A stretch of DNA of 64,000 nt, taken from Glycomyces artemisiae. GTDB lineage: Bacteria > Actinomycetota > Actinomycetes > Mycobacteriales > Micromonosporaceae. The stretch covers positions 248,001 through 312,000 of the forward strand of contig NZ_PVTJ01000008.1 in the NCBI RefSeq assembly GCF_003002955.1, written 5' to 3'. This document shows positions 1 through 64,000 of this stretch, one piece after another. Within the stretch, counting starts at the first letter, position 1; each line of letters starts with the position of its first letter. A program made the translations under genes and the position numbers. Under the pieces are notes generated by a model. The model saw only the letters and a program-made list of their open reading frames with translations. It was not told the DNA's origin and did not search any database.

Positions 1-1803
1 GGGAACGCGTCATTGCGGACGGTGGACGCCCGCGCCGCCGCGGAGGTCGACGAGGTCGCCCGCTGGCAGCCCGACAAGCCCGTCGCCGTCGTCGTCGGCG
101 AGACCAAGCGCGGCAAGTCCTCGCTGGTGAACGCCCTCCTGGGCATGCCGGGCCTGTCCCCGGTGGACGCGCAGGTCGCCACGACCGCGTATCTGGAGTT
201 CGCGTACGCCGAGCAGGCGTCGGTGCGCGCCTGGCAGCCCGGCGCCGCCGACCCGATGCTCCTGGGGGTCGGGGACCTGCGGAACTGGGCAACCCGCCTG
301 GGCACCATGCCCCCCGGGATGGTCCCGCCGCGGCGCATGCTCGTCGGGCACCCGTCGGCGCTGCTCAAGCACATGTCCGTGGTGGACACGCCCGGCACCG
401 GCGGCCTGGACCCCGACCACGCGCAGATCGCGCTCGAAGCGGTCGCCCGCGCCACCTGCCTCATCATGGTCACCGACGCGTCGTCGCCGATGGCGAAGAC
501 CGAGCTGGACTTCCTCACCGAAGCATCGAAGCGCGTCAACTTCGTGGTGTTCGCGCTGACGAAGACCGACACGTACCCGGGGTGGCGGACGGTCCTGGAG
601 GAGAACCGGTCGCTCATCGAGGCGCACGCGCCCCGCTTCCGCAACGCCCCGCACTTCCCCGTCTCGGCGATGCTCGCCGAGCATGCCCTGAACTCCCAGG
701 GCCCGACCCGCCAGGCCCTCGCCAAGGAGTCCGGGATCGGGAAGATGCAGCGGGCCCTGGTCAAGGTCGGCGCCGCCGGGAAGGCCCTGGTCGCCGCGAA
801 CGTCGTGCGCGCGGTGCGCACCGAGTTCTCCCGCCTGGCGATCTCCGCGCAGGAGGACATGAAGGCCTACGACCCCGACCCCGAGACCGCGAACCGGTTG
901 AAGGAGGAGAAGAAGCAGGCCCTCAACGCCCGCCGCACCGAGACGAAGAAGGCGAACCTCGCGCTGCGCGTGGAGACCCAGCGCGCGAAGATCGAGGTCC
1001 AGGGGCGCCTGCGCGCCCACCTCCAGGAGCTCGAAGAGGCCCTGCTCAACGAGTTGGAGAAGGCCAACAAGGCCGCCCTCGAATCGCTCCCCCAGCGCAT
1101 CGACATCGCCCTCCAGGGCATCGCCGCGCGCCTGTCGGGCGAGCTGCACCAGCGGTTCGTGCTCCTCGCCGAGCGCGTCCTGCGGCAGGTGTTCACCGAG
1201 GACGAGCTCATGCAGGCCACCAACTCGATCTCCGCGGGCCTGCGGGCCGCGGCCTCGGGCCGGGCCCGCCGCGACGCGAACCAGGACGGCGCGCTCCTCA
1301 TGGCGTCCTCCGCGGGCGTGGCGATGATGGCCGGGCGCGCGGTCACCGCCGGCGCGGGCATGATCGGCCTGACCGCCGTCGCCGGATCGGTCGCCTCCGT
1401 CGCCTTGACCGCGTCCGGTGTGGGCATCGGGCTCGCCGCCGCCGCGTTCCTGCTGTACCGCAGGAAGATCCAGGGCGACCGGCAGGCCGCGAAGCAGTGG
1501 GTGCAGCGCGTCATCGCCGAGGCCCGCGCGAACCTCAACGAGGAGATCGGGTTCCGGTTCACCGAGGTCGAGTTCGTGTTCAACTCCACCCTCGACGACG
1601 CCCTGGAGCGCCGCGCCGCCGAGTTCGACGCCCGCATCTCCGCGGCCGAGAACGCCGCGAAGGCCGACCAGGCCGCCCGCGCGAAGAAGCAGGCCGCGCT
1701 CAAGCAGCGCCGCGACTCCATGGCCCAGAAGGTCAAGCAGCTCGACGAGGTGCTCGCCAAGGCCCGCACCCTCGTACCAGGAGATGAGGAATCCGATGGA
1801 TGA
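1..1803 (+). CDS. Dynamin-like GTPase, 5' end outside window
   Basis: Large GTPase of the dynamin/Era-like type, expected to bind GTP and remodel membranes on the cytoplasmic face. The frame is open to base 1, so the true start may lie upstream; a TTG at 13 is the first possible start here and numbering is from it. Visible: P-loop GETKRGKS (29-36), G3 motif DTPG (125-128), G4 motif TKTD (184-187), a charged coiled-coil region (about 290-360) and a long Gly/Ala-rich hydrophobic segment (about 437-482) followed by basic residues, consistent with a membrane-inserting hairpin, then a second coiled coil at the C-terminus. It overlaps the next gene by 8 bases, so the two are translationally coupled. 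Family assignment is firm; the cellular role is not known. Actinobacterial dynamin-like proteins often come in pairs or next to Hsp70-like genes, which would lie left of the window. Confidence 0.85.
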   Translation, partial: GNASLRTVDARAAAEVDEVARWQPDKPVAVVVGETKRGKSSLVNALLGMPGLSPVDAQVATTAYLEFAYAEQASVRAWQPGAADPMLLGVGDLRNWATRLGTMPPGMVPPRRMLVGHPSALLKHMSVVDTPGTGGLDPDHAQIALEAVARATCLIMVTDASSPMAKTELDFLTEASKRVNFVVFALTKTDTYPGWRTVLEENRSLIEAHAPRFRNAPHFPVSAMLAEHALNSQGPTRQALAKESGIGKMQRALVKVGAAGKALVAANVVRAVRTEFSRLAISAQEDMKAYDPDPETANRLKEEKKQALNARRTETKKANLALRVETQRAKIEVQGRLRAHLQELEEALLNELEKANKAALESLPQRIDIALQGIAARLSGELHQRFVLLAERVLRQVFTEDELMQATNSISAGLRAAASGRARRDANQDGALLMASSAGVAMMAGRAVTAGAGMIGLTAVAGSVASVALTASGVGIGLAAAAFLLYRRKIQGDRQAAKQWVQRVIAEARANLNEEIGFRFTEVEFVFNSTLDDALERRAAEFDARISAAENAAKADQAARAKKQAALKQRRDSMAQKVKQLDEVLAKARTLVPGDEESDG

Positions 1804-2284
1804 GTTCGACCCCTTCGACCCCGAAGCGTCCTCGGACGAGTTCGGCGACGGCCTCGACGACGGCGAGGAGGCCCCCGGGTTCGACGAGTTCGACACCGGC
1901 GAGGTTCCCGACGAGGACGGACTCGAAGCGTTCGCGTTCGACGACGGCGACGACATCGACGAGGACGAGCCGCTCGACGAGGGCTTCAGCGTCGACGCCG
2001 AGTACGACGAGGACGGCGACGACGCGACCGGCGGCGACGAGACCGCCTACGCCGCGACGTATGAGGACCTGCTCCTCGACGAGGCCGACAACCCGCCGAC
2101 GTTCCCGCCCGAACTGGACCTCGACGTCCCCGAACCGGTCGACGGCTACCCGTGGGTCGACCTCGACGCCCTCGGGTCGGCCGAGGCCGAGCCGTGGGTG
2201 AACTCCGTCGACGCCTCCGAGTACGCGATCGCCGACATCGACGACCCGGCCGCGCAGGCCCTGGCCCGCTTCTGGCAGGGCTAG
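1796..2284 (+). CDS. Highly acidic protein coupled to the GTPase
   Basis: A 162-residue protein dominated by Asp and Glu, with almost no Lys, no membrane segment and no recognised domain. The start ATG at 1796 sits inside the end of the GTPase gene and is preceded by a good ribosome-binding site (AGGAGATGAGG), so coupling is clear. The N-terminal half is low-complexity (DEFDPFDPE, clusters of DED and DD); the C-terminal third is more ordered (a PWVDLDALG stretch and a closing ALARFWQG). Its composition suggests an adaptor or charge partner for the basic, membrane-associated GTPase, but that is inference from position only. A perfect hairpin terminator follows. Confidence 0.7.
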   Translation: MDEFDPFDPEASSDEFGDGLDDGEEAPGFDEFDTGEVPDEDGLEAFAFDDGDDIDEDEPLDEGFSVDAEYDEDGDDATGGDETAYAATYEDLLLDEADNPPTFPPELDLDVPEPVDGYPWVDLDALGSAEAEPWVNSVDASEYAIADIDDPAAQALARFWQG

Positions 2285-2763
2285 ACCCGGGCCCCGGCTC
2301 GGCGGGCCCGGCAGCCGCCGACCGACCCCCGCGACCGCATCTTCAAGGCCGACGGCCCCGCACCGAGTGCGGGGCCGTCGGCGTCCGCGCACACAGATCG
2401 ACAAACGCGAATGGCCGCCGTGCACTGTCCGAAGTCGCCGAACCCGCCGCGAGTGGGGAGCGACGCAAAGGAACGCACCGCCCGTGCGCCGCGCGCCCGC
2501 GCGAACACACGACCCCGCCGGCGCGAAGGAAACCGCAGGTCCCAGCGCTGCAAGCAGTTTCATGAAGCGGCTTCGCGGCCTCCACTGTGGCGGCGGATCG
2601 GGCCGGGATTCACCCGTCCGGGTGCGGCGGTGCGAAAATTCGGGACCTGCCGACACCGAAAGGGGCGAACCGGCGGTAGATTGGGGGCTCCATTACCGTC
2701 GAGTCCGACGCCCGATCCCCCTCTCCGGGCACAGGCCCGTCCCCGTACGACCGACCGGGAGCC
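2285..2763. other. Intergenic region with terminator, otherwise featureless
   Basis: The 479-base gap holds the hairpin at 2348-2382 and then about 380 bases with no credible gene; short frames here are Arg/Pro-rich and lack ribosome-binding sites. The end of the gap is presumably the promoter region of the J-domain gene, but no clear -35/-10 pair could be picked. Confidence 0.5.
2348..2382 (+). terminator. Strong hairpin after the acidic gene
   Basis: Perfect 16-bp stem (2348-2363 with 2367-2382) closed by a 3-base CGA loop, 63 bases after the stop codon. No T-run follows, which is common for actinobacterial terminators. It closes the GTPase/acidic-protein transcript. Confidence 0.8.
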
Positions 2764-4029
2764 GTGGTGAACGAACCAGACCACTACCGCGTCCTCGGGG
2801 TGAGCCCGCAGGCACCACGCAACGAGATCCAGGCCGCCTACCGCCGGCGCCTGCGCGAGACCCATCCCGACCGCGGCGGCGACGAGGCCGAGTTCCACCT
2901 CGTCCAAGGCGCCTGGGAGACCCTCTCGCACGCCGGGCTGCGCCGCGAGTACGACCTGCTGCGGTTCGGGCGCCGCGCCGCCCGCCGCTACGGCAAGGCC
3001 GCCGCCAAGCCCTCCCACAGGAAGGTCCGCGGCTGGAACGTCGCGCCTCCGCCCGAACCGGTCCAGCACGCCTTCCCGACCAAAGGCGCCCTCGTCGCCG
3101 TCCCCTGGCACGCGCGGCTGCGCCTGGCCCGGCCCGTCTACCGGCCCTCGGCGTGGATCGCCGCCGCGGTCAGCATCGCGGCCGCCGCCGTGTGGGTGTT
3201 CATGGGACTGGGGTTCCTCGGCCAGGCGTTCGCCTCCGACTCGTGGATCTTCCTGCTCCTGGCCATCCCGGTGACGATCGCGATCGCGATGATCGTCGTC
3301 GTCCAGACCAGCCGGGCCCTGCGCCGCCGCCCCGACACCGCCCCGCCCCCGCCCACCGGGCGGCTGATCTTCGCGACCCTGTTCGCCGCGGCGGTCATCG
3401 CCCTCGCCGGGCCCTCCACGCCGTGGGGCTGGGCCCTGGGCGTGTACGTCCTCACCGGGGCCGCCCTGGCGTGGACCGTGAAACGGGTCCGGTACACCGT
3501 CGCGCTGCGCCGCCAGGTCGGAGCCGCGCTGCGCCAGTTCAACGCGTTCGGGCCCGTCGGGACCCGCCCGAAGGCCGACCGGCCCACGGGGAAGCTCCTG
3601 CGCGAAGTCCTCACGAACCTGCCCGCCGCGCGCCTGTTCGTGGCGCTCCCGGCCGAGCCGGACACGCGCGTGCCGCACGCGATCGTGTGCGGCGACCGGA
3701 TCGCGCTGCTGTGCGCGCCGGTCGGCCGCGACAGCGCCGACGTCGACTCCGTGAACCTCCCCGAGGCCGTCAAGGTCCTCACCGCGGCCCTCCCCGACGC
3801 GCACGTCCAAGGCTGGGTCCTGTGGCCGACGCTCCCCGAGGCCGCCCGCGCCGGGGAGGAGGCCGCCGTCCACGACGTCGCGGTCGGCCAGGCCGCCGCC
3901 GACATCGGCCTGTGGCTCGCCTCGGCAGGCGCGGTCTACGACCTGCCGGTCCTCCAGGCCCTGCGGATGCGCCTCGCCGCCGTCCCGGGCCCGCGCACCG
4001 GCGACCGCACCCCGGCCGTCCGCACCTGA
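2764..4029 (+). CDS. J-domain membrane protein
   Basis: A 421-residue protein with an N-terminal J-domain (about residues 6-68) containing the HPD tripeptide at 34-36 that stimulates Hsp70 ATPase activity. It is followed by a basic linker and four predicted membrane helices near 131-155, 161-181, 201-218 and 223-240, then a soluble C-terminal domain of about 170 residues with no recognised family. It lacks the Gly/Phe and zinc-finger regions of true DnaJ, so it is a specialised co-chaperone that would recruit Hsp70 to the membrane. GTG at 2764 follows GGGAG; GTG at 2767 is equally possible. Its closeness to the dynamin-like GTPase suggests a shared membrane-quality or envelope-stress role, which is inference. 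Confidence 0.8.
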   Translation: MVNEPDHYRVLGVSPQAPRNEIQAAYRRRLRETHPDRGGDEAEFHLVQGAWETLSHAGLRREYDLLRFGRRAARRYGKAAAKPSHRKVRGWNVAPPPEPVQHAFPTKGALVAVPWHARLRLARPVYRPSAWIAAAVSIAAAAVWVFMGLGFLGQAFASDSWIFLLLAIPVTIAIAMIVVVQTSRALRRRPDTAPPPPTGRLIFATLFAAAVIALAGPSTPWGWALGVYVLTGAALAWTVKRVRYTVALRRQVGAALRQFNAFGPVGTRPKADRPTGKLLREVLTNLPAARLFVALPAEPDTRVPHAIVCGDRIALLCAPVGRDSADVDSVNLPEAVKVLTAALPDAHVQGWVLWPTLPEAARAGEEAAVHDVAVGQAAADIGLWLASAGAVYDLPVLQALRMRLAAVPGPRTGDRTPAVRT

Positions 4030-4110
4030 CACTCTTACGCTGCGCTTATGCGCGCTCCGTGAGCAATCGCACCCTCCACACGGGCGGGTGCGGACAGTAG
4101 GGTTCAGGCA

Positions 4111-5457
4111 ATGGACGCCACCGCCCGCGCCGACGCGATCGTCGCCGACCGCCTCCGCGCCGCCGCCGACCGCGAACCCCTCCCCGGGCCCGCAACAGGG
4201 TCGAGCGCCGTCGAGATCGCCGCGTCGATCAGCGCGGGATCGCCCCACGCGGCACGGTTCACCGGCGAGGTCGCCGCGGCCGTCCGCGGCACCGCCCTCG
4301 CATTGGAGGCGGCCCGCCCGCACCCCACGGACCTGTGGGCCGCCGCCGCGGCCGAGCACCCGGACCCGTCGGTGTGGTTCGAGCAGGCCGTGCTCCTGGG
4401 GCACCCGGTCCACCCGCTCGCCCGCTCGCGCGGCGAGCTCACCGACGACGAGATCCGCGCCTACGCGCCCGAGCACCGGGCCCGGATCGACCTGGGCCGC
4501 TACGACGTCCCCGACCGGGCCGCGACCTACACCGACGACGAGGGCCTGCCGCTCCTGCCGGTCCACCCGTGGCAGGCCGCCCGGCGCGGCCTCGACGGCC
4601 CCGGGCAAGTGTGGGGCGGTGCGGCGCCGCTGATGAGCCTGCGGACGCTCTCGACCGGCGACTGGCACGTCAAGACCGCCGTGGACCTCCAGCTGACCTC
4701 GGCGGTCCGGCACGTCTCGGCCGCCGCCGTCCACAACGGGTACTTCCTGTCCGAGCGCCTCGATGCGCCAGTGCGCCGCTGCGGGATCGCGCTCCTGCCG
4801 GAGACCGCCGTATGGGCGCGCCTCGACAGCGAACCGGACCCAGGTCTGGCCGCGATCGTCCGCCCCGCCCCTCATGCGATCGGCCACCCGCGGGCGGTGC
4901 CGCTCGCCGCGCTCGCCGAATGCTGTCCTTCGGACGGGCGCCCGATCGCCGTGGCGTTCACCGGCGACGACCCCGAGGCGTGGTGGGCGTCCTTCGTGGC
5001 GGTCGCGCTGGCGCCGCTGCGGCTGTTCGCCGACACCGGCGTGGCCCTTGAGGCGCACGGGCAGAACACCCTCGCCTCGTTCACCGGGGACCTGCCGACA
5101 TCCCTCGTATACCGGGACTTCGGCGGCGTCCGCGTCCCGCCCGAGGACTGGCCCGAGCTGATCGGCGACCTCCCCGAGCCCGATCCGGAGGCGCGCCTCG
5201 TCAAACTCCTCGCCGCGCTGTTCCCGACGACGCTGACATCGATCGTCGATGCGTTCGCCGACTGGTCGGGCACCGACCCCGGCAAGTGGTGGTCCACCGT
5301 GGCGACAGAGGTGCGGAGCATGGGTCTGGAGTCGTGGATCGCCGACGCGGTCCTGCGCAGGCCCTGGCCGCTTAAGGCCACGACGGCGATGCGCCTGGCC
5401 GACAACGCGACCGACGACATCTGGGTGCGCGTCGACAACCCGCTGGCGGCGGCGTGA
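4111..5457 (+). CDS. IucA/IucC-type siderophore synthetase, first copy
   Basis: NRPS-independent siderophore (NIS) synthetase: it would adenylate a carboxylate such as citrate with ATP and condense it with an amine or alcohol. Family motifs are all visible: GHPVHP (97-102), HPWQ (152-155), KTAV followed by LTSAVR, EAHGQN (314-319) and RDFGG (335-339). The usual HPxxKxR lysine is arginine here (HPLARSR). At 448 residues it is shorter than the usual roughly 580-620; the C-terminal FhuF-like region appears reduced. It overlaps the second synthetase by 4 bases (GTGA), so the block is an operon. No DtxR/IdeR iron box was recognised in the 81 bases upstream. The substrate cannot be told from sequence. 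Confidence 0.85.
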   Translation: MDATARADAIVADRLRAAADREPLPGPATGSSAVEIAASISAGSPHAARFTGEVAAAVRGTALALEAARPHPTDLWAAAAAEHPDPSVWFEQAVLLGHPVHPLARSRGELTDDEIRAYAPEHRARIDLGRYDVPDRAATYTDDEGLPLLPVHPWQAARRGLDGPGQVWGGAAPLMSLRTLSTGDWHVKTAVDLQLTSAVRHVSAAAVHNGYFLSERLDAPVRRCGIALLPETAVWARLDSEPDPGLAAIVRPAPHAIGHPRAVPLAALAECCPSDGRPIAVAFTGDDPEAWWASFVAVALAPLRLFADTGVALEAHGQNTLASFTGDLPTSLVYRDFGGVRVPPEDWPELIGDLPEPDPEARLVKLLAALFPTTLTSIVDAFADWSGTDPGKWWSTVATEVRSMGLESWIADAVLRRPWPLKATTAMRLADNATDDIWVRVDNPLAAA

Positions 5458-6986
5458 ACCTGACCGACCAGATCACGGCCGCGGCCTGGCGCGAAGACCT
5501 CGCCGGGCACCGGGCCGGGCCCGCCCCGGCCCCCGAGGGCCCGTTCAACCAGCTCGATTACCCCGACGGCGGCGACAATGGCGACGACGGCGACCCAGTG
5601 AAGGCCCTGGAGGCGATCCTCGGCGCGACCGTCCCCGCGCACCTGGCCGCCGAACTCGAATCCGCGAAGCACGGCCGGGCCCTCGCGAAGGCCCGCGCCG
5701 CCGTGCGCCGCAGGCATTTCGCGGCGCTCGCCGCCCGGGCCGGGGCGTCGAGCCTCGCGCGGCTCGTCGCCGCCTGCAACAGTGACGCCGACACTGCCGC
5801 GCGCCTGCTCGAAACCCTCGCCACCGACGGCCACCAGCTGCACCCGTGCGCGCGCACCCGCCTGGGCTGGCACCGCCGCGACCTGGAACGGTACGACCTG
5901 GAGACGCCCCGCCCGGTCCGCATCCGCCTCGTCGCCGACCGCGCCGGCATCCTCGACCGGTCCGGGGCCGACTTCCGGACCCACCCGATGCTCGCCGGGC
6001 TCGACCTGCCCGAACCGGTCGTCCCGGTCCACCCGTGGCAGCTCGAGCACCGCGTGCTCCCCCAGTACGCGGACCTGTTCGCCGCCAATCGGCTCGTGGT
6101 GCTCGGCGAGACCGTCCCGGCGTGGCCGACCGCCGCGATCCGCACCCTCGCCGGGCACCGCGCCCCCGGGTTTTTGAAGCTCGCGCTCGGCATCCACATC
6201 ACCTCCACTCGCCGCGACATCTCCCCCGCGACCGCGCTCCTCGCGCCGGTCCTCTCCGCGCACTTGACCGCCCTCGACACCGCGCTCGGCACCGGTGGGC
6301 CGCACCGGCTCGTCCCCGACCTCGCCGGGGCGTGGCTGCCGGGCCGCCGGGACCTGACCGCCATCGCCCGCGCGCCCCTGTCGGCCGTGACCCCGGCGGG
6401 AACGGTATGCGTGCCCGCGACCGCGCTCGCCGCCCTCTCGCCGGTCACGGGGGTGAGCATGGCCGCGGAGTACGCCGACTGGCACGGCGACCCGGCGGCG
6501 TGGCTGCGCGCCTATGCGGCCCTGTTCGTGCCGCCGGTGCTCGCCAAGGCCGCCATGGGCATCGGCCTTGAAGCGCACCTCCAGAACAGCCTGGTCGCCA
6601 TGGACGGGCCCGTCCCGGTCGCCGCGGTCTCGCGCGACCTCGGCGGCGCGCGCCTCCACCTGCCGACCGTCCCCTTCGACGTCGAGCTGCCGGAAGGGAG
6701 TCCGGTGAACGCGGACTCGATGGACCAGGTGCGCGCGAAAGTCGCGTACACGCTGTTCCAGAACCACCTGGCGGCCTTGGTGACCGCGCTGGCGCGCGAC
6801 TGCGGCCTCGACGCCGCCGCGTTCTGGGCCGACCTCGCCGACCTCGTCGCCTCGCTCGACCTGCCCGCGGCCGACCGCGACTGCTACCTCGCCGAGCGGC
6901 AGCCGACGAAGGCGCTGCTGTCGATGCGCCTGGACCCGGGCCGCGAGATCGAGGCCCTCGTCGACAACCCCATGGGGCGCCGATGA
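5454..6986 (+). CDS. IucA/IucC-type siderophore synthetase, second copy
   Basis: A second NIS synthetase of 510 residues, only distantly similar to its upstream neighbour, so it probably does a different condensation step. Motifs: GHQLHP (126-131), with the same Lys to Arg change (HPCARTR), HPWQ (193-196), KLALGIHITSTRRDIS, EAHLQN (373-378) and a SRDLGGAR loop. The GTG start overlaps the previous stop by 4 bases, and its own stop overlaps the decarboxylase start by 4 bases (ATGA). Two synthetases plus a decarboxylase match the enzyme set of vibrioferrin (PvsB, PvsD, PvsE) more than that of aerobactin, but the product is not predictable. Confidence 0.85.
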   Translation: MNLTDQITAAAWREDLAGHRAGPAPAPEGPFNQLDYPDGGDNGDDGDPVKALEAILGATVPAHLAAELESAKHGRALAKARAAVRRRHFAALAARAGASSLARLVAACNSDADTAARLLETLATDGHQLHPCARTRLGWHRRDLERYDLETPRPVRIRLVADRAGILDRSGADFRTHPMLAGLDLPEPVVPVHPWQLEHRVLPQYADLFAANRLVVLGETVPAWPTAAIRTLAGHRAPGFLKLALGIHITSTRRDISPATALLAPVLSAHLTALDTALGTGGPHRLVPDLAGAWLPGRRDLTAIARAPLSAVTPAGTVCVPATALAALSPVTGVSMAAEYADWHGDPAAWLRAYAALFVPPVLAKAAMGIGLEAHLQNSLVAMDGPVPVAAVSRDLGGARLHLPTVPFDVELPEGSPVNADSMDQVRAKVAYTLFQNHLAALVTALARDCGLDAAAFWADLADLVASLDLPAADRDCYLAERQPTKALLSMRLDPGREIEALVDNPMGRR

Positions 6987-8122
6987 GCATCCCCGCGAAG
7001 GTCCGCATCGCGGTCGAAGCCCTCGAATCCCCGGCCAGCGCGTGGGTGTACGACCCGGGCGTGCTCGGCGCGCGCCTGGCGGCGGTGCGGGCGGCGTTCC
7101 CGGAGTGGACGGTCCTGTATGCGATGAAGGCGTGCGCGAACCCGGCGATCCTGGCCGCGGCGGCGCGCGGGGCGGACGGGATCGAGTGCGCCTCGGGCGG
7201 CGAGCTCGCCGCCGCGCAATCAGCAGGGGCGCGCCGGTTGGCGTTCTCGGGGCCTGCGAAGACCCCCGCGGACATCGCGGCCGCTGCGGCGTGCGGGACG
7301 CCGCTGGTGATGCACGCCGAGAGCGTCAGGGAGCTGGAGGCCCTCGCCGCGGCGGGGTTCGCGGGGCCGGTGGCGCTGCGGGTCAACCGGGGCCGGGCGC
7401 TGCCGGGCTCGCACCAGATGACGGGGGCGCCCACGCCGTTCGGCATGGACGAGGACACCGCGCTCGCCGCCCTCGGGCAGGCGCTGGCGCTGGGGCTCGA
7501 TGTGGCGGGGTTCCATCTGCACGCGGTCTCGAACTGCCTCGACGCCGACGCGTACGCCGCGCACGTCCGCGACGCGCTCGCATGGGCCGCAACCGCATCG
7601 GAGGGCGGATTCGGCCTCCGGTATGTGAACGTCGGCGGGGGCCTGGGGGCGGATCCGCGCGGCGACGTGCTCGACCTCGACGCCGTCGCCGCGGCCCTCG
7701 GCGACGGGCCGGGGCGGTTCCTGGACGCCGGGGTGGACTTGGTGGTCGAGCCGGGCCGGTACCTCGCCGCCGCGGCGGGCTGGTACACCGCGGAGGTCGT
7801 CGACGTGAAGACCGTCGGGGGGCGGGCGTTCGCGCTCGTGCGCGGCGGCACGCACCATTTCCGGCTGCCCGCGGCGTGGGGGTACGCGCACCCCTTCGAC
7901 GTCGTGCCGGGCCCGCGCACGGGCGCGGTGCTGACCGACGTGGAGGTCAGGGTGTGCGGGGAGCTGTGCACGCCCCGCGACGTCCTCAACGGCGGCCAGC
8001 GCGTCGAGTCCATCGGGGTCGGGGACCGGCTCGTGTTCGCGGACGCGGGCGCGTACGGCTGGGAGGTCTCGCACGACCGGTTCCTGGGGCATCCGGGCCC
8101 TGACATGGTCGTCATCGACTGA
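6983..8122 (+). CDS. PLP-dependent decarboxylase, SbnH/PvsE-like
   Basis: Fold-type III PLP decarboxylase of the ornithine/diaminopimelate family, 379 residues. The PLP lysine is in YAMKAC (K49), the phosphate-site motif is EPGR, and the C-terminal active-site cysteine motif is GELCTPRDVL. The loop FHLHAVSNC replaces the family's usual FHVGSQ. In NIS clusters such enzymes (SbnH, PvsE, AcsE) decarboxylate an amino acid already joined to citrate, or supply a diamine. Its 4-base overlap with the second synthetase makes that the most likely role; a generic lysA or speC function is less likely in this position. Codons here end more often in G than those of the two synthetases. Confidence 0.85.
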   Translation: MSIPAKVRIAVEALESPASAWVYDPGVLGARLAAVRAAFPEWTVLYAMKACANPAILAAAARGADGIECASGGELAAAQSAGARRLAFSGPAKTPADIAAAAACGTPLVMHAESVRELEALAAAGFAGPVALRVNRGRALPGSHQMTGAPTPFGMDEDTALAALGQALALGLDVAGFHLHAVSNCLDADAYAAHVRDALAWAATASEGGFGLRYVNVGGGLGADPRGDVLDLDAVAAALGDGPGRFLDAGVDLVVEPGRYLAAAAGWYTAEVVDVKTVGGRAFALVRGGTHHFRLPAAWGYAHPFDVVPGPRTGAVLTDVEVRVCGELCTPRDVLNGGQRVESIGVGDRLVFADAGAYGWEVSHDRFLGHPGPDMVVID

Positions 8123-8233
8123 TCGGCCGATCCGCAAACGCTCGCCGTGCTCTACCATGAAGGACCCGATAGGGTGCCCGGTCCGTCCCGACCAGGTGCG
8201 CTACCGCCTCGATCCCCCCATTGAGGAGTCCGT

Positions 8234-9388
8234 ATGCCGATTCGGCGTTTTGCCCGGCGGACCCATCGCGACGCGGCCCGGCTGGCGGCCGCGGGCGAGC
8301 ACCGCAGCGCCCTGCCCGCGTTCGCGGCGGCCGCCGCCGAGTACCGCGAGCGCCTCGCGGGCCATCCGGGCGACCGGGGGTCCCGTGAGGACTTCGCCGA
8401 TCTGCTCGCGTCCGCTGCGGCCTCCCATACCGCGGTGGGCGACTACGCGGCGGCGTTCGCGGCCGAGCGCGAGCGCGCGCAGGTCGCCGACGCGCTCGGC
8501 GCGGTCGGCGCCGCGAAGGCCCGCCAGCGCATGGACCTCGCCGAGTCGGCGGTGCGCGCCGGGCGGCTGCTGACCGCGGCGGTGCAGGCCGACGCGGCGT
8601 TGAACGCCCTGGACGACACGGACCCGAACGACCCGGCCGGCGCGGGGTTCGCGGATCTCGCGTCGGCGCTGGCGCGCGCGGCGCGGGTGTTCGGGCGCGC
8701 CGCCGACCCCGATCTGGCGGTGGCCGCGGCGGACCAGGCCGCGCGGATGCTCCTGGCGGCGGGCCGTCAGGACGCGCTGCTGCGCGACAGCCTGCGCCTG
8801 GCCGCGGCGCTGCACGCGGCCGCCGGGCGCGGCGCGCACGCGCGGGGCGCGAAGGAGCTGCTGGGCAAGTACTTCCCCGACGCCGAGCCGCTGACGGCCC
8901 CGAACCTGGTGACGCTGCGGACGGCGCTGGAGACCGCGGCCGGGCGGGGCGCGTTCGACGATCCGGCGCTGGTGCGGCGCCTGTGCCCCGACCCGGCCGG
9001 GCGGGAGGCGCCGCCGACAGTGACGGCCCGCTGCGACCTCGGCCTGGCCGCGGTCGCCCTGCACGCCGCCGAGCCCGCGGTGGCCGCGCTCGTGGCGCCC
9101 GCGCCGGGGATCGGGTGGCGCATCGCCACCGAGGTCCACTACCTGCTCGCCGCGGCCGACCGGCACGGCGAGCGGAACCTCCACCTGAACTTCCGCGACC
9201 ACGGACCGGTGTGGGTGGCGATGCTCATGGCCCTGGCAGAGGACGGCAAGCGCGGCCCGCTCATGGCCGACCTCGCCCACGCCCTCGCCGGGTTGTGCGA
9301 CCGCCTCCACACCCGCCACGCCGCGCCGGAGTACGAGCCGCTGATGCGGTCGGCCCAGCGGTTCATCGCCGCGCACCCCGACCGGTGA
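8234..9388 (+). CDS. TPR-like helical protein of unknown function
   Basis: A 384-residue, Ala-rich, all-helical protein. Blocks such as AAAEYRERL, VGDYAAAFAAERERA and AVQADAALNAL resemble tetratricopeptide helices, repeating about every 40 residues through most of the length. No membrane segment or catalytic motif is seen. Start ATG 8234 is supported by TTGAGGAGT upstream. It lies 111 bases after the decarboxylase and overlaps the PhzF-like gene by 4 bases, so it is paired with the latter rather than clearly with the siderophore genes. Probably a protein-interaction scaffold; function unknown. Confidence 0.65.
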   Translation: MPIRRFARRTHRDAARLAAAGEHRSALPAFAAAAAEYRERLAGHPGDRGSREDFADLLASAAASHTAVGDYAAAFAAERERAQVADALGAVGAAKARQRMDLAESAVRAGRLLTAAVQADAALNALDDTDPNDPAGAGFADLASALARAARVFGRAADPDLAVAAADQAARMLLAAGRQDALLRDSLRLAAALHAAAGRGAHARGAKELLGKYFPDAEPLTAPNLVTLRTALETAAGRGAFDDPALVRRLCPDPAGREAPPTVTARCDLGLAAVALHAAEPAVAALVAPAPGIGWRIATEVHYLLAAADRHGERNLHLNFRDHGPVWVAMLMALAEDGKRGPLMADLAHALAGLCDRLHTRHAAPEYEPLMRSAQRFIAAHPDR

Positions 9389-10176
9389 AGGTCCTGGTGG
9401 TCGACGCGTGCTGGCGGGGCGCCGCGGGCACGGGCTCGCCGACGGCGGTCGTCGACGACGATGCGGGGTTCGCGGACGCGGACCGGGCGCGGGTGCCCCT
9501 GTCCGCGGGGACCTCGCACGCGGTGTTCCTGGACCGCACCGACCCCGGTTCCGTGGGGCTGCGGTTCTTCACCGCGGCCGGGGAGCTGCCCGCGTGCGGG
9601 CACGGGACCCTCGCCGCGCTCGCGGTCCTGGAGTCCCTGGACGGTCGGGACGAGTGGCGGCTGCGCGCCGGGGGCCGGGTGTTCCTCGGCGGCATCGGCG
9701 CGGACGGCCCGTGGTTCGACGCCGGGACCACTGGGCATCGCGCCTTCCCGGAGCCGGGGCCCGCGCTGGCGGCCCTGGGGGCCGTTGCGGCGGGCCCGGT
9801 CCTGGCGGCGGGGACGGCCCGCGAGCGCCTGCTGATCCCCGTGCGGCCCGAAGCCTTGGAGGGGCTGCGCCCGGACTTCGCGGCGCTCAAGGCCGCCTGC
9901 GATGCGGCGGGCCTGCTGGGCTGCTTCGTGTACGCCGAGGTCCGCGAGCGGTGGTTCGCGGCGCGGATGTTCGCGCCTTCGATCGGCGTGGACGAGGACG
10001 TGGCGAACGCGAACAGCGCCGCGGCGCTGGCGGGCGCGCTGGTGGCGGCGGCGCCGGTGCGGGTCGTGGTGTCGATGGGCGGCGGCCTGGGGTCGCCCTC
10101 GCGCATCCGCGCGGAGGCGTTCCCGGGCGGCGGGGTGCGCCTGTCGGGCCGGGTGGGCCCGGCGCGGGTGGTCTAG
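9385..10176 (+). CDS. PhzF-family isomerase-like protein
   Basis: A 263-residue protein with a PhzF/diaminopimelate-epimerase-like fold: the second-lobe signature FFTAAGELPACGHGTLAAL (residues 61-79) matches the PhzF consensus around the active-site histidine (here H73), and a Gly-rich MGGGLG segment lies near the C-terminus. The first lobe is divergent: the usual GNPAAV is GSPTAV, and the SETAF segment bearing the catalytic glutamate of PhzF (E45) reads SHAVF, with His at position 45. Thus the fold is clear but the classical proton-shuttle residue is missing. The GTG start overlaps the upstream stop by 4 bases. No other phenazine genes are present, so a phenazine role is unlikely. Confidence 0.75.
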   Translation: MKVLVVDACWRGAAGTGSPTAVVDDDAGFADADRARVPLSAGTSHAVFLDRTDPGSVGLRFFTAAGELPACGHGTLAALAVLESLDGRDEWRLRAGGRVFLGGIGADGPWFDAGTTGHRAFPEPGPALAALGAVAAGPVLAAGTARERLLIPVRPEALEGLRPDFAALKAACDAAGLLGCFVYAEVRERWFAARMFAPSIGVDEDVANANSAAALAGALVAAAPVRVVVSMGGGLGSPSRIRAEAFPGGGVRLSGRVGPARVV

Positions 10177-10188
10177 GGCGCCTGTTGC

Positions 10189-10659
10189 TCAGGAGCCGCT
10201 GAACCAGCCGGGGGCGTCGAGGCGGAACGGTTCGCCGGGGGCGAGGGCCGCGAGGTCGGCTTCGAGGGCGTCGAGGCGCTCGGGCCCGATCTGGGCGGCC
10301 CAGGCGGCGCGGACGCGGTCGAAGGTGCGCGCGGACCGGTCGAGGACGTCGAGTCCTTTCGCGGTGAGGCGGACGGCTTTGCGGCGGGCGTCGGCCGGGT
10401 CGGGGGCGCGCTCGACGTACCCCTGCTGCTCCAGGGCGGCGATGGTCTTCCCGGCGGCCTGCTTGGTGACGCCCAGGCGCGCGCCGAGTTCGACGGCGGT
10501 GGTCCCCTGGGTGCCGATGGCCTGGAAGATGAACCCGTGCATGGGCCGCAGGCCGGGGTGGCCCGCGGCGGCGAGGTCGGCGTGGACGGCGTCGACGGCG
10601 GCGCGGAACGCGGCGAACAGGCGCAGCGGGAGCTCGTGTCCGGGGGGCGGCTCAACCAT
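10189..10659 (-). CDS. MarR-family transcriptional regulator
   Basis: A winged-helix repressor of 156 residues from ATG 10659 (a TTG at 10668 would add three). The recognition helix region GARLGVTKQAAGKTIAALEQ and the wing with the DPADARRK motif are typical of MarR proteins, which bind palindromes as dimers and are released by small phenolics or oxidants. It is divergent from a cupin gene, and the 60 bases between them hold a palindrome covering its own start region, so it most likely represses itself and the cupin gene. The stop lies 12 bases from the end of the PhzF gene (tail to tail). Confidence 0.85.
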   Translation of the reverse strand: MVEPPPGHELPLRLFAAFRAAVDAVHADLAAAGHPGLRPMHGFIFQAIGTQGTTAVELGARLGVTKQAAGKTIAALEQQGYVERAPDPADARRKAVRLTAKGLDVLDRSARTFDRVRAAWAAQIGPERLDALEADLAALAPGEPFRLDAPGWFSGS

Positions 10660-10663
10660 GATC

Positions 10664-10700
10664 GACAACCAGGTTTACTATATGGGCAACCATGTTGTCC
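10664..10700. promoter_or_regulatory. Divergent MarR operator region
   Basis: GGGCAAC-CAT-GTTGTCC at 10684-10700 is a 7-bp inverted repeat with one mismatch; GACAAC at 10664-10669 is a further half-site in inverted orientation to GTTGTC at 10694-10699. The site lies directly upstream of both divergent genes, where a MarR dimer would block both promoters. Confidence 0.55.
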
Positions 10701-10718
10701 ATCCTAGGAGATTCCCCC

Positions 10719-11096
10719 ATGCGCATCGTCCGCAGTGCCGACACCCGCCGCACCGCCACCCCCGCGGCGGTCATGACCACCCTCGCCTCCCCGAGCCTCG
10801 GCGGCGCCCCGTTCCCGCTGTGGCGGGTCGAGGCCGCCCCTGGCACGGCCGGGCCGCTCCACCTGATCGACGCCGACCAGGTGTGGGCCTTCACTGCCGG
10901 GACCGCCGAGATCGAAGTGGACGGCGAGCGCACCGAGGCCGCCGCGGGCGACACACTCGTCGTCCCCGCGAACGCCGAGCGCCGGTTCACGCCCGGTCCC
11001 GACGGGTTCACCGCCGTGGTCGCCGGCCCGGCCGGGATGCGCGCGGCCATGCCCGCCGCCCCCGATGAGAAGATCGACATCGCCTGGGCCGCTTAG
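10719..11096 (+). CDS. Cupin-domain protein
   Basis: A small single-cupin beta-barrel of 125 residues. Conserved cupin features: GPLHLIDADQVWAFTAG (motif 1 region) and a PGPDGFTAVV segment (motif 2 region), with AAAGDTLVVPANAERRF between them. Metal-ligand histidines are fewer than in classical cupins, so it may bind a ligand rather than catalyse. Start ATG 10719 follows TAGGAG with 8-base spacing; an upstream ATG at 10692 lies inside the operator and has no ribosome site. Divergent from the MarR gene, so probably part of the regulated response. Its stop overlaps the end of the convergent isoprenyl transferase gene by 4 bases. Confidence 0.75.
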   Translation: MRIVRSADTRRTATPAAVMTTLASPSLGGAPFPLWRVEAAPGTAGPLHLIDADQVWAFTAGTAEIEVDGERTEAAAGDTLVVPANAERRFTPGPDGFTAVVAGPAGMRAAMPAAPDEKIDIAWAA

Positions 11097-11872
11097 ACCC
11101 CGGCGAGGCGGTCCCGGCGCCGGGCGGCGTAGTCGCGCAGCGCCCGCAGGAAGTCCACGTGGCGGAACCCCGGCCAGTACACGTCGCAGAACGACAGCTC
11201 CGCGCCCGCCGACTGCCACAGCAGGAAGCTGGAGAGCCGCCGCTCCCCGGAGGTGCGGATGATCAGGTCCGCCCCGGGCAGGCCCGCGGTGTACCGGTGC
11301 GCGTCGATGTCGCCCTCGGTGATCCGCGCGGCGAGGTCGGCGAGGTCGCCGCCGCGATCGGCCTCGGCCTCCAGGAGCGAGCGGACGGCGTCGACGATCT
11401 CGGTCTGCCCGTCGTACCCGATCGCGACGGTCAAGTGCGCGCCGTCGCGGTGGGCGGTGGCCTCGGCGGCGTCTTTGAGGGCGCGGGCGGTCGTGTCGGG
11501 GACGGTGTCGAGGCGCCCGGCCAGATGCAGCCGCCACGGGTTCGCCGGTGCGGTGAGCCGCTCGGCGACGATCTGCTCGACCATGGCCATCAGGTGGGCG
11601 ACCTCGGCGCTGTCGCGCTTGGCGAGGTTGTCGGCCGAGGCGACGTAGACGGTAACGTGCCCGATGCCGAGCTGGTGGCACCAGGCGAGGAGGTCGTCGA
11701 GGTGCTCGGCCCCGTACCGGTGCCCGATCCCGGCGTCGGCGAACCCCTGCGACCGGGCCCACCGCCGGTTCCCGTCCATGGCGACCGCGACATGCCGCGG
11801 CAGCAGCGCCGGGTCGAGCCGCCGCCGCAACTGCCGGGCGTAGATCCGGTACAGCCCTTGGGGAACGCGCAT
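11093..11872 (-). CDS. uppS: Short-chain cis-isoprenyl diphosphate synthase
   Basis: UPP-synthase family enzyme of 259 residues that adds isopentenyl diphosphate in cis to an allylic diphosphate. Signature HVAVAMDGNRRWAR (27-40) carries the catalytic Asp (D33) and the diphosphate-binding residues; the second block TSGERRLSSFLLWQSAGAEL and the FCDVYWPGF segment are also canonical. Length and N-terminus resemble the shorter of the two mycobacterial homologues (Rv1086-like, cis-farnesyl diphosphate synthase) rather than the long decaprenyl synthase, so product length is uncertain. Acts at the membrane in cell-wall lipid carrier supply. ATG 11872 has a GGTAGGG-type site upstream. Confidence 0.85.
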   Translation of the reverse strand: MRVPQGLYRIYARQLRRRLDPALLPRHVAVAMDGNRRWARSQGFADAGIGHRYGAEHLDDLLAWCHQLGIGHVTVYVASADNLAKRDSAEVAHLMAMVEQIVAERLTAPANPWRLHLAGRLDTVPDTTARALKDAAEATAHRDGAHLTVAIGYDGQTEIVDAVRSLLEAEADRGGDLADLAARITEGDIDAHRYTAGLPGADLIIRTSGERRLSSFLLWQSAGAELSFCDVYWPGFRHVDFLRALRDYAARRRDRLAGV

Positions 11873-11892
11873 GCCCCGACCCTACCGGCCCG

Positions 11893-12642
11893 TCACAGCC
11901 TGGTGTCGGCGTAGCGGGTCATCGCCGCGGCGAAGTAGGCGGCGTGGCCGGGGGCGACCTGCTCGCACGGGTCCCGGAAGCGGGGGTCGCCGGTGTAGAG
12001 GGCCGCGAGGCGCCGGTACGCCTCGGGAGCGGGGGCCGAGTCCCAGTGGGCTTCGACGAGCCGGTAGTGGTCGGCCACGACGTCCTGGACGGCCTCGTCG
12101 GCGGGGCCGCGGCCTTCGGACCGCAGGGCGGCGAGCGCGGTGTTGATGCGGTGCATCTGGGCGGGGACCGCCCGTCGCTGCTCGGGGGTGAGGGCCTGGA
12201 GGGCGGCGAAGGCGCGTTCGACGACCTGCTGCGCCCACGCCCGGCGGGCGCGGTCTCTCTCGTCGGGGGCGTCGAGTCCGGTGAACCAGGTGTCGGGCGC
12301 CATGGGGCGGCCTCCTTCGAGTTGGCGGATGGTGGCCTCGACGGTGTCGGCGAGGCGGGCGAGGCGGTCCCGTTCGGCACCGATCTGGGCCGCGTGGCGG
12401 CGCAGCGCCTCGGTCTCGGACTGCTCTCCGGCGAGGACGGCGCCGATGTCGCCCAGGCCGAGGCCGAGGCGTTTGAGCAGGAGGATCTGCTGGAGCCGCA
12501 GGAGTTCGGCGCGCCGGTAGCGGCGCTGGCCGCCGGGGCCGGTCCCGGCGGGGGTGAGGAGGCCGATGGCGTCGTAGTGGCGCAGGGTGCGCGCGGTGGT
12601 GCCGGCGAGGCGGGCGACCTGCGCGGTGGTCCACTCGTCCAA
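11893..12642 (-). CDS. MerR regulator with TipAS ligand domain
   Basis: A TipA-like regulator of 249 residues. The N-terminal MerR helix-turn-helix (DEWTTAQVARLAGTTARTLR, then HYDAIGLL) is followed by a dimerisation helix rich in Leu/Arg and a C-terminal TipAS domain (about residues 110-249, ending HAAYFAAAMTRYADTRL) that in TipA traps thiopeptides or other drugs. TTG 12642 is chosen because ACGGAGACACGCC lies immediately before it; longer frames lack ribosome sites. TipA-type genes are autoregulated from a promoter with an elongated spacer; a perfect 13-base palindrome is present 44 bases upstream. Probably a drug-responsive activator. Confidence 0.8.
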   Translation of the reverse strand: MDEWTTAQVARLAGTTARTLRHYDAIGLLTPAGTGPGGQRRYRRAELLRLQQILLLKRLGLGLGDIGAVLAGEQSETEALRRHAAQIGAERDRLARLADTVEATIRQLEGGRPMAPDTWFTGLDAPDERDRARRAWAQQVVERAFAALQALTPEQRRAVPAQMHRINTALAALRSEGRGPADEAVQDVVADHYRLVEAHWDSAPAPEAYRRLAALYTGDPRFRDPCEQVAPGHAAYFAAAMTRYADTRL

Positions 12643-12685
12643 GGCGTGTCTCCGTTCCGTCGGGTGCGGGTTCGACGGTATCGGC

Positions 12686-12698
12686 TGACGCGGCGTCA
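12686..12698. promoter_or_regulatory. Palindrome upstream of the MerR gene
   Basis: TGACGC-G-GCGTCA, a perfect 6+1+6 palindrome 44 bases before the TTG start of the MerR/TipAS gene. MerR proteins bind short dyads between -35 and -10, so it is a candidate autoregulatory operator; the flanking promoter elements are not convincing. Confidence 0.4.
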
Positions 12699-12850
12699 CC
12701 CGCAAGGAAAGAGAGACGCGTGTCACCGTCAAGTGGCGCGTCCGAGGCGCGTCCGGGTCGTTGTTTACATGGGGCGGCATTGACCCACTCACGTGGGACG
12801 GAAATTCCCCCTGGGGTCTCCCCGCTCACGCGGGGCAGGAGAAAGAACGA

Positions 12851-12879
12851 GCGGCCCCCAGCGTCACGCTGGGGGCCGC
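12851..12879 (-). terminator. Terminator of the sdhCAB operon
   Basis: Perfect 13-bp stem (12851-12863 with 12867-12879) and 3-base loop, followed in the direction of sdh transcription by TCGTTCTTTCTCC, a T-rich tract. Lies 80 bases beyond the sdhB stop, so it is a good rho-independent terminator. Confidence 0.85.
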
Positions 12880-12959
12880 TTCTCCACTTATGTGGAGGTG
12901 AACCGTCGCGTTTGAGTCGGCCGATTACTTCGAGGCCATTTCACCTGCCCCGCGCTCGC

Positions 12960-13706
12960 TCAGGCGGCTCTTGCGGCGGCCTTGCGGAAATCTCTGTTGA
13001 GACGTCCGATCACATCCAGTCCGATCTCCTTGGGGCACGCGGCGGCGCATTCGCCGGTGTTGGTGCACCCGCCGAATCCGGCCTCGTCGTGGGCGGCGAC
13101 CATGCCGAGGACGCGCGTGGCCCGCTCGGGCTGGCCCTGCGGGGTCAGGCCCAGGTGCGCGACCTTGGCGCCCATGAACAGCATCCCGGACCCGTTGGGG
13201 CAGGCGGCGACGCACGCGCCGCAGCCGATGCACGCCGCGGCGGAGAACGCGGCGTCGGCGTCCTGCTTGGGGATCGGGACGGCGTGGGCGTCGGGGGCGG
13301 TGCCGGTGGGCGCGGAGATGTACCCGCCGGCCTGGATGATCCGGTCGAACGCGGACCGGTCGACGACGAGGTCCTTGATGACCGGGAACGCCCCGGCGCG
13401 CCACGGCTCGATGTCGATCGAGTCGCCGTCGCGGAACTTCCGCATGTGGAGCTGGCAGGTCGTGGTCGCGGCCTGCGGGCCGTGCGGCTGGCCGTCGATG
13501 ACGAGCGAGCAGGCGCCGCAGATGCCTTCGCGGCAGTCGTGGTCGAACGCGACCGGGTCCTCGCCCTCGGAGATGAGGCGCTCGTTGAGGACGTCGAGCA
13601 TCTCCAGGAAGGAGGCGTCCTCGGAGACCTCGTCGAGCTCGTAGGCGACCATCCGGCCCTTGGCGTCGGCGTCGGCCTGACGCCAGATTCGCAGCTTGAG
13701 TTTCAC
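12960..13706 (-). CDS. sdhB: Succinate dehydrogenase iron-sulfur subunit
   Basis: Electron-transfer subunit of 248 residues. All cluster ligands are present: 2Fe-2S site C58, C63, C66, C84; second site [12 protein letters not shown] (C159, C162, C165, C169) and third-cluster cysteines C214, C220 and C224 ([11 protein letters not shown]). Length fits the family. The GTG start at 13706 overlaps the sdhA stop by 4 bases (GTGA). Passes electrons from the flavoprotein to the membrane quinone site made by SdhC. Last gene of the sdhC-sdhA-sdhB operon, followed by a strong terminator. Confidence 0.95.
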
Positions 13707-15640
13707 TTGTAGCTCCGTTGGGTGGGCTTGACGTACTCGAACACGAGCGATTCCTTGTGGAGGACGGGCGCGTCCTCGCCGTACTCCCAGGCGGCGACGT
13801 ACGAGAAGTTGTCGTCGTCGCGCTTGGCCTCGCCCTCGTCGGTCTGGGACTCGGCCCGGAAGTGCCCGCCGCACGACTCGGTGCGGTGCAGGGCGTCGAT
13901 GCACATCAGCTCGCCGAGCTCGAAGAAGTCGGCGACCCGGCCGGCCTTCTCCAGCTGCTGGTTGAGCTCCTCAGCCTTGCCGGTGACCTTGACGCGCTTG
14001 TAGAACTCGGCCTTGAGGTCGCGGATGAGGCCGATGGCCTTGCGCAGGCCCTCGTCGGTGCGCTCCATCCCGCAGTACTCCCACATGATCTTGCCGAGCT
14101 CGCGGTGGAAGGAGTCGACGGTGCGGTCGCCGTCGTTGCCGAGGAAGAACGCGATGCGCTCGTCGACCTCGCGGCGCGCGGCCTGCACGTCCTCGTGGTC
14201 CTCGCTGACGGCTTCGAAGGGGCCGTCGGCGAGGTAGTCGGAGATCGTGTTCGGCAGGACGAAGTACCCGTCCGAGAGGCCCTGCATGAGCGCCGAGGCC
14301 CCGAGGCGGTTCGCGCCGTGGTCGGAGAAGTTCGCCTCGCCGGTCACGAACAGGCCCGGGATGTTCGACGACAGGTCGTAGTCGACCCACAGGCCGCCCA
14401 TCGTGTAGTGCACGGCCGGGTAGATGCGCATGGGCCGCTCGTACGGGTTCTCGCCGGTGATCCGCTCGTACATGTCGAACAGGTTCCCGTACTTCGCTTC
14501 GACGGCCTTCTTCCCGAGGCGCTTGATGGCGTCGGCGAAGTCGAGGTAGACGCCCAGGCCGCCCGGGCCCACGCCGTGCCCTTCGTCGCACACCACTTTC
14601 GCGGCGCGCGAGGCGATGTCGCGGGGCACGAGGTTCCCGAACGCGGGGTAGCGCCGCTCCAGGTAGTAGTCGCGCTCGTCCTCGGGGATGTCCGCGGGGT
14701 GGCGCTCGTCGTGCTTGGACTTGGGCACCCACACGCGCCCGTCGTTGCGCAGGCTCTCGGACATGAGCGTGAGCTTCGACTGGTGGTCCCCCGACTGCGG
14801 GATGCACGTGGGGTGGATCTGCGTGTAGCAGGGGTTCGCGAAGTAGGCGCCCTTGCGGTGGGCCCGCCACGAGGCGGTGACGTTGCAGCCCTTCGCGTTC
14901 GTGGACAGGAAGAACACGTTCCCGTACCCGCCGGAGGCGAGGACCACGGCGTCGGCGAGCTCGGTGGTGATCTCGCCGGTGACCAGGTCGCGCACGACGA
15001 TGCCGCGGGCGCGGCCGTCGACGACGACCAGTTCGAGCATCTCGTGGCGGGTGTGCAGGTCGACCGTCCCGGCCGCGACCTGCCGCTGGAGGGCCTGGTA
15101 GGCGCCGAGGAGGAGCTGCTGGCCGGTCTGGCCGCGCGCGTAGAACGTGCGCGAGACCTGCGCGCCGCCGAAGGACCGGTTGTCGAGCAGGCCGCCGTAC
15201 TCGCGGGCGAACGGGACGCCCTGGGCGACGCACTGGTCGATGATCTCGGTGGAGACCTCGGCGAGGCGGTGCACGTTGGACTCGCGGGAGCGGAAGTCGC
15301 CGCCCTTGACGGTGTCGTAGAACAGCCGGTGCACCGAGTCGCCGTCGTTGCGGTAGTTCTTCGCGGCGTTGATGCCGCCCTGTGCGGCGATCGAGTGGGC
15401 CCGGCGCGCCGAGTCCTGGAAGCAGTAGTTCGCGACCCGGTAGCCCAGTTCGCCGAGCGTCGCCGCCGCCGAGGCCCCGGCGAGGCCGGTGCCGACGACG
15501 ATGACGCGGAGCTTGCGCCGGTTCGCGGGGTTGACCAGGCGCCCGGAGAAGCGGCGCTTCTCCCAGCGCTCGCTGATCGGGCCCGCGGGGGCCTTCGTGT
15601 CCGCGACGGGCTCGCCCTCGCGGTAGTAGTCGATGCTCAT
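13703..15640 (-). CDS. sdhA: Succinate dehydrogenase/fumarate reductase flavoprotein
   Basis: Catalytic subunit of 645 residues that oxidises succinate to fumarate. FAD-binding motif GTGLAG (50-55), covalent-flavin region [12 protein letters not shown] with H82 as the likely flavinylated histidine, and the substrate-site segment [18 protein letters not shown] are present. The absence of a fourth subunit gene and a 245-residue SdhC indicate the Bacillus/actinobacterial type with a single large cytochrome b anchor (type B). It starts 1 base from the end of sdhC and overlaps sdhB by 4 bases. Confidence 0.95.
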
Positions 15641-15641
15641 C

Positions 15642-16379
15642 TCAACTCACCAAACCGAACGTGACGGACAGGGGCACGATCGCGAACCCTGCGACGATGA
15701 TGACGGCGACGGCGAGCGCGATCGCCTGGGTGCGCTTGCGCCACTTCGTGTCCGGGCCCGCGATGGTCTGCACGGCCGACCAGATGCCGTGCCGCAGGTG
15801 GATCCCGAGGGCGGTGAGCGCGAGGAGGTAGAACACGGTGACCGGCCAGCGCGAGGGGTCGAACGCGGCGACGACGGCGCCGTAGGCGTCGTGGACGTCC
15901 TTGACGGGGTTGACGGTGCGCCAGGTCAGGTCCAGCAGGTGCCAGATGACGAACAGGAAGATGACGATGCCGCCGAACCGCATGTTGAGGTAGGCGTTGC
16001 GCGACTCGCCCCGGTTCTTGTGCCGGTGCGCGTACTTGACGGGCCGGGCGTGGTGGGCGCGCGCCGACAGGACGATCCCCGTCCAGATGTGGACGGCGAT
16101 CGAGGCGATCAGGCCGATGCGCAGCACCCACAGCAGCGACTCGTGGGGCAGGAGCGGCTCGCCGAAGGACCGCAGGCCCGCCGCGTAGGCGTTCATCTCC
16201 TCGCGGCCTTCGAAGATGTGGAGGTTCCCGGCCATGTGGACGATGATGAACAGGACCATCAGGACGCCGGAGACGGCCATGGCGATCTTCAGGCCGATGT
16301 TCGACCGCCAGGGCTTCCGGGCCGCTTGGGCGCGTTTCGCCGCTGTCGCGGCGGTGCGCGGTTGCAAATCCGTAGACAC
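15642..16379 (-). CDS. sdhC: Succinate dehydrogenase cytochrome b subunit
   Basis: Membrane anchor of 245 residues with five predicted helices (for example [20 protein letters not shown] and [17 protein letters not shown]) and conserved histidines within or next to helices that would ligate two haems ([30 protein letters not shown]). It anchors SdhAB to the cytoplasmic membrane and reduces menaquinone. A basic N-terminus precedes helix 1. GTG 16379 lies only 6 bases after a plausible -10, so the mRNA may be leaderless. Divergent from a LysR gene 71 bases away. Confidence 0.9.
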
Positions 16380-16385
16380 GACCGG

Positions 16386-16416
16386 ATGCTAGACGCGACA
16401 GGCGTCACCGGTCCAA
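16386..16416 (-). promoter_or_regulatory. Likely promoter of sdhCAB, possibly leaderless
   Basis: On the minus strand TTGGAC and TAGCAT are separated by 19 bases; the -10 ends 6 bases before the GTG of sdhC, so transcription would begin at or next to the start codon. No Shine-Dalgarno is visible, which agrees with leaderless translation. Confidence 0.5.
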
Positions 16417-16418
16417 TT

Positions 16419-16440
16419 CATGGCCGCACCCGGTTCCATG
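16419..16440. promoter_or_regulatory. Dyad between sdhC and lysR
   Basis: CATGG-N12-CCATG, a 5-bp inverted repeat immediately upstream of the LysR gene and behind the sdh promoter. Spacing is compatible with a LysR-type (T-N11-A) activation site, making it a candidate autoregulatory and sdh-regulating operator. Confidence 0.35.
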
Positions 16441-16450
16441 CCGATACGTT

Positions 16451-17383
16451 ATGGACATGCGCCCGCAGCAGCTCCAGGCATTCCTCACCGTCGCACAAAC
16501 CAGACATTTCACTCACGCGGCCGAAGAACTCGGTGTGACACAACCGTCATTGAGCAAGCAGATCCAAGCCCTCGAAACCGAACTCGGCGCCCCCCTCCTC
16601 ACCCGCTCGCGGGGCCGCATCGAACTGACCGACGCCGGGCAGACCCTCCTGCCGCACGCCCGCCGCATCACCGCCGCCCACGCCGCCGCCAGAGCCGACA
16701 TCGACGACGTCCTCGCCGTCCGCGCCGGGCACCTGCGCCTGGGCGCCACCCCGTCCCTGTGCTCCTGGCTCGTCGCCCCCCTGCTCATCCGCTACCGCGA
16801 CACCCACCCGGGCGTGCGCGTCACCCTCACCGAGGACGGCTCCGGCCCCCTCGCCGAACGCCTCGCCGCCGGAGACCTCGACCTCGCGTTCACCGCCGGG
16901 GACACCGGCGCCGACCCGACCCTCTCCGTGCAGCCGATCCTCGCCGAAGCCCTCGTCGTCGCCTCCGCCGCCCACCTCCCGCCCCTCACCCGCCAGGCCT
17001 ACATCGGGCTCGCGCAACTGCGCGAGCAGGCGTTCGTCCTCCCCGCCCACGGCTACGACCTGCGCGACCTCACCATCACCACCTGCGAGCAGGCCGGATT
17101 CACCCCCCGCACCGGCGTCGACGGCGGCGCGACCGACGCCGTCGCGTCCCTCGTCGAAGCGGGCCTGGGGATCGCGCTGCTCCCGGCGATGATCGCCGCC
17201 TCCCGGCCCGGCCTGCGCGCCACCCCGCTCGCCCCGCCGGGGGCGAGCCGCACGATCGCGCTGGCCTCGCGCCGGGAGGCGCCGCTGACGAAGGCGGCGG
17301 GGGCGTTCGCGGCGTCGCTGGAGGAGCACCTGACGGACCTGCACGCGTGGGGGCGCCTGCCCGAGGGCATGCGCGCCGTCTAG
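16451..17383 (+). CDS. LysR-family transcriptional regulator
   Basis: A 310-residue LysR regulator: N-terminal winged helix-turn-helix (QLQAFLTVAQTRHFTHAAEE, then LGVTQPSLSKQIQALE) and a periplasmic-binding-protein-like effector domain (about 90-295). ATG 16451 is used; the ATG at 16457 is equally possible. It is transcribed away from sdhCAB with a shared 71-base control region, so it may regulate succinate dehydrogenase or itself. Codon choice changes near base 17,225: upstream codons mostly end in C, the last 50 mostly in G. Its stop overlaps the convergent ankyrin gene by 4 bases. Confidence 0.9.
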   Translation: MDMRPQQLQAFLTVAQTRHFTHAAEELGVTQPSLSKQIQALETELGAPLLTRSRGRIELTDAGQTLLPHARRITAAHAAARADIDDVLAVRAGHLRLGATPSLCSWLVAPLLIRYRDTHPGVRVTLTEDGSGPLAERLAAGDLDLAFTAGDTGADPTLSVQPILAEALVVASAAHLPPLTRQAYIGLAQLREQAFVLPAHGYDLRDLTITTCEQAGFTPRTGVDGGATDAVASLVEAGLGIALLPAMIAASRPGLRATPLAPPGASRTIALASRREAPLTKAAGAFAASLEEHLTDLHAWGRLPEGMRAV

Positions 17384-17745
17384 GCGGTGAAGGTGTCGCG
17401 GTCGAGCATGGCGGCGGTCTGGCGGGCCGAGGGCGTGCCCGCGTCCGGGTCGGCCCCGGCAGCGAGGAGGACGGCGATGACCTCGTCGGAGTTCTTGAAG
17501 ACCGCGCCGGCGAGGGGCGACTGCTGGCGGTCGTTGCACCGGTCGAGGTCGGCCCCGGCGGCGATGAGGGCGCGGACGGTGTCGGCGCGGCCGTGGTAGG
17601 CCGCGAGCATGAGCAGCGAGTCCCCCGACTCGTTCGCGTGATCGGCGGGGAGACCCGCGGCCAGGAGCGCGGCGAGCCGGTCGGTGTCCCCGGCCCGCGC
17701 CAGGTCGAACGCTGCGTCGAAAGGGGCGTCCGCGTCGCTGCTCAT
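17380..17745 (-). CDS. Small ankyrin-repeat protein
   Basis: A 121-residue protein with three to four ankyrin repeats: GDTDRLAALLAAGLPADHAN, GDSLLMLAAYHGRADTVRAL with IAAGADLDRCNDRQQ, and DEVIAVLLAAGADPDAGTP. Helix-turn-helix-loop spacing of about 33 residues is clear. No signal peptide or enzyme domain; a cytoplasmic protein-binding module of unknown partner. ATG 17745 is preferred over ATG 17751 because GAGG lies at correct spacing only for the former. It overlaps the lysR stop tail to tail. Confidence 0.8.
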   Translation of the reverse strand: MSSDADAPFDAAFDLARAGDTDRLAALLAAGLPADHANESGDSLLMLAAYHGRADTVRALIAAGADLDRCNDRQQSPLAGAVFKNSDEVIAVLLAAGADPDAGTPSARQTAAMLDRDTFTA

Positions 17746-17851
17746 GCGCATCAGCCTCGCACACCCGCGGTGCCGTCGTGCCGGGTTCGCCCGGGGCTCT
17801 CCAGTGGACCGGCGCGGGCCCGGTTCACCCGGGCAGGTGTCGCCCCGGGTA

Positions 17852-17881
17852 TTGACACGGCCGCACAGGGGTGGGAAAGAT
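17852..17881 (+). promoter_or_regulatory. Candidate promoter of the small gene at 17964
   Basis: Consensus TTGACA (17852-17857), 18-base spacer, then AAAGAT (17876-17881). The predicted start of transcription is about 75 bases before the ATG of the 83-residue protein. Confidence 0.5.
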
Positions 17882-17963
17882 TGATGCGGGCCCGCAGGCG
17901 CCTCGCTGACACGAACCGCCGCGTCGCCTCTATCGGTGGGACAAGAACGGTGAGGACTCGGGC

Positions 17964-18215
17964 ATGAGCGAGCCGAAAATCCTAGGACAGTTCCAATTGG
18001 AACATAGGACCATCCAGGTCAGCGGCGACGACGGGAACGCCGGCACGGTCTGGCTCCAGCGGCTCCACCCCGATCCTCCCATGGCGCTGGGCTGCGTGGT
18101 CGAGCTCGACTCCTCCACGCCCAGGCTGCGCCTGTACCGGGCGGAGTGGCCCGACGCGCTCAGGGAGCAGGCGAAGGAGCAGACGATCAAGATCTGGCGG
18201 GCCTCGCGGGACTGA
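17964..18215 (+). CDS. Small hypothetical protein
   Basis: An 83-residue soluble protein (starts MSEPKILGQFQLEH) with mixed beta-rich character, no recognised domain and no membrane segment. A consensus-like promoter precedes it and AGGACT lies before the ATG. The last 29 bases overlap the 3' end of the convergent pabB-like gene, so the two transcripts would be complementary there. It could be a small regulatory or structural protein; there is no basis for a function. Confidence 0.55.
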   Translation: MSEPKILGQFQLEHRTIQVSGDDGNAGTVWLQRLHPDPPMALGCVVELDSSTPRLRLYRAEWPDALREQAKEQTIKIWRASRD

Positions 18216-19338
18216 GCCTGGCGGCCACGGCCTCGGCTTTCGCGTCGGCCTCGGCGACTTCGGCGTCGGGGTCCGACCGCCACGTGATGCCCCCGCCCGC
18301 CCACAGGTGGGCCCGGTGCGCATCGAGCGCGACGGTCCGGATCGTCACGCCCAGGTCCACGCGGCCGTCCTGGACGTACCCGAAGGCGCCCATGGCGGGC
18401 CCGCGCCCGACCGGCTCCAGACTGGAGGCGAGGTCGAGCATCGCGAGCTTCGGCGTGCCGGTGACCGACCCGGGCGGGCACATCGCCCGCAGCAGGTCCG
18501 CGAGTCCGGTCCCCGGCTCCAACTCGCACACCACTGTGGATTCGGCCTGCCAGAGCCGGTCCCATGCCGCGAGCGCGAACAGCCGCTCCACGGCGACCGT
18601 CCCGGGGACGGCGATCCGGGCGAGGTCGTTGCGTTCGAGGTCGACGACCATGACGTGCTCGGCGCGCTCCTTCACCGACGCCAGCAGGTCCGCCCGGCCC
18701 TCGGCCGTGGCGGGCGCGGTGCCCTTGATCGGGTACGTCGCCGCGCGCCCGCCTGCGACGGTCACGAACGCTTCAGGGGACCCGGAGGCGATGAGCCAGT
18801 CCTCGCCGGACAGGACCCCGCCCCAAGCGGCACCGGGGATCGAGGCGACCGCGGCGGCGATCCCCGCCGGGTCCCCGGACCAGGGCGCGGACCGGTGGCC
18901 GACGACGTTCGCCACGTACACCTGGCCCCGCCCGATCGCCTCCTGGACGGCGACCACCGCCTTCGCATGATCGGCCTGCGACCAGGACCGCCGCCACTCC
19001 CCCACGGCGAAACCACCCGGCGCCCGGTCGGTGCGCTTCCCGTGGGCGTAGGCGACCAGCGCGAGGTCGGGGACGGCCGGGACCGGGGTGGGCGCGCCCG
19101 TCGCGCCGCCCGCCATCACCGCACCCGCCGCGGCAGAGATCAAGACCGCGACACCGCAGACCGAGCCGTCCGCGCCCGTATGAGCGCCGCTGTACTCGTC
19201 GCAGAACGCTTCGGCGAGCGCCGCGGGGTCGCCCCCGTCACCGACACGCCATTCGAGCCGATCCACCTCGACCAGGCGCGCCCGGCAGCCCGGATCGGCA
19301 CCGGGCGGCGCGGGAGGCACGGACCGCAAGATCGACAT
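18187..19338 (-). CDS. pabB: Chorismate-binding enzyme, aminodeoxychorismate synthase component I type
   Basis: A 383-residue member of the anthranilate/PABA synthase component I family. The C-terminal chorismate-binding domain shows PIKGT (203-207), whose lysine is the mark of aminodeoxychorismate synthase (anthranilate synthases have PIAGT), then ERNDLAR (235-241) and PGSVTGTPK (289-297). It makes 4-amino-4-deoxychorismate for folate or for a PABA-derived metabolite. It is short compared with typical PabB (about 450) because the N-terminal domain is reduced, and neither an amidotransferase (pabA) nor a lyase (pabC) is adjacent. ATG 19338 is chosen; an ATG at 19389 would add 17 residues. It overlaps the preceding small gene tail to tail. 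Confidence 0.8.
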   Translation of the reverse strand: MSILRSVPPAPPGADPGCRARLVEVDRLEWRVGDGGDPAALAEAFCDEYSGAHTGADGSVCGVAVLISAAAGAVMAGGATGAPTPVPAVPDLALVAYAHGKRTDRAPGGFAVGEWRRSWSQADHAKAVVAVQEAIGRGQVYVANVVGHRSAPWSGDPAGIAAAVASIPGAAWGGVLSGEDWLIASGSPEAFVTVAGGRAATYPIKGTAPATAEGRADLLASVKERAEHVMVVDLERNDLARIAVPGTVAVERLFALAAWDRLWQAESTVVCELEPGTGLADLLRAMCPPGSVTGTPKLAMLDLASSLEPVGRGPAMGAFGYVQDGRVDLGVTIRTVALDAHRAHLWAGGGITWRSDPDAEVAEADAKAEAVAARLSPARPARS

Positions 19339-19390
19339 GGACCCATTGTCGCCGCCGCCCACCCGACTCGAGCGGGCCGAGTGGGGCACC

Positions 19391-21067
19391 TCACGCCGGA
19401 GCGATCGCCCCCAGCACCCCGCCCTCCGACGGCGCCGGCAGGTACTCCCCGCCCGTCGCCGCCGCCAACTGCGTCAAGTTCTCCGCATTCGCCTCACCGA
19501 ACCCGACCGTGTACACCGTCGCCGACCCCGCCATCCCCGCCAGCGAATCCGCCGTCTCGCCCACCGTCGGCAGGCTCGCCGTGTCCTCACCCGAGTTCGT
19601 CAGCACGACGATCACGTTCGCCGCGCCCTCCACGAGATTCGCATTCATATCCGAATACGCGGCCACCAGGGAGTCGTACAGCGGCGAGCCGCCCTCGAAC
19701 ACCGCCTCCTCCGACAAGTCGTACAGCGACTCCGTCAGCGAGCTCTTCGCATCATCGGACATCTCCGCACCCTCGGCCACCGACCGCCAGTTCTGATCCT
19801 CACCCGCACCGACCCCGTACTCCCACAACCCTGCCCGCCACGTCGGCTCCATCTCCCCCACCATGTCCACCGCCATCCGCACCGCCGCGATCCCCGCCTC
19901 GACCGTGTCCCCCTCGTACTCCACGGTCTCCTCCATCACCGCCGACGACCAGTCCAGCAGGAACAGCACGTTCAAATCCTGCGCCCCCGACTGCCACGCC
20001 CGCACCGCCGCACCCACCGTCTCCGGCGTCACCTGCCCCAGGGCAGCGGCAGGATCATCCACCGGCTTCAACTCAGGATCGGAGAACGCCCCCGACTCGA
20101 CCTGCCCTGACACGAACTCCCCGAACATCTCCGCGATCCGCGCATCCGGCTCCGACACCCACGCCGCACCCCCCAGCACCATGTACGACGCCACCGCACT
20201 CACCGACGACCCGCTCGGCACCACCGGCACCAGCGGATCCGCCGACTCCGACGTCGAATTGAAATCCTCCACCTGGTAGTCCAGCATCGTCATCACCTGA
20301 CTGCTGTCCGCCGCCTCCACATACGCGTTCTTCAACCCCTCCGCATCAGCCGCCGACGACCCCGCCTCGATCGCCGCCGCATACGCATCCGCCGCCGCCT
20401 GCGAAAACCCCCCGGCCCCATCAGACGACGCGTTCAACAACGCCACCAGACCCTCCGTGGACGACCGCGGATTCGCCGCCGCCAGACTGATCTCCCCCGC
20501 CGACGCCGCCGCCACCACATCCGCCCACGACGGCGGCTCACCACCGACCCAACCCAGCTCAGTCGCCTTCGACTCCGCGACCGCCAGCACCGACCCCGCC
20601 TCACCCAACGCCACCGGCTCCGACGACACATACCCCGCCGTCGCCTCACTCGACGTCATCCACGACGCCCACGCCTGCGCATCAGGCGCCCACGCGATCG
20701 GCCGCTTCCCGAACGACATCTCGTTCCACGTCCCCGTGATCCCCCGAGACGCATCCGCCGCCGACACCTCCGTCACCGCGACCCCGACGCACTCCCCGTT
20801 CAGCTCCGGCTGCTCCCGCTCCCACTCCTGCGCCGCATCCCCCAACGACCCGTACACACTCGGCGCCGCCGCCACCGTCACCCGGTACACCTCCCCCGAG
20901 CACCCCGACCGCAACAACGCCACAAAACCCCACGTCAAACCCGACGCCACCAGCACCGACACCAACGTGATCACGATCCACGGCGCCACCAGCTTCTGCT
21001 GGCCGCCCTTCTTGCGCCGCCGCCCCGTCCGGTGGGACTTCACCTTGTGCTCAATGCCGAAAACCAT
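19391..21067 (-). CDS. Membrane-anchored binding-protein/vWA hybrid
   Basis: A 558-residue protein with a basic cytoplasmic N-terminus, one membrane helix (VAPWIVITLVSVLVASGLTW), an extracellular domain resembling type 2 ABC solute-binding proteins (about 60-350) and a C-terminal von Willebrand A-like domain (about 365-558). The vWA metal site is degenerate: DWSSA instead of DxSxS, GGSPLYD with Ser for Thr, and LTNSGED where TDG is expected. ATG 21067 has AGGAG eight bases upstream. Such hybrids are found widely in actinobacteria without known function. Codons end mostly in G, in contrast to most neighbours. A surface ligand-binding or adhesion role is inferred. Confidence 0.8.
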   Translation of the reverse strand: MVFGIEHKVKSHRTGRRRKKGGQQKLVAPWIVITLVSVLVASGLTWGFVALLRSGCSGEVYRVTVAAAPSVYGSLGDAAQEWEREQPELNGECVGVAVTEVSAADASRGITGTWNEMSFGKRPIAWAPDAQAWASWMTSSEATAGYVSSEPVALGEAGSVLAVAESKATELGWVGGEPPSWADVVAAASAGEISLAAANPRSSTEGLVALLNASSDGAGGFSQAAADAYAAAIEAGSSAADAEGLKNAYVEAADSSQVMTMLDYQVEDFNSTSESADPLVPVVPSGSSVSAVASYMVLGGAAWVSEPDARIAEMFGEFVSGQVESGAFSDPELKPVDDPAAALGQVTPETVGAAVRAWQSGAQDLNVLFLLDWSSAVMEETVEYEGDTVEAGIAAVRMAVDMVGEMEPTWRAGLWEYGVGAGEDQNWRSVAEGAEMSDDAKSSLTESLYDLSEEAVFEGGSPLYDSLVAAYSDMNANLVEGAANVIVVLTNSGEDTASLPTVGETADSLAGMAGSATVYTVGFGEANAENLTQLAAATGGEYLPAPSEGGVLGAIAPA

Positions 21068-21157
21068 GCGCTCAACTCCTGGGGGGATCGTCGGCAGCCA
21101 GTGTAGAGCCCGCACGTCGAAGGCCCGCCCACAGTAGTGAGCGGACCTCCCGTCGAA

Positions 21158-23974
<2,817 letters not shown>

Positions 23975-24039
23975 GGTACCTCCGGTGACATGGGACGACA
24001 CTGGCATCCCCTCGTCTGTCACCGGGTGAGCGGCTTCAG

Positions 24040-24142
24040 AGCGGCCTGTTCCGAACGGTCCTGGTACCTGAGAGTTTGAAGCGAGGGACTTGCCCCTTCG
24101 GTGCCGTGTAGCGCATGAGGCCCACGATCTCTCCCGCCCGGT
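24040..24142 (-). promoter_or_regulatory. Glycine riboswitch (single aptamer)
   Basis: Read on the minus strand, the leader of gcvP contains the conserved glycine-aptamer elements in order: GGGAGAGATC, GGCACCGAAGGGGCAAG, then CTCTCAGGTACCAGGAC. Only one complete aptamer is visible; the following GCTCTGAAGCC may be a closing helix. The distance to the GTG of gcvP (about 70 bases) leaves room for an expression platform acting on the GGAGG site. Confidence 0.9.
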
Positions 24143-24167
24143 TTTCCGGCTCTGCCGCCATGGTAGG

Positions 24168-24725
24168 TCAGGACGCCCCGCGTCGGCGAACGGGCACGCC
24201 CGTCGTGTGGCCCACGGCCGCCTGATCGGGCGCGTGCAGCTGCGTCGGGGCCTTCACCGGGGCCTCGCCCGGCAGCGTCGCCAGGCGTCCCATCACCTCG
24301 GTCACCGTCGAGCGGACCGCGATGCCGAAGACGCCCTGGCCGCCGCGCAGCAGGTCGATGACCTCGCCCGCGGACCGGCACTCGTACACCGTCGAGCCGT
24401 CGGACATGAGCGTGATCTCGGCGAGGTCCTTCACGCCGCGCGACCGCAGCGCCTCGACGGCCTTGCGGATGTTCTGCAGCGAGACGCCCGCGTCGAGGAG
24501 CCGCTTGATGACCTTCAGGACGATGATGTCGCGGAACGAGTAGAGCCGGTTCGACCCCGAGCCCGACGCCGCCCGGATGCTCGGCTCCACGAGGCCCGTG
24601 CGCGCCCAGTAGTCGAGCTGCCGGTAGGTGATCCCCACGACCCGGCACGCCGCCGTCCCCCGCCAGCCGCGGATCTGACTGGGCGGGACCACCTGGCGTC
24701 CCGAGGGTTCACTGTGGGCGTCCAT
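24168..24725 (-). CDS. MerR-type regulator, Rv1830-like
   Basis: A 185-residue MerR-type regulator very similar in pattern to mycobacterial Rv1830: [20 protein letters not shown], then [38 protein letters not shown] and a C-terminal [20 protein letters not shown] segment. It has no metal- or drug-binding cysteines. Order (bifunctional nuclease, then this gene, then gcvP) matches the mycobacterial Rv1829-Rv1830-Rv1832 block. In mycobacteria this regulator affects growth and cell-size recovery. ATG 24725; the 103-base upstream gap holds a 7-bp dyad (GCTCAGC/GCTGAGC, 24740-24765). Confidence 0.85.
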
Positions 24726-24828
24726 GGCGCGTCCTCCGAGCTCAGCGGTGCACTACGGGCTGAGCCTAAACGCCGCGACCCTCCACCATGGGCTGAACCA
24801 GAGAAAACCTCGACCCGTCCGCGAGGGG

Positions 24829-25299
24829 TCAGCGGTTCTCCTCGAAGTCCTCGGGCGTGACCTCTTCGAGGAACTCCCGGAACTTCTCCACCTCGTCCTC
24901 CTGGGTGTCCGGCAGGACCACCCCGGCCTCGTCGAGGACGGCGTCGGCGCACCAGATCGGGGCCTCCGTGCGCAGCGCGATCGCGATCGCGTCGGAGGAG
25001 CGGGAGGAGACGCGCGTGCGCCCGTCGAGGACGAGCTCCGCGAAGTAGATCGTGTCGCGCAGCTCGGTGATCTCCACCGACGTGAGCGTCACGTCGAGGG
25101 CGTCGAGCACGTCGCGGATCAGGTCGTGGGTCAGCGGACGGGAGAGCTGCACGTCCTGCTGCTGGTAGGCGATCGCGGCGGCCTCGACCGTCCCGATCCA
25201 GATCGGCAGGTATCGATTCCCGTCGACCTCTTTCAGGAGCACCACCGGCTGGTTGCTCGGGAGTTCCACGCGGACCCCGACCACGGTCATCATCCGCAC
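24829..25299 (-). CDS. Bifunctional nuclease family (DUF151) protein
   Basis: A 156-residue DUF151 protein (Rv1829-like). Conserved blocks VVGVRVELPSNQPVVLLKE, YLPIWIGTVEAAAIAY and SRSSDAIAIALRTEAPI are complete, followed by the usual acidic C-terminus (EKFREFLEEVTPEDFEE). Family members have been reported to have DNase/RNase activity in plants; the bacterial role is unclear. GTG 25299 is chosen because GGAGG lies eight bases before it and homologues begin a few residues before VVGVRVE. It lies between GarA-like and MerR genes in a conserved block. Confidence 0.9.
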   Translation of the reverse strand: MRMMTVVGVRVELPSNQPVVLLKEVDGNRYLPIWIGTVEAAAIAYQQQDVQLSRPLTHDLIRDVLDALDVTLTSVEITELRDTIYFAELVLDGRTRVSSRSSDAIAIALRTEAPIWCADAVLDEAGVVLPDTQEDEVEKFREFLEEVTPEDFEENR

Positions 25300-25335
25300 C
25301 GGTAACGCCTCCAACGGTATCGCCGTCAAATGATA

Positions 25336-25366
25336 AGGACCCGCCAGGGAAACCCGGGCGGGTCCT
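25336..25366 (-). terminator. Hairpin after the FHA gene
   Basis: 10-bp perfect stem, AGGACCCGCC (25336-25345) with GGCGGGTCCT (25357-25366), 11-base loop, 64 bases after the stop of the FHA gene and followed on the minus strand by an AT-rich stretch (TATCATTTGA). It separates the gcvH/FHA transcript from the DUF151 gene. Confidence 0.7.
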
Positions 25367-25429
25367 GAGACTCTCAGCCTACTGCGCCGATGACGCGCGC
25401 GCAGCGCGCGCCGGGGTACGGCGCCGGGG

Positions 25430-25864
25430 TCAGGCGGCCGGCTTGGGGCCGGAGATGAACACCAGGCGGAACTTGCCGATCTGCACCTCGTCGCCGTTGC
25501 CGAGGCCCGCGGTCTCCACGCGTTCGCGGTTCACGTAGGTCCCGTTCAGGCTGCCCACATCGCGCACGGTGAAACCGGCCGCGTCGCGGTGGAACTCGGC
25601 GTGGCGCCGCGAGACGGTCACGTCGTCGAGGAAGATGTCGGAGTCGGGATGGCGCCCTGAGGTCGTCACCTCGGTGTTGAGGAGGAAGCGCGCACCGGCG
25701 TTCGGTCCGCGGCGGACCACCAGCAACGCGGTGCCCGCCGGGAGGGAGTCCGCCAACCGGGCGGAGTTGAGCTCCGCGTCGACCTCGCCGCCCTCCTGCA
25801 GGGCGGACAGGTTCATCGTGGCCGTGACATCCGGCGGAGGGAACTCGTCATTCGAACGCGTCAT
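25430..25864 (-). CDS. garA: GarA-like FHA-domain regulator
   Basis: A 144-residue FHA protein. The FHA core GRHPDSDIFLDDVTVSRRHA, then GSLNGTYVNRERV and GDEVQIGKFRLVF, matches mycobacterial GarA/Streptomyces FhaA-type regulators that control 2-oxoglutarate dehydrogenase and glutamate metabolism. Upstream of the FHA fold lies a Thr-bearing tail (DVTATMNL) in the place of the GarA ETTS motif phosphorylated by PknB/PknG. The exact motif is not conserved, but two threonines are present. ATG 25864 follows GAAGGTGG; a longer frame from 25885 lacks a site. It is 36 bases downstream of gcvH, as in mycobacteria. Confidence 0.9.
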   Translation of the reverse strand: MTRSNDEFPPPDVTATMNLSALQEGGEVDAELNSARLADSLPAGTALLVVRRGPNAGARFLLNTEVTTSGRHPDSDIFLDDVTVSRRHAEFHRDAAGFTVRDVGSLNGTYVNRERVETAGLGNGDEVQIGKFRLVFISGPKPAA

Positions 25865-25900
25865 GGGATTGCCACCTTCTAGCAAGTCTGGACCCTCTGG

Positions 25901-26278
25901 TCACTCCGTAAGCTTCGCATATGCTCCGGCGTCGAGCAAAGCACTGAGCGAGCCGGCATCCTCGACTTCGATGTCGAACATCCAGCCCGCCGCATAGGGG
26001 TCGCTGTTCACCAATTCCGGGGATTCCGACAATTCGTCATTGCACGCAAGAATCTTACCGGTCAGGGGAGCGTACACGTCGGAGACGCTCTTGGTCGACT
26101 CGACTTCGCCGACCACCTCGCCGGCCCGGACCTCGGCACCGGCCTCCGGAAGTTGGACGAATACGACGTCGCCCAGCGCGTTCTGCGCGAACTCGGTGAT
26201 GCCGATGCGCACGACGTTGCCGTCGCGGCGCTCGACCCACTCGTGCTCCGCCGTATAGCGCAGTTCTTCCGGAATCAC
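25901..26278 (-). CDS. gcvH: Glycine cleavage system H protein
   Basis: Lipoyl carrier of the glycine cleavage system, 125 residues. The lipoylation lysine is K63 in ESTKSVSDVYAP; the N-terminus RYTAEHEWVE and the GDVVFVQLPE block are canonical. It shuttles the aminomethyl group between GcvP, GcvT and lipoamide dehydrogenase. GTG 26278 is preceded by GAGGGGGGCACCAG. No riboswitch is seen in front of it, unlike gcvP. Same strand and block as garA. Confidence 0.95.
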   Translation of the reverse strand: MIPEELRYTAEHEWVERRDGNVVRIGITEFAQNALGDVVFVQLPEAGAEVRAGEVVGEVESTKSVSDVYAPLTGKILACNDELSESPELVNSDPYAAGWMFDIEVEDAGSLSALLDAGAYAKLTE

Positions 26279-26424
26279 CTGGTGCCCCCCTCTGCGAGCG
26301 CCCCGCCCTGTTGCGGGGTCGGACGTCCATGACGGTATCGCCCGTCAGAACGGACGTTGCGGCGGGGCGGCGACCGCGTGACGGAACGCCGCTTCCAGAA
26401 GCAGCGGTGGGACCGCTTCCCTGC

Positions 26425-27036
26425 TCACGCCGCGACCTCGGTGCGGGGGCTCCCTGCTTTGAGGAGCCCGCGGGCCTGCCGCAGGTAGACCAGGGCCGCG
26501 AGCCAGTACAGGCCCAGGCCCCACCAGGCGAGGGCCCAGCCGAGGGGCTTGGCCCAGAAGTCGGCCTCGGGCACGAGCCCGGCGATGACGAGCACCGGGA
26601 ACGTGCAGAACACGATCGTCGTGGAGGCCTTGCCGAGGAAGTGAACTTGGGGCGGGGCGTGGCCGTGCCAGCGCAGCACGATGACCATGCCGACCATGAC
26701 GGCCTCGCGGGCGAGCGCGGCGAGGGTGAACAGCCACGGCAGCAGGCCCACGTAGGTGAGGGCCAGGAGCGCGGTGAGGATGTAGAGCCGGTCGACGAAC
26801 GGGTCGAGGAGCCGCCCGAGCTTGGAGACCTGGTTGAGGTGGCGGGCCAGCTGTCCGTCGACCCAGTCGGTGCCGGAGCCGACGGCGAGGACGACCGCGG
26901 CCTGCCAGTAGTACTGGGTGCCGAGGAGGAGGTAGCAGAACAGCGGGATGCCGAGGAGGCGCACGGCGGTGACCAGGTTGGGCCAGGTCCACACGCCCCA
27001 TCCGGCGGGCGGCGCTGCATCGGCTGACTTGCTCAA
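26425..27036 (-). CDS. CDP-alcohol phosphatidyltransferase
   Basis: Membrane enzyme of 203 residues with the full CDP-alcohol signature: DWVDGQLAR, eight residues, then GRLLDPFVD (D-x2-DG-x2-AR-x8-G-x3-D-x3-D). About five to six membrane helices (NLVTAVRLLGIPLFCYLLLG, ILTALLALTYVGLLPWLFTL and others). It transfers a phosphatidyl group to an alcohol, most likely glycerol-3-phosphate; the neighbourhood (next to gcvH and garA) fits the mycobacterial pgsA2 (Rv1822) gene. TTG 27036 is chosen because GAGAGGAACACC precedes it; no ATG is available near the first helix. Confidence 0.85.
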   Translation of the reverse strand: MSKSADAAPPAGWGVWTWPNLVTAVRLLGIPLFCYLLLGTQYYWQAAVVLAVGSGTDWVDGQLARHLNQVSKLGRLLDPFVDRLYILTALLALTYVGLLPWLFTLAALAREAVMVGMVIVLRWHGHAPPQVHFLGKASTTIVFCTFPVLVIAGLVPEADFWAKPLGWALAWWGLGLYWLAALVYLRQARGLLKAGSPRTEVAA

Positions 27037-27386
27037 GGTGTTCCTCTCGGCGGCGCCGGTCGCCGTGGCGGCCCGGTGCCCTGGGTCGGTCTCCTCTCGC
27101 TCGCCGGCGGGCGAGCGGTGTGTGGTCGTTTCGTTTCGCTTCGGTGGGTGTACCGCGATTCTAGCCGTAGGCACCGACACGCGTACCGCGGAAATTCGAG
27201 CCCTTGCTTGTGTAGCTGACGGGCGAAGCCCGGCGTTATCGTGACCCGAGGCCGAGGTGGGGCCGCGATTCCACAAGAGGCGGTACGCCTCGGAGTCGAT
27301 ATAACTCTTATGCAAAACGTGATAGGAAACAACCCGGGCCGATCCTGTGGGATCGGCCCGGGTCTCGAATCGGGTGCCGTACGGGC
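27037..27386. other. Intergenic region, terminator at its far end
   Basis: Apart from the terminator at 27332-27363 the 350 bases hold no convincing gene. It is less GC-rich than the genes around it. A short hairpin (GGGC GAA GCCC, near 27,222) is present. The region must contain the promoter of the phosphatidyltransferase gene; no consensus pair stands out. Confidence 0.45.
27332..27363 (-). terminator. Terminator of the membrane-protein gene
   Basis: Perfect 14-bp stem, ACCCGGGCCGATCC (27332-27345) with its complement at 27350-27363, loop of 4, then TGTTTCC on the minus strand. Located 23 bases after the stop of the gene at 27387-28001. Confidence 0.85.
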
Positions 27387-28001
27387 CTAGGCGGGCGGGG
27401 CGCCGGGGATGAACTTCTCCGGCTCCTCCTTGCGGAAGTAGGCGTTCGCGGAGGGCACGGCCAGCAGGACGATCACCAGCAGCGAGCCGAGGATGCCCAG
27501 GGCGAGGGCGCCGTAGGAGACGACCGCGGTCCAGGACGGGTAGGCGCCGGTGACGGCGTCCACGATCGCGTCGACGTCGAGGGCCTCCAGGGTCTCGTCG
27601 CCGGAGTTCTCGAACGCGTAGGACAGGAACTGGGAGAGGAACAGCGTCGACAGCATCCCGGCGAGCGTGCACACCAGGATGATCGGCTGGAGGACCCACG
27701 TGAGGACGCGGGCCGGGCGCTTCCCGGCGCCGTTGAGGAGCGCGAGCACCACGAGGAGCGCGGCGAGCACGATGTTGAACACGAGCGCGCCGGGGCCGGA
27801 CTCGAACGAGGTGCCCTGGGGCAGGTCGGACATGGCCACGCCCTGCGCTTCGAGGGCGTCCTCGGCCGCGTCGGCGGCGTCGGGGCCGTAGACGAAGCTC
27901 AGGGCCGTCTGCGCGAGCAGGAACAGGGCCAGGAGGATCTGGAGCCACACCGCGAGGGTGACCGATCCAGGGCGGGTCTTGGGGGGCGAGGTGTCGGACA
28001 T
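27387..28001 (-). CDS. Hypothetical four-helix membrane protein
   Basis: A 204-residue protein with predicted helices at about 15-38 (LAVWLQILLALFLLAQTALS), 72-92, 100-125 and 158-182, an acidic extracellular loop between helices 1 and 2 (DAADAAEDALEAQGV) and another between 3 and 4, and a short cytoplasmic tail ending KFIPGAPPA. Start ATG 28001 has CGGAGGCAACC upstream. It is transcribed alone, behind the rhamnose operon and before its own terminator. No family recognised; similar hydrophobic proteins are common in actinobacteria. Confidence 0.7.
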   Translation of the reverse strand: MSDTSPPKTRPGSVTLAVWLQILLALFLLAQTALSFVYGPDAADAAEDALEAQGVAMSDLPQGTSFESGPGALVFNIVLAALLVVLALLNGAGKRPARVLTWVLQPIILVCTLAGMLSTLFLSQFLSYAFENSGDETLEALDVDAIVDAVTGAYPSWTAVVSYGALALGILGSLLVIVLLAVPSANAYFRKEEPEKFIPGAPPA

Positions 28002-28153
28002 GGTTGCCTCCGTGCGGGTTCACGGGCGCGGCCGTGACGGCCGGACCACTGGGGGTGGTCTCCCCACGCTAGCAAGCATCGACACCCGTCGCTGGAAGGA
28101 ATACCCGTCCTTCTGCGGCAGTAGGCCCAGGCGCCCCGACTCGGCCGTGAGGA

Positions 28154-28762
28154 CTACTCCCCTGCGTCCTCCTCCGCCCGCTGGAGCGCCCTGCGGCGCA
28201 CCGCCACCGCGGCCCCCGCCAGGCACCCGGCCATCGGCACCGCCAGGAGCCACAGGGCCCACGCGGTCGCCGCCAGCACCGCCACGCCGCCCAGGAGGAT
28301 CCCCGTGCCGCCGAGATCGGTGCGGGTGCCGTCGAGGGCGCGGGCGAACAGGTCCCGCCACCGCTCCCCCGGGGCCCACTCCGCGGCGGCCCGCAGCAGG
28401 ACCGTCGCCGCGAGCCCTGCGACGACGAACGTCGCCAGCGCGAACCCGGGCCGGCCCGGCACGCCCTCCTGCGCGAGCACCGCGAGGTTGAGCGACAGGA
28501 CCAGGGCCGCGCCGATCATCGCGAGGCCGGTCTTCCAGCCGGTGCGCCACGCCTCGCGGAAGTCCGCCCAGAACGAGCCCCACGACGTCGGGTCCCCTTC
28601 CGAGAAGGCCCGCAGGTGCCGGGACGCGGCCGCCAGCGCGGCCGGGACCGTCACGACCGGGATTGCGGCGAGGGCGAACCAGACGCCGGTCAGCAGGCAC
28701 TCGGCGAAGAGCGCGAAGCCCTCGCCGAACGCCTGCCGTCTCGGTCTTGCGATGGCGGCCAT
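28154..28762 (-). CDS. DUF624 (YesL-like) membrane protein
   Basis: A 202-residue membrane protein with about five helices and the DUF624/YesL pattern at the N-terminus (FALFAECLLTGVWFALAAIP). Such proteins are repeatedly encoded with carbohydrate ABC transporters, for example yesL next to rhamnogalacturonan genes in Bacillus, and are presumed transport accessories. Its ATG shares one base with the stop of the upstream permease (TGATG), so it is the last gene of the rhamnose operon. Function is inferred only from neighbours. Confidence 0.8.
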   Translation of the reverse strand: MAAIARPRRQAFGEGFALFAECLLTGVWFALAAIPVVTVPAALAAASRHLRAFSEGDPTSWGSFWADFREAWRTGWKTGLAMIGAALVLSLNLAVLAQEGVPGRPGFALATFVVAGLAATVLLRAAAEWAPGERWRDLFARALDGTRTDLGGTGILLGGVAVLAATAWALWLLAVPMAGCLAGAAVAVRRRALQRAEEDAGE

Positions 28763-29652
28763 CAGCCCTTGACCCCGGAGGTGGCGATGCCCTTGATGAG
28801 GAACTTCTGGAAGACCAGGAAGAACAGCACCACGGGGACGAGCGACAGCAGCGTCATCGCCATCATGCCGCCGTAGTTCGAGACGGCCTCGGTGTTGTTG
28901 TAGGACTGGAGGAGCCGCGGCAGCGGGAACTTCTCGATCTCGTGCAGGTAGATCAACGGGCCCATGAAGTCGTTCCAGGAGCCGATGAACGTGAAGATCG
29001 AGGAGGTCACGATCGCGGGGCGCAGCAGCGGCAGCATGATCGAGAAGAAGATGCGGAAGTGCCCGGCGCCGTCGATGGTCGCGGCCTGGTCGAGTTCGCG
29101 GGGGATGCCGCGCAGGAACTGGATGTACATGAACACGAAGAACGCGTCGAGGGCGAGGAACTTGCCGATGACGAGCGGGAAGATCGTGTTGACGACGTCG
29201 AGCTCGGAGAAGATCAGGTACTGCGGGATGAGCATGACCTGGCCGGGCAGCAGCAGTGTCGCGATGACGACGGCGAACATGGCCTTGCGCCCGGGGAACT
29301 CCAGGCGGCCCAGGGCGTAGGCGGTGATCGAGCAGGAGACGACGATGCCGATCACGGACAGGGCGGCGATGACGAACGAGTTCCAGAAGAACCGCCACAG
29401 GGGGACCCCGGCGAGGCCGTCGAAGGCGCTCGCGAAGTTCTCCCACGTGATCGTCGCGGGGATCGGCGACAGGTCGGTGATGATGTCCGCGTTGGGTTTG
29501 ATGGACGCGGTGAGGACCCAGAACGCCGGGTAGAGGACGACGACGAGGGACGCCAGGAGGCACAGGTGCCACAGGACGGAGCGGCCTTTTTCTCCGGCGG
29601 TGCGCTGGCGGCGGCCGACGACTCGGGGTTCGGTGGTTGCTTCAGCAGTCAT
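28762..29652 (-). CDS. Carbohydrate ABC permease, MalG/CUT1 type
   Basis: Inner-membrane permease of 296 residues, six helices. The cytoplasmic EAA loop is clear: ELDQAATIDGAGHFRIFFSI, then MLPLLRPA, which docks the ATPase. N-terminal charged tail then helix LCLLASLVVVLYPAFWVLTA. With the upstream permease and binding protein it forms a sugar importer whose place in a rhamnose operon points to L-rhamnose or rhamnose oligosaccharides. No ATPase gene is present; CUT1 systems in actinobacteria commonly share MsiK. Confidence 0.9.
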   Translation of the reverse strand: MTAEATTEPRVVGRRQRTAGEKGRSVLWHLCLLASLVVVLYPAFWVLTASIKPNADIITDLSPIPATITWENFASAFDGLAGVPLWRFFWNSFVIAALSVIGIVVSCSITAYALGRLEFPGRKAMFAVVIATLLLPGQVMLIPQYLIFSELDVVNTIFPLVIGKFLALDAFFVFMYIQFLRGIPRELDQAATIDGAGHFRIFFSIMLPLLRPAIVTSSIFTFIGSWNDFMGPLIYLHEIEKFPLPRLLQSYNNTEAVSNYGGMMAMTLLSLVPVVLFFLVFQKFLIKGIATSGVKG

Positions 29653-29719
29653 CAGCGTTCACTCCGGTTTGGGGAGAGGCGAGCGAAGCGAGCCGGTTGG
29701 GTGGGGCGACGGGTGTGGG

Positions 29720-30709
29720 TCATCGGTTGTCCTCCCCCGCGTAGTAGACGAGGTTCTTGGCGGCGCGGAACATGATGAGGGTGACCACGCCGACGGCGAG
29801 CACGAGCATCCACGCCCATGCGGACGCGTAGCCCATGCGCAGGTCGACGAAGGCCAGCGCGTAGATGCGCACGGTGTAGAAGAGCGTGGACCAGGCGGGG
29901 CCGCCCGCGGTGCCGCCGATGATGAAGGCGGGGCCGAACATCTGGAACGCGTGGACGGTCTCCATGAGCACGTTGAAGAAGATGACCGGGGAGAGCATGG
30001 GGATCGTGATGTGCACGAACCGGTGCCACTTGCCGGCGCCGTCGACTTCGGCGGCCTCGTAGAGCTCGCCGGGGACCTGGAGGAGCCCGGCCATGAAGAT
30101 GACCATGGGCGCGCCGAAGGTCCAGACGCTGAGGAGCACGAGCATGAGGATGGAGACGTCGGGGTTGCCGATGAACCCGCCGCCCTCCCAGCCGAAGAGG
30201 CTCATGAACTGGTCCTGGGGGCCGTCGGCGGCGAAGAGCGCCTTCCAGACCAGGGCCATGCCGACGCTCATGGCGATGAGCGAGGGCATGTAGAACGCGG
30301 CCCGGTAGAAGCCGATGCCGCGGCGCTTCTGGGTGAGGAGCATGGCGACGGCGAGGGACGCGAGGAGCTTCAGCGGGACGGCGAGGACGACGTACAGGAG
30401 CGTGACCTTGACGGCCCGCGCGAACATCGGGTCCTCGAACATGGCACGGTAGTTCTCGAAGCCGATGAAGTCGCCGCCGAGGACGAGGTGGTAGTCGGTG
30501 AACGAGAGGTACAGCGACCACAGCATGGGCCCGACGGTGAACACCAGCGAACCGATGATCCACGGGGTCATGAAGGTGTAGCCGGTGAGCAGTTCGCCGC
30601 GGCGGGAGAGGGAGGGGCGGCGCTTGGCGGCGCCCTTCTGCTTCTTCGCCTGCGCGGTGGCTCCGGCCTCGTCTGCCGCGGGCGGGGCCGCGGTCGGAGG
30701 AGCTGTCAC
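29720..30709 (-). CDS. Carbohydrate ABC permease, MalF/CUT1 type
   Basis: Inner-membrane permease of 329 residues with a Pro/Ala-rich and Lys-rich cytoplasmic N-terminus, six helices starting YTFMTPWIIGSLVFTVGPML, and the EAA loop GELYEAAEVDGAGKWHRFVH. Forms a heterodimer with the next permease. GTG 30709 has AAGGAACCTCACC upstream. It follows the binding-protein gene after a strong intercistronic hairpin and precedes the second permease by 67 bases. Confidence 0.9.
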   Translation of the reverse strand: MTAPPTAAPPAADEAGATAQAKKQKGAAKRRPSLSRRGELLTGYTFMTPWIIGSLVFTVGPMLWSLYLSFTDYHLVLGGDFIGFENYRAMFEDPMFARAVKVTLLYVVLAVPLKLLASLAVAMLLTQKRRGIGFYRAAFYMPSLIAMSVGMALVWKALFAADGPQDQFMSLFGWEGGGFIGNPDVSILMLVLLSVWTFGAPMVIFMAGLLQVPGELYEAAEVDGAGKWHRFVHITIPMLSPVIFFNVLMETVHAFQMFGPAFIIGGTAGGPAWSTLFYTVRIYALAFVDLRMGYASAWAWMLVLAVGVVTLIMFRAAKNLVYYAGEDNR

Positions 30710-30738
30710 GGTGAGGTTCCTTATCGGCGTTGGCTTTC

Positions 30739-30771
30739 GGGCCGCGCGACGAACGGGGCGCCGCGCGGCCC
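30739..30771 (-). terminator. Intercistronic hairpin between binding protein and permease
   Basis: 10-bp perfect stem, GGGCCGCGCG (30739-30748) with its complement (30762-30771), loop of 13, no T-run. Placed just after the binding-protein stop, it is of the kind that protects the upstream mRNA from 3' decay or partly ends transcription, giving more binding protein than permease. Confidence 0.65.
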
Positions 30772-30780
30772 TGGGAGGGA

Positions 30781-32076
30781 CTACTGCTCGGAGGCGAGGA
30801 GGGTCTCGGCCTCGGTGAAGAAGAGGTCGGCCGCTTCGGTGGTGGTCATGGCCGCGTACTGGACCTGCTGGTAGATCTCGCCGAACTTGACCTCGATGGC
30901 GCCGGTGGCGGCGGGCGGGGCGGGCGGCGGGGTCGTCAGGTACTCGGAGACGCTGGCCTCGTAGTCGAGGACGGCCTGCGCGTACTCGTCGAGCTCGACG
31001 TTCTCCAGGCCGGTGTTGGTGGCCGGGATGCCGCGGTTGGTGCCGAGGATCGCGATCGCCTCGGGGTCGCCGAGGAAGAAGTCGATGAACTTGGCGGCCG
31101 CCTCGGGCTGCTCGGTGGTGCCGGAGATGACCAGCTGCATCGAGGGCTTGAGGTAGAGGCCGAGGTTGCCGGGGTCGAGGCTCGGCGGGGCGGCGAGGGC
31201 GAGCGTGCCGCCGTTCTCGGCAACGGTCGGCGAGAAGCCGGGCATGAAGTTGTCCCAGCCGATCTCGGAGGCGAGGGCGTCCTGGACGAGGCCGTCCTCG
31301 GTCCATTCGATGGTGGTCTCGACCGGCGGGACGTTGCCCGCGGCGTACAGGTCCGCGGTGGTGGCCCACCACTCGGCGAGCTGCTCCTTGGTGAAGTTGA
31401 GGGCCTTGCCGTCCTCGGTGTAGAACGAGCCGCCCTGCTGGCGCAGCCACAGCTCCATGAAGTGGTACTGCCCGGCCCAGTCGCCGCCGCCCCACTTGCC
31501 CTCGCCGAGGGCGGGGGTGAGGGCGGCGATGTCGGCGCCGTACTGCTCCCAGGTGTAGCCGGGGGCGGGGGTGGCGATGCCGTGCTGCTCGAACCAGTCG
31601 GAGCGGTAGATCAGGCCGAGGGTGTTGCCCGCGGCCGGGACGGCGATGAGCTGGCCGTCGAGCTTGGCGGTGTCGAGGAAGCCCTCCCGGAAGTCGTCGG
31701 TCTTGACGACGCCTTCGAGCGGCAGGAGCATCCCGGCGCCGCCGAACTGGCGCAGGCGCGAGTAGTCCATCTGGAAGACGTCGGGCAGGTCGCGCGAGGC
31801 CATGCGGCCGGCCATGCCCTCCCAGTAGGTCGGGAAGTCGGCGAAGTTCGCCTTGACCTTGATGCCCTCGTTCTTCTGCTGGAACAGGTCGATGACCTGG
31901 TTGGTGAGGTCGGCGCGGGTCTCGTCGCCCCACCATTCGAAGCTGATCTCGATCGGGTCGTCGGCGGTGCCCGCGGGCCCGTCGTCGCCGCAGGCCGCGG
32001 CGGCGGCCAGCACGGCGGCGGCCGAGGCGCCCGTGAGGAGGGATCGGCGCCGCAGGCGGTGAGGATGGCGGATCAT
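30781..32076 (-). CDS. Sugar ABC transporter binding lipoprotein
   Basis: Extracellular solute-binding protein of 431 residues. Signal peptide with twin-arginine-like RRRSLLTG and lipobox AAAAC (lipid-attached C29), then mature domain starting GDDGPAGTADDPIEISFEWW, typical of CUT1 family 1 binding proteins. It would sit on the outer face of the membrane and deliver rhamnose (or a rhamnoside) to the two permeases. Its start ATG 32076 follows AGGAGCAATCAACG. It is flanked on both sides by stem-loops, which suggests a separately tuned expression level. Confidence 0.9.
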   Translation of the reverse strand: MIRHPHRLRRRSLLTGASAAAVLAAAAACGDDGPAGTADDPIEISFEWWGDETRADLTNQVIDLFQQKNEGIKVKANFADFPTYWEGMAGRMASRDLPDVFQMDYSRLRQFGGAGMLLPLEGVVKTDDFREGFLDTAKLDGQLIAVPAAGNTLGLIYRSDWFEQHGIATPAPGYTWEQYGADIAALTPALGEGKWGGGDWAGQYHFMELWLRQQGGSFYTEDGKALNFTKEQLAEWWATTADLYAAGNVPPVETTIEWTEDGLVQDALASEIGWDNFMPGFSPTVAENGGTLALAAPPSLDPGNLGLYLKPSMQLVISGTTEQPEAAAKFIDFFLGDPEAIAILGTNRGIPATNTGLENVELDEYAQAVLDYEASVSEYLTTPPPAPPAATGAIEVKFGEIYQQVQYAAMTTTEAADLFFTEAETLLASEQ

Positions 32077-32102
32077 CGTTGATTGCTCCTTCTGAAATGA
32101 GG

Positions 32103-32122
32103 GGTCCCGCCGAGGGCGGGCC
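32103..32122 (-). terminator. Stem-loop between rhaB and the binding-protein gene
   Basis: 6-bp GC stem (CCCGCC 32106-32111 with GGGCGG 32115-32120) extended by two pairs past a bulged base, loop of three, nine bases beyond the rhaB stop codon. Probably an attenuator or processing site rather than a full terminator, since the transport genes have no other obvious promoter. Confidence 0.5.
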
Positions 32123-32130
32123 TTCGGGAT

Positions 32131-33576
32131 CTATTGAGGCGGTCCCGACAGTCGTCGGGTGGCTTGCTCCCAGGGGTCTTGCGGCCCTTGGGGTTCGTGG
32201 CGCCTGGGCTGCGCGGAGGCGCGGGCCGCGGCGCGGCGGGCGTCGGGTCCGGGGCCGATGAGGCCGAGGGCCTGGGCCTGGACGAGGGCGTTGCCGAGGG
32301 CGGTGGCCTCGTCGGGTCCGGCGAGCACGGGGCGGCCGGTGGCGTCGGCGGTGAGCTGGCACAGGAGGGCGTTCTTGGAGCCGCCGCCGACGATGTGGAT
32401 CGTGTCGACCGCCCCGCCGGTGAGGGCTTCGAGGGCGTCGATCGCGCGGCGGTGCGCGAGCGCGAGGGAGTCGAGGATGCACGCGGCGATCTGGGCGGGG
32501 GTCTCGGGGACCGGCTGGCCGGTCTCGGCGCAGTAGGCGCGGAGGCGCTCGGGCATGTCGCCGGGGTCGGCGAAGCGGGGGTCGTCGGGGTCGACGACCG
32601 AGCGCAGGCGCTCCTCTTTTCCTGCGGCGTCGAGGAGGTCGGCGAGGTCGATGTCGTGGCCCCTGCGGCGCCAGGTGTCGACGGACTCGGAGAGGAGCCA
32701 GAGTCCGGCGACGTTGCGCAGGAAGCGGATCGTGCCGTCGGCGCCGCGCTCGTTGGTGAACCCGGCGTCGAGTGCCGCGGGGGTGGCGATCGGGGTGTCG
32801 CGTTCGGTGCCGACGAGGGACCAGGTGCCGCAGGAGATGTAGGCGGCGTTCGGGCCTTCGTAGGGGACGGCGGCGACGGCGGCGGCGGTGTCGTGGCTGG
32901 CGGTCGCGATCACCTGAGTGGCGGCGGCGAGGCCGGTGGCGTCGGCGATCTCGGGGAGGACCGGGCCGAGGACGGTGCCGGTGGGGGTGACCGGGCCGAG
33001 GAGGCCCAGGTCGATCCCGGCAGCGTCGGCGGCGGCTGCGGACCAGTCGCCGGTGGCGGGGTCGAGTAGCCCGGTAGTGGAGGCGTTCGTGGCCTCCCAG
33101 GCGGCCTCGCCGCTGAGCCAGTAGGTGAGCAGGTCGGGGACGAGGAGGGCGCGGTGGGCGCCGGGCGCGTCGGCGGTGAGCTGGAAGACGGTGTTGAACG
33201 GCTGCGGCTGGATGCCGGTGAGCGCGAACAGGGTCTCGGGGGTGGTGCGGGCGAGGACGTCGGCTTTAGCCTTGGCGCCGCGGGCGTCCCGGTAGCAGTA
33301 GGGGTTGGCGAGGAGGTGGCCGTCGGCGTCGAGGAGGCCGTAGTCGACGGCCCAGGAGTCCACGCCGATCGCGGCCGCCTCGCCGACGGCGCGCAGGCCG
33401 TCGAGAACGCCGGACCACAGGCCGAGGACGTCCCAGTACAGGCGCCCGCGGACCTGGACGGCGCGGTTGGGGAACCGGGCGGCCTCGGTGAGGCCGATCC
33501 GGTCCCCGTCCACGACGCGGGCGGCCATGACGCGTCCGGAGGACGCGCCGAGGTCGACGGCTGCCAGTACCGTCAC
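32131..33576 (-). CDS. rhaB: Rhamnulokinase
   Basis: FGGY-family sugar kinase of 481 residues that phosphorylates L-rhamnulose at C1. N-terminal phosphate-binding motif DLGASSGRV, GVDSWAVDYGLL substrate region, THDTAAAV-like segment SHDTAAAVAAVP and C-terminal HIVGGGSKNALLCQLTADAT support RhaB rather than xylulokinase. GTG 33576 overlaps the stop of the aldolase/dehydrogenase gene by 4 bases. Cytoplasmic step two of rhamnose breakdown. Confidence 0.9.
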   Translation of the reverse strand: MTVLAAVDLGASSGRVMAARVVDGDRIGLTEAARFPNRAVQVRGRLYWDVLGLWSGVLDGLRAVGEAAAIGVDSWAVDYGLLDADGHLLANPYCYRDARGAKAKADVLARTTPETLFALTGIQPQPFNTVFQLTADAPGAHRALLVPDLLTYWLSGEAAWEATNASTTGLLDPATGDWSAAAADAAGIDLGLLGPVTPTGTVLGPVLPEIADATGLAAATQVIATASHDTAAAVAAVPYEGPNAAYISCGTWSLVGTERDTPIATPAALDAGFTNERGADGTIRFLRNVAGLWLLSESVDTWRRRGHDIDLADLLDAAGKEERLRSVVDPDDPRFADPGDMPERLRAYCAETGQPVPETPAQIAACILDSLALAHRRAIDALEALTGGAVDTIHIVGGGSKNALLCQLTADATGRPVLAGPDEATALGNALVQAQALGLIGPGPDARRAAARASAQPRRHEPQGPQDPWEQATRRLSGPPQ

Positions 33577-35603
33577 CGCAGGAAGCCCTGCGGGTTGCCG
33601 GAGTCCACGGGGATGTGGACGCCGGTGGTCAGACCCAGGTCGGGGCCGACGAGCGCGTAGACGGCATCGGCGACCGAGGACGGGAGCACTTCGCGCTTGA
33701 GCAGGGTCCGGCCCGCGTAGTACTGGCCGAGCTCCTCTTCCTTGACGCCGTAGACGGCCGCGCGGTTCGCGCCCCACCCGGAGGCGAAGATGCCGGAGCC
33801 GCGCACGACGCCGTCGGGGTTGACGCCGTTGACGCGGATGCCGTGCTCCCCCAGCTCGGCGGCGAGGAGGCGCACCTGGTGTGCCTGGTCGGCCTTGGTC
33901 GCGGAGTACGCGATGTTGTTGGGGCCGGCGAACACCGAGTTCTTCGAGGCGATGTAGACGATGTCGCCGCCCAGGCCCTGCGCGATCATGAGGCGCGCGG
34001 CCTCGCGGGAGACGAGGAATGAGCCCTTCGCCATGACGTCGTGCTGGAGGTCCCAGTCCGCGGCCGTGGTGTCGAGCAGCGGCTTGGACAGGGAGAGCCC
34101 GGCGTTGTTGACGACGAGGTCGACGCCGCCGAACGCGAGCGCGGCCGCGTCCAATGCGGACTTGATCGCGCTTTCATCGGTGACGTTGCAGGACACCCCG
34201 ACCGCGACGTCGGCCGATCCGATCTCGGCCGCCGCGGCGGCAGCCTTTTCCGCGTCGAGGTCGGCGATCACGACGCAGGCGCCTTCGGCCGCGAGGCGCT
34301 CGGCCGTGGCCTTGCCGATGCCACCGGCCGCGCCGGTCACCAGCGCGACGCGCCCGGCGAGCGGCTTGGGCCTGGGGCGGCGCTGGAGCTTGACCTCTTC
34401 GAGGGACCAGTACTCGATGCGGAACTTCTCGGACTCGGCGATCGGCTCGTACGCGGAGACCGACTCGGCCCCGCGCATCACGTTGATCGCGTTGACGTAG
34501 AACTCCGCCGCGACGCGCGCGGTCTGCTTGTCGGCGCCGAAGGAGAACATGCCGATACCCGGGACCAGCACGATCGCCGGGTCCGCGCCGCGGATCGCCG
34601 GGGAGTCCTCGGTCGCATAGCGCTCGTAGTAGGCGCGGTACTCCTCGCGGTAGGCCGCGTGGCGCTCCTGGAGCTGCGCGATCACGTCCGCAAGGGGCGC
34701 GTCGGCGGCGGTCTCCAGGACCAGGGGCCGGACCTTGGTGCGCAGGAAGTGGTCCGGGCAGGAGGTGCCCAGGGCGGCCAGGCGCGGCATCTCGGCCGAG
34801 GCGAGGAAGTCGAGGACCTCCGGGGCGTCGGTGAAGTGCCCGACCTGCCGGTGGTCGGTCGAGGCGAGGCCGCGCACGACGGGCGCAAGGGCGGCGGCGC
34901 GCTCGCGGCGCTCGGCCTCTCCGAGCGGGGCCCACTGGGCGACCTTGTCGCCGAACGGGTCCGGCTTGCCGTGCTCAGCGAGGTAGGTCTCGCAGCCGCG
35001 GATGATCTCCAGGGAGTTCGCTTCGCACTCCTCGGAGGTCGCGCCCCAGGCGGTGATGCCGTGGCCGCCGAGGATGCAGCCGATCGCCTGCGGGTTCGCC
35101 TTCTTGATCGCGGCGATGTCCAGGCCCAGCTGGAAGCCGGGGCGGCGCCAGTCCACCCACACGACCCGGCCGCCGAAGCAGGCTTCGGTGAGCGCGGGCC
35201 CGTCGGCGGCGGTCGCGAACGCGATCCCGGAGTCGGGATGCAGGTGGTCCACATGTGCGGCGTCGACGAGGCCGTGCATCGCGGTGTCGATCGAGGGGGC
35301 GGCGCCGCCGCGGCCGTGGAGGCAGTAGTCGAACCGCTCGACCATGACGTCTTCGTCATCGACACCCGGGTAGGTGTCGACCATGGCGCGCAGGCGGTCC
35401 AGGCGCAGCACGGCGAGCCCGGACTCCTTGAGGGTGCCGAGGTCGCCGCCGGAGCCCTTGACCCACAGCAGCTCGACGTCCTCGCCGGTGACCGGATCGG
35501 TCTCGGCGCCCTTCGCGGAGGTGTTCCCGCCCGCGAAGTTCGTGTTCCGCTTGTCCGCCCCCAGGCGGTTCGAGCGGGTGATCAGGTCGTTGACAGCGCT
35601 CAC
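33573..35603 (-). CDS. Bifunctional rhamnulose-1-phosphate aldolase/short-chain dehydrogenase
   Basis: A 676-residue fusion. The N-terminal class II aldolase (about 1-400) carries the zinc-binding HVDHLH (117-122). The C-terminal short-chain dehydrogenase (about 415-676) has the NAD motif VTGAAGGIGKAT, NNAG, and the catalytic YSATK. It cleaves rhamnulose-1-phosphate to DHAP and L-lactaldehyde, and the second domain would oxidise lactaldehyde to lactate, so both ends of the reaction are in one chain. This RhaE/RhaW-type fusion is known from Bacillus and actinobacteria. The GTG start directly abuts the rhaI stop (TAAGTG). Confidence 0.9.
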   Translation of the reverse strand: MSAVNDLITRSNRLGADKRNTNFAGGNTSAKGAETDPVTGEDVELLWVKGSGGDLGTLKESGLAVLRLDRLRAMVDTYPGVDDEDVMVERFDYCLHGRGGAAPSIDTAMHGLVDAAHVDHLHPDSGIAFATAADGPALTEACFGGRVVWVDWRRPGFQLGLDIAAIKKANPQAIGCILGGHGITAWGATSEECEANSLEIIRGCETYLAEHGKPDPFGDKVAQWAPLGEAERRERAAALAPVVRGLASTDHRQVGHFTDAPEVLDFLASAEMPRLAALGTSCPDHFLRTKVRPLVLETAADAPLADVIAQLQERHAAYREEYRAYYERYATEDSPAIRGADPAIVLVPGIGMFSFGADKQTARVAAEFYVNAINVMRGAESVSAYEPIAESEKFRIEYWSLEEVKLQRRPRPKPLAGRVALVTGAAGGIGKATAERLAAEGACVVIADLDAEKAAAAAAEIGSADVAVGVSCNVTDESAIKSALDAAALAFGGVDLVVNNAGLSLSKPLLDTTAADWDLQHDVMAKGSFLVSREAARLMIAQGLGGDIVYIASKNSVFAGPNNIAYSATKADQAHQVRLLAAELGEHGIRVNGVNPDGVVRGSGIFASGWGANRAAVYGVKEEELGQYYAGRTLLKREVLPSSVADAVYALVGPDLGLTTGVHIPVDSGNPQGFLR

Positions 35604-36773
35604 TTACGCACCCCATCCGGCCTGGGCGCCGCCGACGCGGGCGGCCTTGATCTCCTCGGCGTACCCGGAGGCGGCGTACGCGGCCATGGGGTCTGCGGCG
35701 AGGCCCTTCTCGGCGCGGACCTCGGCCAGGAGCGGGCGCACGTCGGTGTTGTAGGCGTCCATGAGGACCGCGTTCGCGCCGAGCACGTCGCCGGCCTGCT
35801 GCGCGGCGGCGAGCGCGTCGTGGTCGACCAGGAGGGCCTTGGCGGTCGCCTCCTGCACGTTCATGATCGAGCGGATCTGGCCGGGGATCTTCGGCTCGAT
35901 GTTGTGGCACTGGTCGAGCATGTAGGCGATGCCCGAATCGGGGAGGAGGACGTCCTGGAGGGTGAGCTCGTGGAGGATCCGGAAGAGCTGGAACGGGTCG
36001 GCGGCGCCGACCATGAGGTCGTCGTCGGCGTAGAACCGGGAGTTGAAGTCGAAGCCGCCGAGCTTGCCTTCGCGCAGCAGGAACGCCACGATGAACTCGA
36101 TGTTGACGCCGGGCGCGTGGTGGCCGGTGTCGATGACGACGTGGGCCTTGGGGCCGAGCTTGAGGCAGTGCGCGTAGGCGGTGCCCCAGTCGGGGACGTC
36201 GGTGGTGTAGAACGACGGCTCGAACAGCTTGTATTCGAGCAGGAGCCGCTGGTGGTCGCCGAGGCGGGCGCAGACCTCGGCGAGGGACTCGGCGAGGCGG
36301 TCCTGGCGCCCGGAGATGGAGTCCTGGCCGGGGTAGTTGGTGCCGTCGGCGAACCAGAGCTTGAGGTCGGCCGCGCCGGTGGCGTCCATGATGTCGACGC
36401 ATTCGAGGAGGTGGTCGACGGCCTTGCGGCGGACCTTCGCGTCGGGGTGGCAGACCGAGCCGAGCATGTAGTCGTCGTCCTGGAACGTGTTCGAGTTGAT
36501 GGTCCCGATGCGCACGTTCAGGTCCGCGGCGTGGCGGGCGAGGTCGGCGTAGTCCTCGACCTTGTCCCAGGGGATGTGGAGGGCGACGGACCCGGCGGCG
36601 CCGGTGTACTTGTGGACCTGGGCGGCGTCGGCGAGCTTCTCGTACGGGTCGCGCGGGACGCCCTGCTGGGCGAAGACCTTGAAGCGGGTGCCGGAGTTCC
36701 CGAACGCCCAGGAGGGCATCTCGATGCTCTGGCCCGCGAGGACCTGCTTGGCGTACGGTGTGCGGTCGCTCAT
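35604..36773 (-). CDS. rhaI: L-rhamnose isomerase
   Basis: TIM-barrel isomerase of 389 residues, of the Pseudomonas/actinobacterial RhaI type rather than E. coli RhaA. Metal-binding and substrate residues lie in conserved segments LLLEYKLFEPSFY, HVVIDTGHHAPGVNIE, GFDFNSRFYADDDL and AYMLDQCHNIEPKI. Converts L-rhamnose to L-rhamnulose in the cytoplasm. Overlaps rhaM by 4 bases (ATGA) upstream and abuts the aldolase fusion downstream. Confidence 0.92.
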   Translation of the reverse strand: MSDRTPYAKQVLAGQSIEMPSWAFGNSGTRFKVFAQQGVPRDPYEKLADAAQVHKYTGAAGSVALHIPWDKVEDYADLARHAADLNVRIGTINSNTFQDDDYMLGSVCHPDAKVRRKAVDHLLECVDIMDATGAADLKLWFADGTNYPGQDSISGRQDRLAESLAEVCARLGDHQRLLLEYKLFEPSFYTTDVPDWGTAYAHCLKLGPKAHVVIDTGHHAPGVNIEFIVAFLLREGKLGGFDFNSRFYADDDLMVGAADPFQLFRILHELTLQDVLLPDSGIAYMLDQCHNIEPKIPGQIRSIMNVQEATAKALLVDHDALAAAQQAGDVLGANAVLMDAYNTDVRPLLAEVRAEKGLAADPMAAYAASGYAEEIKAARVGGAQAGWGA

Positions 36774-37150
36774 TTGCGGGCTCCTTCAGCGGCGGCGTCG
36801 GCCGCGGCCAGTTGGGTCTCCAGGTTGAACACTTCGGTGAGGACGTTGAACGCGTCGTCGGCGTGCGCGCCGCCGGTGCCCTCGAAGAACGGGGCCATCG
36901 ACTCCTGCCAGCGGGCGTTGACGTCGGTGCGGGCCATGGCCTCGCGGGCGGCGTCGAAGTCGGGGGTCTCCAGGTAGCCGACGAGGAGGCCGTCCTCGCC
37001 CAGGAACAGGGAGTAGTTCGTCCAGCCGGTCGCGGCGAGGGCGCGGAGCATGTCGGGCCACACGGCGGCGTGGCGCTCCTTGTACTCCTCGATGCGGTCG
37101 GGTCTGACGCGGAGGGTGAAGCACACGCGGGTGGGTGGCGCAGCGGTCAC
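36770..37150 (-). CDS. rhaM: L-rhamnose mutarotase
   Basis: A 126-residue RhaM-type dimeric alpha/beta-barrel protein: RVCFTLRVRPDRIEEYKERH, AVWPDMLRAL, TNYSLFL, GYLETPDFDAAREAMA and RWQESMAPFFE are typical; the conserved His and Tyr pair that moves the anomeric proton is present in the first and second segments. Interconverts alpha and beta L-rhamnose. GTG 37150 follows GGAGGAACCCC. First gene of the operon, with LacI-type dyads upstream. Confidence 0.9.
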   Translation of the reverse strand: MTAAPPTRVCFTLRVRPDRIEEYKERHAAVWPDMLRALAATGWTNYSLFLGEDGLLVGYLETPDFDAAREAMARTDVNARWQESMAPFFEGTGGAHADDAFNVLTEVFNLETQLAAADAAAEGARK

Positions 37151-37200
37151 GGGGTTCCTCCCAGGAGGGTGCGGGCTCCGGCGTGTGAACGCCGTGTTTT

Positions 37201-37334
37201 TGAATCGTTTCATGAACGGATTTCGATAACGTAGAACGGGAAGCAAGCGCTTGTCAAGCCGCGGCCGGGAAGAAATTCGAACACGGTTCGGTATATGCTC
37301 CTCAAGCTCGCCGTTCACGGTTGAACCGTTTCAA
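37201..37334. promoter_or_regulatory. LacI-type operators between rhaM and its regulator
   Basis: Three dyads lie in the 234-base divergent gap: TGAATCGTTTCA (37201-37212), CAAGCGCTTG (37244-37253) and TTGAACCGTTTCAA (37321-37334). The first and third share the half-site TGAA..TTCA and a CG centre, the hallmark of LacI/GalR operators; one lies near each gene. Looping between them is plausible. Confidence 0.65.
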
Positions 37335-37384
37335 TCGGCGGGCCGCCTGCACCCCCGCCCCCCGATAGACTCATTGAGGTGACC

Positions 37385-38392
37385 ATGACCACTACCAGTA
37401 TGAAAGACGTCGCGCGAGCGGCCGGCGTCTCGGTCGGGACGGTCTCCAATGTGCTCAACCGGCCCGAGGCCGTCGCCGAGGAGACCAGGGCGCGCGTGCT
37501 CGCCGCCATCGCCGATCTCGGCTACGTGCGCAACGACTCCGCGCGCCAGCTGCGGGCCGGACGCAGCCGCACCGTCGCGATCGTGGTCCTCGACGTGGCC
37601 AACCCGTTCTTCACCGACGTGGTCCGCGGCGCCGAGCCCCTGGTGGAGTCCGCGGGCGGCGTGGTGACCGTGTGCGACTCCGGCGAGGACGTGCGCCGCG
37701 AGCGGCGGCACCTGGAACTCCTTGAGGAGCAGCGGGTCCTGGGCCTGCTCATCACCCCGGTGGACGACTCGTCGGCGTCGTGGATCGAGCGGCTCACCGG
37801 GCACGACATCCCCGTGGTCCTGGTCGACCGCGGCGCGGGCCGCCACCCGCACTGCTCGGTGGCCGTCGACGACGTCGCGGGCGGGCGCCTGGCCGCGAGG
37901 CACCTGGTCGAGCGCGGGCACCGGCGGATCGCGTTCATCGGCGGACCCTCGGCGATCCCGCAGGTCGCCGACCGCTACGAGGGCTGCCGGGAGGTGTGCG
38001 AGGACGCGGGCGTCGAGCTGGAGGTGTTCGCGACCCCGGGCCTGAACTTCCAGGCCGGGCGCGAGGCCGTGGAGGCGATGCTCGGGCGCGAGGACCGGCC
38101 CACGGCCGTGTTCTGCGCCAACGACCTCGTGGCGCTCGGCGCGCTCCAGGGGTTGACGATGCACGGCGTGAAGGTCCCGCAGGAGTGCGCGATCGTCGGC
38201 TACGACGACATCGACTTCGCCGCCGCCGCGGCCGTGCCGCTCTCGTCGGTGCGCCAGCCGCGGGCCCAGCTCGGGAGGACCGCCGCGCAGCTCCTGTTCG
38301 ACGAGATCGCCGAAGGCACGGAGCACACGCACCGCAACGTCGTGTTCCAGCCGGAGCTGATCGCGCGGGCCTCGACGGCCCTCGAACTCTGA
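37385..38392 (+). CDS. LacI-family regulator of the rhamnose operon
   Basis: A 335-residue LacI/GalR repressor. The N-terminal helix-turn-helix SMKDVARAAGVSVGTVSNVL (6-25) and hinge helix are followed by the periplasmic-binding-like effector domain (about 60-330; TVAIVVLDVANPFFTDVV, then CANDLVALGAL and VGYDDIDFA). Divergent from rhaM with matching operators in between, so it most likely represses the rhamnose genes and itself until rhamnose or rhamnulose binds. ATG 37385 follows GAGGTGACC. Confidence 0.9.
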   Translation: MTTTSMKDVARAAGVSVGTVSNVLNRPEAVAEETRARVLAAIADLGYVRNDSARQLRAGRSRTVAIVVLDVANPFFTDVVRGAEPLVESAGGVVTVCDSGEDVRRERRHLELLEEQRVLGLLITPVDDSSASWIERLTGHDIPVVLVDRGAGRHPHCSVAVDDVAGGRLAARHLVERGHRRIAFIGGPSAIPQVADRYEGCREVCEDAGVELEVFATPGLNFQAGREAVEAMLGREDRPTAVFCANDLVALGALQGLTMHGVKVPQECAIVGYDDIDFAAAAAVPLSSVRQPRAQLGRTAAQLLFDEIAEGTEHTHRNVVFQPELIARASTALEL

Positions 38393-38397
38393 CGACC

Positions 38398-38412
38398 CCG
38401 GTACTGTACCGG
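38398..38412. promoter_or_regulatory. Perfect dyad upstream of the arabinofuranosidase gene
   Basis: CCGGTAC-T-GTACCGG, a perfect 7+1+7 inverted repeat starting 5 bases after the lacI stop and 88 bases before the GH51 start. Without a loop it is unlikely to be a terminator; it looks like a protein-binding site. Confidence 0.45.
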
Positions 38413-38499
38413 TAAAGCAATCTTTGGTAGCGTCACGGCTACCGGGACTCCAGGGTGCCCGGGTTACCGTTCACCACGCAGTCCCTACCGGAGGCGATC

Positions 38500-40008
38500 A
38501 TGGCCGACCACCACCGCGCACGCATCGAGTTCGACCCCCGCTTCACCGTCGCCGAGGTCCCCGACAGGCTGTTCGGGTCGTTCGTCGAGCACCTCGGCCG
38601 GTGCGTCTACACGGGCATCTACGAGCCCGAGCACCCGACCGCGAACGCCGACGGCCTCCGCGAGGACGTCCTCGACCTCATCCGCGAGCTGGGCCCGACC
38701 ATGATCCGCTACCCCGGCGGGAACTTCGTCTCCGGCTACCGGTGGGAGGACGGCGTCGGCCCCAAGGAGGACCGGCCCCGCCGCCTCGACCTCGCGTGGG
38801 GCACCACCGAGACCAACCAGTTCGGCCTCGGCGAGTTCATGAAGTTCTGCCGCACCGTCGACGTCGAGCCGAACATGGCCGTCAACCTCGGCACCCGCGG
38901 CCTCCAGGAGGCCCTCGACCTGTTCGAGTACGCCAACCACCCCGGGGGCACCTACTGGTCGGACCTGCGCCGCTCCCACGGCGACGAGGAGCCCTACGGC
39001 ATCAAGCTGTGGTGCCTGGGCAACGAGATGGACGGCCCCTGGCAGATCGGCCAGCGCACCGCCACCGAGTACGGCCGCATCGCCGACCAGACCGCCCGGT
39101 CGCTGCGGTTCATCGACGGCTCCGACGACCTCGACCTGGTCGCGTGCGGCTCGTCCTCGCGCGGCATGCCGTTCTTCGGCGCGTGGGAGAACGAGGTCCT
39201 CACCCACACGTACGAGTCGGTCGACTACATCTCCGCGCACGCCTACTACCACCCGCTCGACGGCGACGTCACCTCCTTCATGGCCTCGGCGCAGGACATG
39301 GAGCTGTTCATCGACGGGGTGATCGCCACCGCCGACGCGGTGGGCGCGAAGCTCAAGAGCGACAAGAAGATCAACATCTCCTTCGACGAGTGGAACGTGT
39401 GGTACCAGACCGCGCCCACCGGCGAGCGCCCCGAGCCGTGGTCGATCGCCCCGCGCCAGCTGGAGGACCACTACTCGGCGATGGACGCGGTCGTGTTCGG
39501 GTCGCTGCTCATCACGCTGCTGCGGCGCTCGGACCGCGTGACCGCGGCGTGCCTGGCGCAGCTGGTCAACGTGATCGCGCCGATCATGACCGAGCCGGGC
39601 GGGCCCGCGTGGCGCCAGACCACGTTCTTCCCGTTCGCCGAGGCCTCGAAGTACGGGCGCGGCACGGTCCTGAACGTCAACGCCGACTCCCCCGCCTTCG
39701 ACACGAAGAAGTACGGCGAGGTCTCGGCCCTCCACTCGGTCGCGGTGGCGGGCGAGGACGGGTCGGTCACCGTGTTCGCGGTCAACCGCGACCTGGAGAC
39801 CCCGATGACCCTGGAGATCGACGCATCGTCGGTGCAGGTCGGGGACGTGACGGTCTCGACGCTCACGGACGCCGACCGGGACGCGAAGAACACCGTCGAC
39901 GACCAGGACCGGGTCGCCCCGGTCGCCAACGGGGACGTCGTCGTCAAGGACGGCCTGATCACTGTGGAGCTGCCCGCGATGAGCTGGAACACCATCCGCA
40001 TCGCATAG
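38500..40008 (+). CDS. Alpha-L-arabinofuranosidase, GH51
   Basis: A 502-residue retaining glycosidase of family GH51. Acid/base Glu is E176 in CLGNEMDGPW and the nucleophile E297 is in INISFDEWNVWY; the barrel N-terminus has SFVEHLGRCVYTGIYEP and RYPGGNFVSGY. There is no signal peptide, so it acts inside the cell on imported arabino-oligosaccharides. Start ATG 38500 has CCGGAGGCGATC upstream. Together with the rhamnose operon it suggests use of pectin side chains. No arabinose catabolic gene is in the window. Confidence 0.92.
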   Translation: MADHHRARIEFDPRFTVAEVPDRLFGSFVEHLGRCVYTGIYEPEHPTANADGLREDVLDLIRELGPTMIRYPGGNFVSGYRWEDGVGPKEDRPRRLDLAWGTTETNQFGLGEFMKFCRTVDVEPNMAVNLGTRGLQEALDLFEYANHPGGTYWSDLRRSHGDEEPYGIKLWCLGNEMDGPWQIGQRTATEYGRIADQTARSLRFIDGSDDLDLVACGSSSRGMPFFGAWENEVLTHTYESVDYISAHAYYHPLDGDVTSFMASAQDMELFIDGVIATADAVGAKLKSDKKINISFDEWNVWYQTAPTGERPEPWSIAPRQLEDHYSAMDAVVFGSLLITLLRRSDRVTAACLAQLVNVIAPIMTEPGGPAWRQTTFFPFAEASKYGRGTVLNVNADSPAFDTKKYGEVSALHSVAVAGEDGSVTVFAVNRDLETPMTLEIDASSVQVGDVTVSTLTDADRDAKNTVDDQDRVAPVANGDVVVKDGLITVELPAMSWNTIRIA

Positions 40009-40024
40009 CGGCGCAATGCAAGGG

Positions 40025-40048
40025 GGCCCGGGCCGGTCGGTCCGGGCC
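40025..40048. terminator. Terminator between GH51 and the Lrp gene
   Basis: GGCCCGG (40025-40031) with CCGGGCC (40042-40048), 10-base GC-rich loop that can pair further. It lies in the 48-base convergent gap and can serve both transcripts. Confidence 0.6.
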
Positions 40049-40056
40049 TGCCGTCG

Positions 40057-40545
40057 TCACGGGAGGAGGCCGCGGCCGTCGCGGACCTCGAAGACGAGCT
40101 GCGTCTCGGTCTGGCGGACCATCGGGTGGACGGTGATGTGCTCCAGGATGAGGTCGCGCAGGGCCTCGGGCCCGGCGACCGCGGCGTGCAGGAGGAAGTC
40201 GTCGTCGCCGCCGACGTGGAAGACGGTGAGGACCCCGGGCAGGGTCGTGAGGCGGTCGTACAGGTGGTGGACGAGTTCGCGGCTGTGGGAGCCCAGGCGC
40301 ACCTTGATGATCGCGTGGAGGGGCCGGCCGAGGGCTTCGGCGCTGAGGCGGGCGCGGATGCCGGTGACGACCCCGGATTCGCGCAGGGCCCTGACGCGGT
40401 AGGCGCAGGTGGACTCGGCGACGCCCGCGCGGGAGGCGATGGCGGCGTTGGTCATGCGGCCGTCCTCGGCGAGCGCGGCGAGGATCGCGAGGTCGGTGCC
40501 GTCGAGCGGGACCGGTTGCGTTTTCTTCGGCCGCGCGTCTGCCAT
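40057..40545 (-). CDS. Lrp/AsnC-family regulator
   Basis: A 162-residue Lrp/AsnC protein: helix-turn-helix ILAALAEDGRMTNAAIASRA with GVAESTCAYRVRAL, then the RAM ligand domain (HAIIKVRLGSHSRELV, GVLTVFHVGGDDDFLLHAAV). ATG 40545 is chosen for its strong GGGAGGAGCCGTC site. It is divergent from a PLP sulfur-amino-acid enzyme 98 bases away and probably regulates it in response to an amino acid, a common pairing. Confidence 0.9.
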   Translation of the reverse strand: MADARPKKTQPVPLDGTDLAILAALAEDGRMTNAAIASRAGVAESTCAYRVRALRESGVVTGIRARLSAEALGRPLHAIIKVRLGSHSRELVHHLYDRLTTLPGVLTVFHVGGDDDFLLHAAVAGPEALRDLILEHITVHPMVRQTETQLVFEVRDGRGLLP

Positions 40546-40643
40546 GACGGCTCCTCCCGCTGAATCTGCACTGGTATCCCGGTATGCCGGGGCTTTCCGC
40601 GGCAAGTATTGCAGCAGGTTGGGGATCTGCCTAGAGTCCGGTC

Positions 40644-41837
40644 ATGACTTCGCCGTGGCTGCAACCCGACACGATCGCCGTTCACGCCGGCCGCGAGGAC
40701 CTCGCCGCACTCGGCGTGCACGCCCTTCCGATCGACCTGTCCACCACGAACCCGCTGCCCGACATCGAGGCGGGCGGCCTGTCGTACGAGGCGATGGCCT
40801 CCGGCGGGACGCCGACCACGGAGGGCGGGAACGTGTACGCGCGGCTGTGGAACCCCACGGTCGCCCGGTTCGAGTCGGCGCTCGCGCGGCTGGAGCGCAC
40901 CGAGGAGGCCGTGGCGTTCTCCTCGGGGATGGCGGCGATGACCGCGGCGGTCCTGGCGGCGACCGCGGGCACGGGCCGCCGCCACGTGCTGGCCGTGCGG
41001 CCGCTGTACGGCGGGACCGACCACCTGCTGTCGACGGGCCTGCTGGGGACCGAGACCACGTACTGCACCGCGGCCGGGGTGGCCGCGGCGCTGCGGCCGG
41101 ACACGGCGATGGTGGTGCTGGAGACCCCGGCGAACCCCACGCTCGACCTGGTCGACATCCGCGCGGTCGTCGAAGCGGCCCAAGGCGTCCCGGTGCTGGT
41201 GGACAACACGTTCGCCACGCCGGTGCTCCAGAACCCGGCCGACTTCGGTGCCGCGATGGTGCTGCATTCGGCGACGAAGTACCTGGGCGGGCACGGGGAC
41301 GTGATCGCCGGGGTGATCGCGTGCGGGGCCGAGACCGCGGCGGCGCTGCGCCGGGTCCGGGCCGTCACCGGCGGGCTCCTGCATCCGCTCGGCGCGTACC
41401 TGCTGCACCGGGGGCTGACGACGCTGCCGGTCAGGGTCCGGGCGCAGCAGGCCGGGGCCGAGCGGGTCGCGGCGTGGCTGCGGGGGCATCCGGCCGTGGC
41501 GCGCGTGCACTACCCGAGCGGGGACCCGCTGCTGGGCGTGCAGATGCGCGGGCCCGGCGCGATGATCGCCGTGGACCTGCGCGGCGGCTTCGAGCAGGCG
41601 AAGCAGGTGACGGGCGCGGTCGGCCTGTTCACGCACGCGGTGTCGCTGGGCGGCGTGGACTCGCTGATCCAGCACCCGGCGGCGCTCACCCACCGGCCGG
41701 TCGCGGACGGCGCGAAGCCCGCCGACAGCATCGTCAGGCTCTCGATCGGTCTCGAAGCGCCCGAGGACCTCATCGCGGACCTCGACCGGGCGCTCGCCGC
41801 GCACCGCCCGGCCGCCGCTCACGCGGGCAGGGCGTAG
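40644..41837 (+). CDS. Cys/Met-metabolism PLP enzyme, gamma-lyase or synthase type
   Basis: A 397-residue fold-type I PLP enzyme of the cystathionine gamma-synthase/gamma-lyase/methionine gamma-lyase family. PLP lysine K212 in SATKYLGGHGD; VYARLWNPTV and AFSSGMAAMTAA are the usual phosphate and ring-stacking regions; C-terminal SLGGVDSLIQHPA and VRLSIGLE are typical. The divergent Lrp regulator favours a catabolic lyase (methionine or cystathionine gamma-lyase), but reaction type cannot be decided from sequence. The last 19 bases overlap the convergent gene downstream. Confidence 0.88.
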   Translation: MTSPWLQPDTIAVHAGREDLAALGVHALPIDLSTTNPLPDIEAGGLSYEAMASGGTPTTEGGNVYARLWNPTVARFESALARLERTEEAVAFSSGMAAMTAAVLAATAGTGRRHVLAVRPLYGGTDHLLSTGLLGTETTYCTAAGVAAALRPDTAMVVLETPANPTLDLVDIRAVVEAAQGVPVLVDNTFATPVLQNPADFGAAMVLHSATKYLGGHGDVIAGVIACGAETAAALRRVRAVTGGLLHPLGAYLLHRGLTTLPVRVRAQQAGAERVAAWLRGHPAVARVHYPSGDPLLGVQMRGPGAMIAVDLRGGFEQAKQVTGAVGLFTHAVSLGGVDSLIQHPAALTHRPVADGAKPADSIVRLSIGLEAPEDLIADLDRALAAHRPAAAHAGRA

Positions 41838-42229
41838 CCCAGCTCTTCGGCGGCGGTCGACCAGAAGCCGTTCTCGTCGGCCACCGCGACCGGGTCGACG
41901 GCCTCGAAGCGCTCCAGGAGGGCGTCGGTGAACGCGTCCCCCGGGTCCTCCTCGTCATCGTCGTCGCTGAAGCCCGCGGCGGCGAGGCGCTCGGCTTCGG
42001 CGGCGGCCTCGGCGTAGATCGCGGCGCATGCATCGAACTGGGCGCGGCTCGCGTTGACCGGCGACAGGTCGCCGTCTTCGGGCAGGAGCCACACGGTCCC
42101 GTCGGCGCGGTCGATCCCGATCGCGCTCAGGCCCGGGTCGACCGCGAGGAGGTCGAAGTCGCGGTCCCCGACGCTGGCCTGCGGGAGCGGCTCGGCCTGC
42201 ACGGCGCCGGGGTAGGGCAGGGCGGTCAC
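41819..42229 (-). CDS. SUKH-4-like small acidic protein
   Basis: A 136-residue acidic protein. The segment AIGIDRADGTVWLLPEDGDL followed by SPVNASRAQFDACAAIY resembles SUKH-4 immunity-like proteins, which carry a beta-strand pair then an N-S/A-S turn and helix. A DDDDEED run is in the middle. GTG 42229 overlaps the upstream MDMPI gene by 4 bases, so they are co-expressed; no toxin gene is next to it. A toxin-immunity role is therefore not supported by context, only by family resemblance. Confidence 0.5.
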   Translation of the reverse strand: MTALPYPGAVQAEPLPQASVGDRDFDLLAVDPGLSAIGIDRADGTVWLLPEDGDLSPVNASRAQFDACAAIYAEAAAEAERLAAAGFSDDDDEEDPGDAFTDALLERFEAVDPVAVADENGFWSTAAEELGYALPA

Positions 42230-42972
42230 TGCGCGAACATTTCGATGAGGTCGTACAGGGCCTGCGCGTCGTCGGCCTTGCCGTCCACGGTGACCGCGTC
42301 GACCGGGAGGCGCCGCCACAGCCAGCACAGGAGCTCCCCCGGCGTCCCGGACACGACGGTCCCGGTGCCTGCGCCGTCGGCGACGTCGATGCCCGCGGCG
42401 GTCACGGACACGGTCCAGGCCCGCTCCCCCGCGTCGAGTCCGACCTCCAGGCCCAGGTTCGCGGTGACGGCGTCGGCGACCCACTCGCGGTAGGCCCGCG
42501 AGCCCCACGCGAGCATGACCGTCGCCATCTCGTCGATCCCGTCGAGCGCCAGCGCCGCGTCGATCTCCGCGACCGGGAGGCCCGCGGCGAGTTCGGCGTC
42601 CACGCGGTGGACCACCGTCTCCTGCGCCATGCGGCGGATCCAGAACCCGACGGTCTGGTCAGGGCCGTACCAAGTGTGCGCCAGGCTCTCCGGGCCCCGG
42701 TCGTCGAACTCGGCGAGCAGCTCGGCGAGCGCGGCGTCGAACCGCTCCACGGCCACGCCCCCGCGCGCGATCCGGTCGGCCTCGGCGGGTTCGCGCAGCA
42801 GCCGCATCGACTGGATCTTGTGGTCGTACACCCCGGTCACGTGGTCGAGCAGGTCGGTGGCGGTCCACTCGGGACAGGACGGCACCTTGGCGTCGGGTGC
42901 GGCGGCGAGGGCGGCGGCGCGGAAGCGGGCGGCTTCGGCGACCAGGTGCGCCCGGAGGTCGGGGAAATCCAT
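42226..42972 (-). CDS. MDMPI/DinB-type mycothiol-dependent protein
   Basis: A 248-residue protein of the maleylpyruvate-isomerase/DinB superfamily. The N-terminal four-helix bundle has the metal-site pattern SCPEWTATDLLDHVTGVYDH and later the QETVVHRVDAE segment with the third histidine; the C-terminal domain (about 160-248) is the MDMPI_C type (GTVVSGTPGELLCWLWRRLPVDAV). Such proteins use mycothiol, a thiol found only in actinomycetes. Substrate unknown. ATG 42972; overlaps the following gene by 4 bases. Confidence 0.85.
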   Translation of the reverse strand: MDFPDLRAHLVAEAARFRAAALAAAPDAKVPSCPEWTATDLLDHVTGVYDHKIQSMRLLREPAEADRIARGGVAVERFDAALAELLAEFDDRGPESLAHTWYGPDQTVGFWIRRMAQETVVHRVDAELAAGLPVAEIDAALALDGIDEMATVMLAWGSRAYREWVADAVTANLGLEVGLDAGERAWTVSVTAAGIDVADGAGTGTVVSGTPGELLCWLWRRLPVDAVTVDGKADDAQALYDLIEMFAQ

Positions 42973-43004
42973 GCCCCGATCCTCGCACGCGGGTGCGACA
43001 CCCG

Positions 43005-44672
43005 TCAGCCGCGCCGGTTGCGCCAGCCTCCCGCGGCGGTGATGTCCTCGCCCGCCGGTTCGTTGGCGACGAAGCCGGTGGCCCAGGTGCCGTCGGCGAG
43101 TTCGACCTTGCCGAGGGTCATGGGGGCGGGGAGGCCGGCGAGGAACGTGCCGAGGGCGGCGGGGCTGAGGAGCCAGCGTTCGCCGGGGAGGGCGGCGCCG
43201 TCGGCGGTGCGGACGACGAGGGGTTTGGGGGGCGCGGTGTCGAGTTCGTACATGCGGTAGGCGGGGGCGGTGGTCACCTCGCCGTCGAAGCGGGCGTCGA
43301 GGGCGAGCAGCTGGTGGTTGAGGGGCATGCCGGTCAGGTGGGCGCCGAAGACGACGAGTTCGGTCCCGCGGGGGGCGTAGCGGGGGGCGGGGACGTCCGC
43401 GGCGCGGGCGGCGAGGTCGAGGGCGACCTGGTCGTGGAAGGCGGGGACGATGACGCTGACGCCGAAGCCCTTGGTGCCGTGCGCGCCGGCGGGGACGGCG
43501 ACGGCGGCCATGTCGAGGAGGTTCACGAAGTTCGTGTAGGTGCCCATGGCGGCGTTGACGGCGATGGGGTCGGCCTGGACTTCAGTGATCTGGGGGTGGA
43601 GCGGCGCGGTGGGGAGCAGGAGCGCGTCGAAGCCGTCGAGGAGGTCGGCGGCGCGGAGGCGGGCCGTGCGCAGGCGCTGCTGGTCGGCCACGAGGTCGGC
43701 GGCGCTGAACTTGCCCGCGCCCTTGACGATCTCGGCGACCGTGGGGTCGGCGTCGCCCGGCTGGGCCTCGATGTGGGCGCCGAAGGCGGCGTAGCGCTCG
43801 GCGACGAGCGCGCCTTCGTAGAGCAGGAGCGCGGCGTCGAGGAGCGGCTGGACGTCGACGGGGACGAGTTCGGTGCCCGCGGCGGCGAAGCGCGCGAGGG
43901 CGGCGTCCCAGAGGGGGCGGAAGTCGGGGTCGAGCGCGGCGAGGTTCGCCTCGACGGGGACGGCGGCCCGCGCGGCGGGCGGGGCCGCGAGCGGGGCGTC
44001 CGCGGGCCAGGGCCGGGACGCGGGGTCGAGTGCGCTCTCGCCGGTCATGGTGCGGATCGCGCGGGTCGCGAGGTCGAGGTCGGGGGCGAAGACGGTGAGG
44101 CAGTCGTAGGAGGGGCAGGCGGGGACGACGCCGTCGACGGGGACGAGGCCGAGGGTGGCCTTGACGCCGACGATCCCGTTGAGGGCGGCGGGGACCCGGC
44201 CCGATCCGGCGGTGTCGGTGCCGAGCGCGAAGTCGGCGATGCCGAGGGCGACGGCGACGGCGGACCCGGAGGAGGACCCGCCGGAGATGCGGTCGGGGTC
44301 GGCGGCGGCGCGGACGGGGCCGTACGGGGAGCGGGTGCCGACCAGGCCGGTCGCGAACTGGTCGAGGTTGGTCTTGCCCAGGCAGATCGCGCCGGCCGCG
44401 CGCAGGCGCAGCACCGCGGTGGCGTCCTGGATCGGCGTGTACGCGAAGGACGGGCAGGCCGCGGTGGTGGGCAGTCCGGCGACGTCCACGTTGTCCTTGA
44501 CGGCGAAGACCGTCCCGGCGAGGGGCAGGCGGTCGCCCGCGTCGACGCGGGCCTGGATGCGGGCGGCCTCGGCCAGGACCTCGGCCTTCTCGCGCAGGCT
44601 GATCCAGACCTCGGGCCGGTCGGCCTCACGGATGCGGGCGTAGGCGGCCTCGACGCGTTCCACGGTGTTCAC
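43005..44672 (-). CDS. atzF: Allophanate hydrolase
   Basis: Amidase-signature enzyme of 555 residues hydrolysing allophanate to two ammonia and two CO2. Catalytic triad: K59 (FAVKDNVDVAG), the Ser of SGGSSSGSA (about 134) and S157 (GTDTAGSGR). The extra C-terminal domain (about 430-555; FGAHLTGMPLNHQLL, APAYRMYELD) is characteristic of allophanate hydrolases and separates it from ordinary amidases. It lies 29 bases after the urea carboxylase gene and is the last gene of the urea operon. GTG 44672 has AGGGGACCGA upstream. Confidence 0.92.
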   Translation of the reverse strand: MNTVERVEAAYARIREADRPEVWISLREKAEVLAEAARIQARVDAGDRLPLAGTVFAVKDNVDVAGLPTTAACPSFAYTPIQDATAVLRLRAAGAICLGKTNLDQFATGLVGTRSPYGPVRAAADPDRISGGSSSGSAVAVALGIADFALGTDTAGSGRVPAALNGIVGVKATLGLVPVDGVVPACPSYDCLTVFAPDLDLATRAIRTMTGESALDPASRPWPADAPLAAPPAARAAVPVEANLAALDPDFRPLWDAALARFAAAGTELVPVDVQPLLDAALLLYEGALVAERYAAFGAHIEAQPGDADPTVAEIVKGAGKFSAADLVADQQRLRTARLRAADLLDGFDALLLPTAPLHPQITEVQADPIAVNAAMGTYTNFVNLLDMAAVAVPAGAHGTKGFGVSVIVPAFHDQVALDLAARAADVPAPRYAPRGTELVVFGAHLTGMPLNHQLLALDARFDGEVTTAPAYRMYELDTAPPKPLVVRTADGAALPGERWLLSPAALGTFLAGLPAPMTLGKVELADGTWATGFVANEPAGEDITAAGGWRNRRG

Positions 44673-44701
44673 TCGGTCCCCTGTCCTGTTGTCCACGTTG
44701 T

Positions 44702-47700
44702 TTATCGGATGACCAGCAGCGGCGCGCCGGGCGCGGCCTGGTCGCCGGGCGCGGCGAGCACGCGCGTCACGGTCCCGGACACGGTGCACACTACGGGCAT
44801 CTCCAGTTTCATCGCTTCGAGCACGACGACGGCGTCCCCGGCGGTGACGGTGTCGCCTTCGGCGACGTTGACGCGCCACACGCTCGCGGCCATCGGCGCT
44901 TCCACGAGGGTCTCGCCGTCGGCGAGCTCGATCGCGTTCCCGCCGCCGGGGGCGGGCTCGGTGTGGTCGCGGTCGAACTCCCCTGCGTCGGCCCAGCGCT
45001 GCCGCTCCGCTTCGAACGCGGCGGCCTGGCGGGTGCGGAACGCGTCGATCGAGTCGGCGTTGTCGGCGAGGAGGCGCCGGTAGTCGGCGTACGCGAACGT
45101 GCCTTCGCGGATGTCGATCTCGGCCCTTCCGGCGGCGAGGTCGCGGCGGGTCTCGGCGAGCTGCTCCTCGGAGACGCGTTCGAAGACGACGCGGTCGAAG
45201 AACCGCAGCAGCCACGGCAGGCCGTCCTTGAAGGACGCGAGGTCGCGCAGTCCGGCCCAGATAGGGGCGGTGCGGCCGACGAGCTGGTAGCCGCCCGGGG
45301 AGTCCATGCCGTAGATGCACATGTAGGAGCCGCCGATGCCGACGGTGCCTTCGGCGGTCCACGTGCGGGCCGGGTTGTACTTGGTGGTGACGAGGCGGTG
45401 GCGCGGGTCGACGGGGACGGCCGCGGGCGCGCCGAGGTAGACGTCCCCGAGGCCGAGGACGAGCCATTCGGCGGCGGTGGCGATGTCGGCGACGTCCTCG
45501 ATCGAGTCGAGGCCGTTGATGCGGCGGATGAACTCGATGTTCGAGGGGTTGAAGAGGGCGTCGTCGCGCACGTTGGTGGAGTAGCGGGCGATCGCCTCGT
45601 CGACGACGGCGTCGTTCCAGGAGATCGGCAGGCGCACTTCGCGGGAGGGCACGGTCATGTCGCCGGTGTCGGGCAGGTCCGCTTCGAGCTCGGTGAGGAG
45701 CCCGGTGAGGGTGCGGATCGGGAGCACGTCAGGGTCGACGTGCAGGTGGAGGGAGCGCACGCCGGGGGTGGTGTCGATGAGCCCGGCGGGGTTGGCGGCG
45801 GCGAGGGCGTCCATGAGGGCGCCGACCCGCATGCGCAGCGCCAGGTCGAGGTGCATGGGCCCGTATTCGAGGAGGATCGCGTCGTCCCCGGCGCGGCGGT
45901 AGGCGACGGCGGGCCGGTCGTCTCCGGCTTCGATGAGCGCGAGGGTCGCTTCGTCGCGGGCGGCGCCGACGAGCGGGACGGGCGCGGCGACCGGGTTGGC
46001 GCGCAGGCGGTCCGCTTCGGCCTCGTCGACGGGCAGGAAGCGGACGGCGTCGCCGGGGCGCAGCTGCCCGAGCTTCCACCGGTCGGAGGTGGTGACGGTG
46101 AACGGGCACGCGAACCCGCCGAGGCTGGGTCCGTCGGGGCCGAGCAGCGCGGGCGTGTCGCCGGTGAAGTTGACGGTGCCGACCGAGTACGGGTTGTCGT
46201 GGAGGTTCGAGGGGTGGAGCCCGGCCTCGCCGCCGTCGGTGCGGGCCCACTCGGGGCGGGGCCCGTCGAGGCGCACGCCGGAGCGTCCGGCGTGGACCTG
46301 CACGGACCATTCGGCGTCGTAGATCCGCTCCATGTCCGCGACGGTGAAGTAGTGCGGGGCGGGCTGCGGGCCGGGCGTGACGGCGAGGGTCCATTCGTGG
46401 CCGAAGGACGGGCGGTCCGCCACCGGGACCGGGGAGGTGGTCCCGGTGGCGGTGACCGGGAGCAGGCGGTCGCCCGCGCGCAGCTGGTCGCCGGTGTAGC
46501 CGCCGATGCGGCCGGGCGGGAACGTCGAGGCCGAGCCGAGGAACGTCGGCACGTCGAGGCCGCCTTGGAAGAGCACGTAGGTGCGGGCGCCCGCGTCGAT
46601 GATCTGTCCGACCGCGAGCTCGCCGCCCGCCGGGACCTCGATGGGGACCCACTGCTCGACGGGGGCGCCGTCGAGCGTGACGGGCGCGGGCGCGCCGGTG
46701 ACGCACACCGTGACCGGGACGCTGAACCGCAGCGTCGGGCCCGCGATCGTGCATTCGAGGCCCGGCACCCCTTCGTCGTTGCCGAGGGCGCGGTTGCCGA
46801 GCCGGAACGACAGGTCGTCCATCGGCCCCGACGGCGGCACCCCGACCTGCCAGTAGCCGATGCGGCCCGGGAAGTCCTGCACCGTGGTGAGGACCCCGGC
46901 GGCGATGACGTCGATGCGCGGCGAGGCGTCCTCGATCGTGGCGACGGTGCCGGTGTCGTGCTCCACGGCGAGCACCCGCGGGTCGGCCGCGGCGGCCCGG
47001 AGCTGCCCGAGGTTGGTGTGGACGCCCTCGATCCTGGTGTCGCCCAGGGCGTCCGCGAGGGCGGCCCAGGCGTCGGCGCGGGTCGCGCCGGTGGTGACGA
47101 CCTTGGCGAGCATCGGGTCGTAGACGGCCGGGACTTCGAGGCCGCGTTCGATCCACGTGTCCACGCGCGCGGTCTCGGGGAGGTCGACGCAGGTGAGGAG
47201 CCCGGCGCTGGGGAGGTGCCCGCGGGCGGGGTCCTCGGCGTAGACGCGGGCCTCGACGGCCGCGCCGGTGACGGCGGGGCCGGTGTCGGGGAGGCCGTCG
47301 AGGAAGGCGGTGTCGCCCGCGGCGGCGCGGATCATCCACTCCACCAGGTCGATCCCGAGGACCGCCTCGGTGACGGGGTGCTCGACCTGGAGGCGGGTGT
47401 TGAACTCCAGGAACGACGCCTCCTCGCGGTCGGCGTCGTAGATGAACTCGACGGTGCCGGCCGACAGGTACTGCGCCTCGGCCGCGAGCGCGCGGGCCGC
47501 CGCGTGCATTCCTTCTCGGACGGCGTCGGGGAGTCCGGGTGCGGGGGCTTCTTCGATGACCTTCTGGTGGCGGCGCTGGAGCGTGCAGTCGCGGTCGGCG
47601 AGGGAGACCACGCGGCCCTCGCCGTCGCCGAATACCTGGACCTCCACGTGCCTGGCATGCAATACATAGCGTTCGATATATACCGAGTCGTCACCGAAGT

Positions 47701-48268
47701 TGTCGGCGGCGAGGCGCTTCACGGACGCGAACACCTCGGCGAGCGCTTCGGCGTCCTCGGCGACGCGCATCCCGATGCCGCCGCCGCCCGCGGAGGCTTT
47801 CACGATCACGGGGTAGCCGATGGCCTCGGCGGCCTTGACGGCTTGCTCGGCGGTGTCGAGCGCGGCGGTCCCGGCGGCGAGCGGGACCCCGGCGAGGGTG
47901 GCGGCCTCGCGGGCGGTCACCTTGTCGCCGAACCGCTCCAGCTGCCCGGGGGTGGGGCCGATGAACACGAGCCCGGCCTCGGCGACGCGGCGCGCGAACT
48001 CGGCGCTCTCGGCGAGGAACCCGTACCCGGGGTGGACGGCCTGCGCGCCGGTGTCCTTGGCGGCGGAGAGGATCGCGTCGACGTTGAGGTAGGACTCGGC
48101 GGGGGCCGCGGGCCCGACGCACACGGCCTCGTCGGCCTCGCGCACGTGCAGCGACGCGGCGTCGGCCTCGGAGTAGACGGCCACCGTCTCGATCCCGAGC
48201 CGGTGGGCGGTCCGGGTGATCCGCCGGGAGATCTCGCCGCGGTTGGCGATGAGGATGCGCTCGAACAT
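44702..48268 (-). CDS. uca: Urea carboxylase
   Basis: A 1188-residue biotin-dependent carboxylase that makes allophanate from urea, bicarbonate and ATP. Domains in order: biotin carboxylase (1-450; ILIANRGEISRRI, KASAGGGGIGM, ATP-grasp), carboxyltransferase domains of the allophanate-hydrolase-subunit type (about 450-1080; VGVPPSGPMDDLSFR, HAGRSGVRLDGP, NIEFIRRINGLDS, GMDSPGGYQLVGR) and the biotinyl domain with K1154 (VVLEAMKLEMPV). The usual neighbours of guanidine-type carboxylases (urea-amidolyase-associated proteins) are absent while a urea ABC system is present, which favours urea as substrate. Confidence 0.93.
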   Translation of the reverse strand: MFERILIANRGEISRRITRTAHRLGIETVAVYSEADAASLHVREADEAVCVGPAAPAESYLNVDAILSAAKDTGAQAVHPGYGFLAESAEFARRVAEAGLVFIGPTPGQLERFGDKVTAREAATLAGVPLAAGTAALDTAEQAVKAAEAIGYPVIVKASAGGGGIGMRVAEDAEALAEVFASVKRLAADNFGDDSVYIERYVLHARHVEVQVFGDGEGRVVSLADRDCTLQRRHQKVIEEAPAPGLPDAVREGMHAAARALAAEAQYLSAGTVEFIYDADREEASFLEFNTRLQVEHPVTEAVLGIDLVEWMIRAAAGDTAFLDGLPDTGPAVTGAAVEARVYAEDPARGHLPSAGLLTCVDLPETARVDTWIERGLEVPAVYDPMLAKVVTTGATRADAWAALADALGDTRIEGVHTNLGQLRAAAADPRVLAVEHDTGTVATIEDASPRIDVIAAGVLTTVQDFPGRIGYWQVGVPPSGPMDDLSFRLGNRALGNDEGVPGLECTIAGPTLRFSVPVTVCVTGAPAPVTLDGAPVEQWVPIEVPAGGELAVGQIIDAGARTYVLFQGGLDVPTFLGSASTFPPGRIGGYTGDQLRAGDRLLPVTATGTTSPVPVADRPSFGHEWTLAVTPGPQPAPHYFTVADMERIYDAEWSVQVHAGRSGVRLDGPRPEWARTDGGEAGLHPSNLHDNPYSVGTVNFTGDTPALLGPDGPSLGGFACPFTVTTSDRWKLGQLRPGDAVRFLPVDEAEADRLRANPVAAPVPLVGAARDEATLALIEAGDDRPAVAYRRAGDDAILLEYGPMHLDLALRMRVGALMDALAAANPAGLIDTTPGVRSLHLHVDPDVLPIRTLTGLLTELEADLPDTGDMTVPSREVRLPISWNDAVVDEAIARYSTNVRDDALFNPSNIEFIRRINGLDSIEDVADIATAAEWLVLGLGDVYLGAPAAVPVDPRHRLVTTKYNPARTWTAEGTVGIGGSYMCIYGMDSPGGYQLVGRTAPIWAGLRDLASFKDGLPWLLRFFDRVVFERVSEEQLAETRRDLAAGRAEIDIREGTFAYADYRRLLADNADSIDAFRTRQAAAFEAERQRWADAGEFDRDHTEPAPGGGNAIELADGETLVEAPMAASVWRVNVAEGDTVTAGDAVVVLEAMKLEMPVVCTVSGTVTRVLAAPGDQAAPGAPLLVIR

Positions 48269-48287
48269 GGGTCTCGCTCTCGAAGTG

Positions 48288-48995
48288 CTAGGGCCGGACG
48301 GCGTTCGCGAGGTGGGCCCAGGTCAGGGCGGCCTCGGCGCGGCCGACCACGATGGACCGGGACGTCTCGATGTGGCGGGTGAGGATCGCGGTGGCCTCGC
48401 TGTAGCGCCCGTCGAGGGCGCCTTCGGCGATGGCGATGTGCTCGGCGATGGTCGACTCCATGCGCTCGGCCGTGAAGTAGTCGAACATGCGGGCGGGCCG
48501 GATGCGGTTGTTCACGACCTTGAGCGCCTCGGCGAGCTGCGGGTTGCCCGAGGACGCCAGGAGCGTCAGGTGGTACCGCTCGTCGGACTCCACGAACCCG
48601 GCGTCGGGCCCGGGCGGGGCGTCCCGCAGTCGGTACCAGCGGTCGAGCTCGGGCCCGAGGAGGTCCGGGTCGTGCTTGACGTCGGGGTCGGCGGCGGCGC
48701 GGGCGAGGCCGCGCAGTTCGAGCGTGAGGCGCACTTCGTACAGGTCGTTGAGCTGCTCGATGCGCGGCCGGTACGGGTACAGGCCGTCGACTTCGCGCGA
48801 GACGAGCCCGTCGGCCGCGAGGCGGCTGAGCGCCTCGCGGACCGGGGTGCGGGAGACGCCGTAGATCCCGGCGAGGCGCTCCTCGCCGAGGCGCTTGCCG
48901 GGTTCGTAGCGGCCGTTCATGAGGTCGGCGCGCAGGGCGATGTAGACGCGTTCGGCCAGGGGGCCTTCGGTGTCAGGCAGTGGCGAGAACGTCAT
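48288..48995 (-). CDS. GntR/FCD regulator within the urea operon
   Basis: A 235-residue GntR regulator of the FadR/FCD class. N-terminal winged helix (RVYIALRADLMNGRYEPGKR, ERLAGIYGVSRTPVREALSR) and an all-helical FCD domain (about 85-225) with metal-site residues in DERYHLTLLASSGN and EHIAIAEGALDG. ATG 48995 overlaps the urtE stop by 4 bases and the urea carboxylase follows 19 bases later, so it is embedded between transport and breakdown genes and likely controls the whole unit. Effector unknown. Confidence 0.9.
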   Translation of the reverse strand: MTFSPLPDTEGPLAERVYIALRADLMNGRYEPGKRLGEERLAGIYGVSRTPVREALSRLAADGLVSREVDGLYPYRPRIEQLNDLYEVRLTLELRGLARAAADPDVKHDPDLLGPELDRWYRLRDAPPGPDAGFVESDERYHLTLLASSGNPQLAEALKVVNNRIRPARMFDYFTAERMESTIAEHIAIAEGALDGRYSEATAILTRHIETSRSIVVGRAEAALTWAHLANAVRP

Positions 48996-49684
48996 ATGGC
49001 CATCGCCTCCCGGACTCGGGTCTCGGCTTCGGTGCCGGTGGGGCCGGAGGAGGCCACGCGGCCCGAGCGCAGCACGTAGTAGCGGCTCGCGGCCTGGAGC
49101 GCGAAGCCGAGGTGCTGCTCCACGAGGAGCACGGACAGGCCGCCGCGCTTGGCGAGGTCCACGATGGTCGACTCGATCTCGGCGACCACGTTGGGCTGGA
49201 TGCCTTCGGTCGGCTCGTCGAGGATGAGCAGGCGCGGCTCGGTGATGAGCGCGCGGGCGATGGCGAGCTGCTGGCGCTGGCCGCCCGAGAGCAGGCCCGC
49301 CTGGCGGCCGAGAAGGCCGCGGAGGGCCGGGAACAGGTCCAGCTGCTCGTCGATGAGGGCCCGGCCGCGCTTGCGTCCGTCGGCGACGAGGCGCAGGTTC
49401 TCCCCCGCGGTGAGATGCGCGAAGCACTGCTGGCCTTGGGGGACGTAGGCCATGCCCGCTTTGACGCGCTTGTTGGTGGGCCTGCCGGTGACATCCGCGC
49501 CGTCGAACTCGACGGCCCCCTTCATCGCGGGGATGAGGCCGACGACGGCGCGCAGGAGCGTGGTCTTCCCGGCCCCGTTGTGGCCCATGACGGAGACGAC
49601 CTCGTCGGCGCCGATCTCCAGGTCCACGCCGTGGACGACGGCCGAGCGGCCGTATCCGCAGGTGAGGTCATGCAGTCGCAGCAT
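48992..49684 (-). CDS. urtE: Urea ABC transporter ATP-binding protein UrtE
   Basis: A 230-residue LivF-type ATPase. Walker A GHNGAGKTTLL, ABC signature LLSGGQRQQLAIARAL, Walker B LLILDEPTEGIQP. The DEPTEGIQPNVV segment is characteristic of UrtE. Pairs with UrtD at the membrane to drive uptake. Its start lies 17 bases inside the end of urtD. Confidence 0.92.
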   Translation of the reverse strand: MLRLHDLTCGYGRSAVVHGVDLEIGADEVVSVMGHNGAGKTTLLRAVVGLIPAMKGAVEFDGADVTGRPTNKRVKAGMAYVPQGQQCFAHLTAGENLRLVADGRKRGRALIDEQLDLFPALRGLLGRQAGLLSGGQRQQLAIARALITEPRLLILDEPTEGIQPNVVAEIESTIVDLAKRGGLSVLLVEQHLGFALQAASRYYVLRSGRVASSGPTGTEAETRVREAMAI

Positions 49685-50423
49685 CGGCGTTCTCCTTCGC
49701 GGTGCCGAGGTAGACCTCCTGGACGCGGGGGTCGTCGGAGACCTCGTCGACGGTGCCGGCGGCGAGGACCGCCCCGGCGTGGAGGACGGTGACGCGGTGG
49801 GCGAACGCCCGCATGAAGTCCATGTCGTGTTCGACCACGGCGACGGCCCGGTCGGCGGCGATGTCGTGGAGGAGCAGGCCGGTGGTCTCGCGCTCCTCGT
49901 GGCCCATCCCGGCGATCGGCTCGTCGAGGAGGAGCACGTCGGCGTCGCCGACGAGGAGCATCCCGATCTCCAGCCACTGCTTCTGGCCGTGCGCGAGGAT
50001 CCCGGCGGGCGTGTCGGCCTTGTCCTTGAGGCCGATGCGCTCCATGGTGTCGGTGACGTGCTGCGGCAGGTGCTTGCGGCGGCGCAGGAGCGTCCACGGG
50101 GAGCGCCCGGCCCCGGCGGCGATGTCGAGGTTCTGGGCGACCGTCAGGTTCTCGAAGACGGTGGCGGTCTGGAAGGTCCGGCCGATCCCCTTGCGGGCGA
50201 TGTGGTGGACCTTCTTGCCGCGCAGCTCCTCGCCGTCCTTGACGACCGAGCCGGTGTACTTGGCGAGGCCGGTGATCGCGTCGACCAGGGTGGTCTTCCC
50301 GGCGCCGTTGGGGCCGATGAGGAAGTGCACCTCCCCGCGGTCGAGTTCGAGGTCCACGCCCGCGACGGCTTTGAACCCGTCGAACGCGACTTCGATCTGC
50401 TTGCAGCTCAATGCGGCACTCAT
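49668..50423 (-). CDS. urtD: Urea ABC transporter ATP-binding protein UrtD
   Basis: A 251-residue LivG-type ATPase: Walker A GPNGAGKTTLVDAITG, GRTFQTATVFENLTV (Q-loop region), AHGQKQWLEIGMLL in place of the usual LSGGQ signature, and LLLDEPIAGMGHEER. The AHGQKQWLEI variant is the normal form in UrtD. ATG 50423 overlaps the urtC stop by 4 bases (ATGA). Confidence 0.93.
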   Translation of the reverse strand: MSAALSCKQIEVAFDGFKAVAGVDLELDRGEVHFLIGPNGAGKTTLVDAITGLAKYTGSVVKDGEELRGKKVHHIARKGIGRTFQTATVFENLTVAQNLDIAAGAGRSPWTLLRRRKHLPQHVTDTMERIGLKDKADTPAGILAHGQKQWLEIGMLLVGDADVLLLDEPIAGMGHEERETTGLLLHDIAADRAVAVVEHDMDFMRAFAHRVTVLHAGAVLAAGTVDEVSDDPRVQEVYLGTAKENADAATA

Positions 50424-51487
50424 GCTGCGGCCTCCACTGGTTTGCGCTGGAACCGTTTCGTGACGGCGGCGACCGAGGCGATCCCGCCGGGGAGCAGGGC
50501 GATGACGAGGACGAACAGGAGCCCCTGGGCGTAGGTCCACGCCGACGGGAACTGCTCGGACAGGGCGGTCTGGGCCCACGCGACGGCGAGCGCGCCGATC
50601 ACGGGCCCGAGGAGCGTCGCGCGGCCGCCGATGGCGACGCCGAGGAGGAACATGATCGAGGGGACGATCCCGATGCTCGCCGGGGAGATGATCCCCACGA
50701 TCGGCACGAACACCGCGCCCGCGACGGAGGCGAACAGGGCGGCGACGGCGTACGCGACGACCTTGACGTTCGCGGCGTCGTAGCCGAGGAACCGCACGCG
50801 CTCTTCGGCGTCGCGCACGGCCACGAGCAGCTCGCCGTATCGCGAGCGCCGCAGTTGCAGGGCGACGGCGAGGACCACGAGGAGGATCCCGGCGGCGATG
50901 AAGTAGAGCATCTGCTGGTTGACCGGGTCGTCGAGGTTGTACCCGAAGAAGTACCGGAACCGGCTGAGGCCGTTGAACCCGCCGAGGGACTGCTGCCCGA
51001 TGAGGAGGATCGCGAACGCCCCGGCGAGGGCCTGGGAGAGGATCGCGAAGTACGCGCCCTTGACGCGGCGCTTGAAGACCGCGAGGCCGAGGAGGACCGC
51101 GAACGCGGTCGGCAGGAGGAGGATCATCGCGATCGTGAACACGGGCGAGGAGAACGGCGCCCAGTAGGCGGGGAGTTCGCGGATGCCCGCGAGCTCCATG
51201 AAGTCGGGGACGGCGCCGGGGCCGTTGCGGAACTCGGCGTCGGCCATCTTCAGGTGCATCGCCATGAGGTAGGCGCCCATGCCGAAGAACACGCCCTGCC
51301 CGAGGGTGAGCATCCCGCCGCGGCCCCAGGCGAGGCCGATGCCGACCGCGACGATCGCGTAGCACAGGAACTGTGCGAGCAGGCCGAGCCGGAACCCCGA
51401 CAGGAGCAGCGGCGCGAGGCCGAAGAGGACGAGCGCGGCGGCGGCGAAGCCGGTCCAGGTGCCGAGGCGCGATTGGAAGAACTTCAT
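50420..51487 (-). CDS. urtC: Urea ABC transporter permease UrtC
   Basis: A 355-residue LivM-type permease with about ten helices; motifs GRGGMLTLGQGVFFGMGAYL and MHLKMAD are typical of UrtC, followed by a long loop (FRNGPGAVPDFMELAGIREL). C-terminal VIALLPGGIA then a basic tail. Overlaps urtB (upstream) and urtD (downstream) by 4 bases each. Confidence 0.92.
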   Translation of the reverse strand: MKFFQSRLGTWTGFAAAALVLFGLAPLLLSGFRLGLLAQFLCYAIVAVGIGLAWGRGGMLTLGQGVFFGMGAYLMAMHLKMADAEFRNGPGAVPDFMELAGIRELPAYWAPFSSPVFTIAMILLLPTAFAVLLGLAVFKRRVKGAYFAILSQALAGAFAILLIGQQSLGGFNGLSRFRYFFGYNLDDPVNQQMLYFIAAGILLVVLAVALQLRRSRYGELLVAVRDAEERVRFLGYDAANVKVVAYAVAALFASVAGAVFVPIVGIISPASIGIVPSIMFLLGVAIGGRATLLGPVIGALAVAWAQTALSEQFPSAWTYAQGLLFVLVIALLPGGIASVAAVTKRFQRKPVEAAA

Positions 51488-52368
51488 GCGAGGCTCCTGG
51501 TTCGCAGCGTGAACAGGCCCTGCGGGCGCAGTTGCAGGAAGACGACGATGACGATGAAGACGCCGACTTTCGCGAGCGACGCCGTCGAGTACGTCTCGAA
51601 CACCGCCTGCATCGCGCCGAGCGCGACGGCGGCGACCACCGCGCCCTTGATGCGGCCCAGGCCGCCCGCGACGACCACGAGGAACGCGTCCACCAGGTAC
51701 GACTGGCCGGTCGTGGGGCTCGTCGACCCGATGAGCGTCAACGCGACTCCGGCGACCCCGGCGAGGCCCGAGCCGATGAAGAACGTCGCCGCGTCCACCG
51801 TCCGCGAGGAGATCCCCGCGGTCTCGGCGAGGTCGCGGTTGCCGACGACGGCGCGGATGCGCCGCCCGGCGGGCGTGAACCGCAGGACCAGGGCGACGGC
51901 GGCGACCGACACGACCGCCAGCGCCATGATGAACAGGCGGGTCTTGGGGACGGTGACGCCGAGGAGGTCGACGCCGCCGCGCAGGAACTCGGGGACGGAC
52001 ACGTTCACTGCGGGCGCCCCGAACACGTCGCGGGCGGCCTGCTGGAGGATCAGGCCGACGCCGAAGGTGACCAGGAGCGTGTCGAGCGGCCGGTGGTAGA
52101 GGCGCCGCAGGAGCAGCGCTTCGAGGACCAGGCCCATCGCGCCGCCGACGAGGAATCCGGCGGGGAGGGCGATCAGGAGGGAGACGCCGGCGTCTCCGAC
52201 GGCCTGCTGCACGACGTACGCGGTGTAGCAGCCGGCCATGATGAACTCGCCGTGCGCCATGTTGACGACGCCCATCTGGCCGAAGGTGAGCGAGAGGCCG
52301 AGCGCTGCGAGGAGCAGGATCGAGCCGGTGCTGAGGCCGGTGAAGAGCTGTCCTACGAGGAGGTCCAC
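51484..52368 (-). CDS. urtB: Urea ABC transporter permease UrtB
   Basis: A 294-residue LivH-type permease with about eight helices: GLSTGSILLLAALGLSLTFG, GVVNMAHGEFIMAGCYTAYV and LGRIKGAVVAAVALG. The conserved Urt-type loop VFGAPAVNVSVPEFLRGGV is present. Starts 28 bases after urtA ends and overlaps urtC by 4 bases. Confidence 0.92.
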   Translation of the reverse strand: MDLLVGQLFTGLSTGSILLLAALGLSLTFGQMGVVNMAHGEFIMAGCYTAYVVQQAVGDAGVSLLIALPAGFLVGGAMGLVLEALLLRRLYHRPLDTLLVTFGVGLILQQAARDVFGAPAVNVSVPEFLRGGVDLLGVTVPKTRLFIMALAVVSVAAVALVLRFTPAGRRIRAVVGNRDLAETAGISSRTVDAATFFIGSGLAGVAGVALTLIGSTSPTTGQSYLVDAFLVVVAGGLGRIKGAVVAAVALGAMQAVFETYSTASLAKVGVFIVIVVFLQLRPQGLFTLRTRSLA

Positions 52369-52396
52369 GGTGTCTCCTTCCTGATCGCCGGGGGTG

Positions 52397-53662
52397 CTAC
52401 TCGGTCACCGCGAGGTCGGCGGCCCAGTCGTAGCCGTCGAGGAACGGGTCGGGGTCGATGGGGCCGTCGGACTCCCAGACGGTGTAGAGGAGGCCGTCGG
52501 CGTCGATGCGGCCGATGCGGGCGGTCTTGGTGACGTGGTGGTTCTCGCCGTCGATGACGACGGTCCCTTCAGGGGAGTCGAAGGAGACGCCGTCGGCGGC
52601 GGCCTGGACGTCGGCGACCGCGAAGGACCCGGCCTTCTCGACCGTCGCGGCCCACAGGTAGACGGAGTTGTAGGCGGCCTCCATGGGGTCGGAGGTGACG
52701 CGGTCGGCGCCGTAGGCGGCCTTGAACGCCTCGACGAACGCGGTGTTCGCGGGCGAGTCGACGGTCTGGTAGTAGTTCCAGGCGGCGAGCTGGCCTTCGA
52801 TGTTCTCGACGCCGATGCCGCCGACCTCCTCTTCGGCGATGGAGACGCTCATGACGGGCATCTCCTCGGCGGTCAGGCCGACGTTGGCGTACTCGCGGAA
52901 GAACGCGACGTTCGAGTCGCCGTTGAGGGTGTTGAACACGGCGTCGGCGTCGGCGGCCTTGACCTGGTTGACGATGGTGGAGAACTCGGTGGAGCCGAGG
53001 GTCACGTAGTCCTCGCCGAGGACCTCGATGCCGTGGGCTTCGGCGTAGGCGTTGATGATCGCGTTGGCGGTGCGGGGGAAGACGTAGTCGGAGCCGACGA
53101 GGTAGATCGACTTGACGCCGGTCTCGGCGAGGTAGTCGAGCGCGGGGATGATCTGCTGGTTCGTGGTGGCGCCGGTGTAGAAGATGTTCTCGGAGGCTTC
53201 GAGGCCCTCGTACTGGACGGGGTAGTACAGGAGCGAGTCGTTGTCCTCGAAGACCGGGAGCATGGCCTTGCGGGAGGCGGAGGTCCAGCCGCCGAAGACC
53301 GCGGCGACGCAGTCCTCGCGGATGAGCTTCTCGGCCTTCTCGGCGAACACGGTCGGCTCTGAGGCGCCGTCTTCGGCGACGATCTCGATCTCCTTGCCCT
53401 GCACGCCTCCTGCGGCGTTGATCTCGTCGACGGCGAGGGTGATCGCGTCGCGGACGGTGGTCTCGGAGATGGCCATGGTGCCGGAGAGGGAGTTGAGGGC
53501 GCCGACCTTGACGGTGTCGCCCGAGGTGTCGACGCAGGATTCGGCGGCGGCGGTCTCCTCCCCCGCGCGGGAGCCGCACGCGGCGGTGGCGACGAGGCCG
53601 GTGATGGCGGCGGTGGCGGCGAGGGTTCGGGCGAGGTGCCTGGCGTTGAGGCGGAGTGGCAT
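52397..53662 (-). CDS. urtA: Urea ABC transporter binding lipoprotein UrtA
   Basis: A 421-residue binding protein with signal peptide and lipobox ATAAC (C29). The mature part starts [20 protein letters not shown], and the UrtA-specific stretch [18 protein letters not shown], followed by [20 protein letters not shown], identifies it as the urea/amide type rather than a branched amino acid binder. ATG 53662 is placed to give a proper signal peptide; AAGG is ten bases upstream. First gene of urtABCDE-gntR-uca-atzF. Confidence 0.93.
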
Positions 53663-53747
53663 GTGCAGTTGACCTTTCGCAGAGGAGCGTCCCGGGACTG
53701 AGGGGTGCCGGGTCTGCAAGGGGGCGTCGCCGCAGGCTGCGGCGGTG

Positions 53748-53785
53748 TACGAGTGCGTATACAGCGTCGTATCCGCTCTGGGTAC
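53748..53785. promoter_or_regulatory. Candidate GntR site upstream of urtA
   Basis: GTATAC palindrome at 53757-53762 with GTAC and GTAT/GGTAC repeats on both sides (53746-53785), about 90 bases before the urtA start. FCD-type GntR operators are often short dyads of TNGTNNACNA form; this is the only such cluster in the gap. Confidence 0.35.
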
Positions 53786-53874
53786 AAGCTATGGGCGCGA
53801 TGTTTCACGGCCGTTCACGTCGAGCACGGCCGTATGAACTCTCGTTGCCCGCATGTAAAGAAGCGCGCACAACG

Positions 53875-53904
53875 AAGGGCGCCGCTCCGGGAGGCGGCGC
53901 CCTT
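53875..53904 (-). terminator. Terminator of the membrane serine hydrolase gene
   Basis: Perfect 11-bp stem (53875-53885 with 53894-53904), 8-base loop, 11 bases after the stop codon, followed on the minus strand by CGTTGTGCGCGCTTCTTT. Confidence 0.8.
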
Positions 53905-53915
53905 GCTCTGGTTCG

Positions 53916-55361
53916 CTAGTGCGGAGTGCGGCGCAGTCGGACGGTCCCGGCCCAGACGCGCACGGCGGCGGTGACCAGGGCGGCGACGCCGAGTGCGGTG
54001 AAGAGCCAGGCGATGTCGGGCATCATGCCGAAGAACGCGGCCCGGCTCGGGGCGAGCCCGGGGACGAGCGCGAACGAGACGTACGCGGTGGCGAGCGCGG
54101 CGAGGACCCAGCAGGCCATGCCGGTGATGGTGAGCGGGCGGTTCGCCTTGCGGGCCTTGCCGAGGCGCAGGAACGTCAGGTACACGGCGGCGAGGGCCGC
54201 GAGCAGGAGGACGCAGAGCCCGGCGAGCAGCGACGGGTACAGCGGGTCGGACTCGGGCTCGACCGGGTCGCCCCCGGCGAGCATGCGGGCGGCGCCGAGC
54301 ATGGTGCCGATGAGCGCGGCGTCCTCGAAGTAGCCGTAGCGGTTCTGGGCGACGACGACGGCGCGGCCGAGTTCGGGCAGGAGGATCACGCCCGCGGAGA
54401 AGCCGGGGGCGCCGCCGGTGTGCCACACGGTGGCCGTGCCGAGGTCGGCGTTGCGCGAGTCGACGCGCCAGCCCAGGCCGTAGTCGACGGTGTCGTTGAC
54501 TTCGATTGCGCCCGTGTGGGTCTCGGCGGCCGACTCGGGGGTGAGGATCGCGGACCCGCCGAGCTGGTCGACGGCGAACGCGGTGAGGTCCTGGATGTTC
54601 CCGCCGAGGTAGCCGTACGAGGGGCCGGTCTGGTCGAAGCGGGTCTTCACGGGGAAGGGCTGCCCGAAGGCGACGGCGTGGCCGCGGGGGACGTCGGCGG
54701 CGTCCTCGGCCGTGGTGACCGCGCCGATCATGCCGAGCGGGTCGAGGACCGCTTCGTGCAGGTACTGCTCGTAGGGCATCCCGGCGGCGGCTTCGACGAC
54801 GGCGCCCGCGACGACGTAGTTGGCGCTGGCGTACTCGAAGGACTCGCCCGGTTCACTGATCGGCTCGACGTCGGCGAGGTCGGCGACGGCGTCGCCGTAG
54901 GGGTCGTCATGGTGGTCGAAGCGGTCGGTGAGGCCGGTGCCCTCGGGGATGCCGGTGGTCTGCCGGAGGAGGTCGCGCACGGTGATGCGGTCGGAGCGGT
55001 CCTGGTCGGCGAGCGTGAAGTCCGGGAGGTAGTCGGTGACGGGCGCGTCGAGGTCGAGGCGTCCGTCTTCGACGAGGGTCATGACGGCGGCCGCGGTGAC
55101 GGGCTTGGCGACCGACCCCCACAGGAACGGGGTCCCGAGGTCGACGGGGTCGCCGGAGCCGTCGGCGCCCCAGCCGACCGAATAGGAGTTCCCGTCGAGG
55201 TCGACGATGGAGTAGGCGGCGCCGGGGACGCCGGTCTCCTCGAAGCGCCGTTCCAAGTACTCGGCGACGTCGTAGTAGGGCTGCTCCTCGGCCGGCACTT
55301 GCGGCAGCGGCATGATCGGGGCGAAGGCCGCGAGCGTGGCGGCGAGGACGGGGATCTGCAT
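53916..55361 (-). CDS. Membrane-bound class C beta-lactamase-like serine hydrolase
   Basis: A 481-residue protein with an N-terminal signal sequence (PVLAATLAAFAPIMPLP), a beta-lactamase/penicillin-binding-like domain (about 30-370) and three C-terminal helices. Nucleophile motif SVAK (S83, K86); HTGG matches the third motif. The second motif, normally YxN, is YAS (177-179), so hydrolytic chemistry may differ. Start ATG 55361 has AGGGAACACCC upstream. Divergent from a TetR gene whose operators lie in the 85-base gap. It acts outside the cell on a peptide or ester substrate that cannot be named. Confidence 0.85.
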   Translation of the reverse strand: MQIPVLAATLAAFAPIMPLPQVPAEEQPYYDVAEYLERRFEETGVPGAAYSIVDLDGNSYSVGWGADGSGDPVDLGTPFLWGSVAKPVTAAAVMTLVEDGRLDLDAPVTDYLPDFTLADQDRSDRITVRDLLRQTTGIPEGTGLTDRFDHHDDPYGDAVADLADVEPISEPGESFEYASANYVVAGAVVEAAAGMPYEQYLHEAVLDPLGMIGAVTTAEDAADVPRGHAVAFGQPFPVKTRFDQTGPSYGYLGGNIQDLTAFAVDQLGGSAILTPESAAETHTGAIEVNDTVDYGLGWRVDSRNADLGTATVWHTGGAPGFSAGVILLPELGRAVVVAQNRYGYFEDAALIGTMLGAARMLAGGDPVEPESDPLYPSLLAGLCVLLLAALAAVYLTFLRLGKARKANRPLTITGMACWVLAALATAYVSFALVPGLAPSRAAFFGMMPDIAWLFTALGVAALVTAAVRVWAGTVRLRRTPH

Positions 55362-55390
55362 GGGTGTTCCCTGGGTGTCGGGGGTCCTGG

Positions 55391-55446
55391 CGATAACCAT
55401 ACGGCGGTACGGCAACCCGATAACCATACATCGGTATGATTATCGG
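55391..55446. promoter_or_regulatory. TetR operator pair between the hydrolase and tetR
   Basis: CCGATAACCATAC (55417-55429) and GTATGATTATCGG (55434-55446) form a 13-bp inverted repeat with one mismatch, ending right at the GTG of tetR. A second copy of the left arm, CGATAACCATAC, lies at 55391-55402 with GGTACGG after it as a weaker partner. Two tandem operators in a divergent gap indicate repression of both genes. Confidence 0.7.
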
Positions 55447-56067
55447 GTGCCGAGGACCGCAGACCACGATCTCCGCCGCGCCCAGATGGCCGCGGCGGTC
55501 CACCGACTCATCGCCCACGACGGCCTCGACGCGGCCACGATGTCGGCCGTCGCCCGCGAAGCCGGGTTCTCGGTCGGCCTGGTGCAGCACTACTTCGCCT
55601 CCAAGGACGAGCTGCTCCTGTTCGCCTACGAGCGCCTCACCGCCGACCTCCTCGCCCGCGTCGCCGCCCGCACCGCCGACGGCGAGGCCGCGGGCCGCTC
55701 CATCCGCGCGATCATGCTCGACTGCCTGTGCGAGCTCCTCCCCCTCGACCCCGCCCGCCGCGGCGAGCACCGCGTCTCCCGCGCCTTCCAGGCCCGCGCC
55801 ATGGACGTCCCGACCGCCGCAGAGGTCGCCGTCGCCACCGCCGGAGTCCTCAGAGGCCGTGTCGCCCAAGGCATCGAGAACGGCAAGGAGTGCGGCGAGA
55901 CGGAGGCGGCCACCGACGCCGAGCTGGCCGCGGTCGAACTGACGGCCCTCGTGGACGGCCTCGCCGACCTCGTCTACCGCGAACCCGCCCGCGCCGCCGC
56001 GGCAGGAGCGGTCCTCGCCGACCGCCTCGCCGCGGTCCTCCCGGGCCGCTGCCGCCACTACGACTAG
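55447..56067 (+). CDS. TetR-family regulator
   Basis: A 206-residue TetR repressor: AAVHRLIAHDGLDAATMSAV, then AREAGFSVGLVQHYFASKDE and the first core helix; the C-terminal ligand domain contains VELTALVDGLADLVYREP. GTG 55447 is the first start after the operator; there is no room for a ribosome-binding site, so translation may be leaderless. It most likely represses itself and the divergent serine hydrolase gene. Confidence 0.88.
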   Translation: MPRTADHDLRRAQMAAAVHRLIAHDGLDAATMSAVAREAGFSVGLVQHYFASKDELLLFAYERLTADLLARVAARTADGEAAGRSIRAIMLDCLCELLPLDPARRGEHRVSRAFQARAMDVPTAAEVAVATAGVLRGRVAQGIENGKECGETEAATDAELAAVELTALVDGLADLVYREPARAAAAGAVLADRLAAVLPGRCRHYD

Positions 56068-56218
56068 AAGCGCGGGCCGCCCGCCACGCCTACTGCGAGG
56101 TCCCTTGGTCACGGGGCGTCGGGACCTTCGACTCTGCCGTGCCGCGACCGGGGCCGCGAAGGATTGCAGGACAGGCGGGAGAGACGGAGCGTGTCCGCGA
56201 ATGAGGGAGCGACGAGTG

Positions 56219-56623
56219 ATGGCCGAAGTGACGGCGGCGGAGGCGATGGCGCTGCTGGCCGGGGTACCGGTCGGGAGGCTGGGCTTCCACCACCGGGGAC
56301 TCCCGGCGATCCGGCCGGTGAACCACCTGGTGGAGGACGGGCAGATCCTCATCCGCACGCATTTCGACTCGCGCCTGTCCGCCGCGGTCGCCGAACTGCT
56401 GCCGCAAGGCGTCGTGGTCGCCTATGAGGCCGACGACCTCGACTTCGAGGCCAGGGCCGGATGGAGCGTCGTCGCGGTCGGGACCGCGCAGCCGGTCACC
56501 GCCCCGGACCGCCTCGCGCACTTCGAGGGGCGGCCGGACACCTGGGTCGACCAGCCTATGAACAAGCTCATCGCCATCCAGCCCGAGATCGTCACCGGCT
56601 TCCGCATCGAACCCGCCCGGTAG
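56219..56623 (+). CDS. FMN-binding split-barrel (NimA-like) protein
   Basis: A 134-residue pyridoxamine-5'-phosphate-oxidase-like flavin-binding protein: VGRLGFHHRGLPAIRPVNHL, ILIRTHFDSRL, VVAYEADDLD and GWSVVAVGTAQPV are the usual strands. Related proteins include 5-nitroimidazole reductases and F420- or FMN-dependent reductases. The substrate is unknown. ATG 56219 follows GGGAG; a longer frame has no site. Monocistronic. Confidence 0.8.
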   Translation: MAEVTAAEAMALLAGVPVGRLGFHHRGLPAIRPVNHLVEDGQILIRTHFDSRLSAAVAELLPQGVVVAYEADDLDFEARAGWSVVAVGTAQPVTAPDRLAHFEGRPDTWVDQPMNKLIAIQPEIVTGFRIEPAR

Positions 56624-56687
56624 CGCCGCCCGTTCCGCCGCGTCACTGGTACTCGGCCTCGACTTCGTTCCTGCCGTTCCCGAGTTT

Positions 56688-56708
56688 GGGGTGGGGTGGG
56701 GGTTGGGG
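56688..56708 (+). repeat. G-quadruplex motif
   Basis: Four runs of four or five guanines with loops of 1, 1 and 2 bases on the + strand (GGGG T GGGG T GGGGG TT GGGG). It lies 65 bases after the stop of the split-barrel gene. Short loops predict a very stable parallel quadruplex. Confidence 0.75.
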
Positions 56709-57710
56709 TTCGTGCGGGCGGCGACGAGAGGGTGGACGGTGGGGCGGGGTGCGCGGGTTGCCTTGGGGCCGTGGGGGTCCGGGGAGGAACGTGAGGATGT
56801 TCCCCACCTGTGGGTGATGACAGTGGCACCTGGTGCGAGGGATGATTGGGGTACGCACAGGGACAGGGAAATCGTACAGGTGTCGGGCGGTGCAAGCAGA
56901 CTAAGCCAAGCCTCTGGCCGACCGGCAAACCAGATGATCTCCGAGGCAGCGCCCCCGCCGCGAGACGACGGGACCAGGCCGATCTCATCCCCGCAGTGCT
57001 ATCGGGACCCGCAGCAGTCAACCACCCCCCTTGGCGGGGGCATGGTGATCGGGCGGGGGACCCGGGGAAGGGATCACCTCGACCCCGGGCGGTGTCCGCT
57101 ACGAGGCACACGACCGGAACACCAAGCGACCGACGAGGCCGAACACACGCCGCACGCAGCGACCGCGCACACGGCAGGCGGTGCCGCACCCGGCCGGGCA
57201 TTCGAGGACCCGGCACCGCGACACCACCCCCACACGCGCAGACCCGCACCCCTGCGGCCACGGCCCACCACCGCACCACCCCGACACGGGCGCAAGCCTG
57301 CCCACAGGGACGCATCTCCCGACCTGGGGCACACACCTGCCCCGACGGGCGCACTTTCCCGACGGGCAGCCAACACGCCCACCGGGAGCACCAACCCCGC
57401 CAGGCATCGCGCATGCCCACGGGAGCGAACACCCACCGGGCACCCGCACGGCGGGACCGGGAACCGGGGGACGAGGCCCCGGACCCCAGAACTGATCCGA
57501 TCCCGAAACAGGGACCGAGACCGGAGCCGGGGGGAAGGGCAGGAGGACAGGAGGACAGGAGGGACAAGGGAGACCGCGGAAGCCGCATCGCCGAGGACCG
57601 GCACGGCACCGGCGCTGGCACTGAGGCCTGGCGCCCGCAGGCCGGCCGCAGACCAGGGACCGGATGCCAGGAAACCGACAAGGCCGCACCTGCGAAGGAG
57701 GTGACACACC

Positions 57711-57950
57711 ATGCACACCACGACCACGCCACACCCGCTGCCACTGCCGCACCCGCGCCCGCTATCGGCGCCGCGCCCCCGCGAGCAGGCCGGCACCACC
57801 GGGAGCCGACCCCGCCCCGCCCCGGCAACGCACGCCGAACCAATCCCACGCCTCTCCGTCGCCGCCCGCACTAGCCTCGATCCGAACGCCGCCCCAGCCC
57901 GGCGACGCACATCGAACCGCCTCCGCGCTCCGCCGTCGCCGCCCGCATGA
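57711..57950 (+). CDS. Orphan 79-codon frame behind a perfect ribosome-binding site
   Basis: ATG 57711 is preceded by AAGGAGGTGA (57695-57704), the full complement of the 16S rRNA 3' end, at 6-base spacing. The predicted peptide starts MHTTTTPHPLPLPHPRP and is Pro/Arg/Thr-rich throughout with no recognised domain. The frame lies partly in the tandem-repeat block. It may be a remnant of the 5' end of a lost gene, or a leader peptide; a stable protein is doubtful. Confidence 0.3.
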   Translation: MHTTTTPHPLPLPHPRPLSAPRPREQAGTTGSRPRPAPATHAEPIPRLSVAARTSLDPNAAPARRRTSNRLRAPPSPPA

Positions 57951-58125
57951 ACCCCAACCAGACATCGCCCCGCCACGGCCGCGCACACCAGGCCGGCTGC
58001 CACCACTCCGTCGTTGATCACCGAACTCCAACCCCATCGTCGCCCCAGCCCGGCGACACACGCCCGACCGAATCCCCCGCTTCTCCGTCGCCGACTGGTT
58101 GAACCCCGACCTGATCCCGGCCACA
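57823..58125. repeat. Degenerate ~75-base tandem repeats
   Basis: Four units starting near 57823, 57900, 57977 and 58051 (periods 77, 77, 74). Units 1, 2 and 4 share CGGCGACGCAC at the start, then CGAACC, a central TCTCCGTCGCCG and a tail with GAACCCC; unit 3 is more diverged. Identity between units 1, 2 and 4 looks to be around two thirds. No coding frame is preserved across them. Confidence 0.6.
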
Positions 58126-58249
58126 CGTCGGCAGTGGCCCGGGCCGCCACTCGCTGCTCCGCCGCTGAGTGACTGCATCCCCGAGCCGCCTCGCCCTGCC
58201 CTTCCCCGTCACCTCAACGTAAAGGGGCTGCTCTGCTCGAACATCGTGG

Positions 58250-58609
58250 TCAGGCAATCCAGACAGCGATGTCCGGGGCCAGCACTCCATCCGTCAAGGA
58301 TTCGCTCGCCAACAGCGGCGCCCCGTCGAACCCGAGGAGCCCCAACGGAATCGGCGCGTCACTGAAGTTGACCGCGCAGGCGAAGGCGCCCCCACGCCGG
58401 AACGCGAGCACACCGTCGGGTCCATCACGCAGGTCGAGGTCGGCCCCTTGAAGGTCCGGGCGGGTACGGCGGAGGGCGATGGCCCGCCGGTAGAGGTCGA
58501 GGGTCGAGCCGGGCCGCTCGATCTGGGCATCGACGCTCAGCGCGCCCCACGACGGCGACTGCGGCAGCCATGGGGCGCGGCCGTCCGGGGGCCCGAACCC
58601 GAAGTGCGG
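58250..58609 (-). pseudogene. C-terminal fragment of a GH13 alpha-glucosidase
   Basis: About 120 residues matching the end of actinobacterial oligo-1,6-/alpha-glucosidases: FGFGPPDGRAPWLPQ, then WGALSVDAQ, STLDLYRRAIALRRTRPDLQ and a C-terminal beta domain (GVLAFRRGGAFACAVNFSDA). All catalytic residues of the (beta/alpha)8 barrel would lie upstream and are missing. The frame before residue P51 (base 58609) has no similarity to the family, so the fragment begins at a breakpoint. It has its normal stop codon. Confidence 0.75.
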
Positions 58610-58790
58610 CCTGGGTCCGCCGCTCGTCGGCCTCCTGCTTGCGGCGCAGCTCGGCGTTGGCCTCGTCCCGGGAGGACTCGATCCGGTACACGCGCATCGC
58701 TGCGATGGCGGCGATGGCCGCGAACGCCAAGGCGCCCAGCGACGACAGCGCAGAGCCAATCCGGAATGCTCTTCCAGCCCGCGCTCCCAA
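58609..58790 (-). pseudogene. N-terminal fragment of a small membrane protein
   Basis: In a different frame from the GH13 fragment, a helix GSALSSLGALAFAAIAAIAA is followed by MRVYRIESSRDEANAELRRK and QEADERRTQA, a pattern known from small actinobacterial membrane proteins with one helix and a coiled coil. After the last Ala the sequence passes directly into the GH13 fragment, out of frame. The start is uncertain (TTG 58790, without ribosome site). Confidence 0.5.
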
Positions 58791-58913
58791 GACTACGAAC
58801 CCGCGTCGCGTTCCGGGGTCCGGCAGTGGAGTGCCGCAGTGGTGCAGGCGGTACCACGAAGGGGCCAGTGCACGGGATCGATCGAAGCCGTTCGGGCCCA
58901 TAGCGTTGCAGTG

Positions 58914-60056
58914 ATGACGACGATGATCTCCGCCGCGGCCCTGGCGCTCGGCCTCGCTTTCACTCCCGCCGTTCCCGTTCAGCGACAGCTCGACACCGAG
59001 GCGCTCGAAGCGGCGCTCGACGAGTTCATGAGCCTGGGCGACCAGTCGGCGGTCGTGGAGGTCCGCGACGGCGACGAGGTGTGGGCCGAAGCGGAGGGGC
59101 CGCGAAGTTTCAAGCCGTGGGCCGACGATGTGGAGGCCGGTGACCGCATCCGGATCGGCAGCGTCACGAAGTCGATGACGGCCGCTGTCTTGCTCCAGCT
59201 CGACGGGGAGGGCGCGATCGACCTCGACGATCCGCTCGACGCGTACCTGCCCGGCCTGCTCCCCTACGACGACCAGCCCACGGTCCGCGAGCTGATGGGG
59301 CACCAGGGCCGTGTCCCGGACTTCCTGCCGCACCTGTACGCGTCGGTGTTCGAGAACGGCGACATGACCGACTTCTACGCGAACTACCGCACCTACTACA
59401 GCCCCGAGGAACTCGTGGCGATCGGCGTCCAGGACCCGCGGCCGACCGGCTTCTCCTACTCCAACACCGGGTACACGGCCCTCGGGATGCTCGTCGAGGA
59501 GGTCACCGGCAACCCGCTCGGCGAGGAGCTGGCCGCGCGCGTCTTCGCGCCCGCCGGGCTGGCCGACACGTATTTCGCCGACCCGCACGGCTCGGGCATC
59601 CGCGGCCCGCACCCGGTCCCCTACCTGAGCACCGGCGACCCCACGCGTCCGTACGTTGACACGTCGAAGCTGTCGAGCAGCCAACTGTGGGCGGGCGGCG
59701 GCGTCGTCTCGACCATGGGCGACCTCAACGACTTCTACGACGCGCTGGTCGACGGGACGCTCCTCACCCCGGCGCAGCTCGCCGAGGCCACCGACTTCCA
59801 GGAGACGGGCAAGAGCTTCGACTACGGCCTGGGCCTGTTCAGGATCACCCTCGAATGCGACGGCGGCCCTGAAGTGTTCTTCGGCCACGACGGCGACAGC
59901 CTCGGCCACGAGACCCAGTCCTTCCACTCCCTCGACGGCGACCGCCAGATCTCCATGGCCTGGAACGCCATCGACCGCCACGGCTACCACGACGGAGACG
60001 CCCTCGAAGCCGCCGCGGACGAGCTGATCCGCACCGCCCTCTGCCCCGACGCGTAA
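58914..60056 (+). CDS. Secreted class C beta-lactamase-like serine hydrolase
   Basis: A 380-residue protein with a signal peptide (MTTMISAAALALGLAFTPAV) and a complete serine-hydrolase motif set: SVTK (S83, K86), YSN (182-184) and FGHDG near the C-terminus. Family members are D-Ala-D-Ala carboxypeptidases, esterases or lactamases; the ending lacks membrane helices, so it is exported. Start ATG 58914 has only weak upstream pairing. The whole gene is antisense to the extended frame of the LuxR-type gene. Not closely similar to the hydrolase at 53.9 kb. Confidence 0.88.
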   Translation: MTTMISAAALALGLAFTPAVPVQRQLDTEALEAALDEFMSLGDQSAVVEVRDGDEVWAEAEGPRSFKPWADDVEAGDRIRIGSVTKSMTAAVLLQLDGEGAIDLDDPLDAYLPGLLPYDDQPTVRELMGHQGRVPDFLPHLYASVFENGDMTDFYANYRTYYSPEELVAIGVQDPRPTGFSYSNTGYTALGMLVEEVTGNPLGEELAARVFAPAGLADTYFADPHGSGIRGPHPVPYLSTGDPTRPYVDTSKLSSSQLWAGGGVVSTMGDLNDFYDALVDGTLLTPAQLAEATDFQETGKSFDYGLGLFRITLECDGGPEVFFGHDGDSLGHETQSFHSLDGDRQISMAWNAIDRHGYHDGDALEAAADELIRTALCPDA

Positions 60057-62705
60057 GGCGCGCTTGAGATGCCGGGCGACGAGCTCGGTGCGGCTCGCCG
60101 TGCCGGTCTTCGCGAGCAGGCGGGACATGTGGACCTCGACGGTGCGCTGGGAGATGCCGAGGGCCGCCGCGATCTGGCGGTTCGAGTCGCCGCGCGCGGC
60201 GGCGGCGAGGACCTGGGTCTCGCGCGCCGTCAGCACTGGTTCGTCCTCTAGGGACGACAGGAGGGCTTCGGCGGCGTCGCGCGCGTGGCCGGGCCAGCGT
60301 TCCAGGAGGGCGACGGCTTTGCGCGCGTGGGCGATCGCGGTGTCGCGGTCGCGGCTGGCCGCGGCGGCGAGGCGATGGGCGATGCTCGCCCACGCGGGCA
60401 GGGGGTTCGCGGCCGCGGCGTCGGCGAGCGCGAGGACGCCGTCCCGGTCGCCCGAAGCGGCGCGGGCGGTCATCCAGAACAGGGCCGCGTCCGGGTTCGC
60501 GGCCGGGCCGGGGACCGCTCCGAGGCAGTCGGTCAGGAACCGCTGCGCCGCTTCGAATCCGATCGCGGGAAGCGCGAGTCGGGCGGCCTCGATGACGCGG
60601 GTCTCGCGGCGGCGGTGCAGCTCCGGCGGGACCGCGTCGCGGTAGGCGCGCAAGGCCGCCTCGATCTCGGGGCGGCGGCCGCGGTGCGCGGCTAGAGCCA
60701 GCGCCAGCCAGTGCGGGTAGGTGACGACCCAGCCCTGGTCCATGCCCGCGACGAGGTCGAGCCCTTCGCGGCAGAGGCGTTCGGCCGCTTCGAGGTCGCC
60801 GCGTTCGACGGCGAGGAGCCCGGCCTTCGCCGCGAGGACGGCGCGCTCGTGCGGGTCGGACTCCTCGCGGGCGCGGGCGCTGAGGAGGTCCCAGGCGCGG
60901 CCGAGATCGCCGAAGCCCATCGCCGCGTCGGCGCCGACGCGCGTGATCTTCCCGCCCCAGGAGGCCATGCCGAGGTCCCCGACGGCGGCCACGGCGCGGT
61001 CGTACAGCCGCCATGCCTGGGCCTCGGGCAGGTCCGCGAGGTGCACGGCGAGCAGGTTGTTGACGGCGCGGCTGAGCTTGCGCAGGTCTCCCGCGGCCTC
61101 GGCCTCGCGCCACACATCGGTGAGGAGGCGGACGGCGGCTTCGGTGTCGCCCAGGTAGTACAGGGCGGTGGCGCGGCTGATGGCGGCCGAGCGGCGCTGC
61201 ACGTCGAGGCCGTGCTCGGCGAAGAGCGGTTCGGCGGCGTCGCAGAGCGCGGGGATCGGCTCGTACTGCTCGGAGCGGACGTACGCCATGGCGCGGCCGG
61301 TGGCGCAGCGGGCCTGCTCGACGCTCCCGGGGGCCGCGAGCGCCTCGGCCGCTTCGAGGCTGCGCCACTGGTCCTGGACGCGTCCTTGGTGCCAGTCCAC
61401 TTCGGCGAGGTGGAGGTGCGCGATGCAGCGCGCAGCGTCGTCGCCAGCGGCGGCGATCCGGGCGAAGTGGACGCGGGCGCCTTCGTAGTCGCCCGCGAGG
61501 AGGGCCGCCCGGGCGGCGGTGGCGCGCAGTCCCTCGTGGTCGGGGGCGAGGGCGAGGGCGTCTTCGGCGGTGCGCTGCGCGGACTCGGTGTGCCAGTCGG
61601 CGAGCTGCCTTGCGGCGGTGCGGTCGGCGGCGGCGACGGCGAGGTCCGTGTCGCCGACGGCGTGTGCGTGGACGGCCACCGCGGGATCGTCGCCGCGGGC
61701 GAGTGCGGCGTCGAGCGCGGCCTGGTGGACTGCGGCGGTCTCGGCGGGGAGCGCCGTGGCGGCGAAGGCCTCGCGCATGAGGGCGTGGGGGAAGCGCAGT
61801 GCGTCGCCGTCGCGCAGGAGGACGCCCGCGGCGGTGAGCCGCGGGAGGGCGCGGTCGAGGAGGTCGGTGCCGAGGACGGCGGCGACGTCGGTGCCGATGC
61901 GTTCGCCGAGGAGGGCGAGGCCGCGGGCGAGCCGCCAGGCGTCCTCGTCGGCTCCGGCGAGGCGGGCGCGCACGAGGGAGGCGAGGTGTCCTGGGAGCGG
62001 CGCGGCGGGGGCTCCGGCGGCGGCGAGTTCTTTGACCCAGAACGGGTTCCCGCCGGTGCGGCGGTGGACGGCGCGGGCGTGCCGCGCGTTGCGGCCGAGG
62101 AGGGCGCCGGTCTCGGCGACCGTGAAGGGCCGCAGCGCGATCGTGTCCGCGGTGCGGGCGGCGTCGAGGCGGGCGAGGGTGCGGGCGGCCGCTGCGGGGT
62201 GGCGGGCCTCCTCGGGCGGGCGGGACGCGGCGACGAGGAGGACGGGGAGGTCCCAGGCGGCGGCGAGTTCGGCCCACAGGGCGAGGCTCTCGGGGTCGAG
62301 CCAGTGGAGGTCGTCGGCGGCCAGGAGCGCGGGGCCGTCGCCGACGAGGCGGCGGAGGGTGCGCACGGCGCCGCGCAGGAGCGCGCCGTCGGGGAGCGGC
62401 GCGGGAGCCTCGGCGGGTTCCTGGCGCAGGGCCCGCCACAGGCGGGGGTCGGTGCCGCCGGGGGGTTCGGTCTCGGCGGTGGCGGCGGCGAACCAGTCGT
62501 GGGGTGCGGCGGCGTCGGCGCGGGCGGTGCCGACGAGGAGGAGCGGCGGGGCGAGGGCGGCGGCGGCTTCGCGCAGGAGCCGGGTCTTGCCGATGCCCGC
62601 TTCGCCGATGAGGGTGACGGCGGCGGGGCCGTCGCCTGCGGTGACCGAGTCCCAGGCCGCGGCGATGCGCGCGAACTCGGCGTCGCGGGCGATGAGCGGG
62701 GACAT
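60057..62705 (-). CDS. Large ATP-binding LuxR-type regulator (LAL), no stop in frame
   Basis: ATG 62705 begins a LAL-type regulator: Walker A GEAGIGKTRLL (34-44), Walker B PALLAADDLHWLD, an NB-ARC-like/AAA region to about 330, TPR-like helices in the middle, and a C-terminal LuxR helix-turn-helix LTARETQVLAAAARGDSNRQ followed by IAAALGISQRTVEVHMSRLL. The recognisable protein ends near base 60057 (883 codons), as is usual a few residues after the HTH. However the frame has no stop there; it stays open to 58425 (1426 residues) and runs antisense through the whole hydrolase gene. The given end is therefore the end of the conserved part, not a seen stop. Divergent from an ABC exporter gene 78 bases away. 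Confidence 0.75.
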
Positions 62706-62732
62706 GGGGCCAAGGCTAGCGGGGCGGGCGCG

Positions 62733-62748
62733 TACGTGGAAACACGTA
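62733..62748. promoter_or_regulatory. Dyad in the LAL/ABC divergent gap
   Basis: TACGTG-GAAA-CACGTA, a perfect 6-bp inverted repeat with 4-base spacer in the 78-base gap. A LuxR-type protein commonly binds such dyads; autoregulation and control of the exporter are plausible. Confidence 0.45.
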
Positions 62749-62783
62749 TTGCACCGGCCCGGTGCGGCGGCGACGCTGTTGCC

Positions 62784-63755
62784 ATGAGCATCACTGGAAT
62801 CGAGGCCCCGGCGGTCGAGGTGCGGGGCCTGGTCCGCGACTTCGCCGTGAAGGGCGGCCCGCCGCGGCGGGCCCTGGACGACTTCGATCTGGCCGTCGCG
62901 CCCGGGGAGGTCCACGGGCTGCTGGGCCCGAACGGGGCGGGCAAGACGACGCTGTGCAAGATCCTCTCCACGGTGCTCCTGCCGACGGCGGGGACGGCGC
63001 GGGTGCAGGGCCTCGACGTGGTCGCCGACGCCAAGCGGGTGCGTCCGCTCCTGGGGATCGTGTTCGGCGGCGAGCGGGGCCTGTACGCGCGGATGACGGC
63101 GGCGCAGAACCTGCGGTTCTGGGCGGCGCTGTACGGGCACGGCCGCCGCGAGGGGCGGCGACGCGCAGCGGAGCTGCTGGAGCGGGTGGGCCTGGGTCCG
63201 CGCGCCGACGAGGCGGTCGAGACGTTCTCGCGGGGCATGAAGCAGCGGCTGCACCTGGCGCGGGGGCTCGTCGGGGACCCGCGGGTGCTGCTGCTGGACG
63301 AGCCGACGGTGGGCATGGACCCGGTGTCGGCGCACGAGTTCCGGGACCTGGTGGAGGACCTGCGGGCCGAGGGCCGCGCGGTGCTGTTGACCACGCACGA
63401 CATGGCCGAGGCCGAGGCGCTGTGCGACCGGGTGTCGTTCATCGACGGCGGGCGGCTGCTGCGGTGCGAGGACCCGCGGGTCCTCGGGGAGCTCCTTTCT
63501 CGGCACGAGCGGGTCCGCGCCTCGGGCGTCCCCGAGGCGCTGGCGGCGCGGCTCGCGGCGCTGCCGGGGGTGGAGCGGGTGCGGGCGACCGGGCCGGGCG
63601 CGGTCCTGGTCGAAACCGACCGCGGCGGGGCGGCGCTGCCGGTGCTGCGCACGCTCGTGGAGGCGGGCGTGACCGACGTGTCGACCGCGCCGCCGAGCCT
63701 CGAAGAGGTGTACCTGCACCTCATCGGGGACCGCGGGATGGCGGTGCGGCCGTGA
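62784..63755 (+). CDS. ABC exporter ATP-binding protein
   Basis: A 323-residue ATPase of the DrrA/NatA type: Walker A GPNGAGKTTLCKIL, signature TFSRGMKQRLHLARGL (FSRG replaces LSGGQ, as is common in this class), Walker B LLLDEPTVGMDPVSAHEF and a C-terminal extension of about 85 residues. The following gene encodes the permease (4-base overlap GTGA). Such pairs export drugs, lipids or natural products, or Na+; the substrate is unknown. The divergent LAL regulator is the likely controller. Confidence 0.88.
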   Translation: MSITGIEAPAVEVRGLVRDFAVKGGPPRRALDDFDLAVAPGEVHGLLGPNGAGKTTLCKILSTVLLPTAGTARVQGLDVVADAKRVRPLLGIVFGGERGLYARMTAAQNLRFWAALYGHGRREGRRRAAELLERVGLGPRADEAVETFSRGMKQRLHLARGLVGDPRVLLLDEPTVGMDPVSAHEFRDLVEDLRAEGRAVLLTTHDMAEAEALCDRVSFIDGGRLLRCEDPRVLGELLSRHERVRASGVPEALAARLAALPGVERVRATGPGAVLVETDRGGAALPVLRTLVEAGVTDVSTAPPSLEEVYLHLIGDRGMAVRP

Positions 63756-64000
63756 GGGGCTCCTCCCCCGCGTTCTGGGCGGCGGCCCGGTTCCAGCTCG
63801 GCGAGTTCCGGCGCGACCCCGGGACGCTCCTGATGCTTGTCACCGCGCCGTTCTTCGCGGTGATCCTGCTGTCGGTCACCGAGCACGGCGGCCGGGCCGA
63901 CCTCGCGCCGTACGCGATCCTCGCGCCCGCCGTGATGGCCTCGATCGGCATGGCGGTCATGGAGGCGGGCGAGACGATCTTCCGCGACCGCACCGCCGGG
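63752..64000 (+). CDS. ABC-2 type permease, 3' end outside window
   Basis: The first 83 residues of an ABC-2 membrane permease: a short cytoplasmic tail (FWAAARFQLGEFRRDPGTLL), first helix LMLVTAPFFAVILLSV, then a second hydrophobic segment APAVMASIGMAVMEAGETIF, a pattern of ABC-2 exporters. GTG 63752 overlaps the ATPase stop by 4 bases. The gene continues past the window. Confidence 0.8.
   Translation, partial: MRGSSPAFWAAARFQLGEFRRDPGTLLMLVTAPFFAVILLSVTEHGGRADLAPYAILAPAVMASIGMAVMEAGETIFRDRTAG

Follow-up and report, generated by a model that had tools for sequence, protein, structure and literature searches.

We conclude that the regulator gene described here has probably lost its stop codon in reality, in this lineage only, through deletion of the spacer that separated it from a convergent hydrolase gene. 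In the window, by which we mean the whole 64-kb stretch of DNA that was analyzed, from a soil bacterium of the genus Glycomyces, translation gives a minus-strand frame that is free of stops from an ATG at 62705 down to 58425 (1426 codons plus stop). This agrees with the initial annotation, which had described a regulator of 1426 residues without a stop near 60,057. That annotation had also placed the 1.6-kb opening antisense to all of the hydrolase gene; this is the case, and the codon register of the minus-strand frame matches that of the plus-strand hydrolase exactly. Upstream of its ATG the regulator frame is likewise open, to 63839 (1804 codons from stop to stop). This upstream opening, absent from the initial annotation, runs antisense over the ABC-ATPase gene, again in register.

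Features at and around the junction (positions in the window)
Feature	Coordinates	Strand	Basis or remark
ABC-transporter ATPase gene, divergent	62784..63755	+	PF00005, E 1.2e-29
AAA_16 + LuxR-HTH (GerE) regulator, 883 codons	60057..62705	-	PF13191, PF00196; orthologues
Junction triplet	60054..60056	both	+ strand TAA, hydrolase stop; - strand TTA, Leu
Read-through tail, 543 sense codons plus stop	58425..60056	-	Antisense to hydrolase, then through relics
Beta-lactamase-family serine hydrolase (PF00144), intact	58914..60056	+	PF00144, E 1.5e-42; C-termini of relatives
N-terminal relic of membrane/coiled-coil gene, 51 aa	58602..58754	-	In frame with tail
C-terminal relic of presumed alpha-glucosidase, about 120 aa	58250..58618	-	Frame other than that of tail; PF11941 DUF3459, E 1.4e-11

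The regulator carries an N-terminal AAA ATPase domain (residues 4-156, E 7.5e-16), in which the motif GEAGIGKT is present, and a C-terminal LuxR HTH (residues 824-876, E 1.5e-17). These are the two features that we checked for the class of regulator to which we take it to belong, the LAL/MalT-like proteins. Like other LAL/MalT-type LuxR regulators, the window copy has a long middle part between the two domains and a length of 883 aa; unlike them, it lacks a stop codon. The MalT equivalog model of NCBIfam (NF003420) matched the HTH only, with 23.2 bits against a curated cut-off of 537, and the literature on Glycomyces and LuxR contained nothing related among the matches listed. Seven orthologues were compared, six from the genus Glycomyces and one from the same family, one of the seven being partial, at the end of a contig. 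The six full-length copies are 46-79% identical to the regulator and have no internal stops. When the C-termini of the homologues were compared, a check put forward with the initial annotation, all seven were found to stop with TGA, at a distance of 0-10 residues from the point where their alignment to the 883 codons ends, the part shared with the window copy ending in LVARHLKRA. To judge from these orthologue ends, the missing stop of the regulator is not a matter of chance. A frameshift near the HTH was ruled out, since the alignment of the regulator keeps one frame through the last residues.

Signs of decay in the regulator itself are scarce: no internal stops were found, and relaxed selection is not clearly seen. 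The ratio of changes at codon positions 1+2 to those at position 3, derived by hand from the orthologue alignment, is about 0.99 on the regulator branch, compared with 0.89 for genome G006 and 1.16 for G008. The three nearest relatives have shorter branches (0.085, 0.10 and 0.16) than the window regulator (0.25). The lack of other decay means that the loss of the stop may be very recent, or that the sequence is wrong.

At the junction, the site that holds the TGA of the regulator in the nearest orthologues reads TTA in the window. The last Ala codon of the regulator directly adjoins this TTA, whose other strand is the TAA of the hydrolase, so that the spacer measures 0 bp. The hydrolase has a C-terminus of normal length, ending in ALCPDA, three residues past a conserved Cys; in 23 of the 30 hydrolase loci, the window included, the proteins end 1 to about 28 residues past this Cys (the other 7 loci missed the motif filter). 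Since an in-register triplet can never be a stop on both strands, one of the two genes had to lose its stop, and it was the regulator that did. The nearest intact pair, that of G. albidus, is convergent and in the same register, with a spacer of 84 bp that can form a GC hairpin with a 12-bp stem. Of the three options offered by the initial annotation, stop loss is the one supported, by the orthologue ends and the missing 84-bp spacer; the frameshift falls with the one-frame alignment, and a useful translated tail is not upheld.

The order of events that we infer starts from an ancestor arranged as in G. albidus, in which a short GC-hairpin spacer would have lain between the TGA of the regulator and a separate stop of the hydrolase. 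In this lineage, a deletion would have taken the regulator stop together with the entire spacer, and would have joined the last Ala codon of the regulator in register to the hydrolase stop triplet, possibly via a shared T-ACGCG motif. By an alternative route, the deletion may have been followed by a change from TGA to TTA; with one intact comparator, this route is indistinguishable from a single deletion. In either form, deletion is the simplest cause of the stop loss and the likely one. After the fusion only the hydrolase could end at the junction, and the regulator would read on by default to the TGA at 58,425. The product would be a 1426-aa chain, or else a message terminated ahead of any stop codon, and the tail would be functionless and probably degraded.

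An artifact of sequencing or assembly, in which base miscalls, or the loss or collapse of a GC-rich hairpin spacer, would hide two stops that the genome really has, appears rather improbable to us. The G. albidus spacer, with its strong GC hairpin, would make a hard template, the regulator shows no other clear decay, and in the available text of PMC2478687, out of 178 convergent overlaps longer than 60 bp, 124 were classed as 3'-extension misannotations. However, no miscall confined to the junction triplet could have cost one of two genuine stops, because any in-register stop of the regulator at that position removes the stop of the hydrolase. In addition, the normal length of the hydrolase end speaks against an error, another deletion close by points to genuine erosion, and the assembly scores 100 for completeness and 0.14 for contamination, although such scores say nothing on single bases.

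The second deletion lies 1.4 kb from the junction, where the relic of the membrane-protein gene meets that of the presumed alpha-glucosidase at a scar near 58,600-58,620; relative to genome G011, which is from another species, about 2.7 kb is missing. The membrane-protein fragment that the initial annotation had seen in frame with the regulator is real: over 51 aa it is 65% identical to a frame in G011 (contig C15, 169748-169900), its coordinates in the window having been worked out by hand from query residues 55-105. The other relic, which matches DUF3459 and which we take to derive from a GH13-type alpha-glucosidase, is 53% identical to a G011 frame of 543 codons, at the C-terminal end of the latter. 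The TGA that finally closes the tail sits in this relic, which the tail crosses in a frame other than the relic's own.

A chimeric contig is not supported, as the ABC gene adjoins the regulator in all six loci checked (86-93% identity of the ATPase in G006, G008, G013 and G018 and 71% in G034, the piece in G020 being cut at a contig end); the convergent hydrolase in G006 and its remnant in G008 also oppose it. The long overlap is not conserved, G006 having a spacer, G008 only a remnant of the hydrolase, and all 7 orthologues a TGA; the fusion was seen in one genome, with one genome per species compared. At the G. terrestris junction, which is likewise unsettled, the regulator retains its TGA and a hydrolase remnant without a stop runs 176 nt into the regulator.

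It is also conceivable, though we give it little credence, that the tail protein is irrelevant and that the pair behaves like an excludon, the regulator mRNA repressing the hydrolase as an antisense transcript. The genes are convergent and without a spacer, which is one of the excludon geometries in the accessible part of PMC7154746, and a scan of 58000-60500 for T-tract terminators found none (0.6 expected). However, the same scan also found none in the G. albidus spacer, so that neither a change of transcription upon fusion nor the loss of an intrinsic terminator with the spacer finds support. Moreover, Rho-dependent or collision-based termination could limit the overlap, and the arrangement was seen in one species only. 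A bolder proposal, similarly doubtful, is that the fusion acts as a single-step regulatory lock, in which the regulator transcript, and perhaps a 1426-aa product, would cross the hydrolase and silence it while antisense codons give rise to a novel C-terminal domain that includes a membrane segment.

Returning to stop loss by spacer deletion, codon usage accounts for how long the frame stays open. Across 30 hydrolase loci from the genus, one of them that of the window, 10,990 codons contain 9 antisense stops in register, and 22 of the 30 loci have none; at that stop rate about 73% of hydrolase-length stretches would be expected to be open (calculated by hand). A narrower count with a motif filter kept 21 of the 30 loci, 16 of them open; the final count uses all 30. 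The antisense frame lacks stops because the codons TTA, CTA and TCA are nearly absent from these hydrolases. Long antisense non-stop frames have reportedly been ascribed to codon bias before, by Silke in 1997 and Merino in 1994, both cited in PMC3454372. The window frame is like those in being in register and stop-free through the rarity of the same three codons, and unlike them in being joined to a real upstream gene. In the window, 36 frames of at least 543 codons are present, and only 6 of them have the codon-position signature that served as our criterion for a gene. In a high-GC genome, great length of an open frame is thus little evidence of coding.

The tail itself gave no family in Pfam at E<=0.1 or in NCBIfam at E<=0.01 when searched as a whole (543 aa). 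Its last 163 aa gave two Pfam matches, OsmC (E 0.044) and UCMA (E 0.059), which are far under the curated cut-offs and were taken as chance. Over the hydrolase part, the codon-position GC of the tail (0.93/0.45/0.70) is the mirror of that of the hydrolase (0.70/0.46/0.94), and tblastn matches of the tail in relatives fall on the complement of their hydrolase genes. As no family rises above cut-off and the tblastn matches are complements of hydrolase genes, the tail was rejected as a protein domain. With 22 of the 30 hydrolase loci equally open, the GC pattern being that of the hydrolase strand and the frame open over the ABC gene as well, 1.6 kb of open frame is no evidence of function. That the 1426-aa chain is produced, with a tail that now serves as an antisense-encoded C-terminal domain, is most improbable: the frame is open, the junction is in frame and the membrane relic contributes a hydrophobic segment, but the searches and the mirrored GC speak against it, 166 of the 183 codons at which the hydrolase departs from that of G. 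albidus alter the tail residue (mostly from before the fusion), and none of the 7 orthologues has the fusion.

The pair illustrates cleanly how an overlap between convergent genes can arise, in that one event removes the spacer and, in this mirror-image register, exactly one gene keeps its stop; the other, here the regulator, is a gene to which an annotation pipeline may assign too great a length. The event is of a known kind, a convergent overlap through stop loss. An origin of overlapping genes by stop-codon mutation (SCM) is described in PMC2174442, and group iii of PMC2478687, as far as its available text goes, comprises 3'-end extensions. As in those cases, one stop has been mutated or deleted and the frame reads through to a stop in the neighbor, which is of normal length, the genes being convergent and in phase (123:321); the regulator is longer at its 3' end than all 7 orthologues. 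The window overlap differs in being much longer, 1.6 kb through and past the whole neighbor, because in-register antisense stops are almost absent, whereas the same text gives mean overlaps of 104-121 bp for its co-directional extension groups. With the excludons, as presented in the accessible part of PMC7154746, the window pair shares, at the level of sequence, convergent genes that have no recognizable terminator between them.

According to the initial annotation, the frame of the LuxR-type regulator gene passes 60,057 without a stop codon and remains open as far as 58,425, giving 1426 codons in total, and our reading of the frame bore this out. Upstream of the ATG the frame continues open as well; from stop to stop it covers 1804 codons (58428-63839), antisense over the divergent ABC gene. 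Across this upstream part (62706-63839) a gene finder could pick a start that is far too early. We searched 61 genomes, including that of Glycomyces artemisiae itself, for relatives of the regulator and compared full-length relatives with 46-79% identity from Glycomyces albidus NEAU-7082 (G006), G. terrestris YIM 121974 (G008), G. sambucus (G013), Glycomyces sp. TRM65418 (G018), a further genome of this genus (G020) and one of the same family (G034); in G019 the regulator is a partial copy at a contig end (56 residues at 82% identity). All seven orthologues, with G019 counted as partial, end in TGA at 0-10 residues past the last residue aligned to the window. Their ends read ...LVARYLQDA-TGA in G006 and G008 and ...LVARYLQNA-TGA in G019, and at the same point the window has ...LVARHLKRA-TTA-CGC-GTC with the frame continuing. 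This comparison of homologue C-termini, a check that the initial annotation had proposed, leaves the window as the only sequence that reads on. As judged from these sequences, the missing stop of the regulator is real relative to its family and is not caused by a misread gene end.

Features around the regulator/hydrolase junction of G. artemisiae (window positions)
Feature	Position	Strand	Description
Regulator	60057-62705	-	start ATG 62705; N-terminal AAA_16 PF13191, residues 4-156; C-terminal LuxR HTH PF00196, residues 824-876
Tail	58425-60056	-	543 sense codons and stop; read-through stretch
Hydrolase	58914-60056	+	PF00144, E 1.5e-42
Divergent ABC gene	62784-63755	+	PF00005
Deletion scar	58250-58754	-	51-aa N-terminal membrane/coiled-coil piece abutting the last ~120 aa of a glucosidase
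Glucosidase relic	58250-58618	-	GH13-type

The regulator frame and the hydrolase gene are in exact codon register, so that identical triplets serve both strands. Stops in this register read TTA, CTA or TCA on the opposite strand, and since none of these is a stop, a single triplet can terminate only one of the two genes. G006 has the same hydrolase (72% identity over the best segment) convergent to the regulator, with 84 bp between the two TGA codons and both frames already in the same register. This spacer is able to fold into a hairpin with a 12-bp GC stem and a 4-base loop; a terminator scan, which needs a T tract, reported no site in it. The spacer is absent from the window, where the TTA directly after the last Ala codon of the regulator is the complement of the hydrolase TAA. 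Scanning of window positions 58000-60500 gave 0 terminator-like sites versus 0.6 expected, and a changed termination of transcription at the junction is possible. When 401 bases around the junction were searched against their own genome, one full-length match (the junction itself) and seven short partial matches were obtained. One deletion, with its ends in the stop codon of the regulator and at that of the hydrolase, would account for the window sequence in a single step. A deletion followed by a change of TGA to TTA would be an alternative route, G006 and G008 having TGACGCG where the window carries TTACGCG; with G006 as the only intact comparator, both routes would fit.

The main rival explanation is an error in the sequence by which the spacer was dropped, the real genome having a separate stop for each gene. 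Altering the junction triplet alone cannot provide stops for both genes; a dropped spacer, unlike such a change, could account for both genes having one. The comparison comprised one genome per species. We regard this error as improbable.

The regulator contains no internal stops and is 79% identical to that of G006. Its branch is longer than those of the three nearest relatives (0.25 versus 0.085, 0.10 and 0.16), and it evolves faster than the divergent ABC neighbour. Indeed, in G006, G008 and G013 a fast regulator (75-79% identical) lies beside a slow transporter gene (92-93%). The ratio of changes at codon positions 1 and 2 to those at position 3, from pair counts, was 156 to 157.5 for the regulator branch of the window, which falls between the ratios for G006 (78 to 87.5) and G008 (108 to 93.5). 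These counts do not point clearly to relaxation on the regulator branch, and the loss of the stop therefore looks recent, or else the sequence is in error.

The openness of the tail was examined in 30 hydrolase loci of the genus, the window's own among them, out of 57 matches listed. Across 10,990 codons there are only nine antisense stops in register; 22 of the 30 loci are wholly open in this frame and none in either other antisense frame. The 64-kb window holds 36 stop-to-stop frames of at least 543 codons, six of which have a codon-position GC that was taken as a gene mark. Over the hydrolase, the values for the tail frame (0.93/0.45/0.70) mirror those of the hydrolase (0.70/0.46/0.94), the regulator having 0.83/0.57/0.94. 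Of 375 hydrolase codons aligned between the window and G006, 183 are different, 74 of the differences being silent for the hydrolase and 17 for the tail. Such counts mark the strand that has been under protein constraint; recent selection on the tail lies outside their reach because most changes must predate the fusion. A family search with the tail gave no family above the cut-off.

The locus is unstable. The reverse outcome is seen in G008, where the regulator has kept its TGA and only a C-terminal part of the hydrolase (query residues 259-377) remains. This remnant has no stop of its own, and its frame extends 176 nt antisense into the regulator (L003 813-1688). G018 carries a hydrolase ~3 kb past the regulator, with the orientation of the regulator instead of a convergent one; none was found in the 18 kb analysed from G013, and the short regulator flanks of G020, G034 and G019 gave no hydrolase match. 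The membrane-protein fragment that the initial annotation had placed in frame with the tail was recovered as the 51-aa relic, located with the glucosidase relic 1.4 kb beyond the junction. In another genome, G011 (L086 3749-6941), the counterparts of both relics sit in neighbouring long frames, of 554 and 543 codons, that follow the same order; ~2.67 kb separates the two points that match the relics. This alignment identifies the window relics as a second deletion scar, which accounts for the in-frame membrane-protein fragment; the G011 stretch contains neither regulator nor hydrolase and represents two intact neighbour genes, not the whole locus. Between the relics and a frame at 56105-56623, the region 56422-58150 has several long overlapping frames on both strands with Pro/Thr/Arg-rich translations and no clear gene, and a strong swing in AT skew (0.65 at 57,250-57,749).

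PMC2174442 describes overlaps that arise when a stop is deleted or changed by a point mutation and translation reads through. Group iii of PMC2478687 comprises 3'-extensions of one gene relative to its orthologues; of the 178 convergent overlaps longer than 60 bp, 124 were placed there as misannotations, and 54 might be true. Frame lengths are linked to GC content and codon usage in PMC3454372, which cites Merino 1994 and Silke 1997 on antisense frames. PMC7154746 and PMC4494051 deal, respectively, with the excludon geometry of convergent genes without a terminator and with C-terminal extension via stop loss in Saccharomyces. The regulator/hydrolase overlap belongs to the already known kind of overlap through stop loss, and is unusual only in its length and in the either-or stop triplet.
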